Shown: piece after piece, positions 1-64,000 of the stretch
Layout of the letters: the number at the start of each line of letters is the position of its first letter
Position numbering within the stretch: the first letter of the stretch is position 1
Assembly: GCA_016235045.1 (NCBI GenBank)
Contig: JACRME010000008.1
Span: forward strand, 248,001-312,000
Length of the DNA stretch: 64,000 nt
Direction of reading: 5' to 3'
Origin: Nitrosomonadales bacterium
GTDB lineage: Bacteria; Pseudomonadota; Gammaproteobacteria; Burkholderiales; Gallionellaceae
Program-made: the position numbers and the translations under genes
Notes under the pieces: model-generated
Database searches by the model: none
Told to the model about the DNA's origin: nothing
What the model saw: only the letters and a program-made list of their open reading frames with translations

Positions 1-2
1 AC

Positions 3-812
3 TTCATTCCGCACGCGCGGCTCGACGATCTCATGGTGAGCTACGCCCCCAAGGGCGGAGGCGTCGGCCCCCACTTCGATGCTTACGATGTCTTCCTGGT
101 GCAGGGACTGGGACATCGGCGCTGGCAGATATCCACGCAGAAGGATCAGACGCTGGTTGAAGGGGCTCCCCTGCGCTTGCTGAAAGATTTCAAGGTGGAG
201 CAGGAGTGGGTACTGGAGGCAGGCGACATGCTCTATCTGCCTCCGCATTGTGCGCACAACGGCATTGCCGAAGACGACTGCATGACCTATTCCATCGGCT
301 TCCGCACGCCGTGGTACCAGGAATTGGCGGAGCAGTTCCTGGTTTACCTGCAAGACCGCATCGAGATTGCGGGCACTTATGCCGATCCGGATTTGAAAGC
401 ACAGAAGCATCCCTCCGAAATCGGCGACGACATGCTGCAACAGGTCGGCCGCGCGATTCGCAAGGTAAGATGGGATGACGAAGATGTGGCCAACTTCCTC
501 GGCTGCTATCTCTCCGAACCCAAACCGCACATCTTCTTTGCCGCGCCCTCCAAACCCATGCCGCAAGACCGGTTCGATCGCGCCGTGCGGACGCGCGGAG
601 CAAAGCTCGACCTCAAGACGCAAATGCTGTGCCGCACCGGCACTGTATTCGTCAACGGCGACGCGCACCAGGTTGGCAAAGGCAGTTACACCGCGTTACG
701 CGGGCTGGCCGATGCGCGCAGCCTGCCCCCGTCGGAAAAGTATCCGCGCGAAGCCGCCAGCCTCCTCTACCAATGGTACCTGGATGGCTACCTGACGCCG
801 GGCGCCAGGTAG
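3..812 (+). CDS. roxA: RoxA-type ribosomal protein L16 arginine hydroxylase, 5' end missing
   Basis: This is the C-terminal part of a cupin/JmjC-fold 2-oxoglutarate/Fe(II) oxygenase; the frame is already open at base 3 and the first ATG at 33 is internal. The HFD motif (HxD iron ligands) and the following YDVFLVQG stretch are typical of the YcfD/RoxA family, and the third ligand is probably the His in PPHCAH. The downstream half is the expected winged-helix C-terminal domain. The known family member hydroxylates an arginine of ribosomal protein L16 in the cytoplasm. A second gene starts 11 bases after its stop. The family call is firm; the substrate is inferred from the family. Confidence 0.85.
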   Translation, partial: FIPHARLDDLMVSYAPKGGGVGPHFDAYDVFLVQGLGHRRWQISTQKDQTLVEGAPLRLLKDFKVEQEWVLEAGDMLYLPPHCAHNGIAEDDCMTYSIGFRTPWYQELAEQFLVYLQDRIEIAGTYADPDLKAQKHPSEIGDDMLQQVGRAIRKVRWDDEDVANFLGCYLSEPKPHIFFAAPSKPMPQDRFDRAVRTRGAKLDLKTQMLCRTGTVFVNGDAHQVGKGSYTALRGLADARSLPPSEKYPREAASLLYQWYLDGYLTPGAR

Positions 813-823
813 ACGGAGTCCCC

Positions 824-1315
824 ATGAGCGAAGGCACCCTGCAACATACCCAGTTCGATGGCGTGGCCGACTACATCGCCGCGCTCGACACCGTTTGCGC
901 GTCGGCGCAACACACGTTGAACATCTTCGAAAACAACTATGAAGACATCGGCTTCAATTCCGAGGCGCGATTCGACAGCTTGCGCCGCTTCCTGCTTGCC
1001 AACAGCAACAACCGCCTTAACCTGCTGGCGCACAACCCGCAGCCGCTGATCCGCTATTGCCCGCGCATGATGATACTGTTGCGCGAGTTCGGGCATGGTA
1101 TGTTCGTCTTCCAGACCCCCAAGAGCCTGCAACATGTCTCGGAGCCGTTCGCCGTCGCCGACGATGCCCATTTCGTGCGCCGCTACCATTTTGACGACAC
1201 GCGCGGGATTCTTGCCAAAAACGACCCGGAAGGCGCGCGCCTGCTCAATTCGCGCTTCCACGAAATGTGGGCTTCATCCCATTCCTGCGCATCCGGCACC
1301 AAGCTGGGTTTATAG
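824..1315 (+). CDS. Conserved hypothetical protein (DUF7931-like)
   Basis: A 163-residue cytoplasmic protein without signal peptide or membrane segment. The ATG at 824 follows a GGAG Shine-Dalgarno and lies 11 bases after roxA, so the two are probably co-transcribed. The patterns around CPRMMILLREF and HFVRRYHFDDTRG resemble a family seen in betaproteobacteria, sometimes fused to acetyltransferase domains, which I recall as DUF7931. The biochemical role is unknown. Confidence 0.7.
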   Translation: MSEGTLQHTQFDGVADYIAALDTVCASAQHTLNIFENNYEDIGFNSEARFDSLRRFLLANSNNRLNLLAHNPQPLIRYCPRMMILLREFGHGMFVFQTPKSLQHVSEPFAVADDAHFVRRYHFDDTRGILAKNDPEGARLLNSRFHEMWASSHSCASGTKLGL

Positions 1316-1449
1316 TCTGGGCATCGGGGTCTGGTATTTTCCAAAGGACTTGATAGAATGCCGCGTCTTTCGCAACGGGGGAGGCTGTTGCGTATGGATA
1401 TGAAGGAAATCGAACACTCCCGTAACTCTAACAACTGAAGGAATATCAA

Positions 1450-1626
1450 ATGAAAAGCTCTGCTCTGATCGCTGCCCTGTTGGCCCTGTCCCTGTCTGCT
1501 TGTGGTGAAAAAGCTGCCGCTCCGGCTGCTGCTCCTGCTGCCGAAGCTGCCGCTCCTGCTGCTGCCGCTCCTGCTGCTTCCGAGCCTGCCGCTGCTGCTC
1601 CCGCTACACCTGCCGCAAAGCAGTAA
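1450..1626 (+). CDS. Small alanine/proline-rich lipoprotein
   Basis: A 58-residue gene with a strong ribosome site (AAGGA, 8 bases before the ATG). A short hydrophobic signal ends in the lipobox LSAC with Cys18 as the predicted lipidated residue. The rest is almost only Ala, Pro and Glu, low complexity and probably extended in the periplasm. Codon choice is biased to GCT/GCC, as in highly expressed genes, and a strong terminator follows directly. The gene stands alone. Function is unknown; similar small Ala-rich lipoproteins are common in betaproteobacteria. Confidence 0.75.
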   Translation: MKSSALIAALLALSLSACGEKAAAPAAAPAAEAAAPAAAAPAASEPAAAAPATPAAKQ

Positions 1627-1643
1627 GCTGGATCACGCTTCAC

Positions 1644-1669
1644 AAAAAGCCGACGCAAGTCGGCTTTTT
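1644..1669 (+). terminator. Rho-independent terminator, probably bidirectional
   Basis: Perfect 11-bp stem AAAAAGCCGAC / GTCGGCTTTTT around a GCAA tetraloop, 17 bases after the lipoprotein stop. A-tract and T-tract flank both sides, so it can also end the convergent hydrolase transcript. Confidence 0.9.
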
Positions 1670-1700
1670 GCATTCTGGCCCAGTGTGTTACCAGCGATGG

Positions 1701-2465
1701 TCAGGCAATTTCGCGCCAATCCAGCCCATGCTCCTGCGTGGCGACCGCGACCCGGTCGGGTGCCCAGCCCAATATGCCGCTTAACGCAGCCACAGCCAGC
1801 CCGGCAACGTTGTTCTTGCGGCTCAGGTGCGCGGCGACAATATGCTGCAGCCCGGAGGTATCCAGCCGTTGCAACAAGGCAGCGGCTTCGTCGTTGCTCA
1901 TGTGGCCGTAGCGCCCGCTAACGCGCTGCTTCAGGCGATAGGGATAATCGCCCCCGAACAGCATGCCGGAATCGTGGTTGCACTCGAGCACCAGCGCATG
2001 GCAACCGCCCAGGGTCGCTTCGATATGCGGCGTTGAGCTGCCCGCATCGGTCAGCACGCCCAATCTGCGCGCGCCGTCGCTGAATACATATTGCACGGGT
2101 TCTGCGGCATCGTGCGGTACGGGATAGGGTTGCACCCGCACCTCACCGATCGCAAACGCCTGATGCGGATTGACCTCGGAAATCGAGAGACTGGAAAAGG
2201 CCGCATTCTGTGTGCGCAAAGTGCCGTGAGTGAGCCATACCGGAAGATTGAATTTTCGTGCCAACCTGGCAACGCCGGAGATATGGTCGCCATGCTCGTG
2301 GGTGACCACGATGCCGCTCAGTTGTTCCGCCTGCAGGCCCAGACGGGCCAGACGCGACAGGGTTTCGGTCAGCGAAAACCCGCAATCAAGCAACACGCGG
2401 GTTGTGCCTGCCTGAACGACGAGGGCGTTGCCCTCGCTGCCGCTGCCGAGAAGAGCGAAGCGCAT
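1701..2465 (-). CDS. MBL-fold metallo-hydrolase, YycJ/WalJ-like
   Basis: A 254-residue metallo-beta-lactamase-fold hydrolase. The metal motif THEHGDH is at residues 55-61 after a DCGFS segment, matching the family of small MBL proteins related to YycJ (a proposed 5'-3' exonuclease or regulator-associated hydrolase). No signal peptide, so cytoplasmic. It lies 16 bases downstream of bamC on the same strand and may share the dapA-bamC transcript. Family is clear; the substrate is not known. Confidence 0.85.
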   Translation of the reverse strand: MRFALLGSGSEGNALVVQAGTTRVLLDCGFSLTETLSRLARLGLQAEQLSGIVVTHEHGDHISGVARLARKFNLPVWLTHGTLRTQNAAFSSLSISEVNPHQAFAIGEVRVQPYPVPHDAAEPVQYVFSDGARRLGVLTDAGSSTPHIEATLGGCHALVLECNHDSGMLFGGDYPYRLKQRVSGRYGHMSNDEAAALLQRLDTSGLQHIVAAHLSRKNNVAGLAVAALSGILGWAPDRVAVATQEHGLDWREIA

Positions 2466-2481
2466 CTTCGCGAAACCGCTG

Positions 2482-3090
2482 CTACTGTTTTTTGTCCAGA
2501 TTCTGGTATATCAACTCGATCAGATGCGCGGCTTCCGCGTCGCTCTTGCCGTTTTGATTGGCCACGGTAACTTCGCTGCCCTCGCGGATCTCGCGCACCA
2601 CGACCTGATAGTCCGGCCGTTTGGCCTTGGTGTCGGTATTCGGCGCGGCAGGCGCGACATAGTAGATACCCTTGCTTCTGTCCTTATCCGTTGTAACCAG
2701 TTTTGCGCTATCCAGCGCAAGTCCAACCAGGCGCCAACTGCGATCGAACGGCTCATTCAGCAAAATTTTCTTGCTGCCTTTGCTGTCCTGCAACCTGGCT
2801 GCGGGCACCGGATCGCTTTTTACCGGCGCCGGCGGAGCGCTGGTCGGCGCCACACAAGGCTGCTCGGTTTTCTGTTTGGTGTATTCCGAATAACTCGCCA
2901 CCTTTTCCCCGTCCTTGCCCGGAATCGTGTAACGCTGATCCGCCTCCTGCGTCGTCAGGTTGGGCGGCACTTCCAGCGGCTGCGCCTTGATCGCGCCCGC
3001 CTTGTAATCGACCTCGCGCTCGGTGAGGGTGCTGCATCCCGCCAACAGTGCGACTGCGACTAGCCCCAATACTCCATTCCTTGCTTGCAT
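2482..3090 (-). CDS. bamC: Outer membrane assembly lipoprotein BamC
   Basis: A 202-residue lipoprotein with signal peptide and lipobox LAGC (Cys19), then STLTEREVDYK and a DLTTQEADQRY-like segment typical of NlpB/BamC. BamC is an accessory lipoprotein of the BAM complex that inserts beta-barrel proteins into the outer membrane. I chose the ATG at 3090 because GGGAG sits 5 bases upstream; another ATG at 3102 overlaps the dapA stop (TGATG) and is possible. The dapA-bamC order is the same as in enterobacteria. It is clearly shorter than the E. coli protein, mainly in the C-terminal helix-grip part. Confidence 0.85.
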   Translation of the reverse strand: MQARNGVLGLVAVALLAGCSTLTEREVDYKAGAIKAQPLEVPPNLTTQEADQRYTIPGKDGEKVASYSEYTKQKTEQPCVAPTSAPPAPVKSDPVPAARLQDSKGSKKILLNEPFDRSWRLVGLALDSAKLVTTDKDRSKGIYYVAPAAPNTDTKAKRPDYQVVVREIREGSEVTVANQNGKSDAEAAHLIELIYQNLDKKQ

Positions 3091-3101
3091 GACTGCTCCC
3101 A

Positions 3102-3977
3102 TCAAATTACTCCAGCCTGACGCATCGCCGCTTCCACCGCAGGTTGCGCCCCTGCAGAGAGTGGCGTCAGCGGCAGACGCAAATTGTTCTTTATCTTCCC
3201 CATGCGCGCCACCGCCCACTTGACCGGGATGGGATTTGCCTCGACAAACAGGTTGCGATGCAAACCGAGCAGGCGGTAGTTGATTTCGCGCGCTTTGGCC
3301 ACTTCACCGTTCAAGGCTGCCGCACACATCTCGCGCATCAATTTTGGCGCGACGTTGGCCGTCACCGAGATCGTGCCCACGGCGCCCAGCAGCATCAGCG
3401 CCAGCGTGCTGGCATCGTCGCCGCTGTATATGGCGAAATCCTTGGGTGCGCGCTGCAACAGGTCGCTGCCGCGCTCGATGCCGCCCGTCGCATCTTTGAT
3501 GCCGACGATGTTCCCGATCTGCGCCAGCCGCAGCACCGTATCGTTGCTCATATCCGTGCCGGTGCGCCCCGGCACGTTGTAAAGGATGTGGGGCATGTCG
3601 ACGGCCTCGGCGATGGCCTTGAAATGCAGATACAGCCCTTCCTGCGTCGGCTTGTTGTAATACGGCACCACCGTAAGCGACGCATTCGCGCCCGCCTTTT
3701 TCGAGAACGAGGCCAGTTCGATGGCTTCCTTGGTCGAATTCGCCCCGGTTCCGGCGATGATGGGGATGCGCCCGGCGGAATGCTTGACCGCTTCCGCGAT
3801 CAGCAACTCATGTTCTTCCACATTGACGGTGGGGGATTCGCCGGTCGTGCCGACCACCACAATGGCGTCGGTGCCTTCGGCAATATGGAAATCGATCAGC
3901 GCGCGGAAGGCGGCCAAGTCCAGGCTGCCATCTTCCTGCATCGGCGTGACGATCGCTACAAGACTACCCTTGATCAT
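3102..3977 (-). CDS. dapA: 4-hydroxy-tetrahydrodipicolinate synthase
   Basis: A 291-residue TIM-barrel aldolase that condenses pyruvate with aspartate semialdehyde in the lysine/diaminopimelate pathway. Family marks are [10 protein letters not shown] at the start, GTTGESPT (binding of substrate), [11 protein letters not shown], the YNVPGRT tyrosine motif and the Schiff-base lysine in GIKDATG. The ATG at 3977 gives the standard N-terminus; a GTG at 3992 in frame is less likely. It is first of the dapA-bamC pair and divergent from feoA. Confidence 0.95.
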
Positions 3978-4088
3978 GTTCGCTGCTGCCACAAAAATAA
4001 AGGTCGCATTCTACCCCAATCGCACCGCGTTACGCGACAAGGGCGGCACCCATGTGAAATAATGCAGGCAACTGGAATCCGTCCTACT

Positions 4089-4322
4089 ATGTCTCCACTC
4101 ACCCTGGCTCACCTGAACCCCGGCGAAACCGCCACCATCGTTTCCATACGCGCCGAAGAAGCACTGCACCAGCGTCTGCAGGCGCTGGGTTTCCGCAGCG
4201 GCAAGCAAATCGAACTGATACGCAAGGCCAGCTTCTCCGGCCCGTTGCAGGTGCGCATCGGCACCACAGACATTCTGTTGCGACGCAACGAGGCGGCCAA
4301 GATCAAGGTGTGCAAATCGTGA
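4089..4322 (+). CDS. feoA: Ferrous iron transport protein A
   Basis: A 77-residue SH3-like protein (LTLAHLNPGETATI... LGFRSGKQIELIRKASFSGPLQVRIGTTDILLRRNEA). FeoA is a small cytoplasmic partner of the FeoB Fe(II) transporter. The start lies 111 bases from the divergent dapA start. Its stop overlaps the proposed feoB start, showing translational coupling. No convincing Fur box was found in the short upstream gap. Confidence 0.93.
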   Translation: MSPLTLAHLNPGETATIVSIRAEEALHQRLQALGFRSGKQIELIRKASFSGPLQVRIGTTDILLRRNEAAKIKVCKS

Positions 4323-6106
4323 AGCGCATTGCGCTCCTGGGCATGCCCAACACCGGCAAGTCCACCCTGTTCAACCGCATGACCGGCGGCGCGGCGCGCG
4401 TCGGCAACTGGCCCGGCATCACCGTCGAATTACTGAGCGGCAAGATCCTGCTGGGCAGCGACATTGTCGAACTCATCGACTTGCCCGGCATCTACGACCT
4501 GCACGGTTTTTCCGACGACGAACAGGTGGTGCGCCACTTCCTGCACGACAACGTGCCCGACCTGGCGCTGGTCATCCTCAACGCCACCCAGATCGAGCGC
4601 CAGATGAGCCTGCTGCTGCAACTCAAGCAGCTCAACATGAACATCGTGGTCCTGCTCAACATGGCGGACGAGGCAAAGAAATACGGCATCACCATCGACA
4701 GCCGGAAAATGGCGGAAATGCTCGACATGCCGATTTTCCTGGTCAGCGGCAAGTACGGCACCGGCTACCAGGACGTACTGCAAGCCATCACCAAGGCATT
4801 GCGCTACCCCACTCCCGGCATGGCCGAGCAATTGCGCAGCCAACTGGAAGAGGACGAGCATATCGAATCCGAGATGGCGCGCGTGCTGCGGCACGCCGTG
4901 CAGGTGCCGGCGCAGTTGCCGGAGAACATCACCGAAAAACTCGACCGCGTAATGCTGCACCCCTGGCTGGGCCTGCCGCTTTTCTTCGGCATCATGTACC
5001 TGCTGTTCCAAGGCATATTCTTTCTCGGCCAGCCCTTGCAGGGCTGGGTCGGCGAGGGACTTGGCTGGCTGCGCGGGACAGCGCTCGACCCGGCGTTTGC
5101 CGGACTGCCCGGCTGGCTTTCCGGCCTGCTGCTGGACGGCATTTACAACGGCGTGGCCACCGTCGCCGCGTTTATTCCCATCATCATCCTGTTCTTCCTG
5201 TTCATGGCGATGGTGGAGGACAGCGGCTACCTGTCGCGTGCCGCCTTCCTGATGGACGCGCTGATGGCGAAAATGGGGTTGGACGGGCGCGGCTTCGTCA
5301 TGCTGCTGATGGGCTTCGGCTGCAACGTGCCGGCACTGATGGGCACGCGCGTGATGCGTTCGCGCAGCCTGCGCCTGCTCACCATGCTGGTGATCCCGTT
5401 CTCCTTATGTTCGGCCCGCCTGCAGGTGTTTGTGTTCATTACCGCCGCCCTGTTCTCGTCCGGGGCCGCGCCAATCGTTTTGTTCACCCTGTACCTGTTC
5501 AGTTTCGCCGCCGCCATTGTTACCGCGCTGCTGTTCAGGAAAAATTTCCAGAACACCGAGCCTTTCGTGCTGGAACTGCCGCCGTACCGTTTCCCCACGC
5601 TGCGTCAAATGCTGCTGCGCGGCTGGCTCGAGGTCAAGCATTTCCTGCGCCGTGCAACGCAATTCATCATCGCGGGTGTGGTGCTGGTGTGGCTGTTGAC
5701 GCATCTCCCCCCTTCCGCTGCCCCGGCCAGTGCCGGCACGCTGGCCGGCATGATCGGCAGCATGCTGCACCCGATCTTCGCCCCAATCGGCATCAACGAC
5801 CAACTGACCATCGCCCTGATCTTCGGCTTCGTCGCCAAGGAAATCGTGATCGGCTCGCTGGCGGTAATCTACGGATTAAGCGGGGATGCGCTCGGGACAG
5901 CGCTGGGACAACAACTGGATTGGGTGCAGGCCTACAGCTTCATGCTGTTCACGCTGATCTACACGCCCTGCCTCTCCGCCATCGCCACTTTGCGCAGCGA
6001 ATCGAAAGACCTGCGCTATACCCTGCTGACCATCCTGTGGTCGCTGGGGCTGGCCTGGTTCGTCAGCCTGGTCTTTTATCAAGGAGCGCGCGCGTTGGGA
6101 TACTGA
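4319..6106 (+). CDS. feoB: Ferrous iron transporter FeoB (compact form)
   Basis: A 595-residue inner-membrane Fe(II) transporter. The N-terminal G domain has G1 GMPNTGKST (residues 8-16), G3 DLPG and G4 NMAD; a FeoB helical linker and about eight membrane segments follow. Conserved membrane cysteines are seen in GFGCNVPA and YTPCLSA, both typical of the Gate regions. I place the start at GTG 4319, overlapping the feoA TGA (GTGA); GTG 4310 is an alternative. It is shorter than the 773-residue E. coli protein and no feoC follows. With feoA it forms a two-gene operon. Confidence 0.95.
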   Translation: MKRIALLGMPNTGKSTLFNRMTGGAARVGNWPGITVELLSGKILLGSDIVELIDLPGIYDLHGFSDDEQVVRHFLHDNVPDLALVILNATQIERQMSLLLQLKQLNMNIVVLLNMADEAKKYGITIDSRKMAEMLDMPIFLVSGKYGTGYQDVLQAITKALRYPTPGMAEQLRSQLEEDEHIESEMARVLRHAVQVPAQLPENITEKLDRVMLHPWLGLPLFFGIMYLLFQGIFFLGQPLQGWVGEGLGWLRGTALDPAFAGLPGWLSGLLLDGIYNGVATVAAFIPIIILFFLFMAMVEDSGYLSRAAFLMDALMAKMGLDGRGFVMLLMGFGCNVPALMGTRVMRSRSLRLLTMLVIPFSLCSARLQVFVFITAALFSSGAAPIVLFTLYLFSFAAAIVTALLFRKNFQNTEPFVLELPPYRFPTLRQMLLRGWLEVKHFLRRATQFIIAGVVLVWLLTHLPPSAAPASAGTLAGMIGSMLHPIFAPIGINDQLTIALIFGFVAKEIVIGSLAVIYGLSGDALGTALGQQLDWVQAYSFMLFTLIYTPCLSAIATLRSESKDLRYTLLTILWSLGLAWFVSLVFYQGARALGY

Positions 6107-6144
6107 GCGCGGCAAACAGGACTTCAGGGAGTTTAAAAGATTGT

Positions 6145-6444
6145 CTAGGGCTGTTTCCAGGCCCGGTCGAGCAGTTCCTGCGCTCGCGCATATTTCGCTT
6201 TGGCCTCATCCAGGTTCCTGCTCGACATCCCGGCTTTCTGCCTGTCTTCCGCCAGGCGCTGCTGCGCTTCAGCCAGCCGCTTTTCCGAATCGGACACCCG
6301 TTGCAAGTTGTCCTTGTGCACCGCTTCGGTTTTCTCCAGGTTCTCGCGCGCGTATTCCACGCCGACTTGCTGTGCCGAGACATCCTTGGCCTGCGCCAGG
6401 GATGTCATGGCAAGCAATCCGACAACCAGAGCCGGCTTCAGCAT
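6145..6444 (-). CDS. Small periplasmic coiled-coil protein
   Basis: A 99-residue protein with a signal peptide (cleavage near AQA-KD). The mature part is almost entirely charged heptad-like helix (EYARENLEKTEAV...KRLAEAQQRLAEDRQK), so a periplasmic coiled coil is likely. It lies 11 bases after the YfaZ-like barrel gene on the same strand, so it is probably co-expressed with it. Function is unknown. Confidence 0.65.
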   Translation of the reverse strand: MLKPALVVGLLAMTSLAQAKDVSAQQVGVEYARENLEKTEAVHKDNLQRVSDSEKRLAEAQQRLAEDRQKAGMSSRNLDEAKAKYARAQELLDRAWKQP

Positions 6445-6455
6445 GATTCAACCCG

Positions 6456-7022
6456 TCAGAACGAAAGCTGGACGCCCACATGCGGGCCGTTGATGAGTAC
6501 CGAATCGTTACCCGTGGTCTTCAAATTGAACCAGGTTTTGCGATATCCCACATAGACCTGCAACTGCGGCGAAATCGAGAATTCGGCGCGCGCGCCGTAT
6601 TGCTGGTAACGGTTGGCATCGCCGTAGGTGATGATCTTGGGCGCCATATAGATTTCGCCCGCGAAAGCCACGCGGCGTTCGACCGGCAGTTCGTAGCGAA
6701 CCTGCGCACCCAAAGCCAGCGCCGACGCATTCCGGCGCGTGGGTTCGGCCTTGATCGTGGAAGCCACCGCTTTGGCGCCGACACCGATCGTCAGGCCGGG
6801 CACCTGATCCTCATCGTTCGCCACCAGCAGTCCCACGCCGCCAATAACGCTGTTGACATCGTTGTACATCAATTCTGCATACACCTCGGACTTTCCGGAG
6901 AGCCCGCTGGCAACGCCGTATTTGAACTGGGCGGTGGTGTTGCTCAAACCGATATCCAGCGTATCCGCCATTGCCATGGAAGTCACAGTCATCAAAGAGA
7001 TTGCCAGGATTTTGCGCAGCAT
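6456..7022 (-). CDS. YfaZ-like outer membrane beta-barrel protein
   Basis: A 188-residue protein with a signal peptide (cleavage after SMAMA) followed by alternating polar/hydrophobic beta strands and a C-terminal Phe (VQLSF), the usual outer-membrane barrel signature. The pattern ...YGVASGLSGKSEVYAELMYND... matches the YfaZ family, whose role is unclear. It lies downstream of tRNA-Ser on the same strand and is followed by the coiled-coil gene. Confidence 0.75.
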   Translation of the reverse strand: MLRKILAISLMTVTSMAMADTLDIGLSNTTAQFKYGVASGLSGKSEVYAELMYNDVNSVIGGVGLLVANDEDQVPGLTIGVGAKAVASTIKAEPTRRNASALALGAQVRYELPVERRVAFAGEIYMAPKIITYGDANRYQQYGARAEFSISPQLQVYVGYRKTWFNLKTTGNDSVLINGPHVGVQLSF

Positions 7023-7057
7023 CGTTTCACTCCTAAAAGATTACAGATTCATATATT

Positions 7058-7147
7058 TGGCGGAGGCGGTGAGATTCGAACTCACGAACGACTCGCATCG
7101 TTGCCAGTTTTCAAGACTGGTGCATTCAACCGCTCTGCCACACCTCC
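7058..7147 (-). tRNA. tRNA-Ser(UGA)
   Basis: Read on the minus strand, the 7-bp acceptor stem GGAGGTG / CGCCTCC is closed with one G-T pair, discriminator G and an encoded CCA (7058-7060). The anticodon loop CTTGAAA gives UGA. A long variable arm (AACGATGCGAGTCGTT) identifies a class II tRNA, and GTTCGAATC forms the T loop. The 90-nt length fits serine. Confidence 0.97.
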
Positions 7148-7341
7148 GGGGAACCGCAAGGTGCCGGCCCAAGGCTCTGTTTGACCCAGAGGCTACGTTC
7201 AGCCACAACTGTCCGGCACACAATGCCGCGCATGATACCCGAAATACCCTGGCCACCCAACGGGCATGGTTGCAACTTTCGCACTGCTTCTGTAGTCTCA
7301 TGGCCGCCTGTTGGACATACCCGTTTTCTCTGGAGGAAATC

Positions 7342-8031
7342 ATGCAATATCAAACCCAAGCTGCAACCCAAACCCCGGCGCTGGCCGTCGAACAAAACAA
7401 GGTTCTGCGCAATACCTACATGATGCTCGCGCTGACCATGATCCCCACGGTCATCGGCGCGCTTATCGGCACCACGATGGATCTGTCGTTCATGGCCGCA
7501 CACCCGATCATGTATCCGCTGATGATGTTCGGCGTGATGATGGGCATGCTGTTCGCCGTGACCGCCCTGCGCAACAGCGTATGGGGCATCGTCGCGCTGC
7601 TCGGCTTCACCTTCGTGGCGGGCCTGTTCCTCGGCCCCATCCTGCAAGTCGCATTGCACTTCAAGAACGGCGCGGAACTGGTCGGCATGGCCGCAGGCGG
7701 CACCGGCATCATCTTCTTCTCGCTGGCCACCATCGCCACCGTGACCAAGAAAGACTTCAGTTTCATGGGCAAGTTCCTGTTCATCGGACTGATCCTGCTC
7801 ATCGTCGCTTCGCTGGCCAACCTCTTTTTCCAGGTTCCGGCGCTGTCGCTGACCATCTCCGCCATCGCCGTGATGATTTTTTCCGCCTACATCCTGTACG
7901 ACGTGAGCCAGATCGTACATGGCGGCGAAACCAACTATGTGATGGCGACGCTGGGCCTGTACCTGGACATCTACAACCTGTTCGTCAACCTGTTGAATCT
8001 GTTGATGGCATTCAGCGGCGAGCGGGATTAA
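7342..8031 (+). CDS. Bax inhibitor-1 / YccA family membrane protein
   Basis: A 229-residue inner-membrane protein with seven hydrophobic segments and the family C-terminal pattern ...AYILYDVSQIVHGGETNYVMATLGLYLDIYNLFVNLL. YccA modulates FtsH proteolysis in E. coli and BI-1 relatives can act as pH-sensitive Ca2+ leaks; the role here is not shown. The ATG at 7342 has GGAGG 7 bases upstream. The gene is monocistronic and ended by a strong terminator. Confidence 0.92.
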   Translation: MQYQTQAATQTPALAVEQNKVLRNTYMMLALTMIPTVIGALIGTTMDLSFMAAHPIMYPLMMFGVMMGMLFAVTALRNSVWGIVALLGFTFVAGLFLGPILQVALHFKNGAELVGMAAGGTGIIFFSLATIATVTKKDFSFMGKFLFIGLILLIVASLANLFFQVPALSLTISAIAVMIFSAYILYDVSQIVHGGETNYVMATLGLYLDIYNLFVNLLNLLMAFSGERD

Positions 8032-8050
8032 TCGCAAGACGCTTCAACAA

Positions 8051-8076
8051 AAAAAGCGGCCATGCGGCCGCTTTTT
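8051..8076 (+). terminator. Bidirectional rho-independent terminator
   Basis: AAAAAGCGGCC / GGCCGCTTTTT stem with loop ATGC between the convergent BI-1 and rhodanese genes. A-tract and T-tract on both sides allow use in both directions. Confidence 0.92.
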
Positions 8077-8096
8077 CTATTCCCAAACGAATTGTT

Positions 8097-8561
8097 TCAC
8101 TTCGGTTTGCGTTGCTCCGGTCGCACGCGCGGTGCCAGCAGTTCATCCCCATCGTCCGCGTCCAGTTGGTCACCCTGTCCGTTCGTCATCGGTTGTTCGT
8201 AGTCGCTCCAGCCGCGCACGCCAGTCTTGAGCGACACCACGTTGGCGAAGCCCATCTGCAACAACATGTCGGCAGCCAGTACCGAACGCTTGCCGGAACG
8301 GCAGATGACCACGATCTCCCGCTCGCGTCCCGCGGCCAGTTCCGGCACGGTCTCGTCGTAGTCCCATTCGCAGGACTGCTCCAGCACACCGCGCGGCACA
8401 TTAATCGAGCCGGGGATGCGCAGCAGGTCGAACTCGGCCGGTTCGCGCACATCGAGCAGGATGGGTTTGCTGCCCGCGGCGAGCGCGCGGCTCAGATCCC
8501 ACGGCATGATCTCTTTCACGCGCGTGAGCGCTTCGGCAACCAGATCGTCATAGCGCTTCAT
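8097..8561 (-). CDS. Rhodanese-like domain protein
   Basis: A 154-residue single rhodanese domain. It has LLDVREPAEFDLLRIPGSINVP and the active-site loop CRSGKRS with the catalytic cysteine. The family transfers sulfane sulfur from thiosulfate or persulfide donors; the acceptor is not known. ATG 8561 has AAGGGA at proper spacing, and a longer frame upstream overlaps trmO without support. It is the last gene of a leftward run starting at the exonuclease gene near 12.2 kb. The C-terminal tail is acidic then basic. Confidence 0.9.
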   Translation of the reverse strand: MKRYDDLVAEALTRVKEIMPWDLSRALAAGSKPILLDVREPAEFDLLRIPGSINVPRGVLEQSCEWDYDETVPELAAGREREIVVICRSGKRSVLAADMLLQMGFANVVSLKTGVRGWSDYEQPMTNGQGDQLDADDGDELLAPRVRPEQRKPK

Positions 8562-8593
8562 TCGATATTTCCCTTCTTCACTTCTGCTTCGGC

Positions 8594-9055
8594 CTATTCT
8601 TTTCCATCGGGTTTGGAGCGCCATTGTTTTCCGGCGATCCATCCTTCCGACGCCGCTTCGATGTTGTCGAATCTCGGAACGTAGGGCTTAATATCCAGCA
8701 ACGGTGTTTGATCCAGCACATCAATACCTTCTACCGTAAGAATATTGTTTTCACGCCCGACCAATTTCACGATAGACATGCCGATGCCGTTGGGCCGGCA
8801 CGGATGCCTGGATGCATAGATACCGTGCGGCGTATCGTCCAGGAAGGTTCCGCGCACCAGTTCTATCTTGCCCGCCCGGTCCAACAGATAAATCAAATAA
8901 ATATGCGAAAAGGTTTCCACATCCTTCAGCCCAGCCGCAAATTCCTCAAGGACTTCCACGCGACCGACAGCGCCGGAAGCATACAAGGGCTGTATCGGGC
9001 ACGATTCCTTCGTGGTAAAAGGCGTATGAATAATTCCGACTGGTTTGATTTCCAC
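8594..9055 (-). CDS. trmO: tRNA (t6A37) N6-methyltransferase TrmO
   Basis: A 153-residue YaeB/TrmO-family protein. Known members use S-adenosylmethionine to methylate t6A at position 37 of tRNA-Thr, using an unusual beta-barrel fold. Family segments are IGIIHTPF-like at the start, HIYLIYLLDRAG, GTFLDDTPHGIYASRHPCRPNGIG and the final DIKPYVPRFD. I chose the GTG at 9055 because AAAGGA lies 7 bases upstream and the N-terminus then matches the family. It is somewhat shorter than E. coli TrmO, which has a C-terminal extension. Confidence 0.88.
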   Translation of the reverse strand: MEIKPVGIIHTPFTTKESCPIQPLYASGAVGRVEVLEEFAAGLKDVETFSHIYLIYLLDRAGKIELVRGTFLDDTPHGIYASRHPCRPNGIGMSIVKLVGRENNILTVEGIDVLDQTPLLDIKPYVPRFDNIEAASEGWIAGKQWRSKPDGKE

Positions 9056-9071
9056 ACTCGTCCTTTCGTGC

Positions 9072-10379
9072 TCAGGTTTTCTCGAACACCGCAATCGACT
9101 CCACATGCGAAGTCTGCGGAAACATGTTCATCACGCCTGCCGCCTTCAGCGCGTAACCCTTCGCATGCACCAGCACTTCGGCGTCGCGCGCCAGCGTGGA
9201 GGGGCTGCAACTCACATAGACGATGCGTTTGGGAGCCGTTGCGTCGCTGATGGATTTCATCAACTCGATGGCGCCGTCGCGCGGCGGATCGACCAGCCAT
9301 TTATCGAAATGCCCGGCGCGCGCCAGCGCGGCCTCGTCCATCTCGAACAAGTTCATCATCTGGAACTCGGTATTGCCGGAAAGTCCGTTGTACTCGGCGT
9401 TCTGCCGGGCGCGCTTCACCAGCGCTTCGCTGCCCTCGACACCGAGTACCCGCGCACCGCTGCGCGCGATGGGCAGGGTGAAATTGCCCAGGCCGCAGAA
9501 GAAATCGACGATGCGTTCGCCGGCCTGCGGCGCCAGCAGACGCACGGCGCGGCTCACCATCAGGCGATTCATGTCGCTGTTCACCTGGGTGAATTCGGTC
9601 GGCGCGAACGGCATGGTGATGCCGAATTCCGGCAAACTGTAACTCAGCTTCGGCGCGTCCAGCGGATAGAACGGCACGACGGTATCAGGCCCCTTGGTCT
9701 GCGTCCAGAATTGCACCTGGTGCTTGTCGGCAAATTCCCGGATCAGCGCCTCGTCCGACGGCGTGAGCGCGGCCAGGATGCGCAGCACCAGCACATCCAC
9801 ATGCTCTCCCACCGCCACCTCGATCTGCGGGATGATGTCGCGTACCGTGAATTTTTCGTTCAGTTCGCCCAGCAGCGGCAGCAGCGCGGCAATCTTGGGC
9901 GTGAGGATTTCGCAGTGCTGCATGTCGGCCACGTATTTGCCGTTCTGTTCGCGGAAACCGACCAACGTCTTTTCCTTCTTCAGCACATGGCGCACCGAAA
10001 GCCGCGCGCGCTGGCGATACCCCCAGGGCTGGCCGTAGATCGGCGGCAACATGACTTCGGGTTTGACCTTGCCGATGCGCTGCAGATTATCCTCCAGCAC
10101 GCGCTGCTTGACGGCGACCTGCGCGCGCGAATCCAGGTGCTGCATGGAGCAGCCGCCGCACACGCCGAAGACCGGACACTTGGGCTGCACGCGCATGAAC
10201 GACTGCTTCAGGATTTGCCCGACTTTCGCCTGCTCATAGTTGTTCTTCTTGCGATACGAGGAATAGGTCACGCGCTCGCCGGTGAGTGCACCCTCGATAA
10301 AGATCACCTTGCCGTCGGCATGCGCGATGCCGCGGCCTTCGTGGTCCAGCGACTCGATGACCACACTGGTGTTTTCCAT
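9072..10379 (-). CDS. rlmD: 23S rRNA (uracil1939-C5)-methyltransferase RlmD
   Basis: A 435-residue RNA m5U methyltransferase. An N-terminal TRAM domain (about 1-60) is followed by [4Fe-4S] ligands Cys68, Cys74, Cys77 and Cys156. The SAM site is [11 protein letters not shown] (291-301), the VDPPRDGA motif follows, and the catalytic cysteine is Cys391 in [11 protein letters not shown]. It methylates U1939 of 23S rRNA. The ATG at 10379 is used; an in-frame GTG at 10394 is possible. It sits 16 bases before trmO, so two RNA methyltransferases are adjacent. Confidence 0.95.
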
Positions 10380-10396
10380 ACTGCTATTGCTCACTG

Positions 10397-11047
10397 CTAA
10401 TCTCCCCCACCGCCACACCCGCTGCCGCAACTGCCGCCGCCGTCGCTGCCGCCCGAATCCCCGCCGCCGCCATCCCCGCCGCAACTGCCAATATCCGAAG
10501 CGCAAAATGTCCCGCTGGATGAAGTGGCCGCATCTTTGCAATTCAATGTGTAAATAAAGCCACCGGCGATACCCAACTGCGCGTCCAGTGCAAACAGCAA
10601 CGGCAAACGCTGCGGATTCCCGGGATCGATCCCTTCCATCCGGCAAGCCAGACGCCAGGTACGGCGTATGCCCTCGGTCGCGGTATCGCGGGTCGGCATC
10701 GCTTCAACGGGAGTATGGTGCAAATAGCCGCCGAAGGCGCGCTTGCAGAATTGCTCGTATTGCCGGGTAAACAGGATGAATGCATGCCACAGATCGTCGA
10801 CCACTTGCGAAGGCATGGAAACGAACCGGCCGCCGGCCGCCACGCAAATGCGGAAATACTGCAGCAATCCCTGCCGCACCAGGCGCATTTGTTCCGGCGT
10901 CAACTCCGGATGCCTGGCAAAAGCGCGCTCCACGACTGCAGCAGGCATTTCAAACTGGTCGAGAAATCGCTGGCGCGAGGCGCGTATCCAATTGCGATAC
11001 AACAATATCAGCACCGTCACCATCACCAGCGCAAGCAGGTATTTCAT
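10397..11047 (-). CDS. Membrane-anchored protein with Gly/Cys-rich C-terminus
   Basis: A 216-residue protein with one N-terminal membrane helix (residues 3-18), a soluble alpha-helical domain with the conserved [25 protein letters not shown] motif, and a tail of about 35 residues made almost only of Gly, Ser, Asp and Cys ending [11 protein letters not shown]. The WHAF-type motif is shared with a poorly studied glycine-rich domain family. Its start overlaps the VanZ-like stop by 4 bases. The function is unknown; the tail could bind metal or be surface-exposed. Confidence 0.75.
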
Positions 11048-11427
11048 TTACTCTCTCCCATCAGCGAACTTCGCTCAATTGCAATCAACAACTTTCCCAG
11101 CATCGTCTGCGCCAATCCCCAGCCTGTCAGCACGCCGGTTGAATTCGCCAGCATGTCGGCAGATTCAAAGTAACGATACCCGCCCAAACCCTGCAAAATT
11201 TCGATACCGACACCCATCGCCGCCAACGCCAGAAACAACCGGACGCGCTGTCCGGCCTCCCGATAAACCTGGCAGAACCACAGCATGAGCCCGGCATAGG
11301 CGAAGAAATGCTCCAGCTTGTCTATGCCGTCGAAGGAAACCGGTTCGGGCGGATGCGGCATGAGGGAAAGGTAAAACACGGTGGCGACCCACAGCCAGCC
11401 GAGGGACAACCAGACTTTACGCAACAT
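11044..11427 (-). CDS. VanZ-like membrane protein
   Basis: A 127-residue protein with about four membrane helices and the VanZ-family pattern FYLSLMPHPP...DKLEHFFAYAGLMLWF plus ...EILQGLGGYRYFESADMLANSTG. VanZ relatives include a teicoplanin-resistance accessory protein, but most chromosomal members have no known role. It starts 3 bases after the exonuclease stop and overlaps the next gene by 4 bases, so it is translationally coupled. Confidence 0.85.
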   Translation of the reverse strand: MLRKVWLSLGWLWVATVFYLSLMPHPPEPVSFDGIDKLEHFFAYAGLMLWFCQVYREAGQRVRLFLALAAMGVGIEILQGLGGYRYFESADMLANSTGVLTGWGLAQTMLGKLLIAIERSSLMGESK

Positions 11428-11430
11428 GCG

Positions 11431-12210
11431 CTACCCTTTGTTCCAGGCGGCAAGATATTCCGCCCAATGCGGCTCGGCGGATTTGCCAAGGGTGCTGCGC
11501 ACCAGCTCAAGTTCCTGCTCGTAACGCGCCTTGGTGAATTGCCCGCGCATCAACTGGAAGCGCGCGAACACCAGCCAGGTATTCACCACGTCGGTCTCGC
11601 AGTAGTTGCGGATTTCGGCCAGTTTGCCTTGCTGATAGGCCTCCCACACCTTGCTGCCGTCCATGCCCAGCTTGCCGGGAAAGCCAATCAGCTTGGCCAG
11701 TTCATCCAGCGGCGCATTGGCGCGGCCGGTGTACATCGCCAGCAAGTCCATCAGGTCGAGGTGGCGCGAATGGTAGCGGCCGATGTAGTTGTTCCACTTG
11801 AAATCCTTGTCGTCCTCGCCCTGGTCCCAGTAGCGCGGCGCCTGGATGCCGTGAATCAGTCCGCGATAGTGCAGCACCGGCAGGTCGAAACCGCCGCCGT
11901 TCCAGGAAATGATTTGCGGGGTGTATTTTTCGATGCCGTCGAAGAAGCGCCTGATGAGGCTGCCTTCGTCCTCGTCCGGCTCGCCCAGCGTCCACACCTT
12001 GAAGTTGTCGCCCTCGCGCAATACGCAGGAAATCGCCGCGACGCGCTGCAGGTGATGCGGCAGGAAATCGCTGCCGGTCTTCTGGCGGCGCATCTGGAAA
12101 GCCATCTCCGCCACATCCCGGTCGCTCACTGCGCTGTCGAGTTCGTTCAGGGCGCGCAGCCCGGCGATATCGGGAATGGTTTCGATGTCGAAGACCAGGG
12201 TGGGATTCAT
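11431..12210 (-). CDS. Predicted 3'-5' exonuclease, DnaQ/PolB-like
   Basis: A 259-residue DEDD-type exonuclease. Motif I is FDIETIP (residues 7-13), motif II lies around ISWNGGGFDLPVL, and motif III is in NYCETDVVNTW. This matches the family of free-standing exonuclease domains related to that of DNA polymerase B (PF10108-type). It probably trims 3' ends of DNA or RNA. It is the first gene of the leftward run (exonuclease, VanZ-like, Gly/Cys-rich, rlmD, trmO, rhodanese), all with gaps of 32 bases or less. Confidence 0.9.
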   Translation of the reverse strand: MNPTLVFDIETIPDIAGLRALNELDSAVSDRDVAEMAFQMRRQKTGSDFLPHHLQRVAAISCVLREGDNFKVWTLGEPDEDEGSLIRRFFDGIEKYTPQIISWNGGGFDLPVLHYRGLIHGIQAPRYWDQGEDDKDFKWNNYIGRYHSRHLDLMDLLAMYTGRANAPLDELAKLIGFPGKLGMDGSKVWEAYQQGKLAEIRNYCETDVVNTWLVFARFQLMRGQFTKARYEQELELVRSTLGKSAEPHWAEYLAAWNKG

Positions 12211-12306
12211 GGTGTGCGTACCGGTTGCAAACGGGGTGCGATTTTAGCAAACCCTGACCGGTATCCGCCCTAAATGCTGCGAGAAATAAACTTAAACCCG
12301 AAATCA

Positions 12307-12435
12307 AGCCACAGAGATCACAGAGCACACAGAGAATGAAGCTATTTCACTCTAACACTCTGCCCTGCCCATAAGACCTGCTAGCGCTCTTTGCATACAA
12401 AAGCTTTCTCTGTGATCTCTGTGCACTCTGTGGCT
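12307..12435. repeat. Imperfect inverted repeat of CACAGAG units
   Basis: Two arms, 12307-12343 and 12402-12435, are imperfect reverse complements. Each reads AGCCACAGAG, then CACAGAG and CACAGAGA units separated by two variable bases. The arms are 58 bases apart, between the exonuclease start and the lexA stop. A REP-like or small mobile sequence is likely. Nothing else was recognised in the 261-base gap. Confidence 0.75.
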
Positions 12436-12471
12436 AGGTTATTTGCTTTTCCGTTTTATATACCTGCCACG

Positions 12472-13068
12472 TCAACGGTATTTGCGAATCAACCCCACCA
12501 GCACACCGAAAATCTCCAGTGTGCCCTGCGGCCGGATCACCGGATAGGCCGGATTGGCCGGACGCAGGATGTATTGCCCGCGCTCCTTGTCCAGCGTCTT
12601 CAGGGTGAACTCGTTGTCCACGATGGCCACCACGATATCGCCGATATTGGCGATGTTGCGCTTCTCCACCACTGCCACGTCGCCCTCGTGGATGCCCGCG
12701 TCGATCATGGAATCGCCCTTCACCGGAATCATGGTGGTGGTGGAGGGTTTGTCGATCAGCATCTCGTCGATGATGAAATAGTCGCCCTGCGTCTCGGTCA
12801 CCGCAACCGGCATACCGGCCTGCACGGCCGACTCGGCAAACGGACGGGCAAAGAACTGGCGGCTGGGAATCCACATCCCGTCCGGCGTGCGCTCCACGAA
12901 GCCGGCCTTCTCCAGCCGGTCCAGGATGGCCTTCACCCAGGATTTGGAGGCGATGCCGAACACCTCGCACAAGGCGGCATAGGAAGGGATGCTCTTCCAG
13001 GAAGCGTAGTAATCCTGCAATTTGGCCAGGTACTCGGCATCCCTGGCGCTTGGATCGGAATCAGTCAT
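12472..13068 (-). CDS. lexA: LexA SOS repressor
   Basis: A 198-residue repressor/protease. The N-terminal winged helix (about 10-70) includes SYAALCEVFGIASKSWVKAILDRLEKAGFV. The self-cleavage site is Ala84-Gly85, and the S24 protease dyad is Ser120 (KGDSMIDAGI) with Lys157 (FTLKTLDK). RecA-stimulated cleavage would derepress DNA-damage genes. The N-terminus is unlike E. coli LexA, which agrees with the unusual operators directly upstream. GGGGGTG precedes the ATG. Confidence 0.93.
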   Translation of the reverse strand: MTDSDPSARDAEYLAKLQDYYASWKSIPSYAALCEVFGIASKSWVKAILDRLEKAGFVERTPDGMWIPSRQFFARPFAESAVQAGMPVAVTETQGDYFIIDEMLIDKPSTTTMIPVKGDSMIDAGIHEGDVAVVEKRNIANIGDIVVAIVDNEFTLKTLDKERGQYILRPANPAYPVIRPQGTLEIFGVLVGLIRKYR

Positions 13069-13083
13069 GGCGACACCCCCAAC

Positions 13084-13121
13084 AGAACGAACGTTCTTGC
13101 ATCCTAAAGAACGGGCGTTCT
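13084..13121 (-). promoter_or_regulatory. Two tandem LexA operators of GAAC-N4-GTTC type
   Basis: AGAACGAACGTTCT at 13084-13097 and AGAACGGGCGTTCT at 13108-13121 are palindromes with 24-bp centre-to-centre spacing, starting 16 bases upstream of the lexA ATG. Both fit the Bacillus-type SOS box GAACRNRYGTTC rather than the enterobacterial CTGT-N8-ACAG. The spacing of about two helical turns suggests side-by-side binding and autoregulation. Confidence 0.88.
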
Positions 13122-13232
13122 GTTGTCAACCACTTCCGTCGGCAGAACCTTTGCTTGACGGGCTGGTAAGGAAAGCAAAGAATCGCGGCAGCTTGGAACA
13201 GACTCGATACCCCAACCATTTGCGGAGAGATC

Positions 13233-14210
13233 ATGAACAGACACCACCTCGCAGTCCTTGGCATGTTGACCAGTTTTTTGAGTGCTGCGGCCCAGGCTGC
13301 GCCCGGCGAATACTGGGAAGTCACTTCCAGCATGGAGATGCCCGGCATGCCTTTCGCCATGCCCGCCACGACGCAGAAAGTGTGCATCCCCAAAGACGGC
13401 GAGAAGGATCCCGGCAAGACCTCGGGCGACAAGGACTGCAAGATGACCGACGTCAAGACCGTCGGCAACAAGACCACCTGGAAGGCGCGCTGCGACCACG
13501 ACGGAGAAATAATGACCGGCACCGGCGAGCAGACCACCTCCTCCGGCGCATATCAGGGCAAAATCAAATTGTCAGGCAAATCCGAAGGTCAGGCCATGAA
13601 CATGACCATGGCCTACAGCGGCAAACGTGTCGGCGGCAACTGCGATACCGGAGAGGCCGAAAGAAAGGTCAAGGCAATGGCCTGCGACACCTCGCACTAT
13701 CGCGGCACGGCAGACTGGATCGGCGCCGCCGACCACTTCCTGCAGAAGGATTCGCCCTGCACCGAGCAGCGCAAGCAGTTGTGCGAGAAAGTTCGCAAGG
13801 ATACTCCGCATGATGTTCAAGCCTACAACGCACTGCAATTCCATGATCAAAACTCTCAGAGCGGAATATCGGTCGCCAGAGAATGCAAACTGGATATGGC
13901 CGCCACAACGAAATCGATTTGCAAGACGCTTAACGGCAAGAATTACAGTTCCCTCTCCGCGTATTGTCCTGCCGAGGCCAAGAAATATCGCGAAGTCCAG
14001 CGCCGCAAGGAATGCGAGGGACGCAGTTACACCGCCGAGACGCGCGCTGCCGATCTGAAAAAATGCCTGAGCGGCAAGGACGACGCCGAGGACGAAAGCG
14101 AGCCCGCCGAAACACCGGCACCGCGCAAATCCGGCAAGTCTTCCCCCGGCAACCCGGCGGACGATGCGTTGGAAGCCGCCAAGAAATTGAGAGGAAAGTT
14201 CGGTTTCTAG
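13233..14210 (+). CDS. DUF3617 family exported protein
   Basis: A 325-residue protein with a signal peptide (cleavage after AQA) and the DUF3617 start APGEYWEVTSSMEMPGMPFAMPATTQKVC. Several cysteines are spaced in the pattern expected for periplasmic disulfides. The C-terminal 70 residues are charged (DAEDESEPAETPAPRKSGKSS) and not part of the domain. Function is unknown. It has GGAGAG before its ATG and its stop abuts the next start, so it heads a three-gene run. Confidence 0.8.
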   Translation: MNRHHLAVLGMLTSFLSAAAQAAPGEYWEVTSSMEMPGMPFAMPATTQKVCIPKDGEKDPGKTSGDKDCKMTDVKTVGNKTTWKARCDHDGEIMTGTGEQTTSSGAYQGKIKLSGKSEGQAMNMTMAYSGKRVGGNCDTGEAERKVKAMACDTSHYRGTADWIGAADHFLQKDSPCTEQRKQLCEKVRKDTPHDVQAYNALQFHDQNSQSGISVARECKLDMAATTKSICKTLNGKNYSSLSAYCPAEAKKYREVQRRKECEGRSYTAETRAADLKKCLSGKDDAEDESEPAETPAPRKSGKSSPGNPADDALEAAKKLRGKFGF

Positions 14211-15014
14211 GTGCGCTCCGCGCTCTTCATCGGGCTGTGCCTGTTTGCCAACACCGCGTTGGCGGCAGCACAGCCCGATCCGTTTCCGCAAGTCGCAAGC
14301 TCTTACCTGGTCGAACTCAACGGCGAGGCAATCTGGGCCAAACAGCCGGAGCGGCGCCTGCCGCCCGCCAGCCTGACCAAACTGATGACCGCGCTGCTGG
14401 TACTGGAACGGGTGCAGCCGGAGGATGAAGTCACCATCCGGGCGACGGCCGTGCACGAAACCGGCAGCCGCATCGGCCTCAAGCCGGGCGAACGTTTCCG
14501 CGCGCGGGATTTGCTCGCCGCCGCCCTGCTCAACTCGGCCAACGATGCCTGCCATGCGCTGGCCGATCATCTCGACAACAACGAAGCCGCCTTCGTCGCG
14601 CGCATGAACCGGCGCGCGCAGGCGCTCGGCATGCAGCACACGCAGTTCACCAATGCCTGCGGCCACGACCAAGCCGGGCATTATTCCACGGCGCACGACC
14701 TTTCCATTCTCGCGCACGCCCTGCTCAAGCATCCGTCGTTGCTCGGCGTCACCTCGCGAACGACCGCGCAGATCGTCACGCTGGACGGCCAGCGCCGCTA
14801 CCCGCTGGAGAACAAGAACGCGCTGATCGGTCGCTACGACGGCGCGCTCGGCCTCAAGACCGGTTTCACCCCGAATGCCGGGAAGTGCCTGGCCGCCTAC
14901 GCCAGACGCGGCGACAACACCGTGCTGCTCATCCTGTTGCACGGCAAAGACCGCTGGTGGGATGCGGCGGATATTCTCGACCTGGCTTTCGACCATGCGC
15001 GCCCTGCGCCCTGA
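14211..15014 (+). CDS. D-alanyl-D-alanine carboxypeptidase/endopeptidase (class C PBP)
   Basis: A 267-residue exported serine peptidase of the S11 (PBP5/PBP7) family. The three active-site motifs are present: SLTK (Ser54, Lys57), SAN (109-111) and KTG (216-218). A signal peptide ends near ALAAA. It lacks the C-terminal beta domain and membrane anchor of PBP5, so it resembles the shorter PBP7 class and would trim or cleave peptidoglycan peptides in the periplasm. The GTG start follows directly on the DUF3617 stop (TAGGTG). Its 3' end overlaps the next gene by 20 bases. Confidence 0.9.
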   Translation: MRSALFIGLCLFANTALAAAQPDPFPQVASSYLVELNGEAIWAKQPERRLPPASLTKLMTALLVLERVQPEDEVTIRATAVHETGSRIGLKPGERFRARDLLAAALLNSANDACHALADHLDNNEAAFVARMNRRAQALGMQHTQFTNACGHDQAGHYSTAHDLSILAHALLKHPSLLGVTSRTTAQIVTLDGQRRYPLENKNALIGRYDGALGLKTGFTPNAGKCLAAYARRGDNTVLLILLHGKDRWWDAADILDLAFDHARPAP

Positions 15015-16365
15015 ATCGCGCGCCGGCGTGCTCATGTGGCTGGCGCTGGCGGTGTGCGCCGGTTATGCCAATGTGCTCGGCACTCCGTTCCAGTTCGACG
15101 ATTACAACGTCATCGTCAACGAGGAACAGGTGCACAGTTGGGCCAACTGGTTCGCCGCGCTCGACAGCGGCATCCGCCCCCTGCTCAAATTCAGCTACAC
15201 CCTGAACTGGACGCTGGGCACGGGCGTGGCCGGTTTTCATGTCACCAACCTGCTCATCCACCTGGCGAACGCTTATCTGGTGTACTGCCTGGCGCAGGCG
15301 TTTACGCAGCAGCAATGGCTGCGCGACAGCCTGCGCCCTGTTCCGCTGTTCACCGCCTTGCTGTTCGCCGTGCACCCCGTCCACACCGAAGCGGTGAGCT
15401 ATATCTGCGGCCGATCCGCTTCGCTGATGGCGCTGTTCTATCTGGCCGCGTTGCTGAGTTATGTGATCGGGCGCAGCCGGGACAACCGATTCTATATATA
15501 TGTAGCGACGCCGTTGCTGTTCGTGCTGGCACTCGCCGTGAAGGAAACCGCCATGACGTTTCCGCTCGCGCTGCTGCTGTGGGAGCTGGGCTGCGGCGGA
15601 CGCTGGAACACTGCGTTCAAACCGCAATGGCCGGTGTGGGCCGTATCGGGCATCGCCGTGCTGTTCTTCATTTTCAGCAACAGCTACTTCGCCCAGATGC
15701 AGCGCAGCGCCGAATTCAACAGCCTGACCGGCAACCTCGCCACCCATCTTTACGGCTTTGCCTGGCTACTGCGCCAATGGGCGCTGCCGCTGTGGCTGAA
15801 CATCGACCCCGACTTGCCGCTGCTGACGAATTTCACCGGCGCGCTGTGGCCGCTGATGCTGTTCCTGGCGTTGTTTGCGCTGATGCTGGCCTGCTGGCGC
15901 AGACGGCCGTGGCTCGGTTTCGCCCTGGCGTGGGCCATGCTGCAGTTGATCCCGCTCTACCTGTTCCTGCCGCGCCTCGATATCGCCAACGAGCGCCAGA
16001 TGTACCTGGCCGGGTGGCCTTTGTTGCTGGCGTTGAGTATCGAACTGGCGCTGTGGCTGAACGACCGGGCTTTCCGCCTGATCGCCGCCGCCGTTTTGCT
16101 CACCCTCGTCAGCCTCACTGTCTTGCGCAACCAGGTCTATGCCAGCGAGATCAGCCTGTGGCAAGACACCGTGCAGAAATCCCCGCACAAAGCGCGCGCG
16201 CATAACAACCTCGGCCATGCCTATCTGCTTGCACAACGCCCTCAAGATGCGCGCAGCGAATTCTCCACCGCGCTGCAACTCGACCCACGACTCTTCCAGG
16301 CGCGCCACAACCTGTACCGGGCGGACGATGAAATGGAAATGGCCGGAGGGGCGCTCCGGCCTTGA
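14995..16365 (+). CDS. TMTC-like multi-spanning membrane protein with TPR tail
   Basis: A 456-residue protein with about ten membrane segments. After the first helix comes QFDDYNVIVNEEQVHSW, the DD-containing luminal loop typical of GT-C glycosyltransferases. The region LLFAVHPVHTEAVSYICGRSASLMALFYLAALLSY is the hallmark of TMTC proteins (O-mannosyltransferases in animals). The C-terminus carries one or two TPRs (ARAHNNLGHAYLLAQRPQDARSEF). ATG 14995 lies within the end of the peptidase gene, so translation is probably coupled. It may transfer a sugar from a lipid donor in the periplasm; the acceptor is unknown. Confidence 0.82.
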   Translation: MRALRPESRAGVLMWLALAVCAGYANVLGTPFQFDDYNVIVNEEQVHSWANWFAALDSGIRPLLKFSYTLNWTLGTGVAGFHVTNLLIHLANAYLVYCLAQAFTQQQWLRDSLRPVPLFTALLFAVHPVHTEAVSYICGRSASLMALFYLAALLSYVIGRSRDNRFYIYVATPLLFVLALAVKETAMTFPLALLLWELGCGGRWNTAFKPQWPVWAVSGIAVLFFIFSNSYFAQMQRSAEFNSLTGNLATHLYGFAWLLRQWALPLWLNIDPDLPLLTNFTGALWPLMLFLALFALMLACWRRRPWLGFALAWAMLQLIPLYLFLPRLDIANERQMYLAGWPLLLALSIELALWLNDRAFRLIAAAVLLTLVSLTVLRNQVYASEISLWQDTVQKSPHKARAHNNLGHAYLLAQRPQDARSEFSTALQLDPRLFQARHNLYRADDEMEMAGGALRP

Positions 16366-16400
16366 AAAAAGCATTTCATAACGCCATTACCTGCCTGTCA

Positions 16401-18848
16401 TCAGCCCCGGCACTCCCGCAACCGGCAAAACAGAGACTCGAATTCGGCCAGCGGCACCGGCCTGCCGAACAGATAGCCCTGATAGGATTTGCAGCCGAGT
16501 TCCCGGAGCATCTCGCATTGTGCCTCCGTCTCAACGCCTTCGGCGATGACATCCATGCGGAAGTTGCGCGCCATGTCGATGATGGTTTTCACCATGACCG
16601 CGTCATTGGGTTCGCTGACAATGTCGCGCACGAAACTCTGGTCGATCTTGATCTGGTCGATGGGCAGGGCCTTGAGGTAGGACAGCGACGAATAGCCCGT
16701 GCCGAAATCGTCCAGCGAAAGCTTCACCCCCATATCTTTCAGTCTCCTCATCTTGGCGACTACGTCGGCCACATCCGCCAGCACGACGCTTTCGGTCAAT
16801 TCCAGTTTCAGGCGCGAAGGCTCCACCTTGTGCTCGCGCAACACCGCATCGACCTTTTCGATAAAATCGGCCAACTGGAATTGCTGCGCGCTGACATTGA
16901 CGGCCAGCACCAGATTGCCGGTATCCTCTTTGCGCCCCCACGCCGCCAGTTGCCGGCAGGCATCGTCCATCACCCAATGCCCGATATCCAGGATCAGCGA
17001 ACTTTCCTCGGCGACGGGAATGAACTGTCCCGGCGGGATCAGGCCGCGCTGCGGATGCTGCCAGCGCACCAGCGCTTCAGCGCCCAGCGGAACATTCCCG
17101 TCTCCCACCTGGATCTGGTAATGCAGGCATAGCTCCTGCTTCGCGATCGCCTGACGCATCTCGCTCTCGAGCTCCGCATGTTTTTCCAGCGCCAACTGCA
17201 TGTCGGGATCGAAGAAGCGTATGGCGTTGCGCCCCGATTCCTTGGCCTGGTACATCGCCAGATCGGCATGCTTGAGCAAAGTGTCGATATCCTCCCTGCT
17301 GCCGCAGTACATGTTCACGCCGATGCTCGAAGAACCGTGATACGCATGGCCCTTGACCGAGTACGGCCGGGCCAGTGCAGACCGTATCTTCTCGGCGACC
17401 AGCGCTACCCGTTTCGAGGCATCGTTCGCAAGCTTCGCAACTTCCTCGATCAGCACCGCATATTCGTCGCCGCCGAAACGCGCGACGGTATCCGTTTCGC
17501 GCACGCAACCCTGGATGCGCTGCGCCACCTGCTGCAACAACACATCGCCATAGTCGTGCCCCATCGTGTCGTTCAGCGTCTTGAATTTGTCCATATCGAG
17601 GAACAACACCGCGCCATACCGGTTGCTGCGCGCCGACAGCGACACGGCAAGCCTGAACCGGTCCATGAACAAGCGACGGTTCGGCAATCCGGTCAACGGG
17701 TCGTAGTAGGCCAGATTGTTGATTTCTTCTTCGGTGCGCTTGCGCTCGGTGATGTCCTGCACCGTGCCCACCATCCGGAGCGGGCGCCCCTCCTCGTCAC
17801 GGTACACCTCACCCTGCGCATGCACATTACGCTCCGCCCCGTGCGGCAACCGGATTCGATAGTCGATATCGTAAGGTTTGCTTTCATCAAGCGCCGACTG
17901 CACACACGTCGCCACCGACTGCCGGTCTTCCGGATGCACGGCCTGCAGAAAGGCCTCGTAGGTCGCACCGAATTCCTGCGGCTTGAGCCCAAAGATGCGG
18001 TACATCTCGTCAGACCAATGCAATGTGTTTGCAACGACATCCCATTCCCAGTTGCCCAGATGGGCGATGCGCTGCGCCGCCGTCAGACTGGCGGTGCGCC
18101 GCGCCACCTCCGCTTCCAGATGTTCTTGTTGCCGCACCAGTTCGGCATCGCGCGACTGGATGTTCCCCAGCATGATGTTGAAAGCGCCCGTCAGCGTGCC
18201 CACCTCATCCTTGCCCCGTTCGGACACCCTGACGCCGTAATCCTGCCTCGCGGACACACCCTGCATGGCGTCGGCCAGTTCCACGATGGGGGCCACGATG
18301 GTTTTCTGCAGGCGGGAAAACAGGATCGTCACCAGCAGGAACACGCCCCCCGCCGCCAGGAAAGTCAGCGCGATATCGCGCAACAGCCCGCGGTAAAGCC
18401 CGTGCAAGTCGGACTCCAGATTAAGCGCGCCAAGTACTTCGCCCTTGAACTGGACCGGCTCGGACACGATCAACTGTCCGACGGTGAACAGGTGGGTGCC
18501 CTGATGGACGAACGGCATGGCAGGCGCATGGCCCGGCACGCTGTAGCGCGCAAACACCCGCCCCTCATTGTCGTACAGCACCGCATCGACGACATCCGGA
18601 TTGGCGGACAACGCCGACAATACTTCGTTGGCCGCATTGCGGTCATCGAACAGCATGGCTGACGCCGCATTGCTGCCGATCACCTTGGCATAAATCCCCA
18701 TATCGGCCAGGGAACGGTCGCGCCATTCGATCGCCCCGCGCGCCGAGATCACGATGCTGACGACGAACAGGGCGATGCCGGAAGTCAGCAGGCTGATGAA
18801 CAGCAGCTTGCGGCCGATGGGGGCGTCGCGCAGCCACTCCGCTTTCAT
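16401..18848 (-). CDS. CHASE8-HAMP-PAS-GGDEF-EAL cyclic-di-GMP protein
   Basis: An 815-residue inner-membrane protein. Order: TM1 (17-38), a periplasmic CHASE8-like domain (about 38-150), TM2 (159-181), HAMP, a coiled coil, PAS (about 255-375), GGDEF with GGDEY at 459-463, and EAL with GAEALVRW near 590. The EAL metal and catalytic motifs (LELTES, DDFGTGYSSL, KIDQSFV, AEGVE) are all present, so both synthesis and breakdown of c-di-GMP are possible. The GGDEY variant is usually active. It overlaps the YfiR-like gene by 4 bases; in Pseudomonas YfiR represses a CHASE8 cyclase (YfiN), so the same periplasmic control is likely. Confidence 0.92.
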   Translation of the reverse strand: MKAEWLRDAPIGRKLLFISLLTSGIALFVVSIVISARGAIEWRDRSLADMGIYAKVIGSNAASAMLFDDRNAANEVLSALSANPDVVDAVLYDNEGRVFARYSVPGHAPAMPFVHQGTHLFTVGQLIVSEPVQFKGEVLGALNLESDLHGLYRGLLRDIALTFLAAGGVFLLVTILFSRLQKTIVAPIVELADAMQGVSARQDYGVRVSERGKDEVGTLTGAFNIMLGNIQSRDAELVRQQEHLEAEVARRTASLTAAQRIAHLGNWEWDVVANTLHWSDEMYRIFGLKPQEFGATYEAFLQAVHPEDRQSVATCVQSALDESKPYDIDYRIRLPHGAERNVHAQGEVYRDEEGRPLRMVGTVQDITERKRTEEEINNLAYYDPLTGLPNRRLFMDRFRLAVSLSARSNRYGAVLFLDMDKFKTLNDTMGHDYGDVLLQQVAQRIQGCVRETDTVARFGGDEYAVLIEEVAKLANDASKRVALVAEKIRSALARPYSVKGHAYHGSSSIGVNMYCGSREDIDTLLKHADLAMYQAKESGRNAIRFFDPDMQLALEKHAELESEMRQAIAKQELCLHYQIQVGDGNVPLGAEALVRWQHPQRGLIPPGQFIPVAEESSLILDIGHWVMDDACRQLAAWGRKEDTGNLVLAVNVSAQQFQLADFIEKVDAVLREHKVEPSRLKLELTESVVLADVADVVAKMRRLKDMGVKLSLDDFGTGYSSLSYLKALPIDQIKIDQSFVRDIVSEPNDAVMVKTIIDMARNFRMDVIAEGVETEAQCEMLRELGCKSYQGYLFGRPVPLAEFESLFCRLRECRG

Positions 18849-19393
18849 TTGCCGCCTCCCTGTTCCGAGACGATCCGGCCCAGCCGCAGCAATTTGGAGT
18901 CGATCCTGAACCCGGCGCGCGCCGCCGCCGCACGGTTGATCTCGAAGCGAACCTTGTTTTCCTCCAGATAGAAATTGACCATCACGCCCTGCTCTGCATA
19001 GCCGCGCGTATCCCCCACCGTCAGCACCGCACTGCCATTGATGTGTTTCCTGATCTGCCCGATACCGTCATGCCCGGATGCGGAGATGAACAGCACCTGA
19101 CAGGATTTCATGTCTGCGAAAGCGTTGATGCGAGTGACTTCCCACACCAGCCGCCCGATTTGTTTACCGCGCAAAACATTGATGTTGCCGCCGAACGGAT
19201 CGTCCCCGAGGATGCACAGGCGCAGCTTGCCTGCGCCGGTTGCCGCTGCGGGCCACTCGACGAACTTGGCGATGTTGTGGATGAACGCCGCCTTGACTTC
19301 GTACTCGCCGGTCGGCGCAGCTTGCGCCTCAATGCACACGGATAGCACGCACAGCGCGGCAAACCGCAGAATTTTCGATACGCCCGCCAGCAT
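18845..19393 (-). CDS. YfiR family periplasmic protein (DUF4154)
   Basis: A 182-residue protein with signal peptide (cleavage near AQA-AP) and the YfiR pattern EYEVKAAFIHNIAKFVEWPA, LRLCILGDDPFG, CQVLFIS and the C-terminal NKVRFEINRAAAARAGFRIDSKLLRLG. YfiR-type proteins sit in the periplasm and inhibit a partner cyclase; cysteines at LRLCILG and SCQVLF may respond to redox state. It lies 2 bases after the TonB receptor stop and overlaps the cyclase start (ATGA type), so the three form one operon. Confidence 0.9.
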   Translation of the reverse strand: MLAGVSKILRFAALCVLSVCIEAQAAPTGEYEVKAAFIHNIAKFVEWPAAATGAGKLRLCILGDDPFGGNINVLRGKQIGRLVWEVTRINAFADMKSCQVLFISASGHDGIGQIRKHINGSAVLTVGDTRGYAEQGVMVNFYLEENKVRFEINRAAAARAGFRIDSKLLRLGRIVSEQGGGK

Positions 19394-19395
19394 CT

Positions 19396-21420
19396 CTAGA
19401 ATCCGTAATCCAGTTTGAGCCTGAAATTGCGCCCGTCCTGCTCGATCCTGTCGATGGGGACATGCTCGGGGCGCGCCGGATCGGCGTAACGTTTGTCGAA
19501 CAGGTTGTAGATGCCGGCGGAGAGTTCCAGCCCGCGTGCCAGCGCCCTGCTCAGCAACGTCAGGTTGGTCACGGCATAGCCGCCCGCCGTTGCACCGGCG
19601 AGCGTTTTACGCTGGCCGGTGTACTGCAATTCGGCGCCGCCGCTCAGCACGCCGCTCCATAGCGGACGCGAGTAGCTCAGCTTCGCCAGATGATGGGGCG
19701 AATTCTCCAGTTCCGCGCCGCTGGCCTGGTCGCGCGTGATCTGCCATGCCCAACTGGCGCGCAAGCGCGTTTCGTTGTCCCATGCGCGCTCAGCCTCGAA
19801 CTCGACGCCCCGCGTCCGCACTTGCCCGATGTTCCGGAATACCAGCAGCCCATCCGCAGGATCGGTGATCTCGTTGATCAGATTATTGATGTCGTTGCGG
19901 AATACCGAGGCGCTCAGGCGGAAATTGGGCTGCAACTCATGCTCGGCCGCAAACTCGTAGCTGGTGATTTTTTCCGGCTTGAGGTCCGGGTTGGCCTTCG
20001 TCGACGCATTGCCGTCGTTGTAATACTGCTCAAAAGCGTTCGGTGCGCGGAAGGCCGTACCGTACAGCAGTTTGAGCGTGGTGGTTTGCTGCGGCATCCA
20101 GATGAGTCCCAGCCTGGGATTGGTGCTGCCGCCGACCGTGGAATACCGGTCATGGCGCAGACCGGCATTGAGCAGCACACCCTGCGTCAGCGCAATCTCA
20201 TCCTGCAGATAGATGCCTGCGCGCGAACTGCTGCGGCGGTCATCCAGATACAGGGTGTAGGGCGCGACATCGAAGTTGCGCTGATCCTGGCGGAAGTTGT
20301 TCTGATATTCCGTCCCCAGCACCAGCTTATGTTTCTCGAATTGCCCCAACAGCCTGATTTCGGCACCGCCCCACTTGCCTTCGGTCTCGTCCTTGTTGAG
20401 GACGACGGGCGGGCCGAAGGGATAAACGCCCTCGAAGGAATAGCTGCCGTAAAAGGCATGCCCGGCCATCTCCCAGCGTTCGTCGATATTTGCGTAATAG
20501 GCGAGATCGGCATAGCCCAGCGCATCGGTCGTTTCGAAACTCGAATCGTTGAAAAGCGTGCCATAGGCAGCGGTGGGTACCTGTTTGGTGCGGCTGGCAT
20601 AGGCCCCGCTCAAGGTGAAGCCTTCGTAGGCCACTTTCCCGAACAGCTTTTGGTAGCGGTTGCCGTCGAGATCGGCGGCTATGCCATTGTTGCTGGCGGG
20701 CGAGTCGAACTCGGCAAAGTACAAGTTCTGTCCTTTGCTGTCCGCAGCCGTCGCCGACAACAGCAGTTCGGCACCGCTCTCTGTCTGTTTGCCATACGTC
20801 AATCTTCCTTTGCGCGCGCCGTAGCTGGCAGCCTCGGCTGCAACAGCCGCGCCGTTGAAATCGCGCCCGCTTTTGGTGATAACGTTGACCACGGCGAAGA
20901 AGGCGTTGCTGCCGTAGATCGAAGAACCCGGTCCGCGCACCACTTCCACCCGTTCGATCAGGTCCACGTCCAGCGGAAACTCAGTGCCGATGGAAGCCTG
21001 GTCATAGACCGGGTCGTTGAGCCGGTAGCCATCCACCATGAGCAGGATGCGGCTGTTGTAGTCGCCCGGCCGGTTGAAACCGCGCACGCCCAGATACTGG
21101 TAGTTGCGATCATTCGTGACATACAGCCCGCGCACACTGGCAAGGATGTCAGCCAGGGTACGGTGACCGTGATTCCTGATGTCGGCGGCAGTGACGATGC
21201 TGACGGTCGCGGGGGCTTCAGTCGTCTTCTGTGTGAATTTGCTGGCGCTGTACACTTCGACGGAAAGCAACTCTTCAATGGAAAGGCCGGTCAGGTCTTC
21301 CGGCGCATCCGCTGCCGACTGCATGGGCAGCGCCATGCCGAACAGGAGCGCCGCAGCCAGCGCCAGAGGAGCGGGACCAGAGCTTCCCGCACCTGTAGTT
21401 GCCGAAAAACACTCGCTCAT
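19396..21420 (-). CDS. TonB-dependent outer membrane receptor
   Basis: A 674-residue receptor with a signal peptide. The mature N-terminus DLTGLSIEELLSVEVYSASK and the plug (APATVSIVTAADIRNHGHRTLADILASVRGLY...VRGPGSSIYGSNAFFAVVNVITK) are followed by a 22-strand barrel region ending KLDYGF. The substrate is unknown; this subfamily often takes up siderophores, metals or other organics. It leads the operon with the YfiR-like and GGDEF-EAL genes, linking outer-membrane transport to c-di-GMP. Confidence 0.92.
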   Translation of the reverse strand: MSECFSATTGAGSSGPAPLALAAALLFGMALPMQSAADAPEDLTGLSIEELLSVEVYSASKFTQKTTEAPATVSIVTAADIRNHGHRTLADILASVRGLYVTNDRNYQYLGVRGFNRPGDYNSRILLMVDGYRLNDPVYDQASIGTEFPLDVDLIERVEVVRGPGSSIYGSNAFFAVVNVITKSGRDFNGAAVAAEAASYGARKGRLTYGKQTESGAELLLSATAADSKGQNLYFAEFDSPASNNGIAADLDGNRYQKLFGKVAYEGFTLSGAYASRTKQVPTAAYGTLFNDSSFETTDALGYADLAYYANIDERWEMAGHAFYGSYSFEGVYPFGPPVVLNKDETEGKWGGAEIRLLGQFEKHKLVLGTEYQNNFRQDQRNFDVAPYTLYLDDRRSSSRAGIYLQDEIALTQGVLLNAGLRHDRYSTVGGSTNPRLGLIWMPQQTTTLKLLYGTAFRAPNAFEQYYNDGNASTKANPDLKPEKITSYEFAAEHELQPNFRLSASVFRNDINNLINEITDPADGLLVFRNIGQVRTRGVEFEAERAWDNETRLRASWAWQITRDQASGAELENSPHHLAKLSYSRPLWSGVLSGGAELQYTGQRKTLAGATAGGYAVTNLTLLSRALARGLELSAGIYNLFDKRYADPARPEHVPIDRIEQDGRNFRLKLDYGF

Positions 21421-21547
21421 CGCAGCCTCCCTGGATGTTCATGGTTGTTGCCCGAAAAGTTTTTTGTTTTCTTCGCGCTTCCGTTCCGGCAGGCCGGTTG
21501 TAATGCGCGTGCCATACTGTGCCGTATGCGCGGTTCAGTCAAGGCAA

Positions 21548-21574
21548 CAAAAAGCCCGGCGCAAGGCCGGGCTT
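21548..21574 (-). terminator. Rho-independent terminator of sodB
   Basis: On the minus strand a 9-bp stem AAGCCCGGC / GCCGGGCTT with a 5-base loop is followed by a T run, beginning 22 bases after the sodB stop. Confidence 0.9.
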
Positions 21575-21596
21575 ATCGTGATACTGCTTCTGTGAT

Positions 21597-22181
21597 TCAG
21601 GCGAAATTCTTCGCCGCGAAATCCCAGTTCACCAGATGGTTGAGGAAGGTCTCGACGTACTTGGGACGCAGGTTGCGGTAGTCGATGTAGTAGGCGTGTT
21701 CCCACACGTCGACGGTCAGCACCGGCTTGCCCTCGCCGCTCTTCAACGGCGTGCCTGCCGCACCGAGGTTGACGATATCGAGCGAGCCGTCGGCCTTTTT
21801 CACCAGCCAGGTCCAGCCGGAACCGAAGTTGCCCACGGCGGACGTCTGGAAGGCTTTCTTGAATTCGTCGAGCGAACCCCATTTCTTGTTGATCGCATCG
21901 GCCAGCGCGCCGGTGGGTGCACCGCCGCCCTGCGGCTTCATGCAGTTCCAGAAAAAGGTGTGGTTGGCGACCTGGGCCGCGTTGTTGTAAATGCCGCCCG
22001 AGGCCTTCTTGATAATATCTTCCAGGCCGAGGTTCTCGAATTCCGTACCCTTGATCAGGTTGTTCAAGTTAGTGACATAGGCCTGATGGTGTTTGGCGTA
22101 GTGGTAATCGAACGTTTCGGCGGACATATGCGGTGCGAGCGCCTCTCTGGGATAAGGCAGCGGGGGCAATTGGTGTTCCAT
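21597..22181 (-). CDS. sodB: Iron superoxide dismutase
   Basis: A 194-residue Fe/Mn-family superoxide dismutase, cytoplasmic. Predicted metal ligands are His27, His74, Asp158 and His162 ([11 protein letters not shown]). The residues [13 protein letters not shown] and GGGAPTG.. with an N-terminal-domain Ala/Gln pattern fit the iron-specific SodB type. AGGAGAC precedes the ATG. It is divergent from lipA with a 159-base AT-rich gap, and has its own terminator. It removes superoxide; together with katG it forms the oxidative-stress part of the window. Confidence 0.95.
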
Positions 22182-22340
22182 GGCAGTCTCCTGATTATTA
22201 TTGATAAAGTTGAAATGGCATAACCATCGGGCATGGAATATACCATACCTTTACGCTTGGGTATTATATATCCTCACATAGTACAAGGTCTACGGCGTAT
22301 TAAGAACAGGCACCACAGCCGGATGTCTTACAATTTGCTT

Positions 22341-23285
22341 ATGAACGACACCCGCAAACAAACCGGCGCCGCCAAAACCGCGCGCAACCCTATCAAGATC
22401 GTGCCCCTGCAGGAACGCCTGCGCAAACCGCAATGGATTCGCGTCAAGTCCGGCAGCGGCGCCGCCTACAACGAAGTGAAGCGCATGTTGCGCGAGCAGC
22501 ACCTGCACACCGTATGCGAAGAAGCCTCCTGCCCCAACATCGGCGAGTGCTTCGGCAAGGGCACCGCCAGCTTCATGATCCTCGGCGACGTATGCACGCG
22601 CCGCTGCCCGTTCTGCGACGTGGCGCACGGCAAACCATTGCCGCCCGATGCCGAGGAGCCGCAGAATCTGGCGCGCTCCATCGGCATGCTCAAACTCAAA
22701 TATGTGGTCATCACCAGCGTGGATCGCGACGATTTGCGCGACGGCGGTGCGCAGCATTTCGCCGACTGCCTCAGCGCGATCCGCGCCGCTTCGCCCGAGA
22801 CCCGGCTGGAAACACTGGTACCGGATTTCCGCGGCCGTCTCGACATCGCGCTGGATGCGCTGGCCGTCAGCCTGCCCGACGTGCTCAACCACAACCTGGA
22901 AACCGTGCCGCGCCTCTATCCGCTGGCGCGTCCCGGCGCCGACTACGCGCACTCGCTCAGACTGCTCAGGGAATTCAAGGCGCGCTTCCCGCAGGTGACG
23001 ACCAAATCCGGCCTGATGCTGGGCCTGGGCGAGACCGACGAGGAGGTGCTGCAAGTGATGCGCGACCTGCGCGCGCACGATGTCGAGATGCTCACGCTGG
23101 GCCAATACCTGCAACCTTCCGACGGCCACCTGCCGGTGCTGCGCTACGTCACTCCGGAAACATTCAAGATGTTCGAGCAAGCCGCGCTGGAGATGGGCTT
23201 CTCCCATGCCGCCTGCGCACCGCTGGTGCGCAGCAGCTACTTTGCGGATGAGCAGGCGCAGTCTGCCGGGGTAGTAGTAAAGTAA
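22341..23285 (+). CDS. lipA: Lipoyl synthase
   Basis: A 314-residue radical-SAM enzyme that inserts two sulfur atoms into protein-bound octanoyl groups. The radical-SAM cluster motif CTRRCPFC has Cys85, Cys89 and Cys92; the auxiliary cluster ligands are Cys59, Cys64 and Cys70 ([12 protein letters not shown]). The C-terminal RSSY contains the serine ligand of the auxiliary cluster. The start may be ATG 22341 or ATG 22323; neither has a good ribosome site. lipB is not next to it. Confidence 0.95.
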
Positions 23286-23392
23286 ACAATTTCCGGGCGG
23301 GTGCTCCCGTCCAACTCGCCTGCAGGGCTACGCTGAAGAAGCGGTAGTTGTCTTTGCCGCTTTCCGCGCCAGCGTATCCTCAACCCGCTCCA

Positions 23393-24430
23393 TTACGCAT
23401 TTCCGGTTTGCATGACGTCCCAGTGCGGCGGAAACACATTGCCGACCACCTGCGCCAGGCTGTTGCGCACTTCCCGCGCCTGCTGGAAACGCCGTTCGCC
23501 GGAAGCAACCGGTGCCCCCGGCAATGCGGGATGCAGCGGCCAATGCGGATTCTGCAAATTGAAAAGGGGCGCGTTGCCAAGGATGTCCCGGTGCGCGTTG
23601 ACATAAGCCTCAAGCGTCCCGATGTCGCGCCAGTAAGCAGGTTCCTCATACGGCCGGACGCCCGGCACGGTATTGCCGGAAAAGTCATAGGCATGCACCC
23701 GATAGTTGTGTATCAGGCGCGGCAGCAGGTGTGCGCCGAAATCGGTTTCGCCGAAGCGCTCCGCACGCTCCAGCTCTTCGACCAACACCCCGGCATCGAA
23801 CAAATAGTTTCCCATCGAGGCGCAGGCGCGCGACGGATTGTAGGAAACGGCGGCGGGCGCTTCCGGCTTTTCCTGAAAATCCACAATCCCGCCGCGGCAG
23901 TCCGTCTCGATAATGCCGAACGCGGGCGCCAATCCGATCGGCACTTGCGTGGCTGCAACGGTGATGTCGGCATCGCATTCGCGATGGAACTGCACCATCT
24001 GGCCGACATCCATGCGGTACACCTGATCCGCCGCGAAAACGGCCACCAGATCCGGCTGGTGCCGCTCGATCAGCGCGAGATTCTGGTAGACGGCGTCTGC
24101 GGTACCGCGAAACGATCCGCCGAATTCCCGCTGCGGCAGCACCACGCGCACAAAGCGCTCGCGGTCGCCGGCGGCGAAACACCATTTGGCACCGACATGC
24201 CCGATCAGCGATTCCGGCTTGTATTGGACCAGCACGTAAATGGAATCGATGCCGGAGTTGACCAGGTTGCTGAGCACAAAATCCACCAGCCGGAAACTGC
24301 CGCCAAACGGCATGGCCGGCTTTGCCTGCTCCGCCGTCAGCGGACGCAGGCGCGCGCCCACGCCGCCCGCCAGCACGATCGCCAATATCTTTTTTTGCGC
24401 TCCCCTATCTTTGAATGAAATCGTTGTCAT
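23393..24430 (-). CDS. ADP-glucose pyrophosphorylase-like nucleotidyltransferase, short form
   Basis: A 345-residue protein with the GlgC N-terminal catalytic domain: VLAGGVGARLRPLT, AKPAMPFGG, FRLVDFVLSNLVNSGI, GTADAVYQNL, FAADQVYRMD and EEPAYWRDIGTLEAYVNAH. Bacterial GlgC makes ADP-glucose from glucose-1-phosphate and ATP for glycogen. Here the C-terminal left-handed beta-helix (about 100 residues) is missing; the protein ends with an unrelated segment after NLQNPHWPLHP. No frameshifted remainder was seen downstream. It may be a specialised nucleotide-sugar synthase rather than a regulated GlgC. No other glycogen gene is nearby. Confidence 0.8.
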   Translation of the reverse strand: MTTISFKDRGAQKKILAIVLAGGVGARLRPLTAEQAKPAMPFGGSFRLVDFVLSNLVNSGIDSIYVLVQYKPESLIGHVGAKWCFAAGDRERFVRVVLPQREFGGSFRGTADAVYQNLALIERHQPDLVAVFAADQVYRMDVGQMVQFHRECDADITVAATQVPIGLAPAFGIIETDCRGGIVDFQEKPEAPAAVSYNPSRACASMGNYLFDAGVLVEELERAERFGETDFGAHLLPRLIHNYRVHAYDFSGNTVPGVRPYEEPAYWRDIGTLEAYVNAHRDILGNAPLFNLQNPHWPLHPALPGAPVASGERRFQQAREVRNSLAQVVGNVFPPHWDVMQTGNA

Positions 24431-24450
24431 GACTGAATTTCCTCCCTCTT

Positions 24451-24496
24451 AAAAATAGTGCGCTTGCGCACCGACGGGCTCCGGTGCGCAGGCGCA
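24451..24496 (-). terminator. Rho-independent terminator after the sigma-like gene
   Basis: A 15-bp stem with one mismatch, 24459-24473 against 24482-24496, followed on the minus strand by CTATTTTTAAG. It lies 72 bases after the sigma-region-2 gene and before the pyrophosphorylase-like start, so the two are separate transcripts. Confidence 0.8.
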
Positions 24497-24568
24497 TCCG
24501 TTTCTGCATAACACTGCCTTCCCTGCCTGCGCTCCACAGGGAGGAGGCAATCCGGACTGCAGGGACTT

Positions 24569-25099
24569 TCAGGACAATTCGCTCGAACACCCGTCCGGAT
24601 GCTCAAGGCATTTCTCGATGTGCTTATTGACGGCGTGATCGAACGAAACCGACAGTGCGAGTTGCGACTGCTGGGAATTCGATTCATTGCCCTGATTCAT
24701 GAGGGCGAGCTCGATTCGCTGGCTCACGCACCAGGTGAGGAAAGACGAGAAGCAGATGCCGCCTTCCGGCTCATATCTTTCCAGCGCATGAATGAGTCCC
24801 TGATTGCCGATGCGGATCAGCTCGACCAGTTCAAGGCCGCGATTGGTGTAGCGCGTGGCGATGCCGAGCACCATGCGCAAATTCTGGACGATCAGATGGT
24901 GTTTCGTATCCGGATCCACCTCGTTCACCAGATTGGTGAGTTCGTGCCGCTGTTCGGCGTTGAGCAACGGAACCCCGGTCGAAGAGAAATAGCGGGCGCG
25001 CCGCAGGGAAAACGTTCCGGCGGAGGAGGGAGAATGGGTTCCGGCACCGGACTTCGCTTCGCAGTCGCTGGAGCGATCGCCATCCGTATTTCCGCTCAT
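24569..25099 (-). CDS. Sigma-70 region 2-only protein
   Basis: A 176-residue protein. Residues from about 46 to 135 match sigma-70 regions 1.2-2.4 (LTNLVNEVDPDTKHHLIVQNLRMVLGIATRYTNRGLELVELIRIGNQGLIHALERYEPEGG...FSSFLTWCVSQRI). Regions 3 and 4 are absent and no frameshifted remainder follows. The -10 melting segment that reads TWWIRQAI in housekeeping sigma factors is TWCVSQRI here, so the second tryptophan is lost. The ATG at 25099 has GGAGG 5 bases upstream. It may bind core RNA polymerase without normal promoter opening. It is divergent from the multi-PAS kinase. Confidence 0.78.
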   Translation of the reverse strand: MSGNTDGDRSSDCEAKSGAGTHSPSSAGTFSLRRARYFSSTGVPLLNAEQRHELTNLVNEVDPDTKHHLIVQNLRMVLGIATRYTNRGLELVELIRIGNQGLIHALERYEPEGGICFSSFLTWCVSQRIELALMNQGNESNSQQSQLALSVSFDHAVNKHIEKCLEHPDGCSSELS

Positions 25100-25191
25100 C
25101 GTCGCCTCCGGTTTTCGTTTATCGGGTTTTGGGAGGCATTTTGATGAAGCGTCCGCGATTAACAAATCGGCGAATTGCTAAATAACGGTTA

Positions 25192-25209
25192 GGAATATCC
25201 GGAATTTCC
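25192..25209. promoter_or_regulatory. Imperfect palindrome in the sigma-like/kinase divergent gap
   Basis: GGAATATCC followed directly by GGAATTTCC forms an imperfect inverted repeat (7 of 9 positions pair) between the divergent starts at 25099 and 25287. It could be a binding site for a regulator of either gene. No protein can be named. Confidence 0.35.
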
Positions 25210-25286
25210 CATCGGTGTTTGTCCTATGCCGCCGTTCACCCAAAATATGTAAACTCCCGGCAAACGCTCGCACAAACGAACCGGCC

Positions 25287-28200
25287 ATGAATGCAATGCC
25301 CCCCACACAAACGACGGCAGAAGACGGCGCCGCCAAGTTCGCACCTTTGCCCAGGAACTGGGTGAAGCGCTGGGAACCGCTCCTTGCGTTCCTGCTGTTC
25401 GTCCTTATCGTGTTGCTGACCGGCGTCGCGCTTTTCCAGCGCTACAAGCAGCAGCTTACCCACGACGAACAGGCGTCGCTCGGCATCGTCTCGAAACTGA
25501 AGACTGCGCAGATCACCAACTGGATGGCCGAACGCAAAAGCGATGCGCAAGCCTTCCAGGACGATCCGTTGTTTGTGTCCGGGGTTGAACGCTGGCGGCA
25601 GCTTGGCTTCCCGAACGGCGAAATCAGGGCAACGCTGGCCGAACGCATGGCATTGATGCAGAATTCCCAGGCGCCGTTCGGCTGCACCGAGATCGCCCTG
25701 TTCGACGAAAAAGCCAGGTTGCGCCTGTCGACATCAAACGTGCCGGTAAAGGAAACCGAAAGGAAACTGCTGCTTGAAAGCATGCGTTCCGGGCAATTGC
25801 TCTTCTCCGACATCCACACGGAAAAACACGACGGCAACGGAAGGCTGGATATGAATTTTGCCGCTCCGCTGCGCTCCTTCGCCAACGGCAAGGAGCGCAC
25901 CATCGGCGCGATCCTGTTCTACTTCGATCCGCGCAGCTTCCTCTTTCCGCTCATCCGCTACTGGCCTTCGCCCAGCCCAAGCGCGGAAAGCCTGCTGGTG
26001 CGCCGCGAAGGAAACGAAGTCGTTTTCCTGAATGACCTGCGCCACGTTTCCAACCCGCCGCTTTCCCTGCGCCTGCCCTTGAGCAAAGAGCATCTGCCTG
26101 CGGCAATGGCGGCGCTGGGGCGGGAAGGAACCACGGAGGGACTGGATTACCGCAAAGTGCCGGTGGTCGGGGTGATCAACAAGGTTCCCGGCACCCCGTG
26201 GAAGATGATCAGCAAGATAGACCAGGCGGAGATCTATGCCTCCATCAACCGATTAGCCAAATGGCTGGCCGTGCTGCTGCTGGCCCTGATCGGGGTGGGC
26301 GGCGGCATCGCGGCCGTCTGGCAAAGGAACCAGCTCCGCAGCTTCCAGGCACTGGAGAAACAGCGCGAACAGGAACTCGAACGGAAAGTGCTCTCCCGGC
26401 ACCTGACCTACCTCTCCAAATATGCGAACGACATCATCCTGCTGGTGGACGGTTCGGGAAAAATCGTCGACTTCAACGACCGCGCCCTGGAAGCCTACGG
26501 CTATGCCGCGGAAGAGTTCCCGAACATGAGCATATTCGAATTGCGCAGGATCGAATTTATTTCCCAGGCGTTCGAGAATTTCAGGAAAATTCACGCGGCC
26601 GGCTCGTTGCGCTTCGAAGCCGTGCACACGCGCAAGAACGGAGAGGACTTCCCGGTGGAAGCCAGCGTGCGCGTGTTCGACATCGACGGAAGGAAATTCC
26701 AGCAAGCCATCATCCGCGACATCACCGAACGGAAGAATACGGAAGCGGCGCTCACCCGGCAAAGCGATTTCATCCGCCAGGTGATCGACAGCGATTCCAG
26801 CCTGATTTTCGTCAAGGACGCCGAGGGCAAATTCCTGCTTGCCAACAAGGCGATGGCGGAAAGCTATGGGCAAACCACCGAGAGCATCGTCGGAAAATAC
26901 AATTGGGAATTGACCGACGATACCGAACAGGTTGCGGAATTCGACCGCGACCACCATGAGGTAATCCACAGCCGCCAGACGCGCGAATCGCTCTACACGG
27001 CCACCCTTTCCGACGGCCGGGAGCACACGCTGCATACGATCAGGAAACCGTTGGTGCAGGGCGACGGCTCCATCAGCACGCTCACCGTCGCCATGGACAT
27101 TACCGACCTTACCGCCGCGGAAAACAAGTTGCGCAGGCTCAATCGCGCGCTCAAGCTGCTGGGCGAGTGCAATGCCGCCGTCGTGCACATCGACGATGAG
27201 GAACAACTGCTGGCGGAGATTTGCAGGCTGGCAGTCGAAACCGGCGGCTACCGCATGGCCTGGGTCGGTCTGGGCGAACACAACGCGGACAAGAGCGTGC
27301 TGCCGGTGGCGAAATATGGCCACGACGAAGGTTATCTCGACCTGGTAGACATCAGTTGGGCGGACTCCGAACGCGGACGCGGCCCCACCGGGACGGCGAT
27401 CCGGACGGGTGAAACCCAGGTCAATTCCAATTTCCGCACCAATGCCAAGATAGCCCCCTGGCGCGGAGCGGCATTGGCGCGCGGTTACCTGTCGAGCATC
27501 GCGCTGCCGCTCAGGAGCAACGGGAAATGCATCGGCGCGTTCACGATCTATGCCGAGGAAACCAACGCTTTCAACCCCGACGAAATCAAGCTGCTCGAAG
27601 AGCTCGCCGATAACATGGCCTTCGGGATTACGGCGCTGCGCGCGATTGCCTGGCGCAGCGCTGCCGTTGAAAAACTGCAGCAGAGCGAGGAGCTGTTCCG
27701 CTTCCTGACGGAAAACACGGCAGACATGGTGTTCCTGATGTCCATGCCGGGCCGGCACTTCGATTACGTCAGTCCCGCCTCGACCCGCCTGCTCGGCTAC
27801 ACGCCGGGAGAGCTCTACGATTCGCCTTCGCTGATACTCGGCCTGATTCATCCGGACAGCAAAGCCTATGTGGAACAGCAGTGGGAAAGAATCCAGTCCG
27901 GCGTGGTCGACCCCTACATCGAATTCAGCATCGCCCACCGGTCGGGCGAGCAGCGGTGGCTGAGCCAGCGCAATACGCCGATCTGGAGCATGGACGGCAA
28001 GGGAACCCTGGTTGCCCTGCAGGGCGTGATCAGCGACGTCACCGAGCGCAAGAAGGCGAAAACGCAGCTCGAAAACCAGCGCGTGCGCTTGCGCACCCTG
28101 GTGCAGACCATCCCGGACCTGATCTGGCTCAAGGATCCGGAGGGCGTCTACCTCAGCTGCAATCCCCAGTTCGAGCGCTTCTTCGGCGCGAAGGAAGCGG

Positions 28201-29906
28201 ACATTGTCGGCAAGACGGACTACGACTTCGTCGACGAGAAACTGGCCGACTTCTTCCGCCAGAAAGACCGGGAAGCGATGGCCGCCGGCAAGCCGAAACT
28301 CAACGAAGAGTGGGTCACTTATCCGGACAGCGGCCAGCGCGCGCTGCTGGAAACCATCAAGGTGCCCATGCGCGACGAGTCCGGACATCTGATCGGCGTG
28401 ATGGGCATCGCCCGCGACATCACCGCACGCAGGCAGGCCGAGGAAAGCGAAATTCGCCTGCGCCATATCCTGGACAACACGCTGGACATGATCTTCATCT
28501 TCCACCCTGGCACGCTGCGTTTTGCGTACATGAACAGGGGCGCGGTCGACAGCATCGGCTACAGCACCACCGAGTGGCAGCAGATGACCCCGCCGGACAT
28601 TTATCCGCTGATGTCGGAACAGGAGTTCCGCAAGTTCGTCGCCCCGCTCATCGCCGACCATAACCGGCTGCTCCGCTTCGAGACCCTGCACAAGACCAAG
28701 AACGGCTCGTTCGTCCCGGTCGAAGTGCAACTGCAGTTCATCCAGGAGCATGAAGAGGACGGCCTGTTTGTCGCCATCGTGCGGGATATTACCGAGCGCA
28801 AGCGTGCGGAAGAGGGATTGCAGAAGCAAAAAGACTTCATGCGGCAGGTCATAGACACCGACCCGAACCGGATCATGGTCAAGGACGCCAGCGGAAATAT
28901 TCTCCTGGCCAACCACAGCGCAGCGGCTGCCTATGGCATGCAGCCGCGGGATATGGTCGGCAGGAATCTTGCCGACATCATCCTGCCCCGCAAGACACTC
29001 GAGCAATTCCTGGACGCGGATCGCAAGGTGATCGAGGAAGGCAGCGACGTGAGCCAGATCGCAACGGTCACGCTGCCCAACGGCAAGAGCGGATGGCTGC
29101 TGACGCTCAAAAAGCAGCTCACCATGCCAAACGGAGGCTTGAGCGTACTGAGCATCTCGGTGGATATCACCCAGCAGAAACTTTCGGAAATCCAACTGGC
29201 GGAATCGTACAAGGAACTGCAGCAGCTATCTTTGTATCTGGAGAATGCCAGGGCGGACGAACGTGCCAGGATCGCGCTCCATCTGCACGATGAAATGGGA
29301 TCGACGCTTGCCGCGATGAAGATGCGGCTGGCCTGGCTCGCGTCAAAAATGCCGGCCGAATTGCCGCATCTTGCCGAAGAGGTCAGCCAGATCACCGAGC
29401 TGGTCGCCGGCGGCATCCACACCATGCACCGGATAGTCACCCAGTTGAGTCCGAACCTGCTGGGCGACATCGGGCTGATTGCGGCCATTGCCGACTATGT
29501 GAAAAAATTCAGCCAGCATGCCAATATCGATTGCATGCTTGACCTGCCCGAGGACGATTCGGTGCTGAATGCCGAACAATCCCTCACGGTGTTCCGCATC
29601 CTGCAGGAATCGCTGAACAACGTGGCCAAGCATTCGCAGGCCAGCAGGGTTGACATCGCGCTATCGCTGCGCGCCAGATCGCTGACGATGACGGTCAGGG
29701 ACAACGGCATCGGGTTTGACCCGTACCAGCGCAAGGAGCGATCCTTCGGTTTGCTCGGCATCCGCGAACGCGCCCTGATGGTGGGCGGGAAAGCCCGTAT
29801 TTACAGCAAGCCCGGCAGGGGAACCCGCGTAACGGTCAGCATCCCGATCCAATCCGGATTTATGTATGATTCCGACACCAATGCTGAAACCTTCATCCCA
29901 AATTAG
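25287..29906 (+). CDS. Giant multi-PAS/GAF sensor histidine kinase (NarX/UhpB type)
   Basis: A 1539-residue inner-membrane kinase. TM1 is at about 29-50, followed by a periplasmic sensor of roughly 275 residues and TM2 at 327-349. Cytoplasmic domains in order: PAS (370-490), PAS (491-615), GAF (622-785), PAS (799-922), PAS (935-1052), PAS (1055-1172), PAS (1177-1302), HisKA_3 with phospho-acceptor His1334 in LHLHDEMGSTL, and HATPase_c (1434-1522; QESLNNVAKHS, DNGIGFD). The start is uncertain (ATG 25287 or 25296). The next gene is a LuxR-type regulator, its evident partner. The ligand is unknown. Confidence 0.92.
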   Translation: MNAMPPTQTTAEDGAAKFAPLPRNWVKRWEPLLAFLLFVLIVLLTGVALFQRYKQQLTHDEQASLGIVSKLKTAQITNWMAERKSDAQAFQDDPLFVSGVERWRQLGFPNGEIRATLAERMALMQNSQAPFGCTEIALFDEKARLRLSTSNVPVKETERKLLLESMRSGQLLFSDIHTEKHDGNGRLDMNFAAPLRSFANGKERTIGAILFYFDPRSFLFPLIRYWPSPSPSAESLLVRREGNEVVFLNDLRHVSNPPLSLRLPLSKEHLPAAMAALGREGTTEGLDYRKVPVVGVINKVPGTPWKMISKIDQAEIYASINRLAKWLAVLLLALIGVGGGIAAVWQRNQLRSFQALEKQREQELERKVLSRHLTYLSKYANDIILLVDGSGKIVDFNDRALEAYGYAAEEFPNMSIFELRRIEFISQAFENFRKIHAAGSLRFEAVHTRKNGEDFPVEASVRVFDIDGRKFQQAIIRDITERKNTEAALTRQSDFIRQVIDSDSSLIFVKDAEGKFLLANKAMAESYGQTTESIVGKYNWELTDDTEQVAEFDRDHHEVIHSRQTRESLYTATLSDGREHTLHTIRKPLVQGDGSISTLTVAMDITDLTAAENKLRRLNRALKLLGECNAAVVHIDDEEQLLAEICRLAVETGGYRMAWVGLGEHNADKSVLPVAKYGHDEGYLDLVDISWADSERGRGPTGTAIRTGETQVNSNFRTNAKIAPWRGAALARGYLSSIALPLRSNGKCIGAFTIYAEETNAFNPDEIKLLEELADNMAFGITALRAIAWRSAAVEKLQQSEELFRFLTENTADMVFLMSMPGRHFDYVSPASTRLLGYTPGELYDSPSLILGLIHPDSKAYVEQQWERIQSGVVDPYIEFSIAHRSGEQRWLSQRNTPIWSMDGKGTLVALQGVISDVTERKKAKTQLENQRVRLRTLVQTIPDLIWLKDPEGVYLSCNPQFERFFGAKEADIVGKTDYDFVDEKLADFFRQKDREAMAAGKPKLNEEWVTYPDSGQRALLETIKVPMRDESGHLIGVMGIARDITARRQAEESEIRLRHILDNTLDMIFIFHPGTLRFAYMNRGAVDSIGYSTTEWQQMTPPDIYPLMSEQEFRKFVAPLIADHNRLLRFETLHKTKNGSFVPVEVQLQFIQEHEEDGLFVAIVRDITERKRAEEGLQKQKDFMRQVIDTDPNRIMVKDASGNILLANHSAAAAYGMQPRDMVGRNLADIILPRKTLEQFLDADRKVIEEGSDVSQIATVTLPNGKSGWLLTLKKQLTMPNGGLSVLSISVDITQQKLSEIQLAESYKELQQLSLYLENARADERARIALHLHDEMGSTLAAMKMRLAWLASKMPAELPHLAEEVSQITELVAGGIHTMHRIVTQLSPNLLGDIGLIAAIADYVKKFSQHANIDCMLDLPEDDSVLNAEQSLTVFRILQESLNNVAKHSQASRVDIALSLRARSLTMTVRDNGIGFDPYQRKERSFGLLGIRERALMVGGKARIYSKPGRGTRVTVSIPIQSGFMYDSDTNAETFIPN

Positions 29907-29916
29907 GAGTTGAACC

Positions 29917-30552
29917 GTGATCCGGGTACTAATCGTTGACGATCATGCCATCGTGCGCCAGGGGCTGCGGCGGATACTGGAGGAAGCCAAAGGAATGAAA
30001 GTGGGCGGCGAAGCCGCGAGCGGAATCGAAGCCTTGAAAATGCTGCGCGCCGAGAAATTCGACGTCATCCTGCTCGATATTTCGATGCCCGAAAAAAACG
30101 GGATCGACACCCTGAAGCTGATCATGGACCGGAACCGGGATGCCAAGGTGCTGATGCTGAGCATGTACCCCGAAGACCAGTACGCCGTCAGGCTGATGAA
30201 GGCGGGCGCTTCCGGCTACCTGACCAAGGAAACCGCGCCGGAACAGCTAGTCGAGGCAATCCGGGAAGTCATCGCGGGAAAAAAACACATCAGTTCCACA
30301 CTGGCCGAGTTGCTGCTCCAGGAATGCGGGCTCGATTCCGGAAAACCGCTGCACAAGACCCTGAGCGACCGGGAATATCAAGTATTGAGGATGATAGGCT
30401 CCGGAAAACAGGTATCCGAAATCGCCGACGTGCTGGCACTGAGCGTAAAGACCATCAGCACTTACCGCGCGCACATTCTCGAAAAAATGAAAATGAAAAA
30501 CAACGCGGAACTCACCTACTACGTGATGAACAATGGCTTGAAGGAAGAATGA
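29917..30552 (+). CDS. LuxR/NarL-type response regulator
   Basis: A 211-residue regulator. The receiver domain has the acidic pair Asp8-Asp9, phospho-acceptor Asp54 (ILLDISMP), Ser/Thr in MLSM and the lysine in YLTKE. The C-terminal HTH (LSDREYQVLRMIGSGKQVSEIADVLALSVKTISTYRAHILEKM) is of the GerE/LuxR type. The GTG start has AGGAG 8 bases upstream and lies 10 bases after the kinase stop, so it is one operon with that kinase. Target genes are not evident. Confidence 0.94.
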   Translation: MIRVLIVDDHAIVRQGLRRILEEAKGMKVGGEAASGIEALKMLRAEKFDVILLDISMPEKNGIDTLKLIMDRNRDAKVLMLSMYPEDQYAVRLMKAGASGYLTKETAPEQLVEAIREVIAGKKHISSTLAELLLQECGLDSGKPLHKTLSDREYQVLRMIGSGKQVSEIADVLALSVKTISTYRAHILEKMKMKNNAELTYYVMNNGLKEE

Positions 30553-30642
30553 TCGGAAGGGGTCGATTCCGGAATTGCCCGGCTGGAAAGACGAAGGGCG
30601 CAGCACCAAGCCGCGCCCTCCGTTCCCACTCCTCGTTGAATA

Positions 30643-30849
30643 TCAGGCTTTGACGTTGATAATCGCGCCCACCTTCTCGCCCTGCGTGTTAACCGTAGGC
30701 TGAACCGGCGCCTTCGCTGCAGCCGCCTTGGCCGCCTCTTCGCGTGCGCGCTCCTTGTCCTGCTCGGCTGCCCGCTCGGTGGGAGTTTGCGGTTGCGGTT
30801 GCACTTGGGAAACGTAATTGCTGCCGGAATTGACTGAATTAACCGCCAT
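30643..30849 (-). CDS. Small Gln/Ala-rich hypothetical protein
   Basis: A 68-residue protein (MAVNSVNSGSNYVSQVQPQ...) with a charged Ala/Glu/Lys helix in the middle and no signal peptide. AAGGAGAAGG lies before the ATG at 30849, a strong ribosome site that decides this start over an upstream ATG. It is convergent with the response regulator and 150 bases downstream of the TonB receptor. No homologous family is recognised. Confidence 0.6.
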   Translation of the reverse strand: MAVNSVNSGSNYVSQVQPQPQTPTERAAEQDKERAREEAAKAAAAKAPVQPTVNTQGEKVGAIINVKA

Positions 30850-30999
30850 GATCCTTCTCCTTCTCAACGGCCGCGGGAACAATCCCGCTTGTCTGATTAT
30901 TTATCGGCAGGCATCGGCGCAACTTTAGCCCTTTGTTCGCAAAGTCCACAACGATGCCGTGGTTGATCGACGCCCCCGGGGATATTTCCATCTCTACCG

Positions 31000-33213
31000 T
31001 CAAAACTCGGCCTGCACCCCGAACGAGAACGGCAGCACGAAAGCGGCCACCGGCTCGCGGCTGGTATAGCTGGCGTTGTAGCTGTAGCCGACGATGTCCT
31101 TGCGCTGATAGACGTTGTTCAACTCGAAGTAAGTATTGAATTTCCATTTGTTGAATACGTAGTTGCGATCCAGGCGCAGGTCGAGGCGATGGTAGACGGG
31201 CAGGGTTTCCGAATTGACGCCGGCGTAGACGGGAATGGGCCTGCCGTCGGCATACGTGCCGCTGGTGCCGATGACGGGCGTGAAGGGCGTGCCGGAGTGG
31301 TAGTTCCACTTGGCGCCGACCGACCACGCCTCCGTCAGTTTGTATGTTCCCACCAGCGTGGCATTGACCGGCTGGTCGTACTCGAAGCGGAACGATTCGC
31401 CCGTCACGTCGTTGCGGCGTTGCGATTTGGCGAGGTTGAGCACGAACCAGCCGGACAGCCGGTCGGTTTCCTCTTTCTTGATCAGCAGTTCCAGACCGTA
31501 CGCCTTGCCACTCGCCGCATTGATGTAGTTGAGTGCCGGGTCGCTGACCACCAGGTTGCCGAGCTTCTTGTAATACGTTTCGGCTTTCCAGTTCCAGTCC
31601 GCACTCACTTTATGCTTCACGCCCAGCACGCTGTGCTCGGCACGAATGTGATCCAGTTTGGGGTTGCCGAACACGCGCACCCATTGCCCGCCGCTCGGAT
31701 ACTGGTTATGCCGCCCCCATCCCGCGGTGAACAGGGTCTGTTCGCTCCACTCCCATTCGGCGCCGACACGCGGTTCGGTGTAGGACTTGTGCGCGTAGTA
31801 TTCCCGGCTGTGACGGATCCCGCCGATGAGCGTGACCTGCGCCAGCACGCGTTTGCGATCCTGCACCGAGACGCTCCACGCATTGGTAGCGATGGTCTCG
31901 CTGAGCTGCTCGCGCGGCGCGGACGACAGGTCGCAACCGGGATCGAACTGGGTGCAATTCACATTGATGAAATCCGCATCGATCCTGACTGCCGCATGGG
32001 CCAGCTCGCTGCCCAGCGAAAGTTCATGCCCCGCGCCCAGTTCGAAATGCACCCGTTCGCGCAGCAGGTAATTGTCCTGCGCCAGGTTCAGGGTGCCTGC
32101 TGTCCCGAGCATGCTGGAAGAGCGGTTGCCGGTGTGTTCGAACGACAGCGTGTTGTACGACCCGCCCGACAGCAGCGTATCCGCTACCGCCGCCTGCATC
32201 GAGCTCACGCTGGAAAAAGCGGAATCGCCGGCCAGCACCGGCTGCTTCTGCGCCGCTTCGGCGGCGGCATCCACTTTGAGCCTGAGCACGTCGGATGCAC
32301 CCTGCACATGAAACGTAAGCCGATTGGCATCGTTCAATTTCCACAGATACTTGCCTTGGTAGTCCCAATAATTCGGTATTTGCATGGTCATGCCTTTCTG
32401 CTCGACCTGCTTGACCAGCAGATCGATATAGCTGCGCCGCGCCGCAAAATAAAACGACTGGTCGTCGCTGCGCGGCCCCTCCACCAGAAAATTCGCGCCC
32501 ATCACATTGACATCCACCTTGCCGCCCAGCCGATCCTTGCGCGGCTCGCGCAATGCGACATCGATCACCGCCCCCGTCACCTCGCCGTAATGCGGGCCGA
32601 ACGCAGCGCTATACAGATTGAAGTCTTCGATCAGGTCGGCGTTGAACACGCTGATGCTGCCATAGTGGAACAGCTTGGGGATGGGCAAGCCGTCCACGTA
32701 ATAAGCGTTGTCGCCGGGACCGGAACCGCGCACCGCCGGCGCGCTGCTGCCGTTCACCGTGGCCACGCCGGGCAACGTCTGCAGGGCACGCAAGGGATCG
32801 CCGCTGGAGCCGGCGATCCGGCGCAACGCTTTACCGCTGATGGCGTTCTTGCTGACCTGGTCGGGGCTGCGCTCTGCCGTCACCACCATTTCGCCCAGGC
32901 TCTCGGGCACACGCAAATAAAATACCGGCGCAGGCAATGGCCCTCCTTCCGCCACCCTGACATCCAGCGTGGCGCTGATGCCGGAATTCGTCGCGATCAG
33001 GCTGTAGCTGCCCTCTGCGGGCAGCGTAATCCGGAAATTCCCCTTGGCATCGGAAACGGCGGCGGCGACGGCCTGCTCTTTCACCGTAACGACCACCCCT
33101 TGCAGGGGAGTACGCGTGCCTTTTTCCAGCACCGTGCCGTTGATCGCAAATTCTGCCGCCATCGCCGGCAGACTGGCGATCATCAACGCGGCAATCATTA
33201 TTTGTCGTGTCAC
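31000..33213 (-). CDS. TonB-dependent receptor with carboxypeptidase-like N-domain
   Basis: A 737-residue outer-membrane protein. After the signal peptide (cleavage near AMA) comes a carboxypeptidase-regulatory-like beta domain (FAINGTVLEKGTRTPLQGVVVTVKE...ITLPAEGSYSLIATNSG), then the plug (SPDQVSKNAISGKALRRIAGSSGDPLRALQTLPGVATVNGSSAPAVRGSGPGDNAYYVDGLPIP) and a barrel ending FGVQAEF. I chose GTG 33213, which has AAGGA at useful spacing; the upstream TTG is less likely. Substrate is unknown. The extra N-domain resembles that of Bacteroidetes-style receptors. Confidence 0.9.
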   Translation of the reverse strand: MTRQIMIAALMIASLPAMAAEFAINGTVLEKGTRTPLQGVVVTVKEQAVAAAVSDAKGNFRITLPAEGSYSLIATNSGISATLDVRVAEGGPLPAPVFYLRVPESLGEMVVTAERSPDQVSKNAISGKALRRIAGSSGDPLRALQTLPGVATVNGSSAPAVRGSGPGDNAYYVDGLPIPKLFHYGSISVFNADLIEDFNLYSAAFGPHYGEVTGAVIDVALREPRKDRLGGKVDVNVMGANFLVEGPRSDDQSFYFAARRSYIDLLVKQVEQKGMTMQIPNYWDYQGKYLWKLNDANRLTFHVQGASDVLRLKVDAAAEAAQKQPVLAGDSAFSSVSSMQAAVADTLLSGGSYNTLSFEHTGNRSSSMLGTAGTLNLAQDNYLLRERVHFELGAGHELSLGSELAHAAVRIDADFINVNCTQFDPGCDLSSAPREQLSETIATNAWSVSVQDRKRVLAQVTLIGGIRHSREYYAHKSYTEPRVGAEWEWSEQTLFTAGWGRHNQYPSGGQWVRVFGNPKLDHIRAEHSVLGVKHKVSADWNWKAETYYKKLGNLVVSDPALNYINAASGKAYGLELLIKKEETDRLSGWFVLNLAKSQRRNDVTGESFRFEYDQPVNATLVGTYKLTEAWSVGAKWNYHSGTPFTPVIGTSGTYADGRPIPVYAGVNSETLPVYHRLDLRLDRNYVFNKWKFNTYFELNNVYQRKDIVGYSYNASYTSREPVAAFVLPFSFGVQAEF

Positions 33214-33424
33214 GGCAATATGTCCTTCGGCTACCAAAGAGGCGGTATTCTAACCACGCGGCTCGTGTTTATCGCCAGCACGTTGCGATGAAACGACAAA
33301 ATTGCGGCGCCGGTTGTCCGCAACATTGCGGCAAAAAACGCCAACCGCCATAATGCGCGCCGGTTGAACAGACCCGTTTACCGCGTCGAATCGGCATTTA
33401 TCACCCCAAGCAAAGGAATCCAGA

Positions 33425-34936
33425 ATGACCGCCCCGCTCCTCATCGCCAAGAACGACACGCACGAGCTCGAATTGCTGCCGCAGATGGCCAACCGCCACG
33501 GCCTCATCACCGGCGCGACCGGCACCGGCAAGACCGTGACGCTGCAATCGCTGGCGGAATCGTTCAGCCGCATCGGCGTGCCGGTGTTCATGTCGGACAT
33601 CAAGGGCGACCTCTCCGGCATCTCGAAAACCGGCGGCGGCAACGCCAAGGTGCAGGCGCGCGTCGAACAACTGCAACTGGAAGGCTTCGAGCACCGCGCC
33701 TACCCGGTCACGTTCTGGGACGTGGAAGGCAAACAGGGGCATCCGGTGCGCGCCACCGTGTCCGACATGGGGCCGCTGCTGCTGGGACGTATGCTGAATT
33801 TGAACGACACACAGCAGGGCGTGCTCACGCTGGTGTTCAAGATCGCCGACGACGACGGCATGCTGCTGCTCGACTTCAAGGACCTGCGCACGATGGTGCA
33901 GCATGTCGGCGACAACGCCAAGGACTTCACCACCGAATACGGCAACATCTCCGCCGCCAGCATCGGCGCGATCCAGCGTGGGCTGCTGGAACTTTCCAGC
34001 CAGGGCGCGGAGCAGTTCTTCGGCGAGCCGATGTTGAACATCGACGACCTGATGCAGACCGACAGGGGTGCTGGCATGGTCAACATCCTCGCCGCCGACA
34101 AGCTCATGCAATCGCCCAAGGTGTATTCGACCTTGCTGCTGTGGCTGCTTTCCGAACTGTTCGAGAACCTGCCCGAGGCGGGCGACCTGGAGAAGCCCAA
34201 GCTGGTGTTTTTCTTCGACGAGGCGCATTTGCTGTTCAACGATGCACCCGCCGCGCTGGTCGACAAGATCGAGCAGGTCGTGCGCCTGATCCGTTCCAAG
34301 GGCGTGGGCGTGTACTTCGTCACGCAGAATCCGGCCGACGTGCCGGACAAGATTTTGAGCCAGCTCGGCAACCGCGTGCAGCATGCCTTGCGCGCGTTCT
34401 CGGCGCGCGACCAGAAAGCGGTGCGCGCCGCCGCCGAGACCATGCGCGACAACCCCGAGCTGGACGAGCAGGCCGCCATCACCGAACTCGGCGTGGGCGA
34501 GGCGCTGGTCTCGCTGCTCAACGAAAAAGGCACACCCACCATCGTCGAGCGCGCGCTCATCGTGCCGCCGCAGGCGCACATCGGACCGATCTCCGAAAGC
34601 GAGCGCGCCGCCATCATCCAGTCGTCGCTGCTGGCCGGGCATTACGAAAAGACCATCGACCGCGAATCGGCGTACGAGATCATCAAGGGACGCACGGAAG
34701 AAAAACAGCTCGAAGCGGAAAAAACTGCACCCGCCGCCGAAGCGGGCGGCAGCGTGATGGACGGCCTGCTCGGCGGTCTGTTGGGTGGAGGCAACGGCCG
34801 TCGCCAGAGCGCGGGCGAAGCACTGGTAAAGAGCGTGGTGCGCACCGTCGGCGCCGAGGTGGGACGGCAACTGGTGCGCGGTGTGTTGGGTTCGCTTATG
34901 GGCGGTTCCACCGGCACCCGCAGCCGTCGCCGATAA
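33425..34936 (+). CDS. HerA-like ATPase, DUF853 (YjgR) family
   Basis: A 503-residue P-loop ATPase. Walker A is GATGTGKT (residues 30-37), Walker [14 protein letters not shown], and the sensor segment is [14 protein letters not shown]. The C-terminus has a glycine-rich low-complexity stretch ([14 protein letters not shown]) and a basic tail GTRSRRR. The family is related to HerA/FtsK DNA-pumping ATPases, but the cellular role of YjgR proteins is not established. It is monocistronic and followed by a palindromic repeat. Confidence 0.9.
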
Positions 34937-34944
34937 CAGGTAGG

Positions 34945-35022
34945 GCGGGTTAGCGACAGCGTAACCCGACATCGTGAGATTGAGCGGCGGCAAAGTCGGG
35001 TTACGCTGTGCTAACCCGACCT
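34945..35022. repeat. REP-like inverted repeat (GGGTTA...TAACCC)
   Basis: Arm 34945-34970 and arm 34995-35022 are imperfect reverse complements, each containing GGGTTA and TAACCC halves so that each arm can also fold alone. Related GGGTTAGCG-type palindromes are common intergenic repeats in proteobacteria. It occupies most of the gap before the GGDEF-EAL gene. Confidence 0.8.
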
Positions 35023-35177
35023 GCAGTGTGGCTTTGTCCGGTAACGCAAAAACGATCCGTGCGGAAAGGTGTAGAATTTCCCTCGATCATTGCAGTCAAC
35101 CGATTTCCGGCCGACAGCGCCGGAACGACATAACAAGAACGCGATCTGCTGCAAACCGGGAGGCGGTGAGAGTTGGC

Positions 35178-38100
35178 ATGTTCCGCGCACTGAATAATCT
35201 CAGCTTGAAAACCAAAGTGACTGCGTTCACGCTGGGATTGTTTCTGCTTTCCGTCTGGATGCTTACCTACCTGTTCTCATCCCACGCGCGCGAGGAGCTT
35301 GAAACTGCGCTCGCCCGGCAGCAATTTTCCGAGGTTTCGTTTATCGCCGAGCGACTGGACAGCGCGATCAGGCTGCGCTTCGATTCGCTCGCGCTGATCG
35401 CCAATTCCATCACGCCGAACATGATGGCGCATCGGGATCGTACCTACGCTTTCCTGGCGGAACGCAAAGCCATTTTCAAGCAGTGCACGCTGGGCGTCTT
35501 CGTCATTTCCAAAGACGGCCGCGGCGTTGCCGATTTCCCGCGCGAAAAAGGCCGGGACAGCGCGGATTTCACGCAACGGGATTTCTACCGCCAGGTAATG
35601 GCCACCGGCAAGCCGGTCATCTCGAAGCCGGGCTTCGGGCGTTTCGTCAAGGATCCGCGCGTGGTGATTGCAGTTCCGGTCTTCGACAGGAAGCAGGTTT
35701 CCGGCGTATTCGCCTGCGTGAACAGCCTGAGCGACAACAGCCTGATCAGCGACCGCTACTTCAACATGCTGTCCAATACCAGCAGCTTTGCGGTTATTTC
35801 CCCGACCGACAATATGTTCGTCGCTGCCACGGATAAAAGCCTGGCATTGCAGTCGCTGCCTGTGCTCGGCACCGACAATATGCTCGACCGTTACATCGGC
35901 GGGTATGAGGGCTCGGGCGTGGAAGCCGGTTCCGGCGGCGAAAAAAAACTCAGTTCCGCCAAACAGATTCCCAGTGCCGGCTGGCTGGTGGTCGGATCGA
36001 TACCGGCATCGGTCGTATTCGAGCGCATCGAGCATATCCGCAACGAGGCCGTCCGGATCGCGACCGCGATTTCGCTGTTCGTGATCGGCCTGCTCTGGTT
36101 GTTCCTGCGCCACCAGCTTTCTCCCCTGTCGCGCTCCGCCGAACTGATCGGAAGGCTCTCCAGCGCGAATACGGCTGACAAGCGCACGATCCCGCTGGAA
36201 GGCAGCCCGGAAATTCAAAAGCTCCAATCCAGTTTCAATCGGCTGCAGGAAAACCTCGCCCAGGACGAATTGATGTTGCGCGAGGAGGAAGCGCTGTATC
36301 GCTCGATGTTCACCAACAACACCGCCATCAAGCTGCTGATCGACCCGGATACGGCTTGCATCGTGGACGCCAATCCCGCCGCCGCGGCTTACTACGGATG
36401 GCCGGTGGAAAAACTGCGCACGATGCGCATCACCGACATCAATACGCTCGCCCCGCATCTGGTCAGAAATGAAATGGAGCTTGCACTCACCGAGCAGCGC
36501 CAGTTCTTCCGCTTTCAGCATCGTCTTGCTTCCGGCGAAGTGCGCGATGTCGAAGTGCATTCGGGGTTGGTCAACTACCACGGCAAGGCATTGCTCTATT
36601 CCGTCGTCAACGACGTCACGGATCGCGAACAGTCCCTGCACCGCGAGCGGATACGCAGCGAGGTGCTGGAAATGCTGGCGCGCGGCCGGGATTTGAAGGA
36701 TATCCTCAACACCATCGTGAGCCAGGTGGAGACCGAACAACCGCAAGTGCTGTGTTCAGTTTTGCTGCTGGACAAAGGCGGCAAGCATCTGCTGATCGGC
36801 GCCGCCCCGTCCTTTCCCGGATTTTTCAACCAGGCCGTGCAGGAATTCGAGATCGGCATCGGCCGCGGCTCCTGCGGGCATGCTGCCGCCACCGGGGAAC
36901 GCACCATCGTCCCCGACATCCAGACCCATCCCAACTGGGCGCCGTACAGGGAAATTGCGGCGCAAGCCGACCTGGCCGCCTGCTGGTCGGAACCGGTATT
37001 TTCTTCCAGGGGCAAGGTGCTGGGCACGCTGGCGTTGTACCAGCGCCAAATCTCCACGCCGAGCGCAGCACAGATCCACCTGATCGAAGAGATGGCAAAA
37101 ATCGTCGGCATCGCCGTCGAACGCAAGCTGGACGAGGAGGAATTGCAGCTCGCCTCCACCGTGTTCCAGGCCAGCCCGGAAGCCATCGTCATCACCGATG
37201 CCGACAACAGGATCGTCGCAGTCAACCCCGCATTCACCAAAATCACGCAATACGAACCCTACGAGGCCATCGGCCACGATCCCAAACTGCTCAGCTCGGG
37301 CCAGCAGGGCAAGGAGTTTTACCACGCCATGTGGGCGTCTCTCCAGACCTTCGGCAGTTGGCAGGGCGAGATCGTCAATCGCCGCAAGAACGGCGAGAAC
37401 TATTCCGAATGGCTGACCATCAACACCGTGCGCGACGAAAACAACGATGTGCGCCAGCGCATCGCCATCTTCTCCGACATCACCGAAAAGAAACGCAACG
37501 AGGAAATCATCTGGCGCCAGGCCAACTACGACGTGCTCACCGGCTTGCCCAACCGCCGCCTGTTCTATGACCGGCTGGTGCAGGTACTGAAACGCGAGGG
37601 CCGCGGACAGACCTCGCTGGCGCTGATGTTCATCGACCTTGACCACTTCAAGGAAGTGAACGACACGCTGGGCCACGAAGCGGGCGACAACCTGCTGATG
37701 CAGGCTTCCAGGCGCATTGCCGGCTGCATCCGCGAGTCGGACACGCTGGCACGGCTGGGCGGGGACGAATTCACCATCATCCTGCCGGGACTGGCCGATC
37801 CCAAACGGCTGGGCATGCTGGCCGACACCATCATCCATATCCTCGGCAAACCGTTCATGCTCGGCGAGACCACCGCCTACGTTTCAGCCAGCATCGGCAT
37901 CACCCTGTATCCGCAGGACGCGGACAACCTGACTTCGCTGCTGAAGAATGCCGACCAGGCGATGTACGTCGCCAAAGGCCGGGGACGCAACCAATACAGC
38001 TACTTCACCGCTTCCATGCAGGAATCCGCACAGACGCGACTGCAACTCAGCAACGAACTGCGGCGCGCGCTCGACCGCGGGCAATTCGAAATCCATTACC

Positions 38101-38819
38101 AGCCCATCATCGACTTAGCCAGCGGACAGCCCGCCAAAGCCGAGGCGCTGCTGCGCTGGCATCATCCCACGCAGGGACTCATCAGCCCGGCCCTGTTCAT
38201 CCCGCTGGCGGAGGAGATCGGGCTCATCAACGATATCGGCGAATGGGTGTTCCGCCAGGCCGCGCTCAAGGCCAGGCACTGGTGTAGCAGCAGCGATCCG
38301 CGCCTGTCGTCGATGCAGATCAGCGTGAACAAATCGCCGCGCCAGTTCATCACCGGCGACAACAGCATCACCCTGCTCAGCTGGCTGCGCGCGCTGGATA
38401 TTCCGCCAAGCTGCATCGTGGTGGAAATCACCGAAGGACTGCTGATGGACGACCGCGCCGAAGTGCAGGAGAAACTGCTGGCGTTCCGCGATGCGGGCAT
38501 CCAGGTCTCGCTCGACGATTTCGGCACGGGTTATTCGGCGATGTCCTACCTGCAAAAATTCGACATCGATTACCTCAAGATCGACCGTTCCTTCGTGTGC
38601 AACATGGTCGCCAATCCCGGCGATCATGCCATCGTCGAGGCGATCATCGTCATGGCGCACAAGCTGGGAATGAAAGTCATTGCGGAAGGCGTGGAGACTG
38701 CCGAACAGCGCGACATGCTGGTTGCCGCCGGATGCGACTACGGCCAGGGCTTCCTGTTCGCCAAACCGATGCCCGGCGAAGAATTCGACCGCTACATGAG
38801 CGACTGCATTGAAGCTTAA
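35178..38819 (+). CDS. Cache-PAS-GAF-PAS-GGDEF-EAL cyclic-di-GMP protein
   Basis: A 1213-residue inner-membrane protein. TM1 is at 12-34, a periplasmic double-Cache-like sensor at about 40-290 (RDFYRQ and KPVISKPGFG segments), TM2 at 291-311, then PAS (370-482), GAF (495-648), PAS (655-772), GGDEF (782-942, motif GGDEF near 861) and EAL (955-1207, motif EALLRW near 988). EAL residues VEITEGLL, DDFGTGYSAMSYL, KIDRSFV and AEGVE are kept, so both activities are possible. ATG 35178 is chosen; the frame is open upstream without support. The stop overlaps convergent arfB by 4 bases. Confidence 0.92.
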   Translation: MFRALNNLSLKTKVTAFTLGLFLLSVWMLTYLFSSHAREELETALARQQFSEVSFIAERLDSAIRLRFDSLALIANSITPNMMAHRDRTYAFLAERKAIFKQCTLGVFVISKDGRGVADFPREKGRDSADFTQRDFYRQVMATGKPVISKPGFGRFVKDPRVVIAVPVFDRKQVSGVFACVNSLSDNSLISDRYFNMLSNTSSFAVISPTDNMFVAATDKSLALQSLPVLGTDNMLDRYIGGYEGSGVEAGSGGEKKLSSAKQIPSAGWLVVGSIPASVVFERIEHIRNEAVRIATAISLFVIGLLWLFLRHQLSPLSRSAELIGRLSSANTADKRTIPLEGSPEIQKLQSSFNRLQENLAQDELMLREEEALYRSMFTNNTAIKLLIDPDTACIVDANPAAAAYYGWPVEKLRTMRITDINTLAPHLVRNEMELALTEQRQFFRFQHRLASGEVRDVEVHSGLVNYHGKALLYSVVNDVTDREQSLHRERIRSEVLEMLARGRDLKDILNTIVSQVETEQPQVLCSVLLLDKGGKHLLIGAAPSFPGFFNQAVQEFEIGIGRGSCGHAAATGERTIVPDIQTHPNWAPYREIAAQADLAACWSEPVFSSRGKVLGTLALYQRQISTPSAAQIHLIEEMAKIVGIAVERKLDEEELQLASTVFQASPEAIVITDADNRIVAVNPAFTKITQYEPYEAIGHDPKLLSSGQQGKEFYHAMWASLQTFGSWQGEIVNRRKNGENYSEWLTINTVRDENNDVRQRIAIFSDITEKKRNEEIIWRQANYDVLTGLPNRRLFYDRLVQVLKREGRGQTSLALMFIDLDHFKEVNDTLGHEAGDNLLMQASRRIAGCIRESDTLARLGGDEFTIILPGLADPKRLGMLADTIIHILGKPFMLGETTAYVSASIGITLYPQDADNLTSLLKNADQAMYVAKGRGRNQYSYFTASMQESAQTRLQLSNELRRALDRGQFEIHYQPIIDLASGQPAKAEALLRWHHPTQGLISPALFIPLAEEIGLINDIGEWVFRQAALKARHWCSSSDPRLSSMQISVNKSPRQFITGDNSITLLSWLRALDIPPSCIVVEITEGLLMDDRAEVQEKLLAFRDAGIQVSLDDFGTGYSAMSYLQKFDIDYLKIDRSFVCNMVANPGDHAIVEAIIVMAHKLGMKVIAEGVETAEQRDMLVAAGCDYGQGFLFAKPMPGEEFDRYMSDCIEA

Positions 38820-39229
38820 TCCGTCACCCGGCCGCGCAAGGATTTCGTCTCGCCGCGCCTGACTTTGCTTTCCAGCCGCTTCTTCTGTGCGCTACGCGAG
38901 GGTTTGGTGGCGACGCGCGGTTTTGGCCTGACCGCAATCGACAGCAGCAACGCCTTCAAACGCCGCAATGCCTCGTTGCGATTCTGCTCCTGGTTGCGAA
39001 ACTCCTGCGCCTTGATGACGACCACGCCATCCTTGGTGATGCGCTGGTCGTTGAGTTGCAGCAGGCGTTGCTTGAATTCGTCGGGCAGGGAAGATGCATT
39101 GATATTGAAACGCAGATGCACCGCGCTGGAGACTTTGTTGACGTTCTGCCCGCCCGCCCCTTGCGCCCGAACTGCGCTGAGTTCGATCTCGCGGATCGGA
39201 ACGGTGACCTGATGGGAAATATATAGCAC
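38816..39229 (-). CDS. arfB: Ribosome rescue factor ArfB (peptidyl-tRNA hydrolase)
   Basis: A 137-residue class-I release-factor-like protein with the catalytic GGQ motif in AQGAGGQNVNKVSSAVHLRF. The basic C-terminal tail (KPRVATKPSRSAQKKRLESKVRRGETKSLRGR) is the part that enters the empty mRNA channel in E. coli ArfB. It frees stalled ribosomes on non-stop mRNA. The start is a GTG at 39229 with no clear ribosome site. It is last in the leftward group prfC, S4 protein, 58-aa protein, arfB. Confidence 0.93.
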   Translation of the reverse strand: MLYISHQVTVPIREIELSAVRAQGAGGQNVNKVSSAVHLRFNINASSLPDEFKQRLLQLNDQRITKDGVVVIKAQEFRNQEQNRNEALRRLKALLLSIAVRPKPRVATKPSRSAQKKRLESKVRRGETKSLRGRVTD

Positions 39230-39311
39230 GGCGAGGAAGCGGGGTCAGGATCGGCACACGCGTCCGGACACGAACCAGCCAGAGTTCACCCGGACGACCA
39301 TTGCGCCCAAC

Positions 39312-39488
39312 TCAGTAGCCGTCTCCCCAGCCGTTGGGCTTGCGCGACACGTTGGACACCACTGCGCGCCTGTCCTGGATGCGCACTTTCTCCATCGCCT
39401 CTGCGGGCGAGTCTGCCAGCACTTCCAACTGGAAATCAAGATACCTGCCGCCGTCGACGACGAACCCGATAATGACGAATGCGAACAT
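39312..39488 (-). CDS. Small conserved-looking hypothetical protein (58 aa)
   Basis: A 58-residue gene starting MFAFVIIGFVVDGGRY and ending KPNGWGDGY. The ATG at 39488 has a near-perfect ribosome site AGGAGGTG at 7-base spacing, which makes expression likely despite its length. The N-terminal hydrophobic strand and the ADSPAEAMEKVRIQDR segment suggest a small alpha/beta domain. It lies between the S4-domain protein and arfB on the same strand. Function unknown. Confidence 0.7.
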   Translation of the reverse strand: MFAFVIIGFVVDGGRYLDFQLEVLADSPAEAMEKVRIQDRRAVVSNVSRKPNGWGDGY

Positions 39489-39591
39489 GGCACACCTCCT
39501 ACAAATGTTTCGCTGCCTGGATTCTTTATCGGCATGACCGCAGCAACCTTGATGTCGCTCCTTGGAAATACGCGCGAGGAGCGTGTGGTCA

Positions 39592-39816
39592 TCACTGCGC
39601 CAATACCGCGATCCGGACAGCGCCCGTCGTCACCACCTGCCCGGCACGAATCTTGGCGGTCTTGCGCAATTCCACCTGCCCGTCGACGGATACCAACCCC
39701 TCCGCCACCAACGCCTTGCCCGCCCCGCCGCTGTCGCACACGCCGCTAAGCTTGAGCAGTTGGTTAAGTTCGACGAATTCGCCGCGCAGTTGGAAGTCGA
39801 TTATTTGCACTTTCAT
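39592..39816 (-). CDS. S4-domain RNA-binding protein (YbcJ-like)
   Basis: A 74-residue single S4 domain: VELNQLLKLSGVCDSGGAGKALVAEGLVSVDGQVELRKTAKIRAGQVV. Such free-standing S4 proteins bind structured RNA, often ribosomal. ATG 39816 is used; an upstream TTG in frame adds 4 residues. It lies downstream of prfC, separated by a perfect 28-bp inverted repeat. Confidence 0.88.
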   Translation of the reverse strand: MKVQIIDFQLRGEFVELNQLLKLSGVCDSGGAGKALVAEGLVSVDGQVELRKTAKIRAGQVVTTGAVRIAVLAQ

Positions 39817-39840
39817 CCTTTCACCCAATTATCAGTGGCC

Positions 39841-39927
39841 CGTCATTCCCGCGCAGGCGGGAATCCAGCAAGATATGAATGCATTTTGCTTACACCCCTC
39901 TGGATTCCCGCCTGCGCGGGAATGACG
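39841..39927. repeat. Perfect 28-bp inverted repeat (ATTCCCGC/GCGGGAAT family)
   Basis: Arms 39841-39868 and 39900-39927 are exact reverse complements around a 31-base spacer. Each arm begins CGTCATTCCCGCG. Each also contains an inner palindrome (TTCCCGC/GCGGGAA). This kind of GC-rich intergenic repeat is widespread in proteobacteria. It may also act as a transcript 3' end for prfC. Confidence 0.9.
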
Positions 39928-39946
39928 GCAAAGTGGATTGTGAATA

Positions 39947-41587
39947 TCACAGCTTCACCGCGTGTTCGCGCGTGGTGTGGAACACCACTTTTGGCCAGCG
40001 CTCCTGCGTCAGTCTCAGGTTGACGCTGTTCGGAGCGAGATAAGCCAGGTTGCCCGCCGCATCAATGGCGAGGTTGTGCGACAGCGCCCTCTCGAAATCG
40101 GCCAGCATCTTTTTGTCGTCGCAGGTCACCCAGCGCGCGCTGGTGGTGCTGGTGCCTTCGAACATTGCGTCCACGCCGTATTCACCCTGCAAACGGCTGG
40201 CCACCACGTCGAACTGCAGCATGCCGACCGCGCCGAGGATCAGGTCGCCGCCGTCCACCGGCTTGAACACCTGCACCGCGCCCTCTTCGCCCAGTTGCTG
40301 CAAACCTTTGTGCAACTGCTTCACCTTGAGCGGGTTGCGGATGCGCACCGAGCGGAAAAAGTCGGGCGCGAAATACGGGATGCCGGTGTATTGCAGCACT
40401 TCGCCTTCGGAGAAGCTGTCGCCGATCTGCATGTTGCCGTGGTTGGGCAGACCGATGATGTCGCCCGCATAGGCTTCCTCCACCTGCTCGCGCGACGAAG
40501 CCATGAAGGTCACCACGTTCGAAACCCTGATCTCGCGGCCGATGCGCAAATGCTTGATCTTCATGCCACGCTCGAAATGGCCCGAGCACACGCGCAGGAA
40601 GGCGATGCGGTCGCGGTGGTTGGCGTCCATGTTGGCCTGGATCTTGAACACGAAGCCGGAGAAGGCCTGCTCGTTGGGATTCACGACGCGCGCCGTGGCA
40701 TCGCGCTCGATGGGCGCGGGCGCCCAGTCCAGCAAAGCGTTCAGGATCTCGCGCACGCCGAAGTTGTTGATGGCGGAACCGAAGAACACGGGCGTCTGTT
40801 TGCCGTCGAGGAAACGTTGCAGGTCGAAGGGATGCGATGCGCCGTGCACCAGTTCCACTTCCATCTTGAGCTGCTCGATCTCCAGCGGAAAGCGCTCGGC
40901 CAGCACGGGATTGTCGATGCCCTTGATGACCTCCACGTCGCCGTCGGCCTTTTCTTCGCCCGGCGTGAACAGCAGTATCTCGTCGCGCAGCAGGTGGTAC
41001 ACGCCGCGGAAGGTCTTGCCCATGCCGACGGGCCAGGTCACCGGCGCGCACTGGATCTTCAGCACCGACTCGACTTCGTCCAGCAGCTCCAGCGGATCGC
41101 GCACCTCGCGGTCCATCTTGTTCATGAAAGTGATGATGGGCGTGTCGCGCATGCGGCACACCTCCAGCAGCTTGATGGTCTGCGCTTCCACGCCCTTGGC
41201 CGCGTCGATCACCATCAGCGCCGAGTCGACGGCGGTGAGCACGCGGTAGGTGTCTTCGGAGAAGTCCTGGTGGCCGGGCGTGTCGAGCAGGTTCACCACA
41301 TGGTCGCGGTACTCGAACTGCATCACCGAACTGGCGACGGAAATGCCGCGCTGCTTCTCGATTTCGAGGAAGTCGGAGGTCGCATGGCGACCGCTCTTGC
41401 GCGCCTTTACTGCGCCCGCCAACTGGATCGCGCCGGAGAACAGCAGCAGTTTTTCGGTGAGCGTGGTCTTGCCCGCGTCGGGGTGGGAGATGATGCCGAA
41501 AGTGCGGCGGCGCGCCACTTCGCGCGCGATCTTGTCGCGCGGGACGGCTGCGGGTTCCTTGGTGGACTGTTCGATATCGTCGGACAT
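39947..41587 (-). CDS. prfC: Peptide chain release factor 3
   Basis: A 546-residue translational GTPase. G1 is [10 protein letters not shown]3 DTPGHQDF, G4 NKMD, and the RF3-specific [12 protein letters not shown] switch region is present, followed by domains II and III ending ...[13 protein letters not shown]3 recycles RF1/RF2 after peptide release and helps quality control. ATG 41587 gives the usual N-terminus; the frame is open for 42 more codons without a ribosome site. Confidence 0.96.
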
Positions 41588-41801
41588 GGTGCTGGTCTGT
41601 GAAAAAGGCCGCAAGTCTAAAGGCTTGGCGCTTGAATGTCTAACCTGCTTTTCGGGGTGAAGCACGCTCGGCATCGGCAATTTGACGATTTTTTCGACGC
41701 CCCCTAAAGACACTACAGTTCGTGCCGATACCTGACATCAGGACGCAGGTTCTGCACAATAACAACAATTGCACATCACAATAATTGCAAAGGAATTTTT
41801 C

Positions 41802-42989
41802 ATGAGTCAGGTCGCCCCTTCGATTCTCAACCGTTTGAAACTGTCTTTCCTCGGCTTCGGATTGAGCATGGGATTGGTCTTCCCCTTTTACGCGAACTTC
41901 TTTGTCAACTGGCGCGAGGGGATGCTGGTCTGGTTCTGCATCGGCTGTCTGGTCGCCGGGATTACGATCGGCATCGTCAACCACAAACTCCTGGAAGTGT
42001 TGCTCGTGCGCAAGCTGCGCCAGATCGCCGTCGCCTCCGAACGCATGCGCAAAGGCGACCTGCGCGAAGGCTGCGGCGTGCATAGCCACGATACGGTAGG
42101 CGAAATCACCGAAGGCTTCGATGCCATGGCGAACGGGTTGCGCGAAACCATACGGGACATGGCGCAATCCGCCAATTTGGTCGATGCCACGGCCAAGGAG
42201 ATCGGCACGGCCATGGCATCCATGGACACCGACATGATCGAACACCGCACCAATGCGGGCGAGATATTGAAAGTCGTCAACGGCTTGTCCGATGCATCCG
42301 ACTCCATCCTCGCCCTTTCCGGCGAGGCCGGAACCAGCGCCTCGACCGCCGAAGCCCTGGTGCGCAGCGGTTTCACCCACGTCGTCGCCACCGAACAGGC
42401 CATTTCCCTGCTGGATGCCGCCAGCATCAAAATCTCCGCCAATGCGGCCAGCCTGAACACCAGCGCAAAAGAAGTCGAAACGGCCATCGCCGTCATTCGT
42501 GCCATCGCCGAACAAACCAATCTGCTCGCGCTGAACGCCGCCATCGAAGCGGCACGCGCCGGCGAACAGGGGCGCGGCTTCGCGGTTGTCGCCGACGAAG
42601 TCAGGAAGCTGTCAGAACAGGCCGCGCAAGCCACCAAACGCATCGACGACGTGCTCAAACAAGTCAGCCAGGATGTGGCCTCCACCGTGGCGCTGTCGAA
42701 TGAAAATGCGGGCGCGGTAAAAGCGGGACTGGAAGCCTCGAAGCAATCGTCCGAGACCTTCGGAAAAATCGAACAGGCCACCTCGGCCATGAAACGCTCG
42801 GTGGATGCGGTACACGATGCCGCCGACGATCAGCAGATGCTGGTCGGCATCGTCCGCTCGCGCATTGCGGACAACGAAGCGCATACCCAAAGCGTGGCGA
42901 CGCACACGGCATCCTGCGTCGCGGAAGCAAAGCGCATGGTTGAAGCCGCCAGCACGCTCAGCGACACCACCAAGAAATTCATTGTTTGA
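41802..42989 (+). CDS. Methyl-accepting chemotaxis protein with minimal sensor
   Basis: A 395-residue chemoreceptor. Two membrane helices (about 8-30 and 38-58) are joined by only a few periplasmic residues, so there is no ligand domain outside. A HAMP-like segment follows, then a coiled-coil signalling domain with the conserved tip [38 protein letters not shown]. It would signal through CheA/CheW and may sense membrane or internal state. AAAGGA precedes the ATG. No che genes are in the window and no C-terminal CheR pentapeptide is present. Confidence 0.9.
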
Positions 42990-43164
42990 CAGTAGTCGCT
43001 CACACTTGATCTGCCTTCGCCGTGCTCCCTTAATTCGGAATACCTGAACCCCTTGGCAAGAAATTATGGGGCACAACGGCAGCAGAACTATTCGAACCCT
43101 CCCGGTCAAATTGCATGCGTGACTTTGGTGTAGAATTCTCGAACCACTCCTTACCTGACTGGGC

Positions 43165-43651
<487 letters not shown>

Positions 43652-43783
43652 CACAAGCCGACACTTGGTTTCTGCTAACAACTCGAACTAGAAGTAGTTT
43701 ATTTAATATCGGAAGTCGATAACTGATTCGAAGCTGAGCCACCCCTATAATCCAGCTTTACTACTTAACAATCAGAAAACGAC

Positions 43784-44092
43784 ATGGGATTCAGCATCAC
43801 GCTCCAGCCGGACAACCTCACCTTTATCGCCGAAGTCGGCGAAACCATCCTCGAAGCTGCGACCAAGCATGGCCACACACTGCCGCGTGGTTGCGGCGAT
43901 GGAGCATGCGGCGTGTGCAAAGGCAATGTGCTGCAAGGTACGGTAGATCACGGCAAGTCTACGGATATCGGATTGAGTGCGGAGGAACGGGACGCGGGCA
44001 TGGTCTTGTTTTGCTGCGCCAAACCCACATCCGATCTGGTCATCGAGCGCCGCGAAATGAGCAGCAGTTGGGACATGCTGGATTGGGATTGA
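43784..44092 (+). CDS. Free-standing plant-type [2Fe-2S] ferredoxin
   Basis: A 102-residue ferredoxin domain with cluster ligands in RGCGDGACGVCKG (CX4CX2C) and the fourth cysteine in VLFCCAKP. The sequence is closest in pattern to the N-terminal ferredoxin domain of oxygenase-reductase/CDP-6-deoxyglucoseen-reductase type flavoproteins (ETILEAATKHGHTLPRGCG; TVDHGKSTDIGLSAEERDAG). The FAD/NAD domains are absent; the protein ends with its own acidic tail SSSWDMLDWD. It may be a true small electron carrier or a shortened reductase. Confidence 0.85.
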   Translation: MGFSITLQPDNLTFIAEVGETILEAATKHGHTLPRGCGDGACGVCKGNVLQGTVDHGKSTDIGLSAEERDAGMVLFCCAKPTSDLVIERREMSSSWDMLDWD

Positions 44093-44206
44093 TCGACGAG
44101 CAGAAGAACTGAAATGTCATGCCGCGCCGGTCATTGCGTTCTGTTCCCGGAGTTTTGCCCGACAACACCTTGAAGAACAACCCGGACGCTGACAGGGAAT
44201 AAACGC

Positions 44207-44272
44207 CGTTGTAGGAGCGCAACTTGTTGCGCGATGCCTATGGATCGCCCGACAAGTCGGGCTCCTACAACG
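44207..44272. repeat. REP-like two-hairpin element, copy 1
   Basis: Outer arms CGTTGTAGGAGC and GCTCCTACAACG enclose two small hairpins, GCGCAAC-TT-GTTGCGC and GCCCGAC-AA-GTCGGGC. A second copy with different but still paired stem bases is at 52363-52424. It lies downstream of katG and the ferredoxin. The rest of this 231-base gap shows nothing recognisable. Confidence 0.85.
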
Positions 44273-44323
44273 CACGAACGCTCTAATGGGTTATTTGGGT
44301 TTAACCAACTAGTAGCTCCGCGA

Positions 44324-46621
<2,298 letters not shown>

Positions 46622-46685
46622 CGCATGGCTGCACCCTCTTCTGCTTTGGGCACCGACATACCCCTGTCTGCCGCATACCTAATAC

Positions 46686-46714
46686 TTGACAAGAATAGTC
46701 GGCTGGCGTATTTT
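46686..46714 (+). promoter_or_regulatory. Sigma-70 promoter of the ArsR-AHSA1 genes
   Basis: TTGACA (46686-46691), a 17-base spacer and TATTTT (46709-46714) form a near-consensus promoter 33 bases before the arsR-type start. Just downstream, TTACC-N4-GGTTAA is an imperfect palindrome overlapping the expected transcription start and could be the ArsR operator. Confidence 0.7.
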
Positions 46715-46746
46715 ACCAATCGGTTAATTAAGAAGCGGGGTAGAAA

Positions 46747-47100
46747 ATGTCCGTCGACCGGCTCAGCGCCACTTTCGCCGCACTCGCCGACCCAACCCGT
46801 CGCGCCATTCTGGCCCGGCTGGCACTGGGTGAGACCTCGGTCACCGAGTTGGCCGCCCCATTCGATATCAGCACCCCTGCCATTACCAAACATTTGAAGG
46901 TGTTGGAGGGGGCCGGTTTGATCACCCGCAGTCGCCAGGCGCAATGGCGGCCTTGCCATCTGGAAGCCGCACCGTTGCGGGAAGCCGCCAGTTTCATCGA
47001 GCAGTACCGTCAATTCTGGGAGCAAAGCCTGGATCGCCTGGATTCCTACCTTCAAACATTGCAAGCGAAGGAGAACGATCATGGACGCAAGAGTAGATAG
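46747..47100 (+). CDS. ArsR-family transcriptional regulator
   Basis: A 117-residue winged-helix repressor: LADPTRRAILARLALGETSVTELAAPFDISTPAITKHLKVLEGAGLITRSRQAQWRPCHLEAAPL. The metal-binding ELCVCDL motif of ArsR/SmtB is absent, so it belongs to the non-metal subgroup that usually pairs with AHSA1/SRPBCC proteins, as it does here. It overlaps the next gene by 20 bases. It probably controls the downstream array. Confidence 0.92.
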   Translation: MSVDRLSATFAALADPTRRAILARLALGETSVTELAAPFDISTPAITKHLKVLEGAGLITRSRQAQWRPCHLEAAPLREAASFIEQYRQFWEQSLDRLDSYLQTLQAKENDHGRKSR

Positions 47101-48079
47101 TGCTGTCGGCAGCGACGAATTTGTCATTTCCCGGGAATTCAATGCGTCGCGCGAACGGGTTTGGCGGGCGTGGATCGAGCGCGAACAGTTGATGCAATGG
47201 TTTGGCCCGCAAGGCTACACCATGCAGCAGGCCCGGCTCGATCTGCATCCGGGCGGAATCTTCCACTACGCCTTGCGCTCGCCCGACGGGCAGCCAATGT
47301 GGGGCAAGTGGACTTTCCGCGAAATCGTTGCGCCAGTGCGGCTGGTGCTGGTTTCTTCGTTTTCCGATGCGCAGGGCGGCATAACGCGCCATCCGCTGTC
47401 TGACAGTTGGCCGCTGGAAACGCTCTCCACCACCACCTTCGAGGAGCGGAACGGCAAAACGACGATCACCGTACATTGGGTTCCGTTGTATGCCACCAAT
47501 CGGGAGCTGAAGACCTTCAGCGAAGCCCAGGACGGCATGCGCGAGGGCTGGGGCGGCACCTTCGAGCGCCTTGCCGCATACCTGAAAGGCGAACTCGCCG
47601 ACAGCGCCGACCGCGAAATGGTCATCGCGCGCGTCCTCGATGCGCCGCGCGAACTGGTATGGGAAGCGATGACCAACCCGCAGCAAGTGGTGCACTGGTG
47701 GGGACCGTTCGGCTTCACCGACACCCTGCAGCAAATGGATTTCCGCGTGGGCGGGGTGTGGACGCACATCATGCACGGACCGGACGGCACCAACTATCCC
47801 AACCGGAGCACCTTTACCGCCATCGTCAAACCGGAGCGCATCGAGTATTCCCAAGGTGGCGACGGCAATGGCGACCCCGCCGCGCAATTCGATGCGACAT
47901 GGATATTCGAGGCGCTGGGCAACCAGACCCGGGTGACCCTGCGCGCGGTATTCCCGACGGCGGAAGCCCGCGACACAACGGTAAAAACGCATAACGCGAT
48001 TGAAGGCGGAAAGCAGACGCTGGCACGGCTGGAAGCCTACCTGCGCGAAATGCAAACGCGCAGCGTGAAAGTCGTCTGA
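47081..48079 (+). CDS. Protein with two SRPBCC/AHSA1 domains
   Basis: A 332-residue fusion of two AHSA1-like START-fold domains (about 10-165 and 175-325). Each begins with the family pattern REFNASRERVWRAWIEREQLMQWFGP or RVLDAPRELVWEAMTNPQQVVHWWGP, and each has the GGxxxxxxxxPDG turn. Such domains bind hydrophobic ligands or act as Hsp90-activator-like proteins. AAGGAGAACG precedes the ATG, which lies inside the arsR-type gene. The usual partner is a single-domain protein, so the tandem fusion is less common. Confidence 0.9.
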   Translation: MDARVDSAVGSDEFVISREFNASRERVWRAWIEREQLMQWFGPQGYTMQQARLDLHPGGIFHYALRSPDGQPMWGKWTFREIVAPVRLVLVSSFSDAQGGITRHPLSDSWPLETLSTTTFEERNGKTTITVHWVPLYATNRELKTFSEAQDGMREGWGGTFERLAAYLKGELADSADREMVIARVLDAPRELVWEAMTNPQQVVHWWGPFGFTDTLQQMDFRVGGVWTHIMHGPDGTNYPNRSTFTAIVKPERIEYSQGGDGNGDPAAQFDATWIFEALGNQTRVTLRAVFPTAEARDTTVKTHNAIEGGKQTLARLEAYLREMQTRSVKVV

Positions 48080-48197
48080 CCGCGCCAATGCTGCAAACGG
48101 CGCAGCCGGATTCCATTCGCGGATCCAGTCGAAGCTGAGCGTCGCCGCAACTGGTTCGCTGTTTCCTTACCCGGTTTCCCTTACGCAGGAGCAACGT

Positions 48198-48677
48198 ATG
48201 CCCGAGAAGAAATCTGACTATGCAAACGGCCACGAACTGGTGATCACCCGCACCTTCAATGCCCCTCGGCCACTGGTGTGGCAGGTGTGGACCGATCCCA
48301 GGCACGTCACACAATGGTGGGGGCCCAGGGGGTTCGGCAATTCGTCCTGCGAAGCGGCGCTGCAGGTGGGCGGCACTTTCCGCCTTTACCTGTGCGCCCC
48401 GGACGGCAACACTTATCCGTGCACCGGCATCTTCCGCGAGATCGTCGAACCGCAGCGTATCGTCTACGACAGCACCGCCGATGAAAGCCATCCCTGCGGT
48501 GCGGGGCTGCCGCCGCGGTCGCTGGTGACGGTCACTTTCGCCGAACACGGCGACAAGACCACGCTCACCCTGCATACCCTGTTCGAAAACACCACGCGCA
48601 AAGAAGCAGCCAACCGGGCCGGATACAGCGTCAGTTGGGGCGAGGCGCTGGAACGTCTGTCCGTACAAATCCGATAA
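48198..48677 (+). CDS. SRPBCC/AHSA1 domain protein
   Basis: A 159-residue single-domain protein: LVITRTFNAPRPLVWQVWTDPRHVTQWWGPRGF, then GGTFRLYLCAPDGNTYPCTGIFREIVEPQRIVY. It contains three cysteines in the central sheet. The ligand is not known. GCAGGAGCAACG precedes the ATG. It is 118 bases after the double-domain gene and 20 before the next, all on one strand. Confidence 0.9.
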   Translation: MPEKKSDYANGHELVITRTFNAPRPLVWQVWTDPRHVTQWWGPRGFGNSSCEAALQVGGTFRLYLCAPDGNTYPCTGIFREIVEPQRIVYDSTADESHPCGAGLPPRSLVTVTFAEHGDKTTLTLHTLFENTTRKEAANRAGYSVSWGEALERLSVQIR

Positions 48678-48697
48678 CCCGCATCCGGAGAACCATC

Positions 48698-49222
48698 ATG
48701 CTCAAGACCATCGCCATCGTAGTCGTCGTTGCCATCCTCACCGTCCTGATCTATGCCGCCACCCTGCCGAACAGCCTCCACATCGAGCGCTCGATCAAGA
48801 TCAAGGCGGCGCCGCAAAAAATATTTGCGCTCATCAACGACTTCCACCGCTGGGAGGAATGGACACCCTACAACAAGGATCAGGCGATGAAAAAGACTTA
48901 CAGCGGCAGCGCCGACGGCACCGGCGCCAGGTATGCGTGGGAAGGCAACAAGGAAGTGGGCAAGGGTGAGATAACCATCATCGAGTCCGCATCGCCCTCG
49001 CGCATCGCGCTCGACCTGCACATGATCGAACCGTTCGAAGCGCGCAACCATGTCGTGTTCGCGCTCAAAGCCGAGGGCGACTCCACTACCGTCTCGTGGA
49101 TCATGGAAGGCGCCCAGACCTATTTTGTGAAAGTCATGGGCGTGTTCTTCAACATGGACAAGATGGTCGGCAAGGATTTCGAGGCTGGGCTGGCCCGATT
49201 GAAAGCGCTCGCGGAAAAGTGA
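48698..49222 (+). CDS. Membrane-anchored SRPBCC (polyketide cyclase-like) protein
   Basis: A 174-residue protein with one N-terminal membrane helix (residues 3-22) and a SRPBCC domain of the polyketide cyclase/dehydrase type (HIERSIKIKAAPQKIFALINDFHRWEEWTPYNKDQAMKKTYSG). GGAG precedes the ATG. No catalytic residues can be assigned. It is followed by a small membrane protein 7 bases later. Confidence 0.88.
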   Translation: MLKTIAIVVVVAILTVLIYAATLPNSLHIERSIKIKAAPQKIFALINDFHRWEEWTPYNKDQAMKKTYSGSADGTGARYAWEGNKEVGKGEITIIESASPSRIALDLHMIEPFEARNHVVFALKAEGDSTTVSWIMEGAQTYFVKVMGVFFNMDKMVGKDFEAGLARLKALAEK

Positions 49223-49229
49223 GGCCCTC

Positions 49230-49640
49230 ATGAACGACACTGACACTCCACGTAACCTGCCGCGCAGCGTGGTCGCCGTGCTGGCCGGGTTCATTGCGGT
49301 ATTCGCGCTGTCGCTGGGCACCGACCAGATCATGCATGCCCTCGATGTCTATCCGCCCTGGGGCGAGCCGATGACCGACACCGGCCTGCTTCTGCTTGCG
49401 CTGGGTTACCGGCTGGTCTACGGCGCGGCCGGCGGCTACCTGGTCGCGGCACTCGCGCCGCACAATCCGATGCGTCACGCGCTCGTCATGGGCGGCATCG
49501 GTTTTGTGCTGAGCACGGCGGGCGGCATCGCCATGTGGGACATGGGCGCGCACTGGTATCCGGTCGCGCTGGCGCTGAGTTCCGTACCCTGCGCATGGGC
49601 CGGAGCGGCACTGCGCATTGGCCCGGGCGGCAAAGCATAG
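49230..49640 (+). CDS. Small four-helix membrane protein
   Basis: A 136-residue inner-membrane protein with about four hydrophobic segments (VVAVLAGFIAVFALSLG; LLLLALGYRLVYGAAGGYLVAAL; ALVMGGIGFVLSTAGGIAM; and ALALSSVPCAWAGAAL). A family name is not certain. It lies 7 bases after the SRPBCC gene and is probably co-translated with it. Confidence 0.75.
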   Translation: MNDTDTPRNLPRSVVAVLAGFIAVFALSLGTDQIMHALDVYPPWGEPMTDTGLLLLALGYRLVYGAAGGYLVAALAPHNPMRHALVMGGIGFVLSTAGGIAMWDMGAHWYPVALALSSVPCAWAGAALRIGPGGKA

Positions 49641-49677
49641 CAATGGCTTCTGCCCGCTTACCCGAAGGAGGCAAATC

Positions 49678-50139
49678 ATGCAAAAGATATCCACCTTCTT
49701 ATGGTTCGACAAGGAAGCGGCCGAGGCGGCCAGGTTCTATGCCTCGGTATTCAAGGACGCTCGCATCGTCGACAGCACCACGCTGGAGGACACGCCTTCC
49801 GGCACGGTGGAAATCGTCACCCTTGAACTGTTCGGGCAGGTGTTCCAGTTGATGAGCGCCGGGCCGCTGTTCAAGTTCAACGAAGCGATCTCCTTTGTGG
49901 TGAACTGCGACACGCAGGAGGAAATCGACTACTACTGGGAAAGACTCTCCGCCGTACCGGAAGCCGAAGCCTGCGGCTGGCTCAAGGATAAATTCGGTGT
50001 GAGCTGGCAGATCGTGCCCACTGTCATGTGGGAGATGCAGAAGAGCAAGGACCGAAACAAGCTGGCGCGCGTCACCGAAGCATTCCTGAAAATGAAGAAG
50101 TTCGATATAGCCGAATTGCAGAAGGCCTACGCGGGCTGA
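49678..50139 (+). CDS. VOC-superfamily (PhnB/3-demethylubiquinone-MT-like) protein
   Basis: A 153-residue protein: KISTFLWFDKEAAEAARFYASVFKDARIVDST...GTVEIVTLELFGQVFQLMSAGPLFKFNEAISFVVNCDTQEEIDYYWERLS...CGWLKDKFGVSWQIVP. This is the VOC subfamily formerly called 3-demethylubiquinone-9 3-methyltransferase-like. The fold often binds metal and small molecules; the reaction here is unknown. GAAGGAGG precedes the ATG. Confidence 0.92.
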   Translation: MQKISTFLWFDKEAAEAARFYASVFKDARIVDSTTLEDTPSGTVEIVTLELFGQVFQLMSAGPLFKFNEAISFVVNCDTQEEIDYYWERLSAVPEAEACGWLKDKFGVSWQIVPTVMWEMQKSKDRNKLARVTEAFLKMKKFDIAELQKAYAG

Positions 50140-50183
50140 AACACGGGCAATGGCGGCAGGATCTTCGGGAAACCGGAGGAACC

Positions 50184-50567
50184 ATGACCATCCATCTCGA
50201 CCACACCATCGTGCCATCGCGCAATCAGATTGCGGCGGCAAGGCTGCTGGCTGAACTGCTCGGTGTACCGTGGGCGGTAACAGGCGCGGGGCAGTTTTCC
50301 CCTGTCTATGTGAATGAGGGGCTGACCCTGGACTTCCAGACTACCGACGAACAGTTTCCCGTTTACCACTTCTGCTTCCGCGTCAGTCCGCGGGATTTCG
50401 ATGCCATCCTCAAGCGCATCGAGGCGGCCGGGATCAAGTATCGCAGCACGGTGCGCGGGCCTGTGGATATGAAAGTCGACCCGCAATACGGGAACGTCTA
50501 TTGGAACGAACCCGACGGGCATCAGTGGGAGATGCTGACCGTCAGCTATGCGCGGCAAGCCGGGTGA
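50184..50567 (+). CDS. VOC-family (glyoxalase/dioxygenase fold) protein
   Basis: A 127-residue protein starting HLDHTIVPSRNQIAAARLLAELLGV and ending WNEPDGHQWEMLT, the two conserved ends of a vicinal-oxygen-chelate domain (metal ligands likely His5/His7 region and the Glu in HQWE). Similar proteins are annotated as bleomycin resistance/glyoxalase-like, which should not be taken literally. GGAGGAACC precedes the ATG. Confidence 0.9.
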   Translation: MTIHLDHTIVPSRNQIAAARLLAELLGVPWAVTGAGQFSPVYVNEGLTLDFQTTDEQFPVYHFCFRVSPRDFDAILKRIEAAGIKYRSTVRGPVDMKVDPQYGNVYWNEPDGHQWEMLTVSYARQAG

Positions 50568-50605
50568 TGATCCCGCGGCGTCCATAAACGATAAAGGAGA
50601 ATGTC

Positions 50606-51208
50606 ATGCGCAAGATCATCGTTCTTGAATTTGTGAGCCTGGACGGCGTCATGCAGGCGCCGGGAGGGCCCCAGGAGGATATTTCCGGCGGCTTCAAGTA
50701 TGGCGGCTGGACCTTTCCGTACTTTGACGACTTTTCCGGCAAGCAGATGGAGACGCAGATGAACAAGCCGTTTGAATTGTTGCTGGGCAAGACGACCTTT
50801 GAAATATTCGCGTCGTACTGGCCTCATCATGGCGCCGACTGGCCCGGTGTCAATGAAGCCAGGAAATATGTCGTCTCGCATGATGAAATGAAGATCGAAT
50901 GGAAAAATACCGTGCTCCTGAAGGATGACGTGGTTTCAAGGATACGAAGGCTCAAAGAGCAGGAGGGGCCCGATCTGCATGTATATGGCAGCGGCAATTT
51001 CGTTCAGACCCTGTTGAAACACGACTTGGTCGACGAGTTCTGGCTCAAGATATTTCCGGTCACCCTTGGGGCGGGGAAGCGCCTGTTTGCCGATGGGACG
51101 CGTGCGGCAGCCTTCGAATTGACCGACAGCAAAGTTTCGCCGCTAGGCGTGGTCTTTGCCAATTACAGGCGTGCCGGTGAAGTGAAGACCGGATCGTTTG
51201 TGGACTAG
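50606..51208 (+). CDS. Dihydrofolate reductase-like (RibD C-terminal fold) protein, 1
   Basis: A 200-residue protein with KIIVLEFVSLDGVMQAPGGPQED at the start, LLLGKTTFEIFASYWP, and the nucleotide-binding LHVYGSGNFVQTLLKHDLVDEFWLKIFPVTLGAGKRLF. This is the RibD_C/YyaP family, related to DHFR, with likely NADPH binding but no established substrate. AAAGGAG precedes the ATG. A second member follows 65 bases later. Confidence 0.92.
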   Translation: MRKIIVLEFVSLDGVMQAPGGPQEDISGGFKYGGWTFPYFDDFSGKQMETQMNKPFELLLGKTTFEIFASYWPHHGADWPGVNEARKYVVSHDEMKIEWKNTVLLKDDVVSRIRRLKEQEGPDLHVYGSGNFVQTLLKHDLVDEFWLKIFPVTLGAGKRLFADGTRAAAFELTDSKVSPLGVVFANYRRAGEVKTGSFVD

Positions 51209-51273
51209 ATTCTTTGTTGCTGTGCACGGCCATGCAGTTGACCCTGAACCCTGGATAAAAGAAGGAGTCCGCC

Positions 51274-51825
51274 ATGCGAAAACTGATCATGTGGAATCTC
51301 ATCACTGTCGACGGATGTTTCGAGGGGGCGAAGAACTGGGACTTGCCCTGGCACGAACGGCTCTGGGGGGAAGAGCTCGAACGCTTCTCCCTGGAACAAC
51401 TGGCCTCGGCCGACGCGCTATTGTTCGGGCGCGTGACCTATGAGGGTATGGCCGCATATTGGCAGACGGCACAGGGGAAGATTGCGGATTACATGAACAG
51501 CCTTCCGAAGGTGGTTTGTTCGCACACCCTGCGGACCGCCGCCTGGAACAACACCACACTGGTCAATGACAATGTGGCCGGGGAAGTGGCCAGACTGAAG
51601 CAACAGGGCGATGGCAACCTGTTCGTTTTCGGGAGCGCCGATCTTTCAAAGACGCTCATGAACGAGGGGCTCTTCGATGAATATCGCCTTGGTATCGCAC
51701 CGGTCATCTATGGCAAGGGCAGGCCCTTGTTCGGTGAAGGATTGAAACTGCAAGAACTCAGCTTGCTCGAATCGCGCCCGCTGTCGAACGGCTGTGTGAT
51801 CCTGCGCTACCGGGGAAAGGCATGA
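51274..51825 (+). CDS. Dihydrofolate reductase-like (RibD C-terminal fold) protein, 2
   Basis: A 183-residue paralogue-type protein: KLIMWNLITVDGCFEG, ALLFGRVTYEGMAAYW, LFVFGSADLSKTLMNEGLFDEYRLGIAPVIYGKGRPLF. It is clearly diverged from the preceding gene (little identity outside the motifs), so it is not a recent tandem copy. GAAGGAG precedes the ATG. Substrate unknown. Confidence 0.92.
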   Translation: MRKLIMWNLITVDGCFEGAKNWDLPWHERLWGEELERFSLEQLASADALLFGRVTYEGMAAYWQTAQGKIADYMNSLPKVVCSHTLRTAAWNNTTLVNDNVAGEVARLKQQGDGNLFVFGSADLSKTLMNEGLFDEYRLGIAPVIYGKGRPLFGEGLKLQELSLLESRPLSNGCVILRYRGKA

Positions 51826-51888
51826 CTGCCTCATCCCGGGCCAATCGGTCTGATAGCGCCGTCAACTCGGACAGACAAGGAGGTCGAC

Positions 51889-52326
51889 ATGAAACCCATG
51901 CACTTTTCCGTCACCATCAACGCGCCCGTCGAAAAAGTCTGGCGCACCATGCTGGAGCAGGATACCTACCGCATCTGGGCAGCGGAATTCATGCCTGGGT
52001 CGTGTTACGAAGGCAGCTGGGAGCAGGGCAGCAAGATTCTGTTCCTTGACCCGAACGGGTCGGGCATGAGTTCCATGATCGCCGAGAACCGCCCGTATCA
52101 ATTCATCTCCATCAAACATCTGGGGGTGATCAGGGAAGGCGTGCTGGATGCCGGGAGCGAGGAAAGCAAGGCTTGGGCTTCAGTGTCCGAGAACTACACC
52201 TTCACATCCCAAGGCGGGGGCACGCTGCTGCACGTCGAGATGTCGGCGATACCGGCTGAGTTCGAAACATACATGGCCGAGACGTGGCCCAAGGCCTTGG
52301 AAAAATTAAAGACGCTATGCGAATAG
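51889..52326 (+). CDS. SRPBCC domain protein
   Basis: A 145-residue START-fold protein: HFSVTINAPVEKVWRTMLEQDTYRIWAAEFMPGSCYEGSWEQGSKILFLDPNGSGMSSMIAENRPYQFISIKHLG, ending ETWPKALEKLKTLCE. A related C-terminal fragment is found 860 bases downstream. AAGGAGG precedes the ATG at 51889. Confidence 0.9.
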   Translation: MKPMHFSVTINAPVEKVWRTMLEQDTYRIWAAEFMPGSCYEGSWEQGSKILFLDPNGSGMSSMIAENRPYQFISIKHLGVIREGVLDAGSEESKAWASVSENYTFTSQGGGTLLHVEMSAIPAEFETYMAETWPKALEKLKTLCE

Positions 52327-52362
52327 CCCCTCGATTCATCCCAAATTAGCCCCGAACCTCTT

Positions 52363-52424
52363 GTAGGAGCGCAATTCATTGCGCGATTGCTTTCAAAAAA
52401 TCGCTCGATAAATCGAGCTCCTAC
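52363..52424. repeat. REP-like two-hairpin element, copy 2
   Basis: GTAGGAGC and GCTCCTAC outer arms enclose GCGCAAT-TCA-TTGCGC and GCTCGAT-AA-ATCGAGC hairpins. Compared with copy 1 (44207-44272) the stem bases change on both sides together, keeping the pairing. Confidence 0.85.
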
Positions 52425-52492
52425 CGGGTGCGGATTTTCTAATGAACAACCCGAGTTCATTCATCGCTTCATGCACATCGGAGGAACCCGAA

Positions 52493-52930
52493 ATGGCCAA
52501 AGTCAGCATCTACCTCAATTTCCCGCGCACCACCGAAGCGGCCTTCAATTTCTACAAGTCGGTGTTCGGCACCGAATTTTCCACGCCCATCGGGCGTTTC
52601 AGGGATATGCCGCCGCAACCGGGGCAACCGTCCCTGCCCGCAGCCGATCTCGACCTGGTGATGCATGTCGCCTTGCCCATCCTGGGCGGATTCGAGCTGA
52701 TGGGCACGGACGCACCGGAATCCTTGGGCTTCAAAGTCAACATGGGCAACAACACGTACATCAACCTGCAACCGGACTCGCGCGCCGAGACCAAACGCCT
52801 GTTCGATGCGCTGGCCGCGGGCGGCAAGATCGAGATGCCGCTGCAGGATATGTTCTGGGGCGCGTATTACGGCAGCCTCACGGACAAGTTCGGCGTGCGG
52901 TGGATGTTCAACTGCGAAAGCAAGACCTGA
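52493..52930 (+). CDS. VOC-family PhnB-like protein
   Basis: A 145-residue protein: KVSIYLNFPRTTEAAFNFYKSVFGTEFSTPIGRFRDMPPQPGQPSLPAADLDLVMHVALPILGGFELMGTD...GNNTYINLQPDSRAETKRLFDALAAGGKIEMPLQDMFWGAYYGSLTDKFGVRWMFNC. This is the typical PhnB-like VOC pattern with the FWGxYYGxxxDxFGVxWM end. No phn genes are near. CGGAGG precedes the ATG. Confidence 0.93.
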   Translation: MAKVSIYLNFPRTTEAAFNFYKSVFGTEFSTPIGRFRDMPPQPGQPSLPAADLDLVMHVALPILGGFELMGTDAPESLGFKVNMGNNTYINLQPDSRAETKRLFDALAAGGKIEMPLQDMFWGAYYGSLTDKFGVRWMFNCESKT

Positions 52931-53114
52931 TTCAGTGAGGTAAACCCCCGGCTATACCGGGGGGTTCACCCATGTTTGACCTTTGCGGTGGTCATTAAAG
53001 AACGATCGGGCTATGCCGCATTGTTCCCTCCCCCATGCAGGGGGATAACCAGCGACTTGGCTGGCGTCGTTTGCCAGCCTAGTCGAATGGCTAGTAGTTC
53101 CATCAGGGGTAGGG

Positions 53115-53160
53115 TGGGGGTAGAAACCATGTGCGGATATGTTCGTAATTTCTACCCCCA
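53115..53160. repeat. 12-bp perfect inverted repeat
   Basis: TGGGGGTAGAAA (53115-53126) and TTTCTACCCCCA (53149-53160) flank 22 bases, in the gap between the VOC gene and the SRPBCC relic. It may be a hairpin or a scar of a lost insertion. Confidence 0.7.
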
Positions 53161-53163
53161 TCC

Positions 53164-53355
53164 GTGCGTGTGTTGTTGGGGCGAGCCGGCATGCCTGACG
53201 AAATGGTGGAATACATGAATTCCGCCTGGCCCAAGGCACTGGCGAAACTGCGAAGCGAAGTGACGTTTTCAGGGAGCGCGGAAATGGCTCAACTCAAGGC
53301 ACGTCTTACCGAAGGCAGGCATCACAACCAATACCAATCTCACCCGGAGGATTGA
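53164..53355 (+). pseudogene. C-terminal relic of a SRPBCC protein
   Basis: The frame encodes MPDEMVEYMNSAWPKALAKLRSEV, which aligns with the last helix of the SRPBCC gene at 51889 (IPAEFETYMAETWPKALEKLKTL), followed by a short unrelated tail. The body of the domain is missing and the upstream bases hold only repeats. It is most likely the 3' end of a lost paralogue. A ribosome site for the following YCII gene overlaps its end. Confidence 0.65.
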
Positions 53356-53358
53356 ACG

Positions 53359-53700
53359 ATGACAAAGTACCTGATCTCATTTCCAGGGCCGGCGATGAAC
53401 ATTCCCGACCAGGACTGGGCCGCAGTCGGCGAGGCTTCGCACGCGGTCATACGCGAGGCGAAGGCTGCTGGTGTCTACGTGTTCGGCGGTGGCATCAACG
53501 AAGACGTGGCACCGCAGATGGTAGCCGCCGACGGCACCGTCACAAACGAGACCTACCCGCAGACCAGGGAGTTCGACGGCGGCTTCTGTGTCCTGGAACT
53601 CCCATCGCGCGATGCCGCCATTCAGTGGGCAGCAAAGATCGCCAAAGCCTGCCGCTGCTCGCAGGAACTCCGCGAGTTCGGGTACGATCCAGAAAGCTGA
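53359..53700 (+). CDS. YCII-related protein
   Basis: A 113-residue protein: KYLISFPGPAMNIPDQDWAAVGEASHAVIREAKAAGVYVFGGGINEDVAPQMVAADGTVTNETYPQTREFDGGFCVLELPSRDAAIQWAAKIAKAC. It matches the YCII/DGPF family, small dimeric alpha-beta proteins with a possible His-Asp active site. It is the last intact member of the small-protein array. CGGAGG precedes the ATG. Confidence 0.9.
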   Translation: MTKYLISFPGPAMNIPDQDWAAVGEASHAVIREAKAAGVYVFGGGINEDVAPQMVAADGTVTNETYPQTREFDGGFCVLELPSRDAAIQWAAKIAKACRCSQELREFGYDPES

Positions 53701-53818
53701 GCGGCGAGGTCGCAGCACAATGCTGCGTATTACGATGAAACCAGCCATCTTTTACGATTCCCAATCCGTCGCCGGATACGATGTGCTCCGGCCAGAGCTG
53801 GAATCAGGGATATCGAAT

Positions 53819-53899
53819 ACCGTGGGTACCGGAGTGAATTGTTTCTGGATATGTAAGAGAACGACTCCGGTACCTTTTGGTGCCGTACCTTTTGGTGCC
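53819..53899. repeat. GGTACCGGAGT palindromic element, copy A
   Basis: GGTACCGGAGT (53825-53835) and ACTCCGGTACC (53864-53874) are perfect inverted ends. The inner sequence GAATTGTTTCTGGATATG and AAGAGAACG is shared with the other copies. Its right end GTACCTTTTGGTGCC is tandemly duplicated exactly (53870-53884 and 53885-53899). The element sits directly upstream of the DUF1016 relic. The 120 bases before it hold a short open frame with no recognisable product. Confidence 0.85.
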
Positions 53900-54038
53900 C
53901 AAGTACATGCATGCCTTTGCCGAGGCGAGGACGGATGCGGAATTTATGCAGCAGGCTGCTGCACAATTGCCGTGGTTCCACCTTTGCACCCTGCTGGACA
54001 AGCTGCCTGGCCCCGAAACCCGCCGCTGGTATGTGTGA
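53898..54038 (+). pseudogene. Relic of a DUF1016 (YhcG-type) nuclease
   Basis: The frame through ATG 53907 reads FAEARTDAEFMQQAAAQLPWFHLCTLLDKLPGPETRRWYV before a TGA. The QQxAAQLPWxHxxxLLDKLxxxxTRxWY pattern is typical of the N-terminal domain of DUF1016 PDDEXK-type proteins (RmuC/YhcG-like). The expected beginning and the whole nuclease domain are missing, and element copy A lies at the 5' break. Confidence 0.6.
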
Positions 54039-54125
54039 TTGATGAACAGGTAAACCAGTCAGAACCAAAGTTGATTTGCGCGATGGGACTGGCATAATCA
54101 GGCGAAAACCATAAGGAGATAAACC

Positions 54126-54371
54126 ATGAACATGGACTTCAAACCCTACATTACCCGCGCCCCCTCGATCTGCGGCGGCGAACCTGTCATCACCGGCACA
54201 CGGATAACAGTGCGCACCATCCTTGCCAGTCTGGCAGAAGGGATGAGCACTGAAGAGCTCTTGCTGGATTTTCCGACGCTCAGCCGTGATGCCGTGCGCG
54301 CCGTGGTTGCCTTTGCGGCAGTATCGGCAGAAGAAGACCTGCCGTTGCCGGCAACCCCTGTTCTGGCATGA
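54126..54371 (+). CDS. DUF433 antitoxin-like protein
   Basis: An 81-residue protein, YITRAPSICGGEPVITGTRITVRTILASLAEGMSTEELLLDFPTLSRDAVRAVVAFAA, the standard DUF433 (VapB-like/HTH) pattern. AAGGAG precedes the ATG. It overlaps the following PIN-like gene (ATGA), forming a toxin-antitoxin-like operon. Confidence 0.93.
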   Translation: MNMDFKPYITRAPSICGGEPVITGTRITVRTILASLAEGMSTEELLLDFPTLSRDAVRAVVAFAAVSAEEDLPLPATPVLA

Positions 54372-54718
54372 AGATCAAGCTCGACGAAAACCTGCCTGCG
54401 AGGTTGGTGCCCATTCTGCAACAACACGGGCACGACGTTGACACCGTGCCCGATGAGAACTTGAGCGGCAGACCGGATGCAGAAATCTGGCAAGCGACGA
54501 GTGCGGAAGGCCGCTTTCTCATCACCCAGGACCTGGATTTTTCCGATACCCGCCAATTCGCGCCCGGCACACACGCCGGTTTGTTGCTGGTGCGCTTGCG
54601 CGAACCGGGTGCGCATGCCCTGCTGGAAGCCATCACCGCCGTTGCCGCTGAAATGGCTGATTGGGCTGGCTGCTTTGTCGTCCTCACCGAAAACAAAATT
54701 CGAATCAAGCGCCCATGA
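54368..54718 (+). CDS. DUF5615 PIN-like toxin-type protein
   Basis: A 116-residue protein: MKIKLDENLPARLVPILQQHGHDVDTVPDENLSGRPDAEIWQATSAEGRFLITQDLDFSD. The acidic residues of the PIN-like core (LDENLP, D in AEIW context, TQDLDFSD) are kept, so it may be an RNase. It is the usual partner of DUF433. Both genes look intact, unlike their neighbours. Confidence 0.93.
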   Translation: MKIKLDENLPARLVPILQQHGHDVDTVPDENLSGRPDAEIWQATSAEGRFLITQDLDFSDTRQFAPGTHAGLLLVRLREPGAHALLEAITAVAAEMADWAGCFVVLTENKIRIKRP

Positions 54719-54783
54719 CGATTGACACCGCGCGTTTCCACAGGCTGCTCAATGAGTTCAAACTGGGGAACAAGAAGTCATGA
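54715..54783 (+). other. 22-codon open frame coupling DUF5615 to the methylase relic
   Basis: ATG 54715 overlaps the DUF5615 stop (ATGA) and its own TGA overlaps the next ATG at 54780. The peptide MTIDTARFHRLLNEFKLGNKK is not recognised. It may be the surviving start of a lost gene or a coupling peptide. Weak evidence. Confidence 0.3.
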
Positions 54784-54923
54784 ACGAACAGGTTGCCTTC
54801 ACCCTGCGCGGTCGCAATCCTGATGTGCTGACCTGCATCGCGAATCTTTCCAACGACGAGGTATTCACCCCGCCGGAGTTCGCCAGCCGGATGCTGGATA
54901 CCCTTGCCGAGGCGTGGGCGGCC
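54780..54923 (+). pseudogene. N-terminal relic of a DNA methylase / restriction enzyme
   Basis: The frame starts MNEQVAFTLRGRNPDVLTCIANLSNDEVFTPPEFASRMLDTLAEAWAAD, which resembles the N-terminus of large N6-adenine methylase-type restriction-modification proteins (NLSNDEVFTPP segment). It runs directly into element copy B, where the similarity stops; the frame stays open by chance to 55121. The remaining several hundred residues are missing. Confidence 0.6.
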
Positions 54924-54997
54924 GACCAAGGGTACCGGAGTACCGACCAAGGGTACCGGAGTGAAATTGTTTCTAGATCTGATAAGAAATCGACTCC
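54922..54997. repeat. GGTACCGGAGT palindromic element, copy B
   Basis: The left end is tandemly duplicated: 54922-54942 and 54943-54963 are 20/21 identical, each with GGTACCGGAGT. The inner part GAAATTGTTTCTAGATCTG and AAGAAATCG follows. The right end is cut after ACTCC (54993-54997), where the DUF4160 relic begins. Confidence 0.85.
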
Positions 54998-55183
54998 TTT
55001 CAGTTCGATGCGGAGCATGAGGCACTGCTTACGCTGGACGGAAAGATATATTCAGGCGGTCTTCCCGCCAGAGCCTTGTCGCTGGTGCGCGAATGGCTGG
55101 CTTTGCACCGGGACGAAATAGAGCAGGATTGGAAGCTGGCGCAGGAACGCAAACCGATTAACCCGATAGCACCCTTGGAGTAA
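54998..55183 (+). pseudogene. C-terminal relic of a DUF4160 protein
   Basis: The open frame from 54998 encodes FQFDAEHEALLTLDGKIYSGGLPARALSLVREWLALHRDEIEQDWKLAQERKPINPIAPLE, the typical second half of DUF4160. The first half with the EPPHxH motif is absent, replaced by element copy B. It ends 4 bases before the DUF2442 gene, the usual partner order. Confidence 0.75.
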
Positions 55184-55187
55184 TGCC

Positions 55188-55445
55188 ATGATCTTACACA
55201 CTACCGAAGTTACACCCTTGCCGGGATACCGGCTTGCCGTTCGCTTCAACAATGGAGAAAACGGCATCGTTGACCTTACCGCTGAGTTGACTGGCGACAT
55301 GTTTGCGCCGCTGCGCGACCCGGAACTTTTCGCCACGGCCTATCAGCACCCGGTGATGCGCACCGTAGCCTGGGCTAATGGCGCCGATCTTGCACCGGAG
55401 TTTTTGTTCGATCTGCTGGATGGTCGGCAACAACAAGCGGCGTAA
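55188..55445 (+). CDS. DUF2442 protein
   Basis: An 85-residue protein: VTPLPGYRLAVRFNNGENGIVDLTAELTGDMFAPLRDPELFATAYQHPVMRTVAWANGADLAPEFLFDLL, a clear DUF2442 domain. It is intact although its DUF4160 partner is cut. It is only distantly similar to the DUF2442 protein at 43382. Confidence 0.88.
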   Translation: MILHTTEVTPLPGYRLAVRFNNGENGIVDLTAELTGDMFAPLRDPELFATAYQHPVMRTVAWANGADLAPEFLFDLLDGRQQQAA

Positions 55446-55604
55446 GGTTGCAAGTTGCGGCAGGATGGGTAGCCTGAAATCGGTTTGACGGTTTTAGAAG
55501 CGGCCACTAAATATCCGGCCAACAACACCCCCCACGCATCCCGTAAGATTTGCGCACCATGGGGGGTTACTTTTTTCAGGGGCCTGTTGATTAGCTAAAC
55601 CAAT

Positions 55605-55668
55605 ACCAAAGGTTCGGAGTGAAATTGTTTCTGGATCTGAAAAGAAATCAACTCCGGTACCTTTCGGT
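55605..55668. repeat. GGTACCGGAGT palindromic element, copy C (most complete)
   Basis: The ends ACCAAAGGTTCGGAGT (55605-55620) and ACTCCGGTACCTTTCGGT (55651-55668) are imperfect inverted repeats. The inner part GAAATTGTTTCTGGATCTG and AAAGAAATCA joins them. The 64-bp unit appears complete. A half-related inverted pair GACTCCG/CGGAGTC lies at 55731-55766. The rest of the gap from 55446 to 55871 holds no recognised gene. Confidence 0.9.
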
Positions 55669-55871
55669 TGTAATGAGGGGGAAGCCGCCGTTCGTATTGG
55701 TGTTGCTAGTGCAGATGGGATAAATATATCGACTCCGTACATTTTATTCGTTGATTGATCGGAGTCTGATTCTGCGGTTTGGCTTTGCTACTGTTGGCGT
55801 CGGCTTTGGGATATCCTTGCGATATGGGTGCTGTCGACCGATTGCTGCAGTACAACACCAGCCTAGCCATA

Positions 55872-57572
55872 ATGACCACAAATAAACAAACCACTTCGAC
55901 TACCCGCAGCGACGCGATACGCGACTGGTTGCGGCGCAATCGCATCTTTAGTCGTTTTTGGTGGAGGTGCCACGCCCGATTTCCAAGACTAGTTCCCTCA
56001 TTGCATTCTCGCCGCCTGTCAAGCTATATGGAGCGAGACATAGGCGATAACGAGAAAACCTCTATTCCTTTAGAAGAGGAGATGCGCGTTCTTTGCATCT
56101 GGTGCACCGAAGTGTATGGCCCGTCTGAAATCGACGCTCTATACACCGGATTGGAGAAGCTTGATTGGCACTTGGATCGTTTTCATGGGCCCCAATCGGG
56201 GTGCATTGATTGGATCAAGCGGCAGCGGCAGTTTGGCTCAGAGGGAACCTTTAATCTCGGAATCATTTCGCGTCGTGATGAAACCCGATACTTGGCGATG
56301 AACTATTTCGCTGACTTGCCAAACGGGGTCGATTATCTAATCGCCGAAGTTCATCAACTTTGCCCCTCTCTCACATGTGTCCAGATTGCGTTTGTCCTGG
56401 ACGAGGCGCATCAGAAGCTTTACACCGAAGAGTTGCAAATCGAGCGCTCCACAACTCATGAACCCATAAGGGATCGCTTTGGTTCCTATCGAATAATGGA
56501 TCCATATCATCACAAACAGCGTGCAATTGAGTCTCGCCGATGTGAACTTCAAACGTTGTCAGTGCAGTGGTTTCGAAAGAATTTGCCTGGCTTGTTCTGC
56601 AGCACACCGTTGGACGGATATCCCCCAACAGCTGAATTGATTACAACCCAACGCGCATCCATCCTAGAAGACTCGAGGCATGGGGGCGATTCGATGAAGT
56701 CATGGCCCCGTCTGATGGCAAACAGCTTCATTCATAATGCCTGGCGCAGCACAGAGTATTCAAGTCTATTGTTTGCACCTCAAGACTCTGACTCTGAAGA
56801 CAAGTCGCACATCCTAATTTCCCTGCGTACTTCAGATCTACCCGTTGCGGCAGTAGAGCCCTTTGGCGGGTACCAGCCTTCGGCTTATACATCGCTCATA
56901 CATGAGCGAGTAAATGGCATACTCATCTCCTTTGCAGCCATTTCTTTACTGAATGCATTTAGGCGTGTCCTTATACAGACGCGCGATCAGTTGAAAGTGG
57001 CTTCGCCACGAAAAAGGCGCGTCTTGAAGTCGCTGGACTACATACAGAACTTTTTCAGCGCTTCACTTCAGGTTCCAAGTATCGTAGGAGAGCTCGCAGA
57101 GAAGGCTCGCAACGAACACTCCTACCGATGGAGCTGTGAAGGCTTCATTGAGGCTGTTGCATTCCGAGGTGAGCCACCTGCGAAGTTTGATGAGCGCATT
57201 CGCGCTCATACAAAGCATCTAGCTACCCGTCTACTGAACGATGATAAAACGACTAGGGAGAGCTTCAAGCAGATCTCTGAGGTCGTGACGGCTCGTGAAA
57301 GCGTCAAGGCACAAAGGCGAATGGAGATACTTACTGTCGTCGCCATTGCCGTTGCCGCACTCTCGCTCTGGATAGCTTTGCCTCCCGTCGATAAGTGGCG
57401 CGGTGGGCTTCGCGACCTTACCAACACGATTGCAGGTGAGCCTCTCGCAACTGATTCTGTACCAGTGCCGCCTGTGGCACCTTTGATTCATAAGAAGGCG
57501 ACGCCCCCAAAGACGCCTAAGCCGTCGTTGCAGGAGGGGCTGCGCGTCAAAATACAAAAGGTACCGGAGTGA
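55872..57572 (+). CDS. Large unknown protein with C-terminal membrane helix
   Basis: A 566-residue protein if ATG 55872 is used; ATG 55824 is also possible and neither has a ribosome site. Nothing in it matches a family I know. It is mostly soluble, with one membrane helix near the C-terminus (ILTVVAIAVAALSLWIAL) and a Pro/Lys-rich tail (PPVAPLIHKKATPPKTPKPS). The coding sequence is visibly AT-richer than the rest of the window and uses codons such as ATA and TTG more often. It is flanked by element copies C and D, and its last residues (KVPE) and stop come from copy D. Probably acquired; a defence role is possible but not shown. Confidence 0.75.
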   Translation: MTTNKQTTSTTRSDAIRDWLRRNRIFSRFWWRCHARFPRLVPSLHSRRLSSYMERDIGDNEKTSIPLEEEMRVLCIWCTEVYGPSEIDALYTGLEKLDWHLDRFHGPQSGCIDWIKRQRQFGSEGTFNLGIISRRDETRYLAMNYFADLPNGVDYLIAEVHQLCPSLTCVQIAFVLDEAHQKLYTEELQIERSTTHEPIRDRFGSYRIMDPYHHKQRAIESRRCELQTLSVQWFRKNLPGLFCSTPLDGYPPTAELITTQRASILEDSRHGGDSMKSWPRLMANSFIHNAWRSTEYSSLLFAPQDSDSEDKSHILISLRTSDLPVAAVEPFGGYQPSAYTSLIHERVNGILISFAAISLLNAFRRVLIQTRDQLKVASPRKRRVLKSLDYIQNFFSASLQVPSIVGELAEKARNEHSYRWSCEGFIEAVAFRGEPPAKFDERIRAHTKHLATRLLNDDKTTRESFKQISEVVTARESVKAQRRMEILTVVAIAVAALSLWIALPPVDKWRGGLRDLTNTIAGEPLATDSVPVPPVAPLIHKKATPPKTPKPSLQEGLRVKIQKVPE

Positions 57573-57612
57573 AATTGTTTTAAGGAGCCAAAAGTACCGG
57601 AGACGATTTCTT
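57555..57612. repeat. GGTACCGGAGT palindromic element, copy D (rearranged)
   Basis: The left end CAAAAGGTACCGGAGT with GAAATTGTTT (57555-57580) is followed after 7 bases by CCAAAAGTACCGGAG and CGATTTCTT (57588-57612), which is the reverse complement of the normal right end. The two ends are thus in direct rather than inverted order. The left end provides the stop codon of the large unknown gene. Confidence 0.8.
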
Positions 57613-57643
57613 CCTGCAATTCGCAGGAAGGCGGCGGCCCGGT

Positions 57644-58513
57644 TCAGCCTTTGAGCGGCAGGTAGATGTCGGTCAGCAATTCGTGATCGGCCACTTCTGA
57701 CCTCAGGTTCAGGTAGTGGAAAAACAAGCGCGCATCACGCAGCTCTTCACCGCTGCCCGGCAGCCAGTCGCGGTACAGGTAATAGAGCTTTTCGCCCAGA
57801 CGCTCGTGCGGGCCGTGGTGGCGGATCGCCGCGCAGCGCCCGCCCGGGATCGTCCGCCCTTTCACTCCCTGGGGATTGCGCGGCACTTCGCCCGCCACTT
57901 CGCCGCAAATATCGAAGCGGAATTGTTCCGGCTCCACCGTATTCGGGTCATCGTAGATCACGCCGAAGGTGCGGCTGGTCTTCACCGGCGACAGGCCGCT
58001 CTGCTTGCGCCAGTCGATGAAATGCAGCACCGAATCGTTCACCTGTTCGGGCGGGCCGCGGTGTTCCAGCACGGCCACCTTGGTTTCCTTGAAATCGACG
58101 ATCTTCACTTCCATTTTCCTGCTCCTTGTCATTGTCGGCAGGCAGAACTGCTCGTTCCACGGCTGCCATTGCGGTCGTTTGCGGAACTGCGAAGGAGACT
58201 GCCCGAACGCCTGCCTGAAAGCGCGCGAGAACGACTCGGGATTCTCGAAGCCGACATCCAGCGCGATGTCCGTGATGCGCTCGTGCTTGCGGAACACCAG
58301 ACGATACGAGGCATGCCGCAGCCGAACCATGCGCACATAAGCCGAAATGCCGATGCCCGCATACAGACTGAACTGCCGGTGGAAATGGAATTTCGAGAAA
58401 TGCGCCACCTGGCTCAACTGTTCGACATCGAGTGCTTCGCCCAGGTGACGCTCGATGTACTCGAACATCCGCTCGAAACGCTGCGCATATGCTGATTCCC
58501 TGTCTTCGTTCAC
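57644..58513 (-). CDS. AraC-family regulator with GyrI-like effector domain
   Basis: A 289-residue regulator. N-terminal tandem HTH of AraC type (about 10-115; LDVEQLSQVAHFSKFHFHRQFSLYAGIGISAYV and ITDIALDVGFENPESFSRAFRQAFGQSPSQFRK) is joined to a GyrI-like ligand domain (about 130-289; VAVLEHRGPPEQVNDSVLHFIDWRKQSGL...DICGEV...GGRCAAIRHHGPHERLG). The domain order matches Rob/SbmC-type regulators that bind amphipathic compounds. A separate GyrI-like protein is at 61861. Confidence 0.93.
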   Translation of the reverse strand: MNEDRESAYAQRFERMFEYIERHLGEALDVEQLSQVAHFSKFHFHRQFSLYAGIGISAYVRMVRLRHASYRLVFRKHERITDIALDVGFENPESFSRAFRQAFGQSPSQFRKRPQWQPWNEQFCLPTMTRSRKMEVKIVDFKETKVAVLEHRGPPEQVNDSVLHFIDWRKQSGLSPVKTSRTFGVIYDDPNTVEPEQFRFDICGEVAGEVPRNPQGVKGRTIPGGRCAAIRHHGPHERLGEKLYYLYRDWLPGSGEELRDARLFFHYLNLRSEVADHELLTDIYLPLKG

Positions 58514-58585
58514 CGCTTGCCCTTCACATTCCGGGTGCCATCATGCCGTTTCCCTGCCACCCAAACCTGACAATGCTTGCTCAGT

Positions 58586-58735
58586 TCAAGGCCGCCTCTA
58601 ATAATTCGAAGTTCTAAGCAAGACAAGGCGCGAGCAAAAAATTGCAACGCGGCATATGTTTGATATGTAAGGAGCAATTTTTTGTGAGCAACGCAGTATT
58701 GCGACGAAATTCGGATTATTAGAGGTGGCCTCAAG
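58586..58735. mobile_element. MITE-like element with 25-bp terminal inverted repeats
   Basis: The ends around CCTCTAATAAT (58586-58610) and ATTATTAGAGG (58711-58735) are inverted repeats with about 4 mismatches in 25. Inside, GAGCAAAAAATTGC and GCAATTTTTTGTGAGC pair again. The roughly 150-bp unit carries no open frame and lies in the 413-base gap between two AraC genes. This fits a non-autonomous transposable element. The rest of the gap shows no recognised gene. Confidence 0.75.
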
Positions 58736-58926
58736 TGTATACCCGACAGCGGTTGCCATGGGCTGCTGCCACCACGCTGTCAGCAATTCTGGCGGCGATC
58801 AACAACGCGCCGATGGATTGCTTCCGCAGGGATGAGATACGCGCAACGTATTAGTTGACATTGCTTGCCAGGTGGAATGGCATGCAAGCGCACAGACATG
58901 TGATGCAACGTGCATGAATTTGAAAC

Positions 58927-59784
58927 TCACTCACAGTTCGTAAGGTGAATGTCTTTTGCGTATTGGGAGGGAGTCTTGCCGATGAGCCGTTTGAAGTCGT
59001 TGATGAAGTGGGACTGGTCGCTATAGCCAAGTTCGGCTGCGATGTCGGCCCAGTTGGATTTCTGCATGGTAACCGCGAACCTGGCGGCTTTTTGCAGCCG
59101 CGAACGCAGCAATATCCATTTCAATCCCACGCCCACGTACTCCCGCATCAGCTCCTGCACCCGGCGTTCACTCAAGCTCAGCGCCTGGCAGAGCGATGCG
59201 ACAGTGGGCGCCTCCATCACATCCGCCATTTCAAGAATCCTGTCGATCAACTGGATGTTCGGATCAGCGGCGGGCAATTGCTGCAACAGCAACGATTCGA
59301 TACGGGTGACGCCGCACTTGTCGGATTCTTCATCCAGCATCGCCGAATTCAACGCGTCATTCGCCCACGCAAACACTTGCTCCCCAGGCAGGGTGGTGTC
59401 GGTCAATTCGCTCAGACTCTTGCCGAAAAATGGGTGCAGACCTCCGGGATGGAACATGACACCGAAGATGGTGCCGCTCCCTGTGAGTTCATATCGGTAT
59501 TTTCCCGTGGTGACGCCGGTGATGCGCGAGCCTCCCGGCATGAATGTGAGGTTGGTGTAGGCGGAAGGAATCACCTCGCAGGTGAATGGCGGGTGGTCGA
59601 GAAGATCCCATCGCATTACCCAATATTTATCAACCAGCGATGCCAGTTCGGGCGAAGGAGCATATAGACGCAACTTGTAGTACTGGGCCGCTTCTATCGG
59701 ATTGAGAATCTGGATCGGCAACGATTGAGCAGCATCGTCGGGCGCGGGTTTTTGCAAGTCGGGAGAATTTATTTGTTTTAACAT
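58927..59784 (-). CDS. AraC-family transcriptional regulator
   Basis: A 285-residue protein with a C-terminal AraC HTH pair (APTVASLCQALSLSERRVQELMREYVGVGLKWILLRSRLQKAARFAVTMQKSNWADIAAELGYSDQSHFINDFKRLIGKTPSQYAKD) and an N-terminal DUF6597-like sensing domain (YYKLRLYAPSPELASLVDKYWVMRWDL...FGVMFHPGGLHPFF). The ATG at 59784 is only 30 bases from the divergent DUF1761 start, so it probably controls that gene and itself. Confidence 0.9.
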   Translation of the reverse strand: MLKQINSPDLQKPAPDDAAQSLPIQILNPIEAAQYYKLRLYAPSPELASLVDKYWVMRWDLLDHPPFTCEVIPSAYTNLTFMPGGSRITGVTTGKYRYELTGSGTIFGVMFHPGGLHPFFGKSLSELTDTTLPGEQVFAWANDALNSAMLDEESDKCGVTRIESLLLQQLPAADPNIQLIDRILEMADVMEAPTVASLCQALSLSERRVQELMREYVGVGLKWILLRSRLQKAARFAVTMQKSNWADIAAELGYSDQSHFINDFKRLIGKTPSQYAKDIHLTNCE

Positions 59785-59814
59785 CTTTACATCGTAAAGA
59801 AATTGGAGGAAGCG

Positions 59815-60231
59815 ATGGTGGCGGTTATTTTTGAGCTGAATTGGTGGGCTGTGCTGTTGGCAACCTTTGGCTATTTCATTCTGGGGGCGATCTGGTTCAC
59901 GCCTTTGTTTGGCAAATACTACGACATCGCACTGGGTTTCGATAGGCGGAAAGACTTTAAATGGCCCGCCATCTATTACATCTCTCCCTTCGTCAACAGC
60001 CTGGTCGTCAGCATTGCCACCGCCACGCTGGCGCACCTCCTGAAGATCGAGCAACTGGCAGATGCCGTCACGCTCGGGCTCATCGCCGGTATCGGTTATG
60101 CAGGCGCGATCTCATTCAATAACGCGGTCAATCCGGTCACGCCCCGCCCGTTACTTTACGGTGCGGTGACGGGCGGCTATCACGTTACAGGAATCACGCT
60201 GGTCGCCTTGGTCATATTATATTTACGGTAG
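59815..60231 (+). CDS. DUF1761 membrane protein
   Basis: A 138-residue inner-membrane protein with four helices: WWAVLLATFGYFILGAIWFTPLFGKYYDIALG matches DUF1761 (WYxPLFGKxW-type motif), and the C-terminus is GGYHVTGITLVALVILYLR. GGAGGAAGCG precedes the ATG, which rules out the upstream TTG. Function unknown. Confidence 0.88.
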   Translation: MVAVIFELNWWAVLLATFGYFILGAIWFTPLFGKYYDIALGFDRRKDFKWPAIYYISPFVNSLVVSIATATLAHLLKIEQLADAVTLGLIAGIGYAGAISFNNAVNPVTPRPLLYGAVTGGYHVTGITLVALVILYLR

Positions 60232-60465
60232 ACGAATGATCGATGTGCGTATTGTCGGTGTGGTGGCTTTAATCCGCAGAATCAATAGGGGCATGCTGAG
60301 TTAACCCGCATTTCGTGGACACTTTAATGGTCAGTTACCCTATGTCGAGCTATCATCCAAATGGCAACTTGGGGCATTTTGCGAAGACGGTAAGGGATAA
60401 GTAGTGTTGGCTGGCAATTCGCTGTTGCTGCCACTCCGTTTCCGGATTCTTCATGGGAGACCGTC

Positions 60466-60930
60466 ATGAAAATCAAAACCGCACCGATCACTGCAACCGC
60501 AATGTTGATACGCAAACCCGTCGCAGAAGTTTTTGAGGCATTCGTCAACCCCGCCATCACATCCAACTTCTGGTTCACCAAAGGCAGCGGCAGGCTGCAG
60601 GCAGGTAAGCAGATTCGCTGGGATTGGGAGATGTACGACCATTCCGAGCAAATCACTGTCAAGGCGCTTGAAGCAAACAAGCGCATCCTCATCGAGTGGG
60701 ATTCGTATGGCACGCTCACGCCGGTGGAATGGGTGTTCACCTCGCCATCCGAAAACACCACTTTTGTCACTATCACCAATTCCGGATTCGGCGGCGATGG
60801 CGACGCGGTGGTCAAACAATGTCTCGATACAACCGAAGGATTCGCATTGGTGCTGGCTGGTGCAAAAGCCTGGCTTGAACACAACATCAAATTGAATCTG
60901 ATCGCCGATCGTTATCCCGAGGGGCACTAA
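60466..60930 (+). CDS. SRPBCC/AHSA1 domain protein
   Basis: A 154-residue protein: ATAMLIRKPVAEVFEAFVNPAITSNFWFTKGSGRLQAGKQIRWDWEMYDHSEQITVKALEANKRILIEWDSYG, ending GAKAWLEHNIKLNLIADRYPEGH. It is the common AHSA1-like subgroup near AraC/ArsR regulators. The preceding 234-base gap shows nothing recognised. Confidence 0.92.
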   Translation: MKIKTAPITATAMLIRKPVAEVFEAFVNPAITSNFWFTKGSGRLQAGKQIRWDWEMYDHSEQITVKALEANKRILIEWDSYGTLTPVEWVFTSPSENTTFVTITNSGFGGDGDAVVKQCLDTTEGFALVLAGAKAWLEHNIKLNLIADRYPEGH

Positions 60931-60967
60931 GCGAAGTTGACGCCCCTGGCTGCCAAGGAGGTGCACC

Positions 60968-61471
60968 ATGACTGATGCGCACAGTTACATATTTGCGCTT
61001 TCATTTGCCGCCGCTCTGGGCTGCGGCCTCATGGCGGGAATATTTTTTGCATTTTCCAACTTCGTGATGCGCGCATTCGCCAGGATTGCCCCGGCCCAGG
61101 GTATCGCCGCGATGCAGGCCGTCAACATCACCGTTTTGAATCCACTGTTTTTATCGGCGTTCATGGGCACTGCGGTTCTTTGCGCGGCGGACGTTGCAAT
61201 GGCGCTGATGTTTGGCAGCGGCAACACGGCTTACCTGGTTGCCGGCAGCGCGCTGTATCTGCTGGGCAATATCGGCGTGACGGCAGCATTCAATGTCCCG
61301 ATGAACGAGGCGCTCGCCGCCGTCGATGCGGGGCAGACCGACGCAGTACAAATCTGGAAGCATTACCTGGACAAATGGACGTTCTGGAATCACGTCCGCA
61401 CCATCACGGCGCTGGCAGCCGCTGCGGCATTTACCCTCGCCCTGGCCGGCAATCCGGTAATTTCAACATGA
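60968..61471 (+). CDS. DUF1772 (anthrone oxygenase-like) membrane protein
   Basis: A 167-residue protein with four membrane helices: AAALGCGLMAGIFFAFSNFVMRAFARIAPAQGIAAMQAVNITVLNPLF, NVPMNEALAAVD and YLDKWTFWNHVRTITALAAAAAF are typical DUF1772 features (NxPxN.. and WxxWNHxR). Fungal relatives are anthrone oxygenases; the bacterial role is not known. AAGGAGGTG precedes the ATG. It overlaps the next gene by 4 bases. Confidence 0.9.
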   Translation: MTDAHSYIFALSFAAALGCGLMAGIFFAFSNFVMRAFARIAPAQGIAAMQAVNITVLNPLFLSAFMGTAVLCAADVAMALMFGSGNTAYLVAGSALYLLGNIGVTAAFNVPMNEALAAVDAGQTDAVQIWKHYLDKWTFWNHVRTITALAAAAAFTLALAGNPVIST

Positions 61472-61800
61472 CTCTGAGCGAAGCGCGCCAACTGGCACTG
61501 TCGCTGCCGGAAGCGACCGAACAGCCCCACCACGAACTGAGCTCATTCCGCGTGCGCGGCAGGATATTCGCCACCGTTGCCAGGGATCAACAGCACTTGC
61601 ACATTTTCGTGGACGATCTGACGCGCGAACAGGCAATCGAACTCCTGCCGGACGTCGTGGAAAAACTCTGGTGGGGAGAAAAGGTCATGGGTGTACGCGT
61701 CGCATTGCCCAAAATCGACGCCCGGACCTTGAAGGACTTGCTGCACAAGGCATGGCAACGCAAAGCGCCGAAGAGTCTGTTGCGCGATCAGGTCTGCTGA
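61468..61800 (+). CDS. MmcQ/YjbR family protein
   Basis: A 110-residue CyaY-like fold protein: ARQLALSLPEATEQPHHELSSFRVRGRIFATVARDQQHLHIFVDD...LWWGEKVMGVRVALPKIDARTLKDLLHKAWQRKAP. The family may bind DNA but its role is unclear. Its ATG overlaps the DUF1772 stop (ATGA), so translation is coupled. Confidence 0.92.
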   Translation: MTLSEARQLALSLPEATEQPHHELSSFRVRGRIFATVARDQQHLHIFVDDLTREQAIELLPDVVEKLWWGEKVMGVRVALPKIDARTLKDLLHKAWQRKAPKSLLRDQVC

Positions 61801-61860
61801 CATCACGTTGTCAGCAGGGTGGGGTTAAAGTGGATGCATCGGCAACGCCCGGAGCAACGC

Positions 61861-62484
61861 ATGAAGAAACTCGACTGGAAGAAAGAGCTCAAGCACCTGT
61901 ACCAGCCTTCCACCAGGGAAGTCACCCAGGTGGATGTGCCCGCCATGAACTTCCTGATGATAGACGGCAAAGGCGATCCGAACACGGCGCAGGAATATGC
62001 CGATGCCATCGAAGCCCTGTTCGCCGTGGCTTACACGCTCAAGTTCATGGTCAAGAAAGGCGCGCTGGCGGTCGACTACGGCGTGATGCCGCTGGAAGGA
62101 TTGTGGTGGGCGGAAGATATGAGCAAGTTTTCCACCGCGGACAAGAGCAACTGGCTGTGGACGGCCATGATCGCGCAGCCGCCTCTCATCACGCAGGCCA
62201 TGGTGGATACGGCAATTGCCGAGGTGCGCAAGAAGAAGAACCCCGCGTCCCTGTCCAAATTGCGTTTCGAAGCCTGCACCGAAGGAAGTTGTGCTCAACT
62301 CATGCATATCGGCCCGTTCAGTGAAGAAGGTCCCAGTATCGAAAGGTTGCATCGTTTCATCGAATCCGGCGGTCGCAAACTGCGCGGCAAACATCACGAA
62401 ATCTATCTGAGCGACATTCGCAAGGCCGATCCGTCGAAGTGGAAAACCGTCATCCGCCAACCGATGTCCCCAAACCATTCTTGA
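61861..62484 (+). CDS. GyrI-like small-molecule-binding protein
   Basis: A 207-residue free-standing GyrI-like domain: DVPAMNFLMIDGKGDPNTAQEYADAIEALFAVAYTLKFMVKKGALAVDYGVMPLEGLWW at the start and ACTEGSCAQLMHIGPFSEEGPSIERLHRFIESGGRKLRGKHHEIYLSDIRKADPSKWKTVIRQPM at the end. Such proteins can bind or hydrolyse small aromatic compounds. ATG 61861 has GGAG 6 bases upstream. The longer upstream frame is not supported. Confidence 0.93.
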   Translation: MKKLDWKKELKHLYQPSTREVTQVDVPAMNFLMIDGKGDPNTAQEYADAIEALFAVAYTLKFMVKKGALAVDYGVMPLEGLWWAEDMSKFSTADKSNWLWTAMIAQPPLITQAMVDTAIAEVRKKKNPASLSKLRFEACTEGSCAQLMHIGPFSEEGPSIERLHRFIESGGRKLRGKHHEIYLSDIRKADPSKWKTVIRQPMSPNHS

Positions 62485-62496
62485 AGGAGAAATGTC

Positions 62497-62964
62497 ATGA
62501 GTACAATCAATGCCATCCCCAGCGGCTTTCACGCCATCACTCCTTATCTCTCGGTCAAGGATGCGCAGGCGGCCATCCAGTTTTATCAGCGCATATTTGG
62601 CGCAAAGGTGATCGGGCGCATTTCCATGCCGGATGGCAGCGTGGGGCATGCCGAATTGCAGGTCGGCGATTCCAGGATCATGCTGGCGGAAGAAATGCCG
62701 GCATGGGGCAACCAAAGTCCGTCCACCCTGGGCGGGACGTCGGTCGGTATCGCCTTGTATGTAAGCGATGTGGATGCGATTTTCCGGCGGGCGCTCGAAG
62801 CCGGTGCAAAACAGGTCGAAGCAGTGAAAGACCAATTCTACGGAGACCGTTCGGGAACGCTGCTCGACCCGTTCGGACACAAGTGGCACATCCTCACGCA
62901 CATCGAGGATGTGCCGTTCCAGGAAATGCAGAAGCGGTGTGATGCGATGTTTGCCGCAAAGTGA
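62497..62964 (+). CDS. VOC-family PhnB-like protein
   Basis: A 155-residue protein: ITPYLSVKDAQAAIQFYQRIFGAKVIGRISMPDGSVGHAELQVGDSRIMLAEEMPAWGNQSPSTLGGTSVGIALYVSDVDAIFRRALEAGAKQVEAVKDQFYGDRSGTLLDPFGHKWHILTHIED. The metal-site residues (His in GHAEL, Glu/His near the end) are kept. AAGGAG precedes the ATG, 12 bases after the GyrI-like gene. Confidence 0.94.
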   Translation: MSTINAIPSGFHAITPYLSVKDAQAAIQFYQRIFGAKVIGRISMPDGSVGHAELQVGDSRIMLAEEMPAWGNQSPSTLGGTSVGIALYVSDVDAIFRRALEAGAKQVEAVKDQFYGDRSGTLLDPFGHKWHILTHIEDVPFQEMQKRCDAMFAAK

Positions 62965-62977
62965 GGGATGTAAATCC

Positions 62978-63934
62978 TTAACCGAGTGCCTTGGAGGTCG
63001 GAGGCTTGCGCCGGAACACATACACAACCGATTCCAGTTCCGGCGGCAATACCAACGCACTCAGCGCGTTATCCTCTACCAGATCGAAAGCGGATTGCCG
63101 CGTGTATTCCTTCCAGTTGCCGAAGGCGAACTGGTGGCGGCTGCCGATGACGATATACAACTGCACGCCGGGTGTATTGAACACATCGCGCTCAAACTCG
63201 TTCTGCGCCGGGGGCCAGGAACAGATGACCACCTCCGGCGCATATTTCTTCAACGCCTCGCGCGCATCCAGCTTGAGCACCCAATCTGGGTACGCCACCG
63301 CATTTCCCCAGCCGTGATTATCGGTGGCGGTGAGCTGCACGCCCTGCCCTTTCAGGAAGCGCGCCAGCGTGCCGTCGCCCGCGCCGATCTCCAGGCAACG
63401 CCTGCCCGCGATCATCGCGGCCAGCGCTTCGATCAAAGGGCGCGAATAGAAGCAGAAAATGCCTTTGGGCTGCACCAGCGGCATCAGCCGCTTTTTCTGC
63501 CACACCAGCGGCCAGAACAAACGGAACCAGAACAGCGAAACCGGCTTGCGTTCCAACCCTCTGGCAAACAGCAGGCGCTGCGCCACGAAGCCGTTGAAAA
63601 GATTGAACCGCAGCTTGCCGTCCTTCACGCCCGTGTCGGCAGCCAGCACCGACAGGCAAAGTTTTTTGACCGACTCGTGCGCCATGCGACTGCGCACGAA
63701 TTGCGACAGTGCCGCTTCCTGGTGTTGCTGCCGATTCCCGGAAGCCTGCTTCACCGGAGGTTTGGAGATGCGCTCCAGATAGGCTTTCAACTCCTCCGCC
63801 ACCCCGCGCTCGACAATGGCCGAAATATCCTGCTGCACCGCAGCCCAATCATCCGGAAATTTTGCGCACAACTCGTCCATGGCAGGATTCGTTTTCAGCC
63901 ATTCCAGCGTTTTTGCGTGTGCGTCCCGATTCAT
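62978..63934 (-). CDS. Class I SAM-dependent methyltransferase-like protein
   Basis: A 318-residue protein. An N-terminal helical part (about 1-150, charged) precedes a Rossmann domain with SAM motif I CLEIGAGDGTLARFL, an acidic position in TATDNHGWG, and motif IV-like VVICSWPPAQNEFE. The target is unknown. It is convergent with the VOC gene and faces the end of the window; the last 66 bases contain its upstream region only. Confidence 0.82.
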   Translation of the reverse strand: MNRDAHAKTLEWLKTNPAMDELCAKFPDDWAAVQQDISAIVERGVAEELKAYLERISKPPVKQASGNRQQHQEAALSQFVRSRMAHESVKKLCLSVLAADTGVKDGKLRFNLFNGFVAQRLLFARGLERKPVSLFWFRLFWPLVWQKKRLMPLVQPKGIFCFYSRPLIEALAAMIAGRRCLEIGAGDGTLARFLKGQGVQLTATDNHGWGNAVAYPDWVLKLDAREALKKYAPEVVICSWPPAQNEFERDVFNTPGVQLYIVIGSRHQFAFGNWKEYTRQSAFDLVEDNALSALVLPPELESVVYVFRRKPPTSKALG

Positions 63935-64000
63935 GAAAATTCGTTGAAATACTTCGCGGCTTATTTATAGAAGTGGTAACGCGATTTGCCTTCCCGTTTT

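Follow-up and report, generated by a model that had tools for sequence, protein, structure and literature searches.

Four short palindromic elements, here copies A to D, and a degenerate half-copy lie at 53.8-57.6 kb of the window (the whole stretch of 64,000 nucleotides analysed), together with the gene pieces at their edges:

53819..53899, plus strand: copy A, an inverted TIR dimer from its sequence, with the right TIR at 53864-53884 followed by a duplicated outer half at 53885-53899.
53898..54036, plus strand: probably what is left of a DUF1016 gene, beginning at copy A's right edge.
54780..54923, plus strand: the initial 48 codons of a gene for an Eco57I-type DNA methylase, truncated at copy B.
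54925..54997, plus strand: copy B, with the outer left half duplicated (54925-54937 and 54946-54958) and the inner parts full.
54998..55183, plus strand: DUF4160 gene fragment without a start, abutting copy B where its right end is cut.
55605..55668, plus strand: copy C, an intergenic 64-bp inverted TIR dimer from sequence and folding.
55728..55752, plus strand: degenerate solo right end (the half-copy).
57554..57580, plus strand: first TIR of copy D, left type, from the 21-mer match and the end score.
57588..57613, plus strand: second TIR of copy D, of the right type and directly oriented, scoring 40 against the right-end consensus on the minus strand.

The four copies and the half-copy proposed in the preliminary description stand far above chance, as judged from shuffled sequence. 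The motif GGTACCGGAGT is matched seven times in the window at one mismatch or fewer, six of these falling between 53825 and 57570, against a mean of 0.33 and a maximum of 3 in 100 shuffles, and the 21-mer GGTACCGGAGTGAAATTGTTT is found twice (54952 and 57560) where 0 are expected. Under gapped scoring against two end consensuses the clear ends reach 39-53 and the cut right end of copy B 28, with a top score of 23 elsewhere in the window (outside 53.7-57.65 kb). The half-copy near 55731 likewise scores 28, above the maxima of 16-24 in 20 shuffles of the 5-kb region, and is therefore probably a real, degenerate right end. The peculiarities described for single copies agree with the sequence, namely the duplicated outer right end of A, the duplicated left end of B together with its right end cut at about 54996/54997, and the direct order of the two ends of D. 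The ends form a common family, as had been stated, but are not identical between copies, the left outer part of copy A being ACCGTGGGTACC and the left end of copy C GGTTCGGAGT. As single strands, copies A and C fold beyond shuffled sequences (z -4.9 and -3.5, respectively), and the broken copy B (z -0.5) and copy D (z +0.7) fall within the shuffle range.

The gene piece at copy A matches DUF1016_N (E 1.2e-7, profile 70-113 of 137) with 32.4 bits, marginally below the 32.8-bit cut-off. The 48-residue methylase piece gives no significant family match by itself in profile searches; its DNA matches G020 (two places), G030 and G024, among the best four candidates per genome, and these matches stop at 54923 or 54920. 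In three of the four loci the matching frame extends to 551-626 amino acids, all three being Eco57I methylases (E 2.8e-36 or better), while one G020 copy has 162 amino acids only. The fragment following copy B matches DUF4160 (E 4.3e-9, profile 24-65 of 65). At copy D, the stop codon (57570-57572) of a 597-amino-acid ORF, itself without a match in Pfam, NCBIfam or PADLOC, lies inside the first TIR.

Restriction of the element to this 3.8-kb stretch, as first claimed, holds for the window and fails for the genome. A search of the window's genome (G000) and its relatives gave up to seven further sites in the former and more in congeners. At two mismatches or fewer G000 has ten sites, by a pattern that misses copy A, and the extra copies are mostly single, diverged ends; the order-level background of this pattern is four matches in 24 genomes, so that single two-mismatch matches in G000 may be chance. 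Across the genome and its relatives TIRs are also dispersed as dimers or clusters, and G015 carries a 140-nt internal-deletion derivative. The exact 21-mer had no match in viral contigs, and a distant-mode search of a plasmid collection returned four weak Riemerella matches only, covering 41% of the query and taken as chance. Searches for an empty site retaining both flanks were negative, and the sequences flanking copies A and B do not fit together. When the flanks of dimers from two relatives served as queries, no uninterrupted two-flank allele appeared among the best eight candidates per genome; several flank matches stop at the element edge or close to it, and others stop before that.

The ends of the four palindromes match those of a transposase gene in related iron bacteria, of a type predicted to cut single strands. 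A gene bounded by the same ends, which the preliminary description had proposed to look for, was found in G005, G015 and Ca. Ferrigenium bremense, where these ends in inverted order bracket a Y1/HUH tyrosine transposase gene. In G005 the left type of the dimer stands at the 5' end and the right type at the 3' end; in the other two the right type stands at both ends. G000 yielded no transposase gene with these ends, and its absence there is likely, not certain, because the genome is 95% complete. The relatives' protein, of about 243 amino acids with the motifs NHVH and YIELNP, matches Pfam Y1_Tnp (E 2.7e-12) and has the HUH and the catalytic tyrosine by Pfam match, motifs and fold, its predicted model resembling 4er8 in a structure search. 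Against the NCBIfam RAYT family NF047646 it scores 71-75 bits, under the cut-off of 80. The C-terminal parts (n=4) gave no Pfam HTH match at E 10, the model showing helices to residue 213, and structure searches, in which this part was included within the larger model, listed no convincing match for it. The ORF set comprises 119 ORFs of at least 150 amino acids that match the protein of G005 at E 1e-15, after removal of near-duplicates, and the tree has 73 rows, these being the ORFs of at least 215 residues among the first 75 of the 119. One transposase clade (support 100/99) has the end core GGTACCGGAG instead of the usual GGGG[TA]CAG, a replacement that looks new, and its nearest tree neighbour, L114, has the intermediate core GGGGACGGAG.

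Duplicated half-ends like those of copies A and B also occur in distant relatives. The commonest point at which identity between the tandem copies ends is a single base, GGGGTCA^G / GGTACCG^G (12 of 35 copies, from loci that are not all independent), and the right end of copy B is cut at that same base. The remaining 23 end elsewhere, seven of them at -4, which is the lower limit of the count, the anchor being blind to stops before it. When the inner half was searched regardless of what precedes it, 35 matches arose, and among the 30 loci listed and inspected nearly all have a GGTACCG-like outer half and one a GGGTCA outer half. These 30 include no clear second example of the cut right end of copy B, and inner halves without outer halves were not found as a class, which speaks against a general one-sided loss. 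The suggestion that the element is breakage-prone gains support from the repeated occurrence of outer-end duplications at a favoured position in distant relatives. This border in distant relatives looks new, and the duplication and cut junctions point to a putative transposase nick at the same base.

The transposase resembles the TIRYT/"TIRtron" type already described (TnpAY1 subclass 2.1), not the GTAG-REP/RAYT type. In the available text of Di Nocera et al. 2013 (PMC3733652), a tyrosine transposase gene is flanked by TIRs, not GTAG REPs, and TIRs also occur as dispersed dimers or clusters; the relatives' gene, bracketed by inverted TIRs without GTAG REPs, and the dispersal of TIRs seen here are alike. 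The TIR core here is GGTACCG^GAG (core GGTACCGG), in contrast to the GGGGWSAS motif of some TIRs in that text, a non-defining feature absent here, and the portion available makes no mention of the recurrent duplication border; S. lithotrophicus is named in it only as a CGTC-positive species encoding tyrosine transposases. Subclass 2.1, in the available part of Quentin et al. 2018 (PMC6006769), shares the motifs NHVH, WE and YIELNP, a length near 238 amino acids and the lack of a GTAG REP, but has a reported C-terminal HTH where Pfam finds none here and the model is helical. The same part states that no REP-like sequence was found near subclass 2.1 genes and calls for further analysis. The IS200/IS605 group (ISDra2, IS608), characterised by transposition through single-stranded circles, shares the Y1/HUH fold. 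Its members have subterminal secondary structures (PMC6006769), whereas the inverted repeats that form the ends here pair weakly with themselves. The earlier guess of a distant RAYT-type transposase is supported as to a distant tyrosine transposase related to RAYTs; the kind of element is that of the TIR-associated TIRYT branch, not the GTAG-REP branch. "Undescribed" applies to the sequence, as far as searched, and not to the kind of element, described in 2013 (PMC3733652); no papers naming both repetitive extragenic palindromes and Gallionella were found.

Because relatives have the transposase gene between these same ends, the 64-bp elements are read as TIR dimers, probably miniature non-autonomous derivatives of a TIRYT-type element with a Y1/HUH tyrosine transposase. 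The full account, in which they were moved in trans, nicked and are now stranded, is given a probability of about 0.77; the low copy number, the lack of a transposase found with these ends in G000, the failure to find an empty site with both flanks and the 23 of 35 tandem copies that end away from the putative nick base count against it. With no such gene found in G000 and the extra copies there mostly single and diverged, the earlier view that the element is active is not supported. Canonical GTAG-type REPINs, mobilised by an E. coli/Pseudomonas-type RAYT, would explain why the inverted doublet folds into a hairpin (copies A and C) and why the transposase is a RAYT relative by NF047646 score and 4er8-like fold, and mobilisation in trans is proposed for them in the available text of Bertels and Rainey 2011 (PMC3116915). 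This reading was rejected as improbable: GTAG REPs have GTAG/GTGG at the foot of each hairpin, but here no such foot stands beside a self-standing hairpin and the listed GGTACCG ends self-pair over 3-5 bp only; copies usually number >100 per genome there, not about ten; and the enzyme agrees with subclass 2.1 in motifs and length, not with 2.2/2.5.

A MITE derived from an ordinary DDE insertion sequence would have the short inverted ends around a small core without coding capacity, but the gene between the ends encodes a Y1 transposase and no target duplication was seen in the flanks of complete dimers, so that this reading was discarded as very improbable. It is just as hard to credit a regulatory palindrome, terminator or integron attC-like site in place of a mobile element, since copies are found within or next to broken genes, transposase genes sit between the ends and no Rfam match occurs at 50-60 kb of the window at E 0.1; the hairpins of copies A and C favour such a site, as does the position of one relative's dimer, and perhaps two of G000's, near serially repeated sequences. 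For the window cluster an attC or integron origin is conceivable. None of the seven flank-search matches listed for G000 (best 8 of 33 candidates) is on C32, and a loose attC pattern gave scattered matches in only three of seven loci.

On the TIR-dimer account, a transposase not found in G000 would have recognised the TIR pair in single-stranded form and, acting in trans, moved or copied the dimer unit, by analogy with the proposal for REPINs. The TIRYT of this clade would bind and cut the single-stranded end GGTACCGGAGTCGAWTT, with a putative nick at GGTACCG^GAG (GGGGWCA^G in relatives); the predicted cut falls between GGTACCG and GAG on one strand, and none is predicted in a TIR of the GGGGTCAG type. 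Replication run-off or faulty repair at the nick would yield tandem copies of the outer half, deletions would start there, and the window copies would be stranded relics. More tentatively, and at less than even odds, TIRYTs of many Pseudomonadota and at least one Thermodesulfobacteriota lineage may nick one fixed base (GGGGWCA^G; GGTACCG^G in this clade) near the centre of an often quasi-palindromic end, driving a ratchet in which outer halves are duplicated in tandem, transposase copies are nested and truncated at the 5' end, and neighbouring genes are deleted. It is conceivable, if on balance doubtful, that the element is as described and that ordinary replication slippage at palindromes, with no transposase nick involved, produced the tandem half-ends and the deletions: self-complementary stems of at least 5 bp occur in 47 of the 119 ends with full context, 35 of these 47 are centred next to the same base, and some junctions show microhomology. 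Yet GGTACC-type ends, which lack that centred palindrome, also have stops, at 0 (G005), +2 (G015) and -1 (L131), and the inner border recurs while unit lengths vary.

The four palindromes are apparently small, stranded pieces of mobile DNA, a known kind of element in a new sequence family, and their damage pattern offers a useful mechanistic lead as to where the enzyme may nick DNA. The analysis links a subclass-2.1-like enzyme to a dispersed miniature element whose end matches, and names an exact candidate position for the cut. The window, with methylase, DUF1016 and DUF4160 remnants at the edges, gives a picture of what such elements may leave after transposase loss. On the more tentative ratchet reading, a change in the outer half would alter the partner specificity between enzyme and miniature element.

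The preliminary description's palindromic elements, four copies and a half-copy in the window (C32, 248001-312000), are real and well above chance. Their sequence family is new and belongs to a known class of element, dimers of the terminal inverted repeats (TIRs) of TIRYTs, tyrosine transposase (Y1/HUH) genes flanked by TIRs (PMC3733652). The features concerned are, in window coordinates:

53024-53130, a separate repeat
53819..53899, copy A
54126-55445, DUF433, DUF5615 and DUF2442 genes
54925..54997, copy B
55605..55668, copy C
near 55731, half-copy
55779-57572, ORF of 597 aa
57554..57613, copy D

Single-strand folding against shuffles gave long hairpins for copies A (z -4.9) and C (z -3.5) and none such for B and D, which are broken or carry their ends in direct order. 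Copy B follows codon 48 of a broken gene, homologues of which in G020, G030 and G024, among the matches listed, continue as Eco57I-type methylases of 551-626 aa; a second G020 homologue has only 162 aa. On the opposite side of copy B lies a DUF4160 fragment without a start. Flank searches for an empty allele with both flanks found none among the matches listed, so that insertion is supported from one side only, by copy B. A probable DUF1016 remnant, scoring slightly below the Pfam cut-off, borders copy A, and the 597-aa ORF takes its stop codon from copy D, within which it ends. The G+C of this ORF is about 0.51, that of the window 0.59, and Pfam, NCBIfam and PADLOC searches with it gave no match. 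Between the copies stand neighbouring genes of DUF433 and DUF5615 (PIN-like) together with one of DUF2442, a grouping suggestive of a toxin-antitoxin cluster. The separate repeat, with core TAACCAGCGACTTGGCTGGCG...GCCTAGTCGAATGGCTAGTAGTTCC, has matches in 35 of 36 same-genus or same-family relatives and at least three on C20 of the window's genome (G000); an Rfam search with it gave no match.

A search of the genome and its relatives, as had been proposed, yielded further copies in both. At two mismatches, one end has 10 sites in G000 (reversed control 0): three in the window, one more on C32 and the others on C7, C12, C29 and C30. This pattern was matched in 27 of 61 genomes; four matches in 24 genomes from other families form the background, hence isolated two-mismatch matches could have arisen by chance. 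A stricter search, for the exact motif ACTCCGGTACCTTTNG, was positive in 10 of the 61, including the window's, all of the same genus (reversed control 0), and in a wider sample of 399 genomes of the order, 7 have a match with at most one mismatch, three belonging to that genus. Inverted dimers occupy different places in G028 (two), G005, G027, G015, G025 and G009, with a degenerate one in G001, and by eye two C30 sites of G000 resemble further dimers. Dimers L289 (G028:C1:1562945), L285 and L286 (G000:C30:57761, 64617) lie near serial repeats, kilobases apart and mostly on one strand among the matches listed, an arrangement that resembles, and may be, an integron cassette array. A variant end, TGTACCGGAGTCGAATTGTTTT with a GGTGGGCAACTTGTTGCCCACC-type hairpin after it (L325, L335, L336, L343; G017, G023, G025), recurs in several genomes.

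The expected transposase gene bounded by the same ends was found in G005, G015 and Ca. Ferrigenium bremense (L130), and not near the motif sites of G000. In G005:C34, the gene of a 242-aa transposase lies between ACCAAAGGTACCGGAGTCGAATTGTTTTT, which precedes its start by 24 nt, and the inverted partner of that end, ACCAAAGGTACCGGAGTCGATTTCTTTTT, 18 nt past the last sense codon. The bracketing is the same in G015:C27 (3' end with one mismatch) and L130; at locus L131 only the 3' end carries the motif, and in G007 the motif accompanies a 3' fragment of the gene. The left half of the window dimer (GAAATTGTTT) resembles the G005 5' end and the right half its 3' end, the right type standing at both ends in G015 and L130. 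A Y1-transposase search of G000 (3.15 Mb, 33 contigs, 95% complete) gave seven matches, none near a two-mismatch motif site; the two loci matching the seed, L091 and L092, score only 97-101 bits and have GGGGTCAGGTCT ends. As far as this assembly shows, the TIR dimers are stranded in G000. Possible precursors are seen in G015:C27, where transposase 5' fragments (about 269, 165 and 108 nt) follow one another head to tail. The last of them, of 108 nt, is joined to a 32-nt element 3' end and so forms an internal-deletion derivative of 140 nt that has both TIRs; in G005, a 5' fragment, about 210 nt long, directly precedes the intact copy. Further shortening of such derivatives would, as a last step, give the 64-bp dimer.

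Each end consists of an outer and an inner half. Among 119 distinct transposase ORFs (at least 150 aa, matching the G005 protein at E 1e-15), GGG[TA]CA[GC] is present in the flanks examined of 89, and GGTACCGGAG ends belong to four, a single clade with support 100/99 in a tree of 73 rows. No gaps are needed to align the two kinds of end, AAAGG-GGTCAGCT-TCGAAT (L132) against AAAGG-TACCGGAG-TCGAAT, and L114 (G016), the nearest tree neighbour with support of only 85/74, has the intermediate end AAATGGGGACGGAGCCCAATTGTTTTT. A near-perfect TIR dimer in a genome from another family (L322, G043:C1:3663571) combines an identical inner half, GAGTCGAATTGTTTT, with a different, GGGTCA-type outer half, TTAATTAGGGTCA, which suggests that the halves may evolve separately.

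Tandem duplication of the outer half-end, described for copies A and B, holds and extends to distant relatives. Tandem partial copies were sought up to 60 nt outward of the 150 ends, out of 238 transposase-gene ends, with a recognisable landmark, and were found at 35. In 12 of the 35, whose hosts include G005, Shewanella, Colwellia, a Methylococcaceae MAG and Ca. Electrothrix, the tandem copy ceases to be identical to the full end right after GGGGTCA-like, GGGGACA or GGTACCG (position 0), the highest count, followed by seven at -4, the lower limit of the method. The right end of copy B is cut at position 0, and the tandem duplicate in copy B can be read as stopping there, with four more matching bases; that of copy A, judged by eye, lacks one base. 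Slippage at palindromes, which would need no nick, is a serious rival, since many ends are quasi-palindromic, centred beside the border base: this is so in 35 of the 47 ends, out of 119, with a stem of at least 5 bp. Yet GGTACC ends without a centred palindrome also have stops, at 0 (G005), +2 (G015) and -1 (L131). Taken on its own, there is about an even chance that the recurrent stop at the GGGGTCA / GGTACCG border marks a transposase nick site, and this recurrent breakpoint is the part of the findings most worth following.
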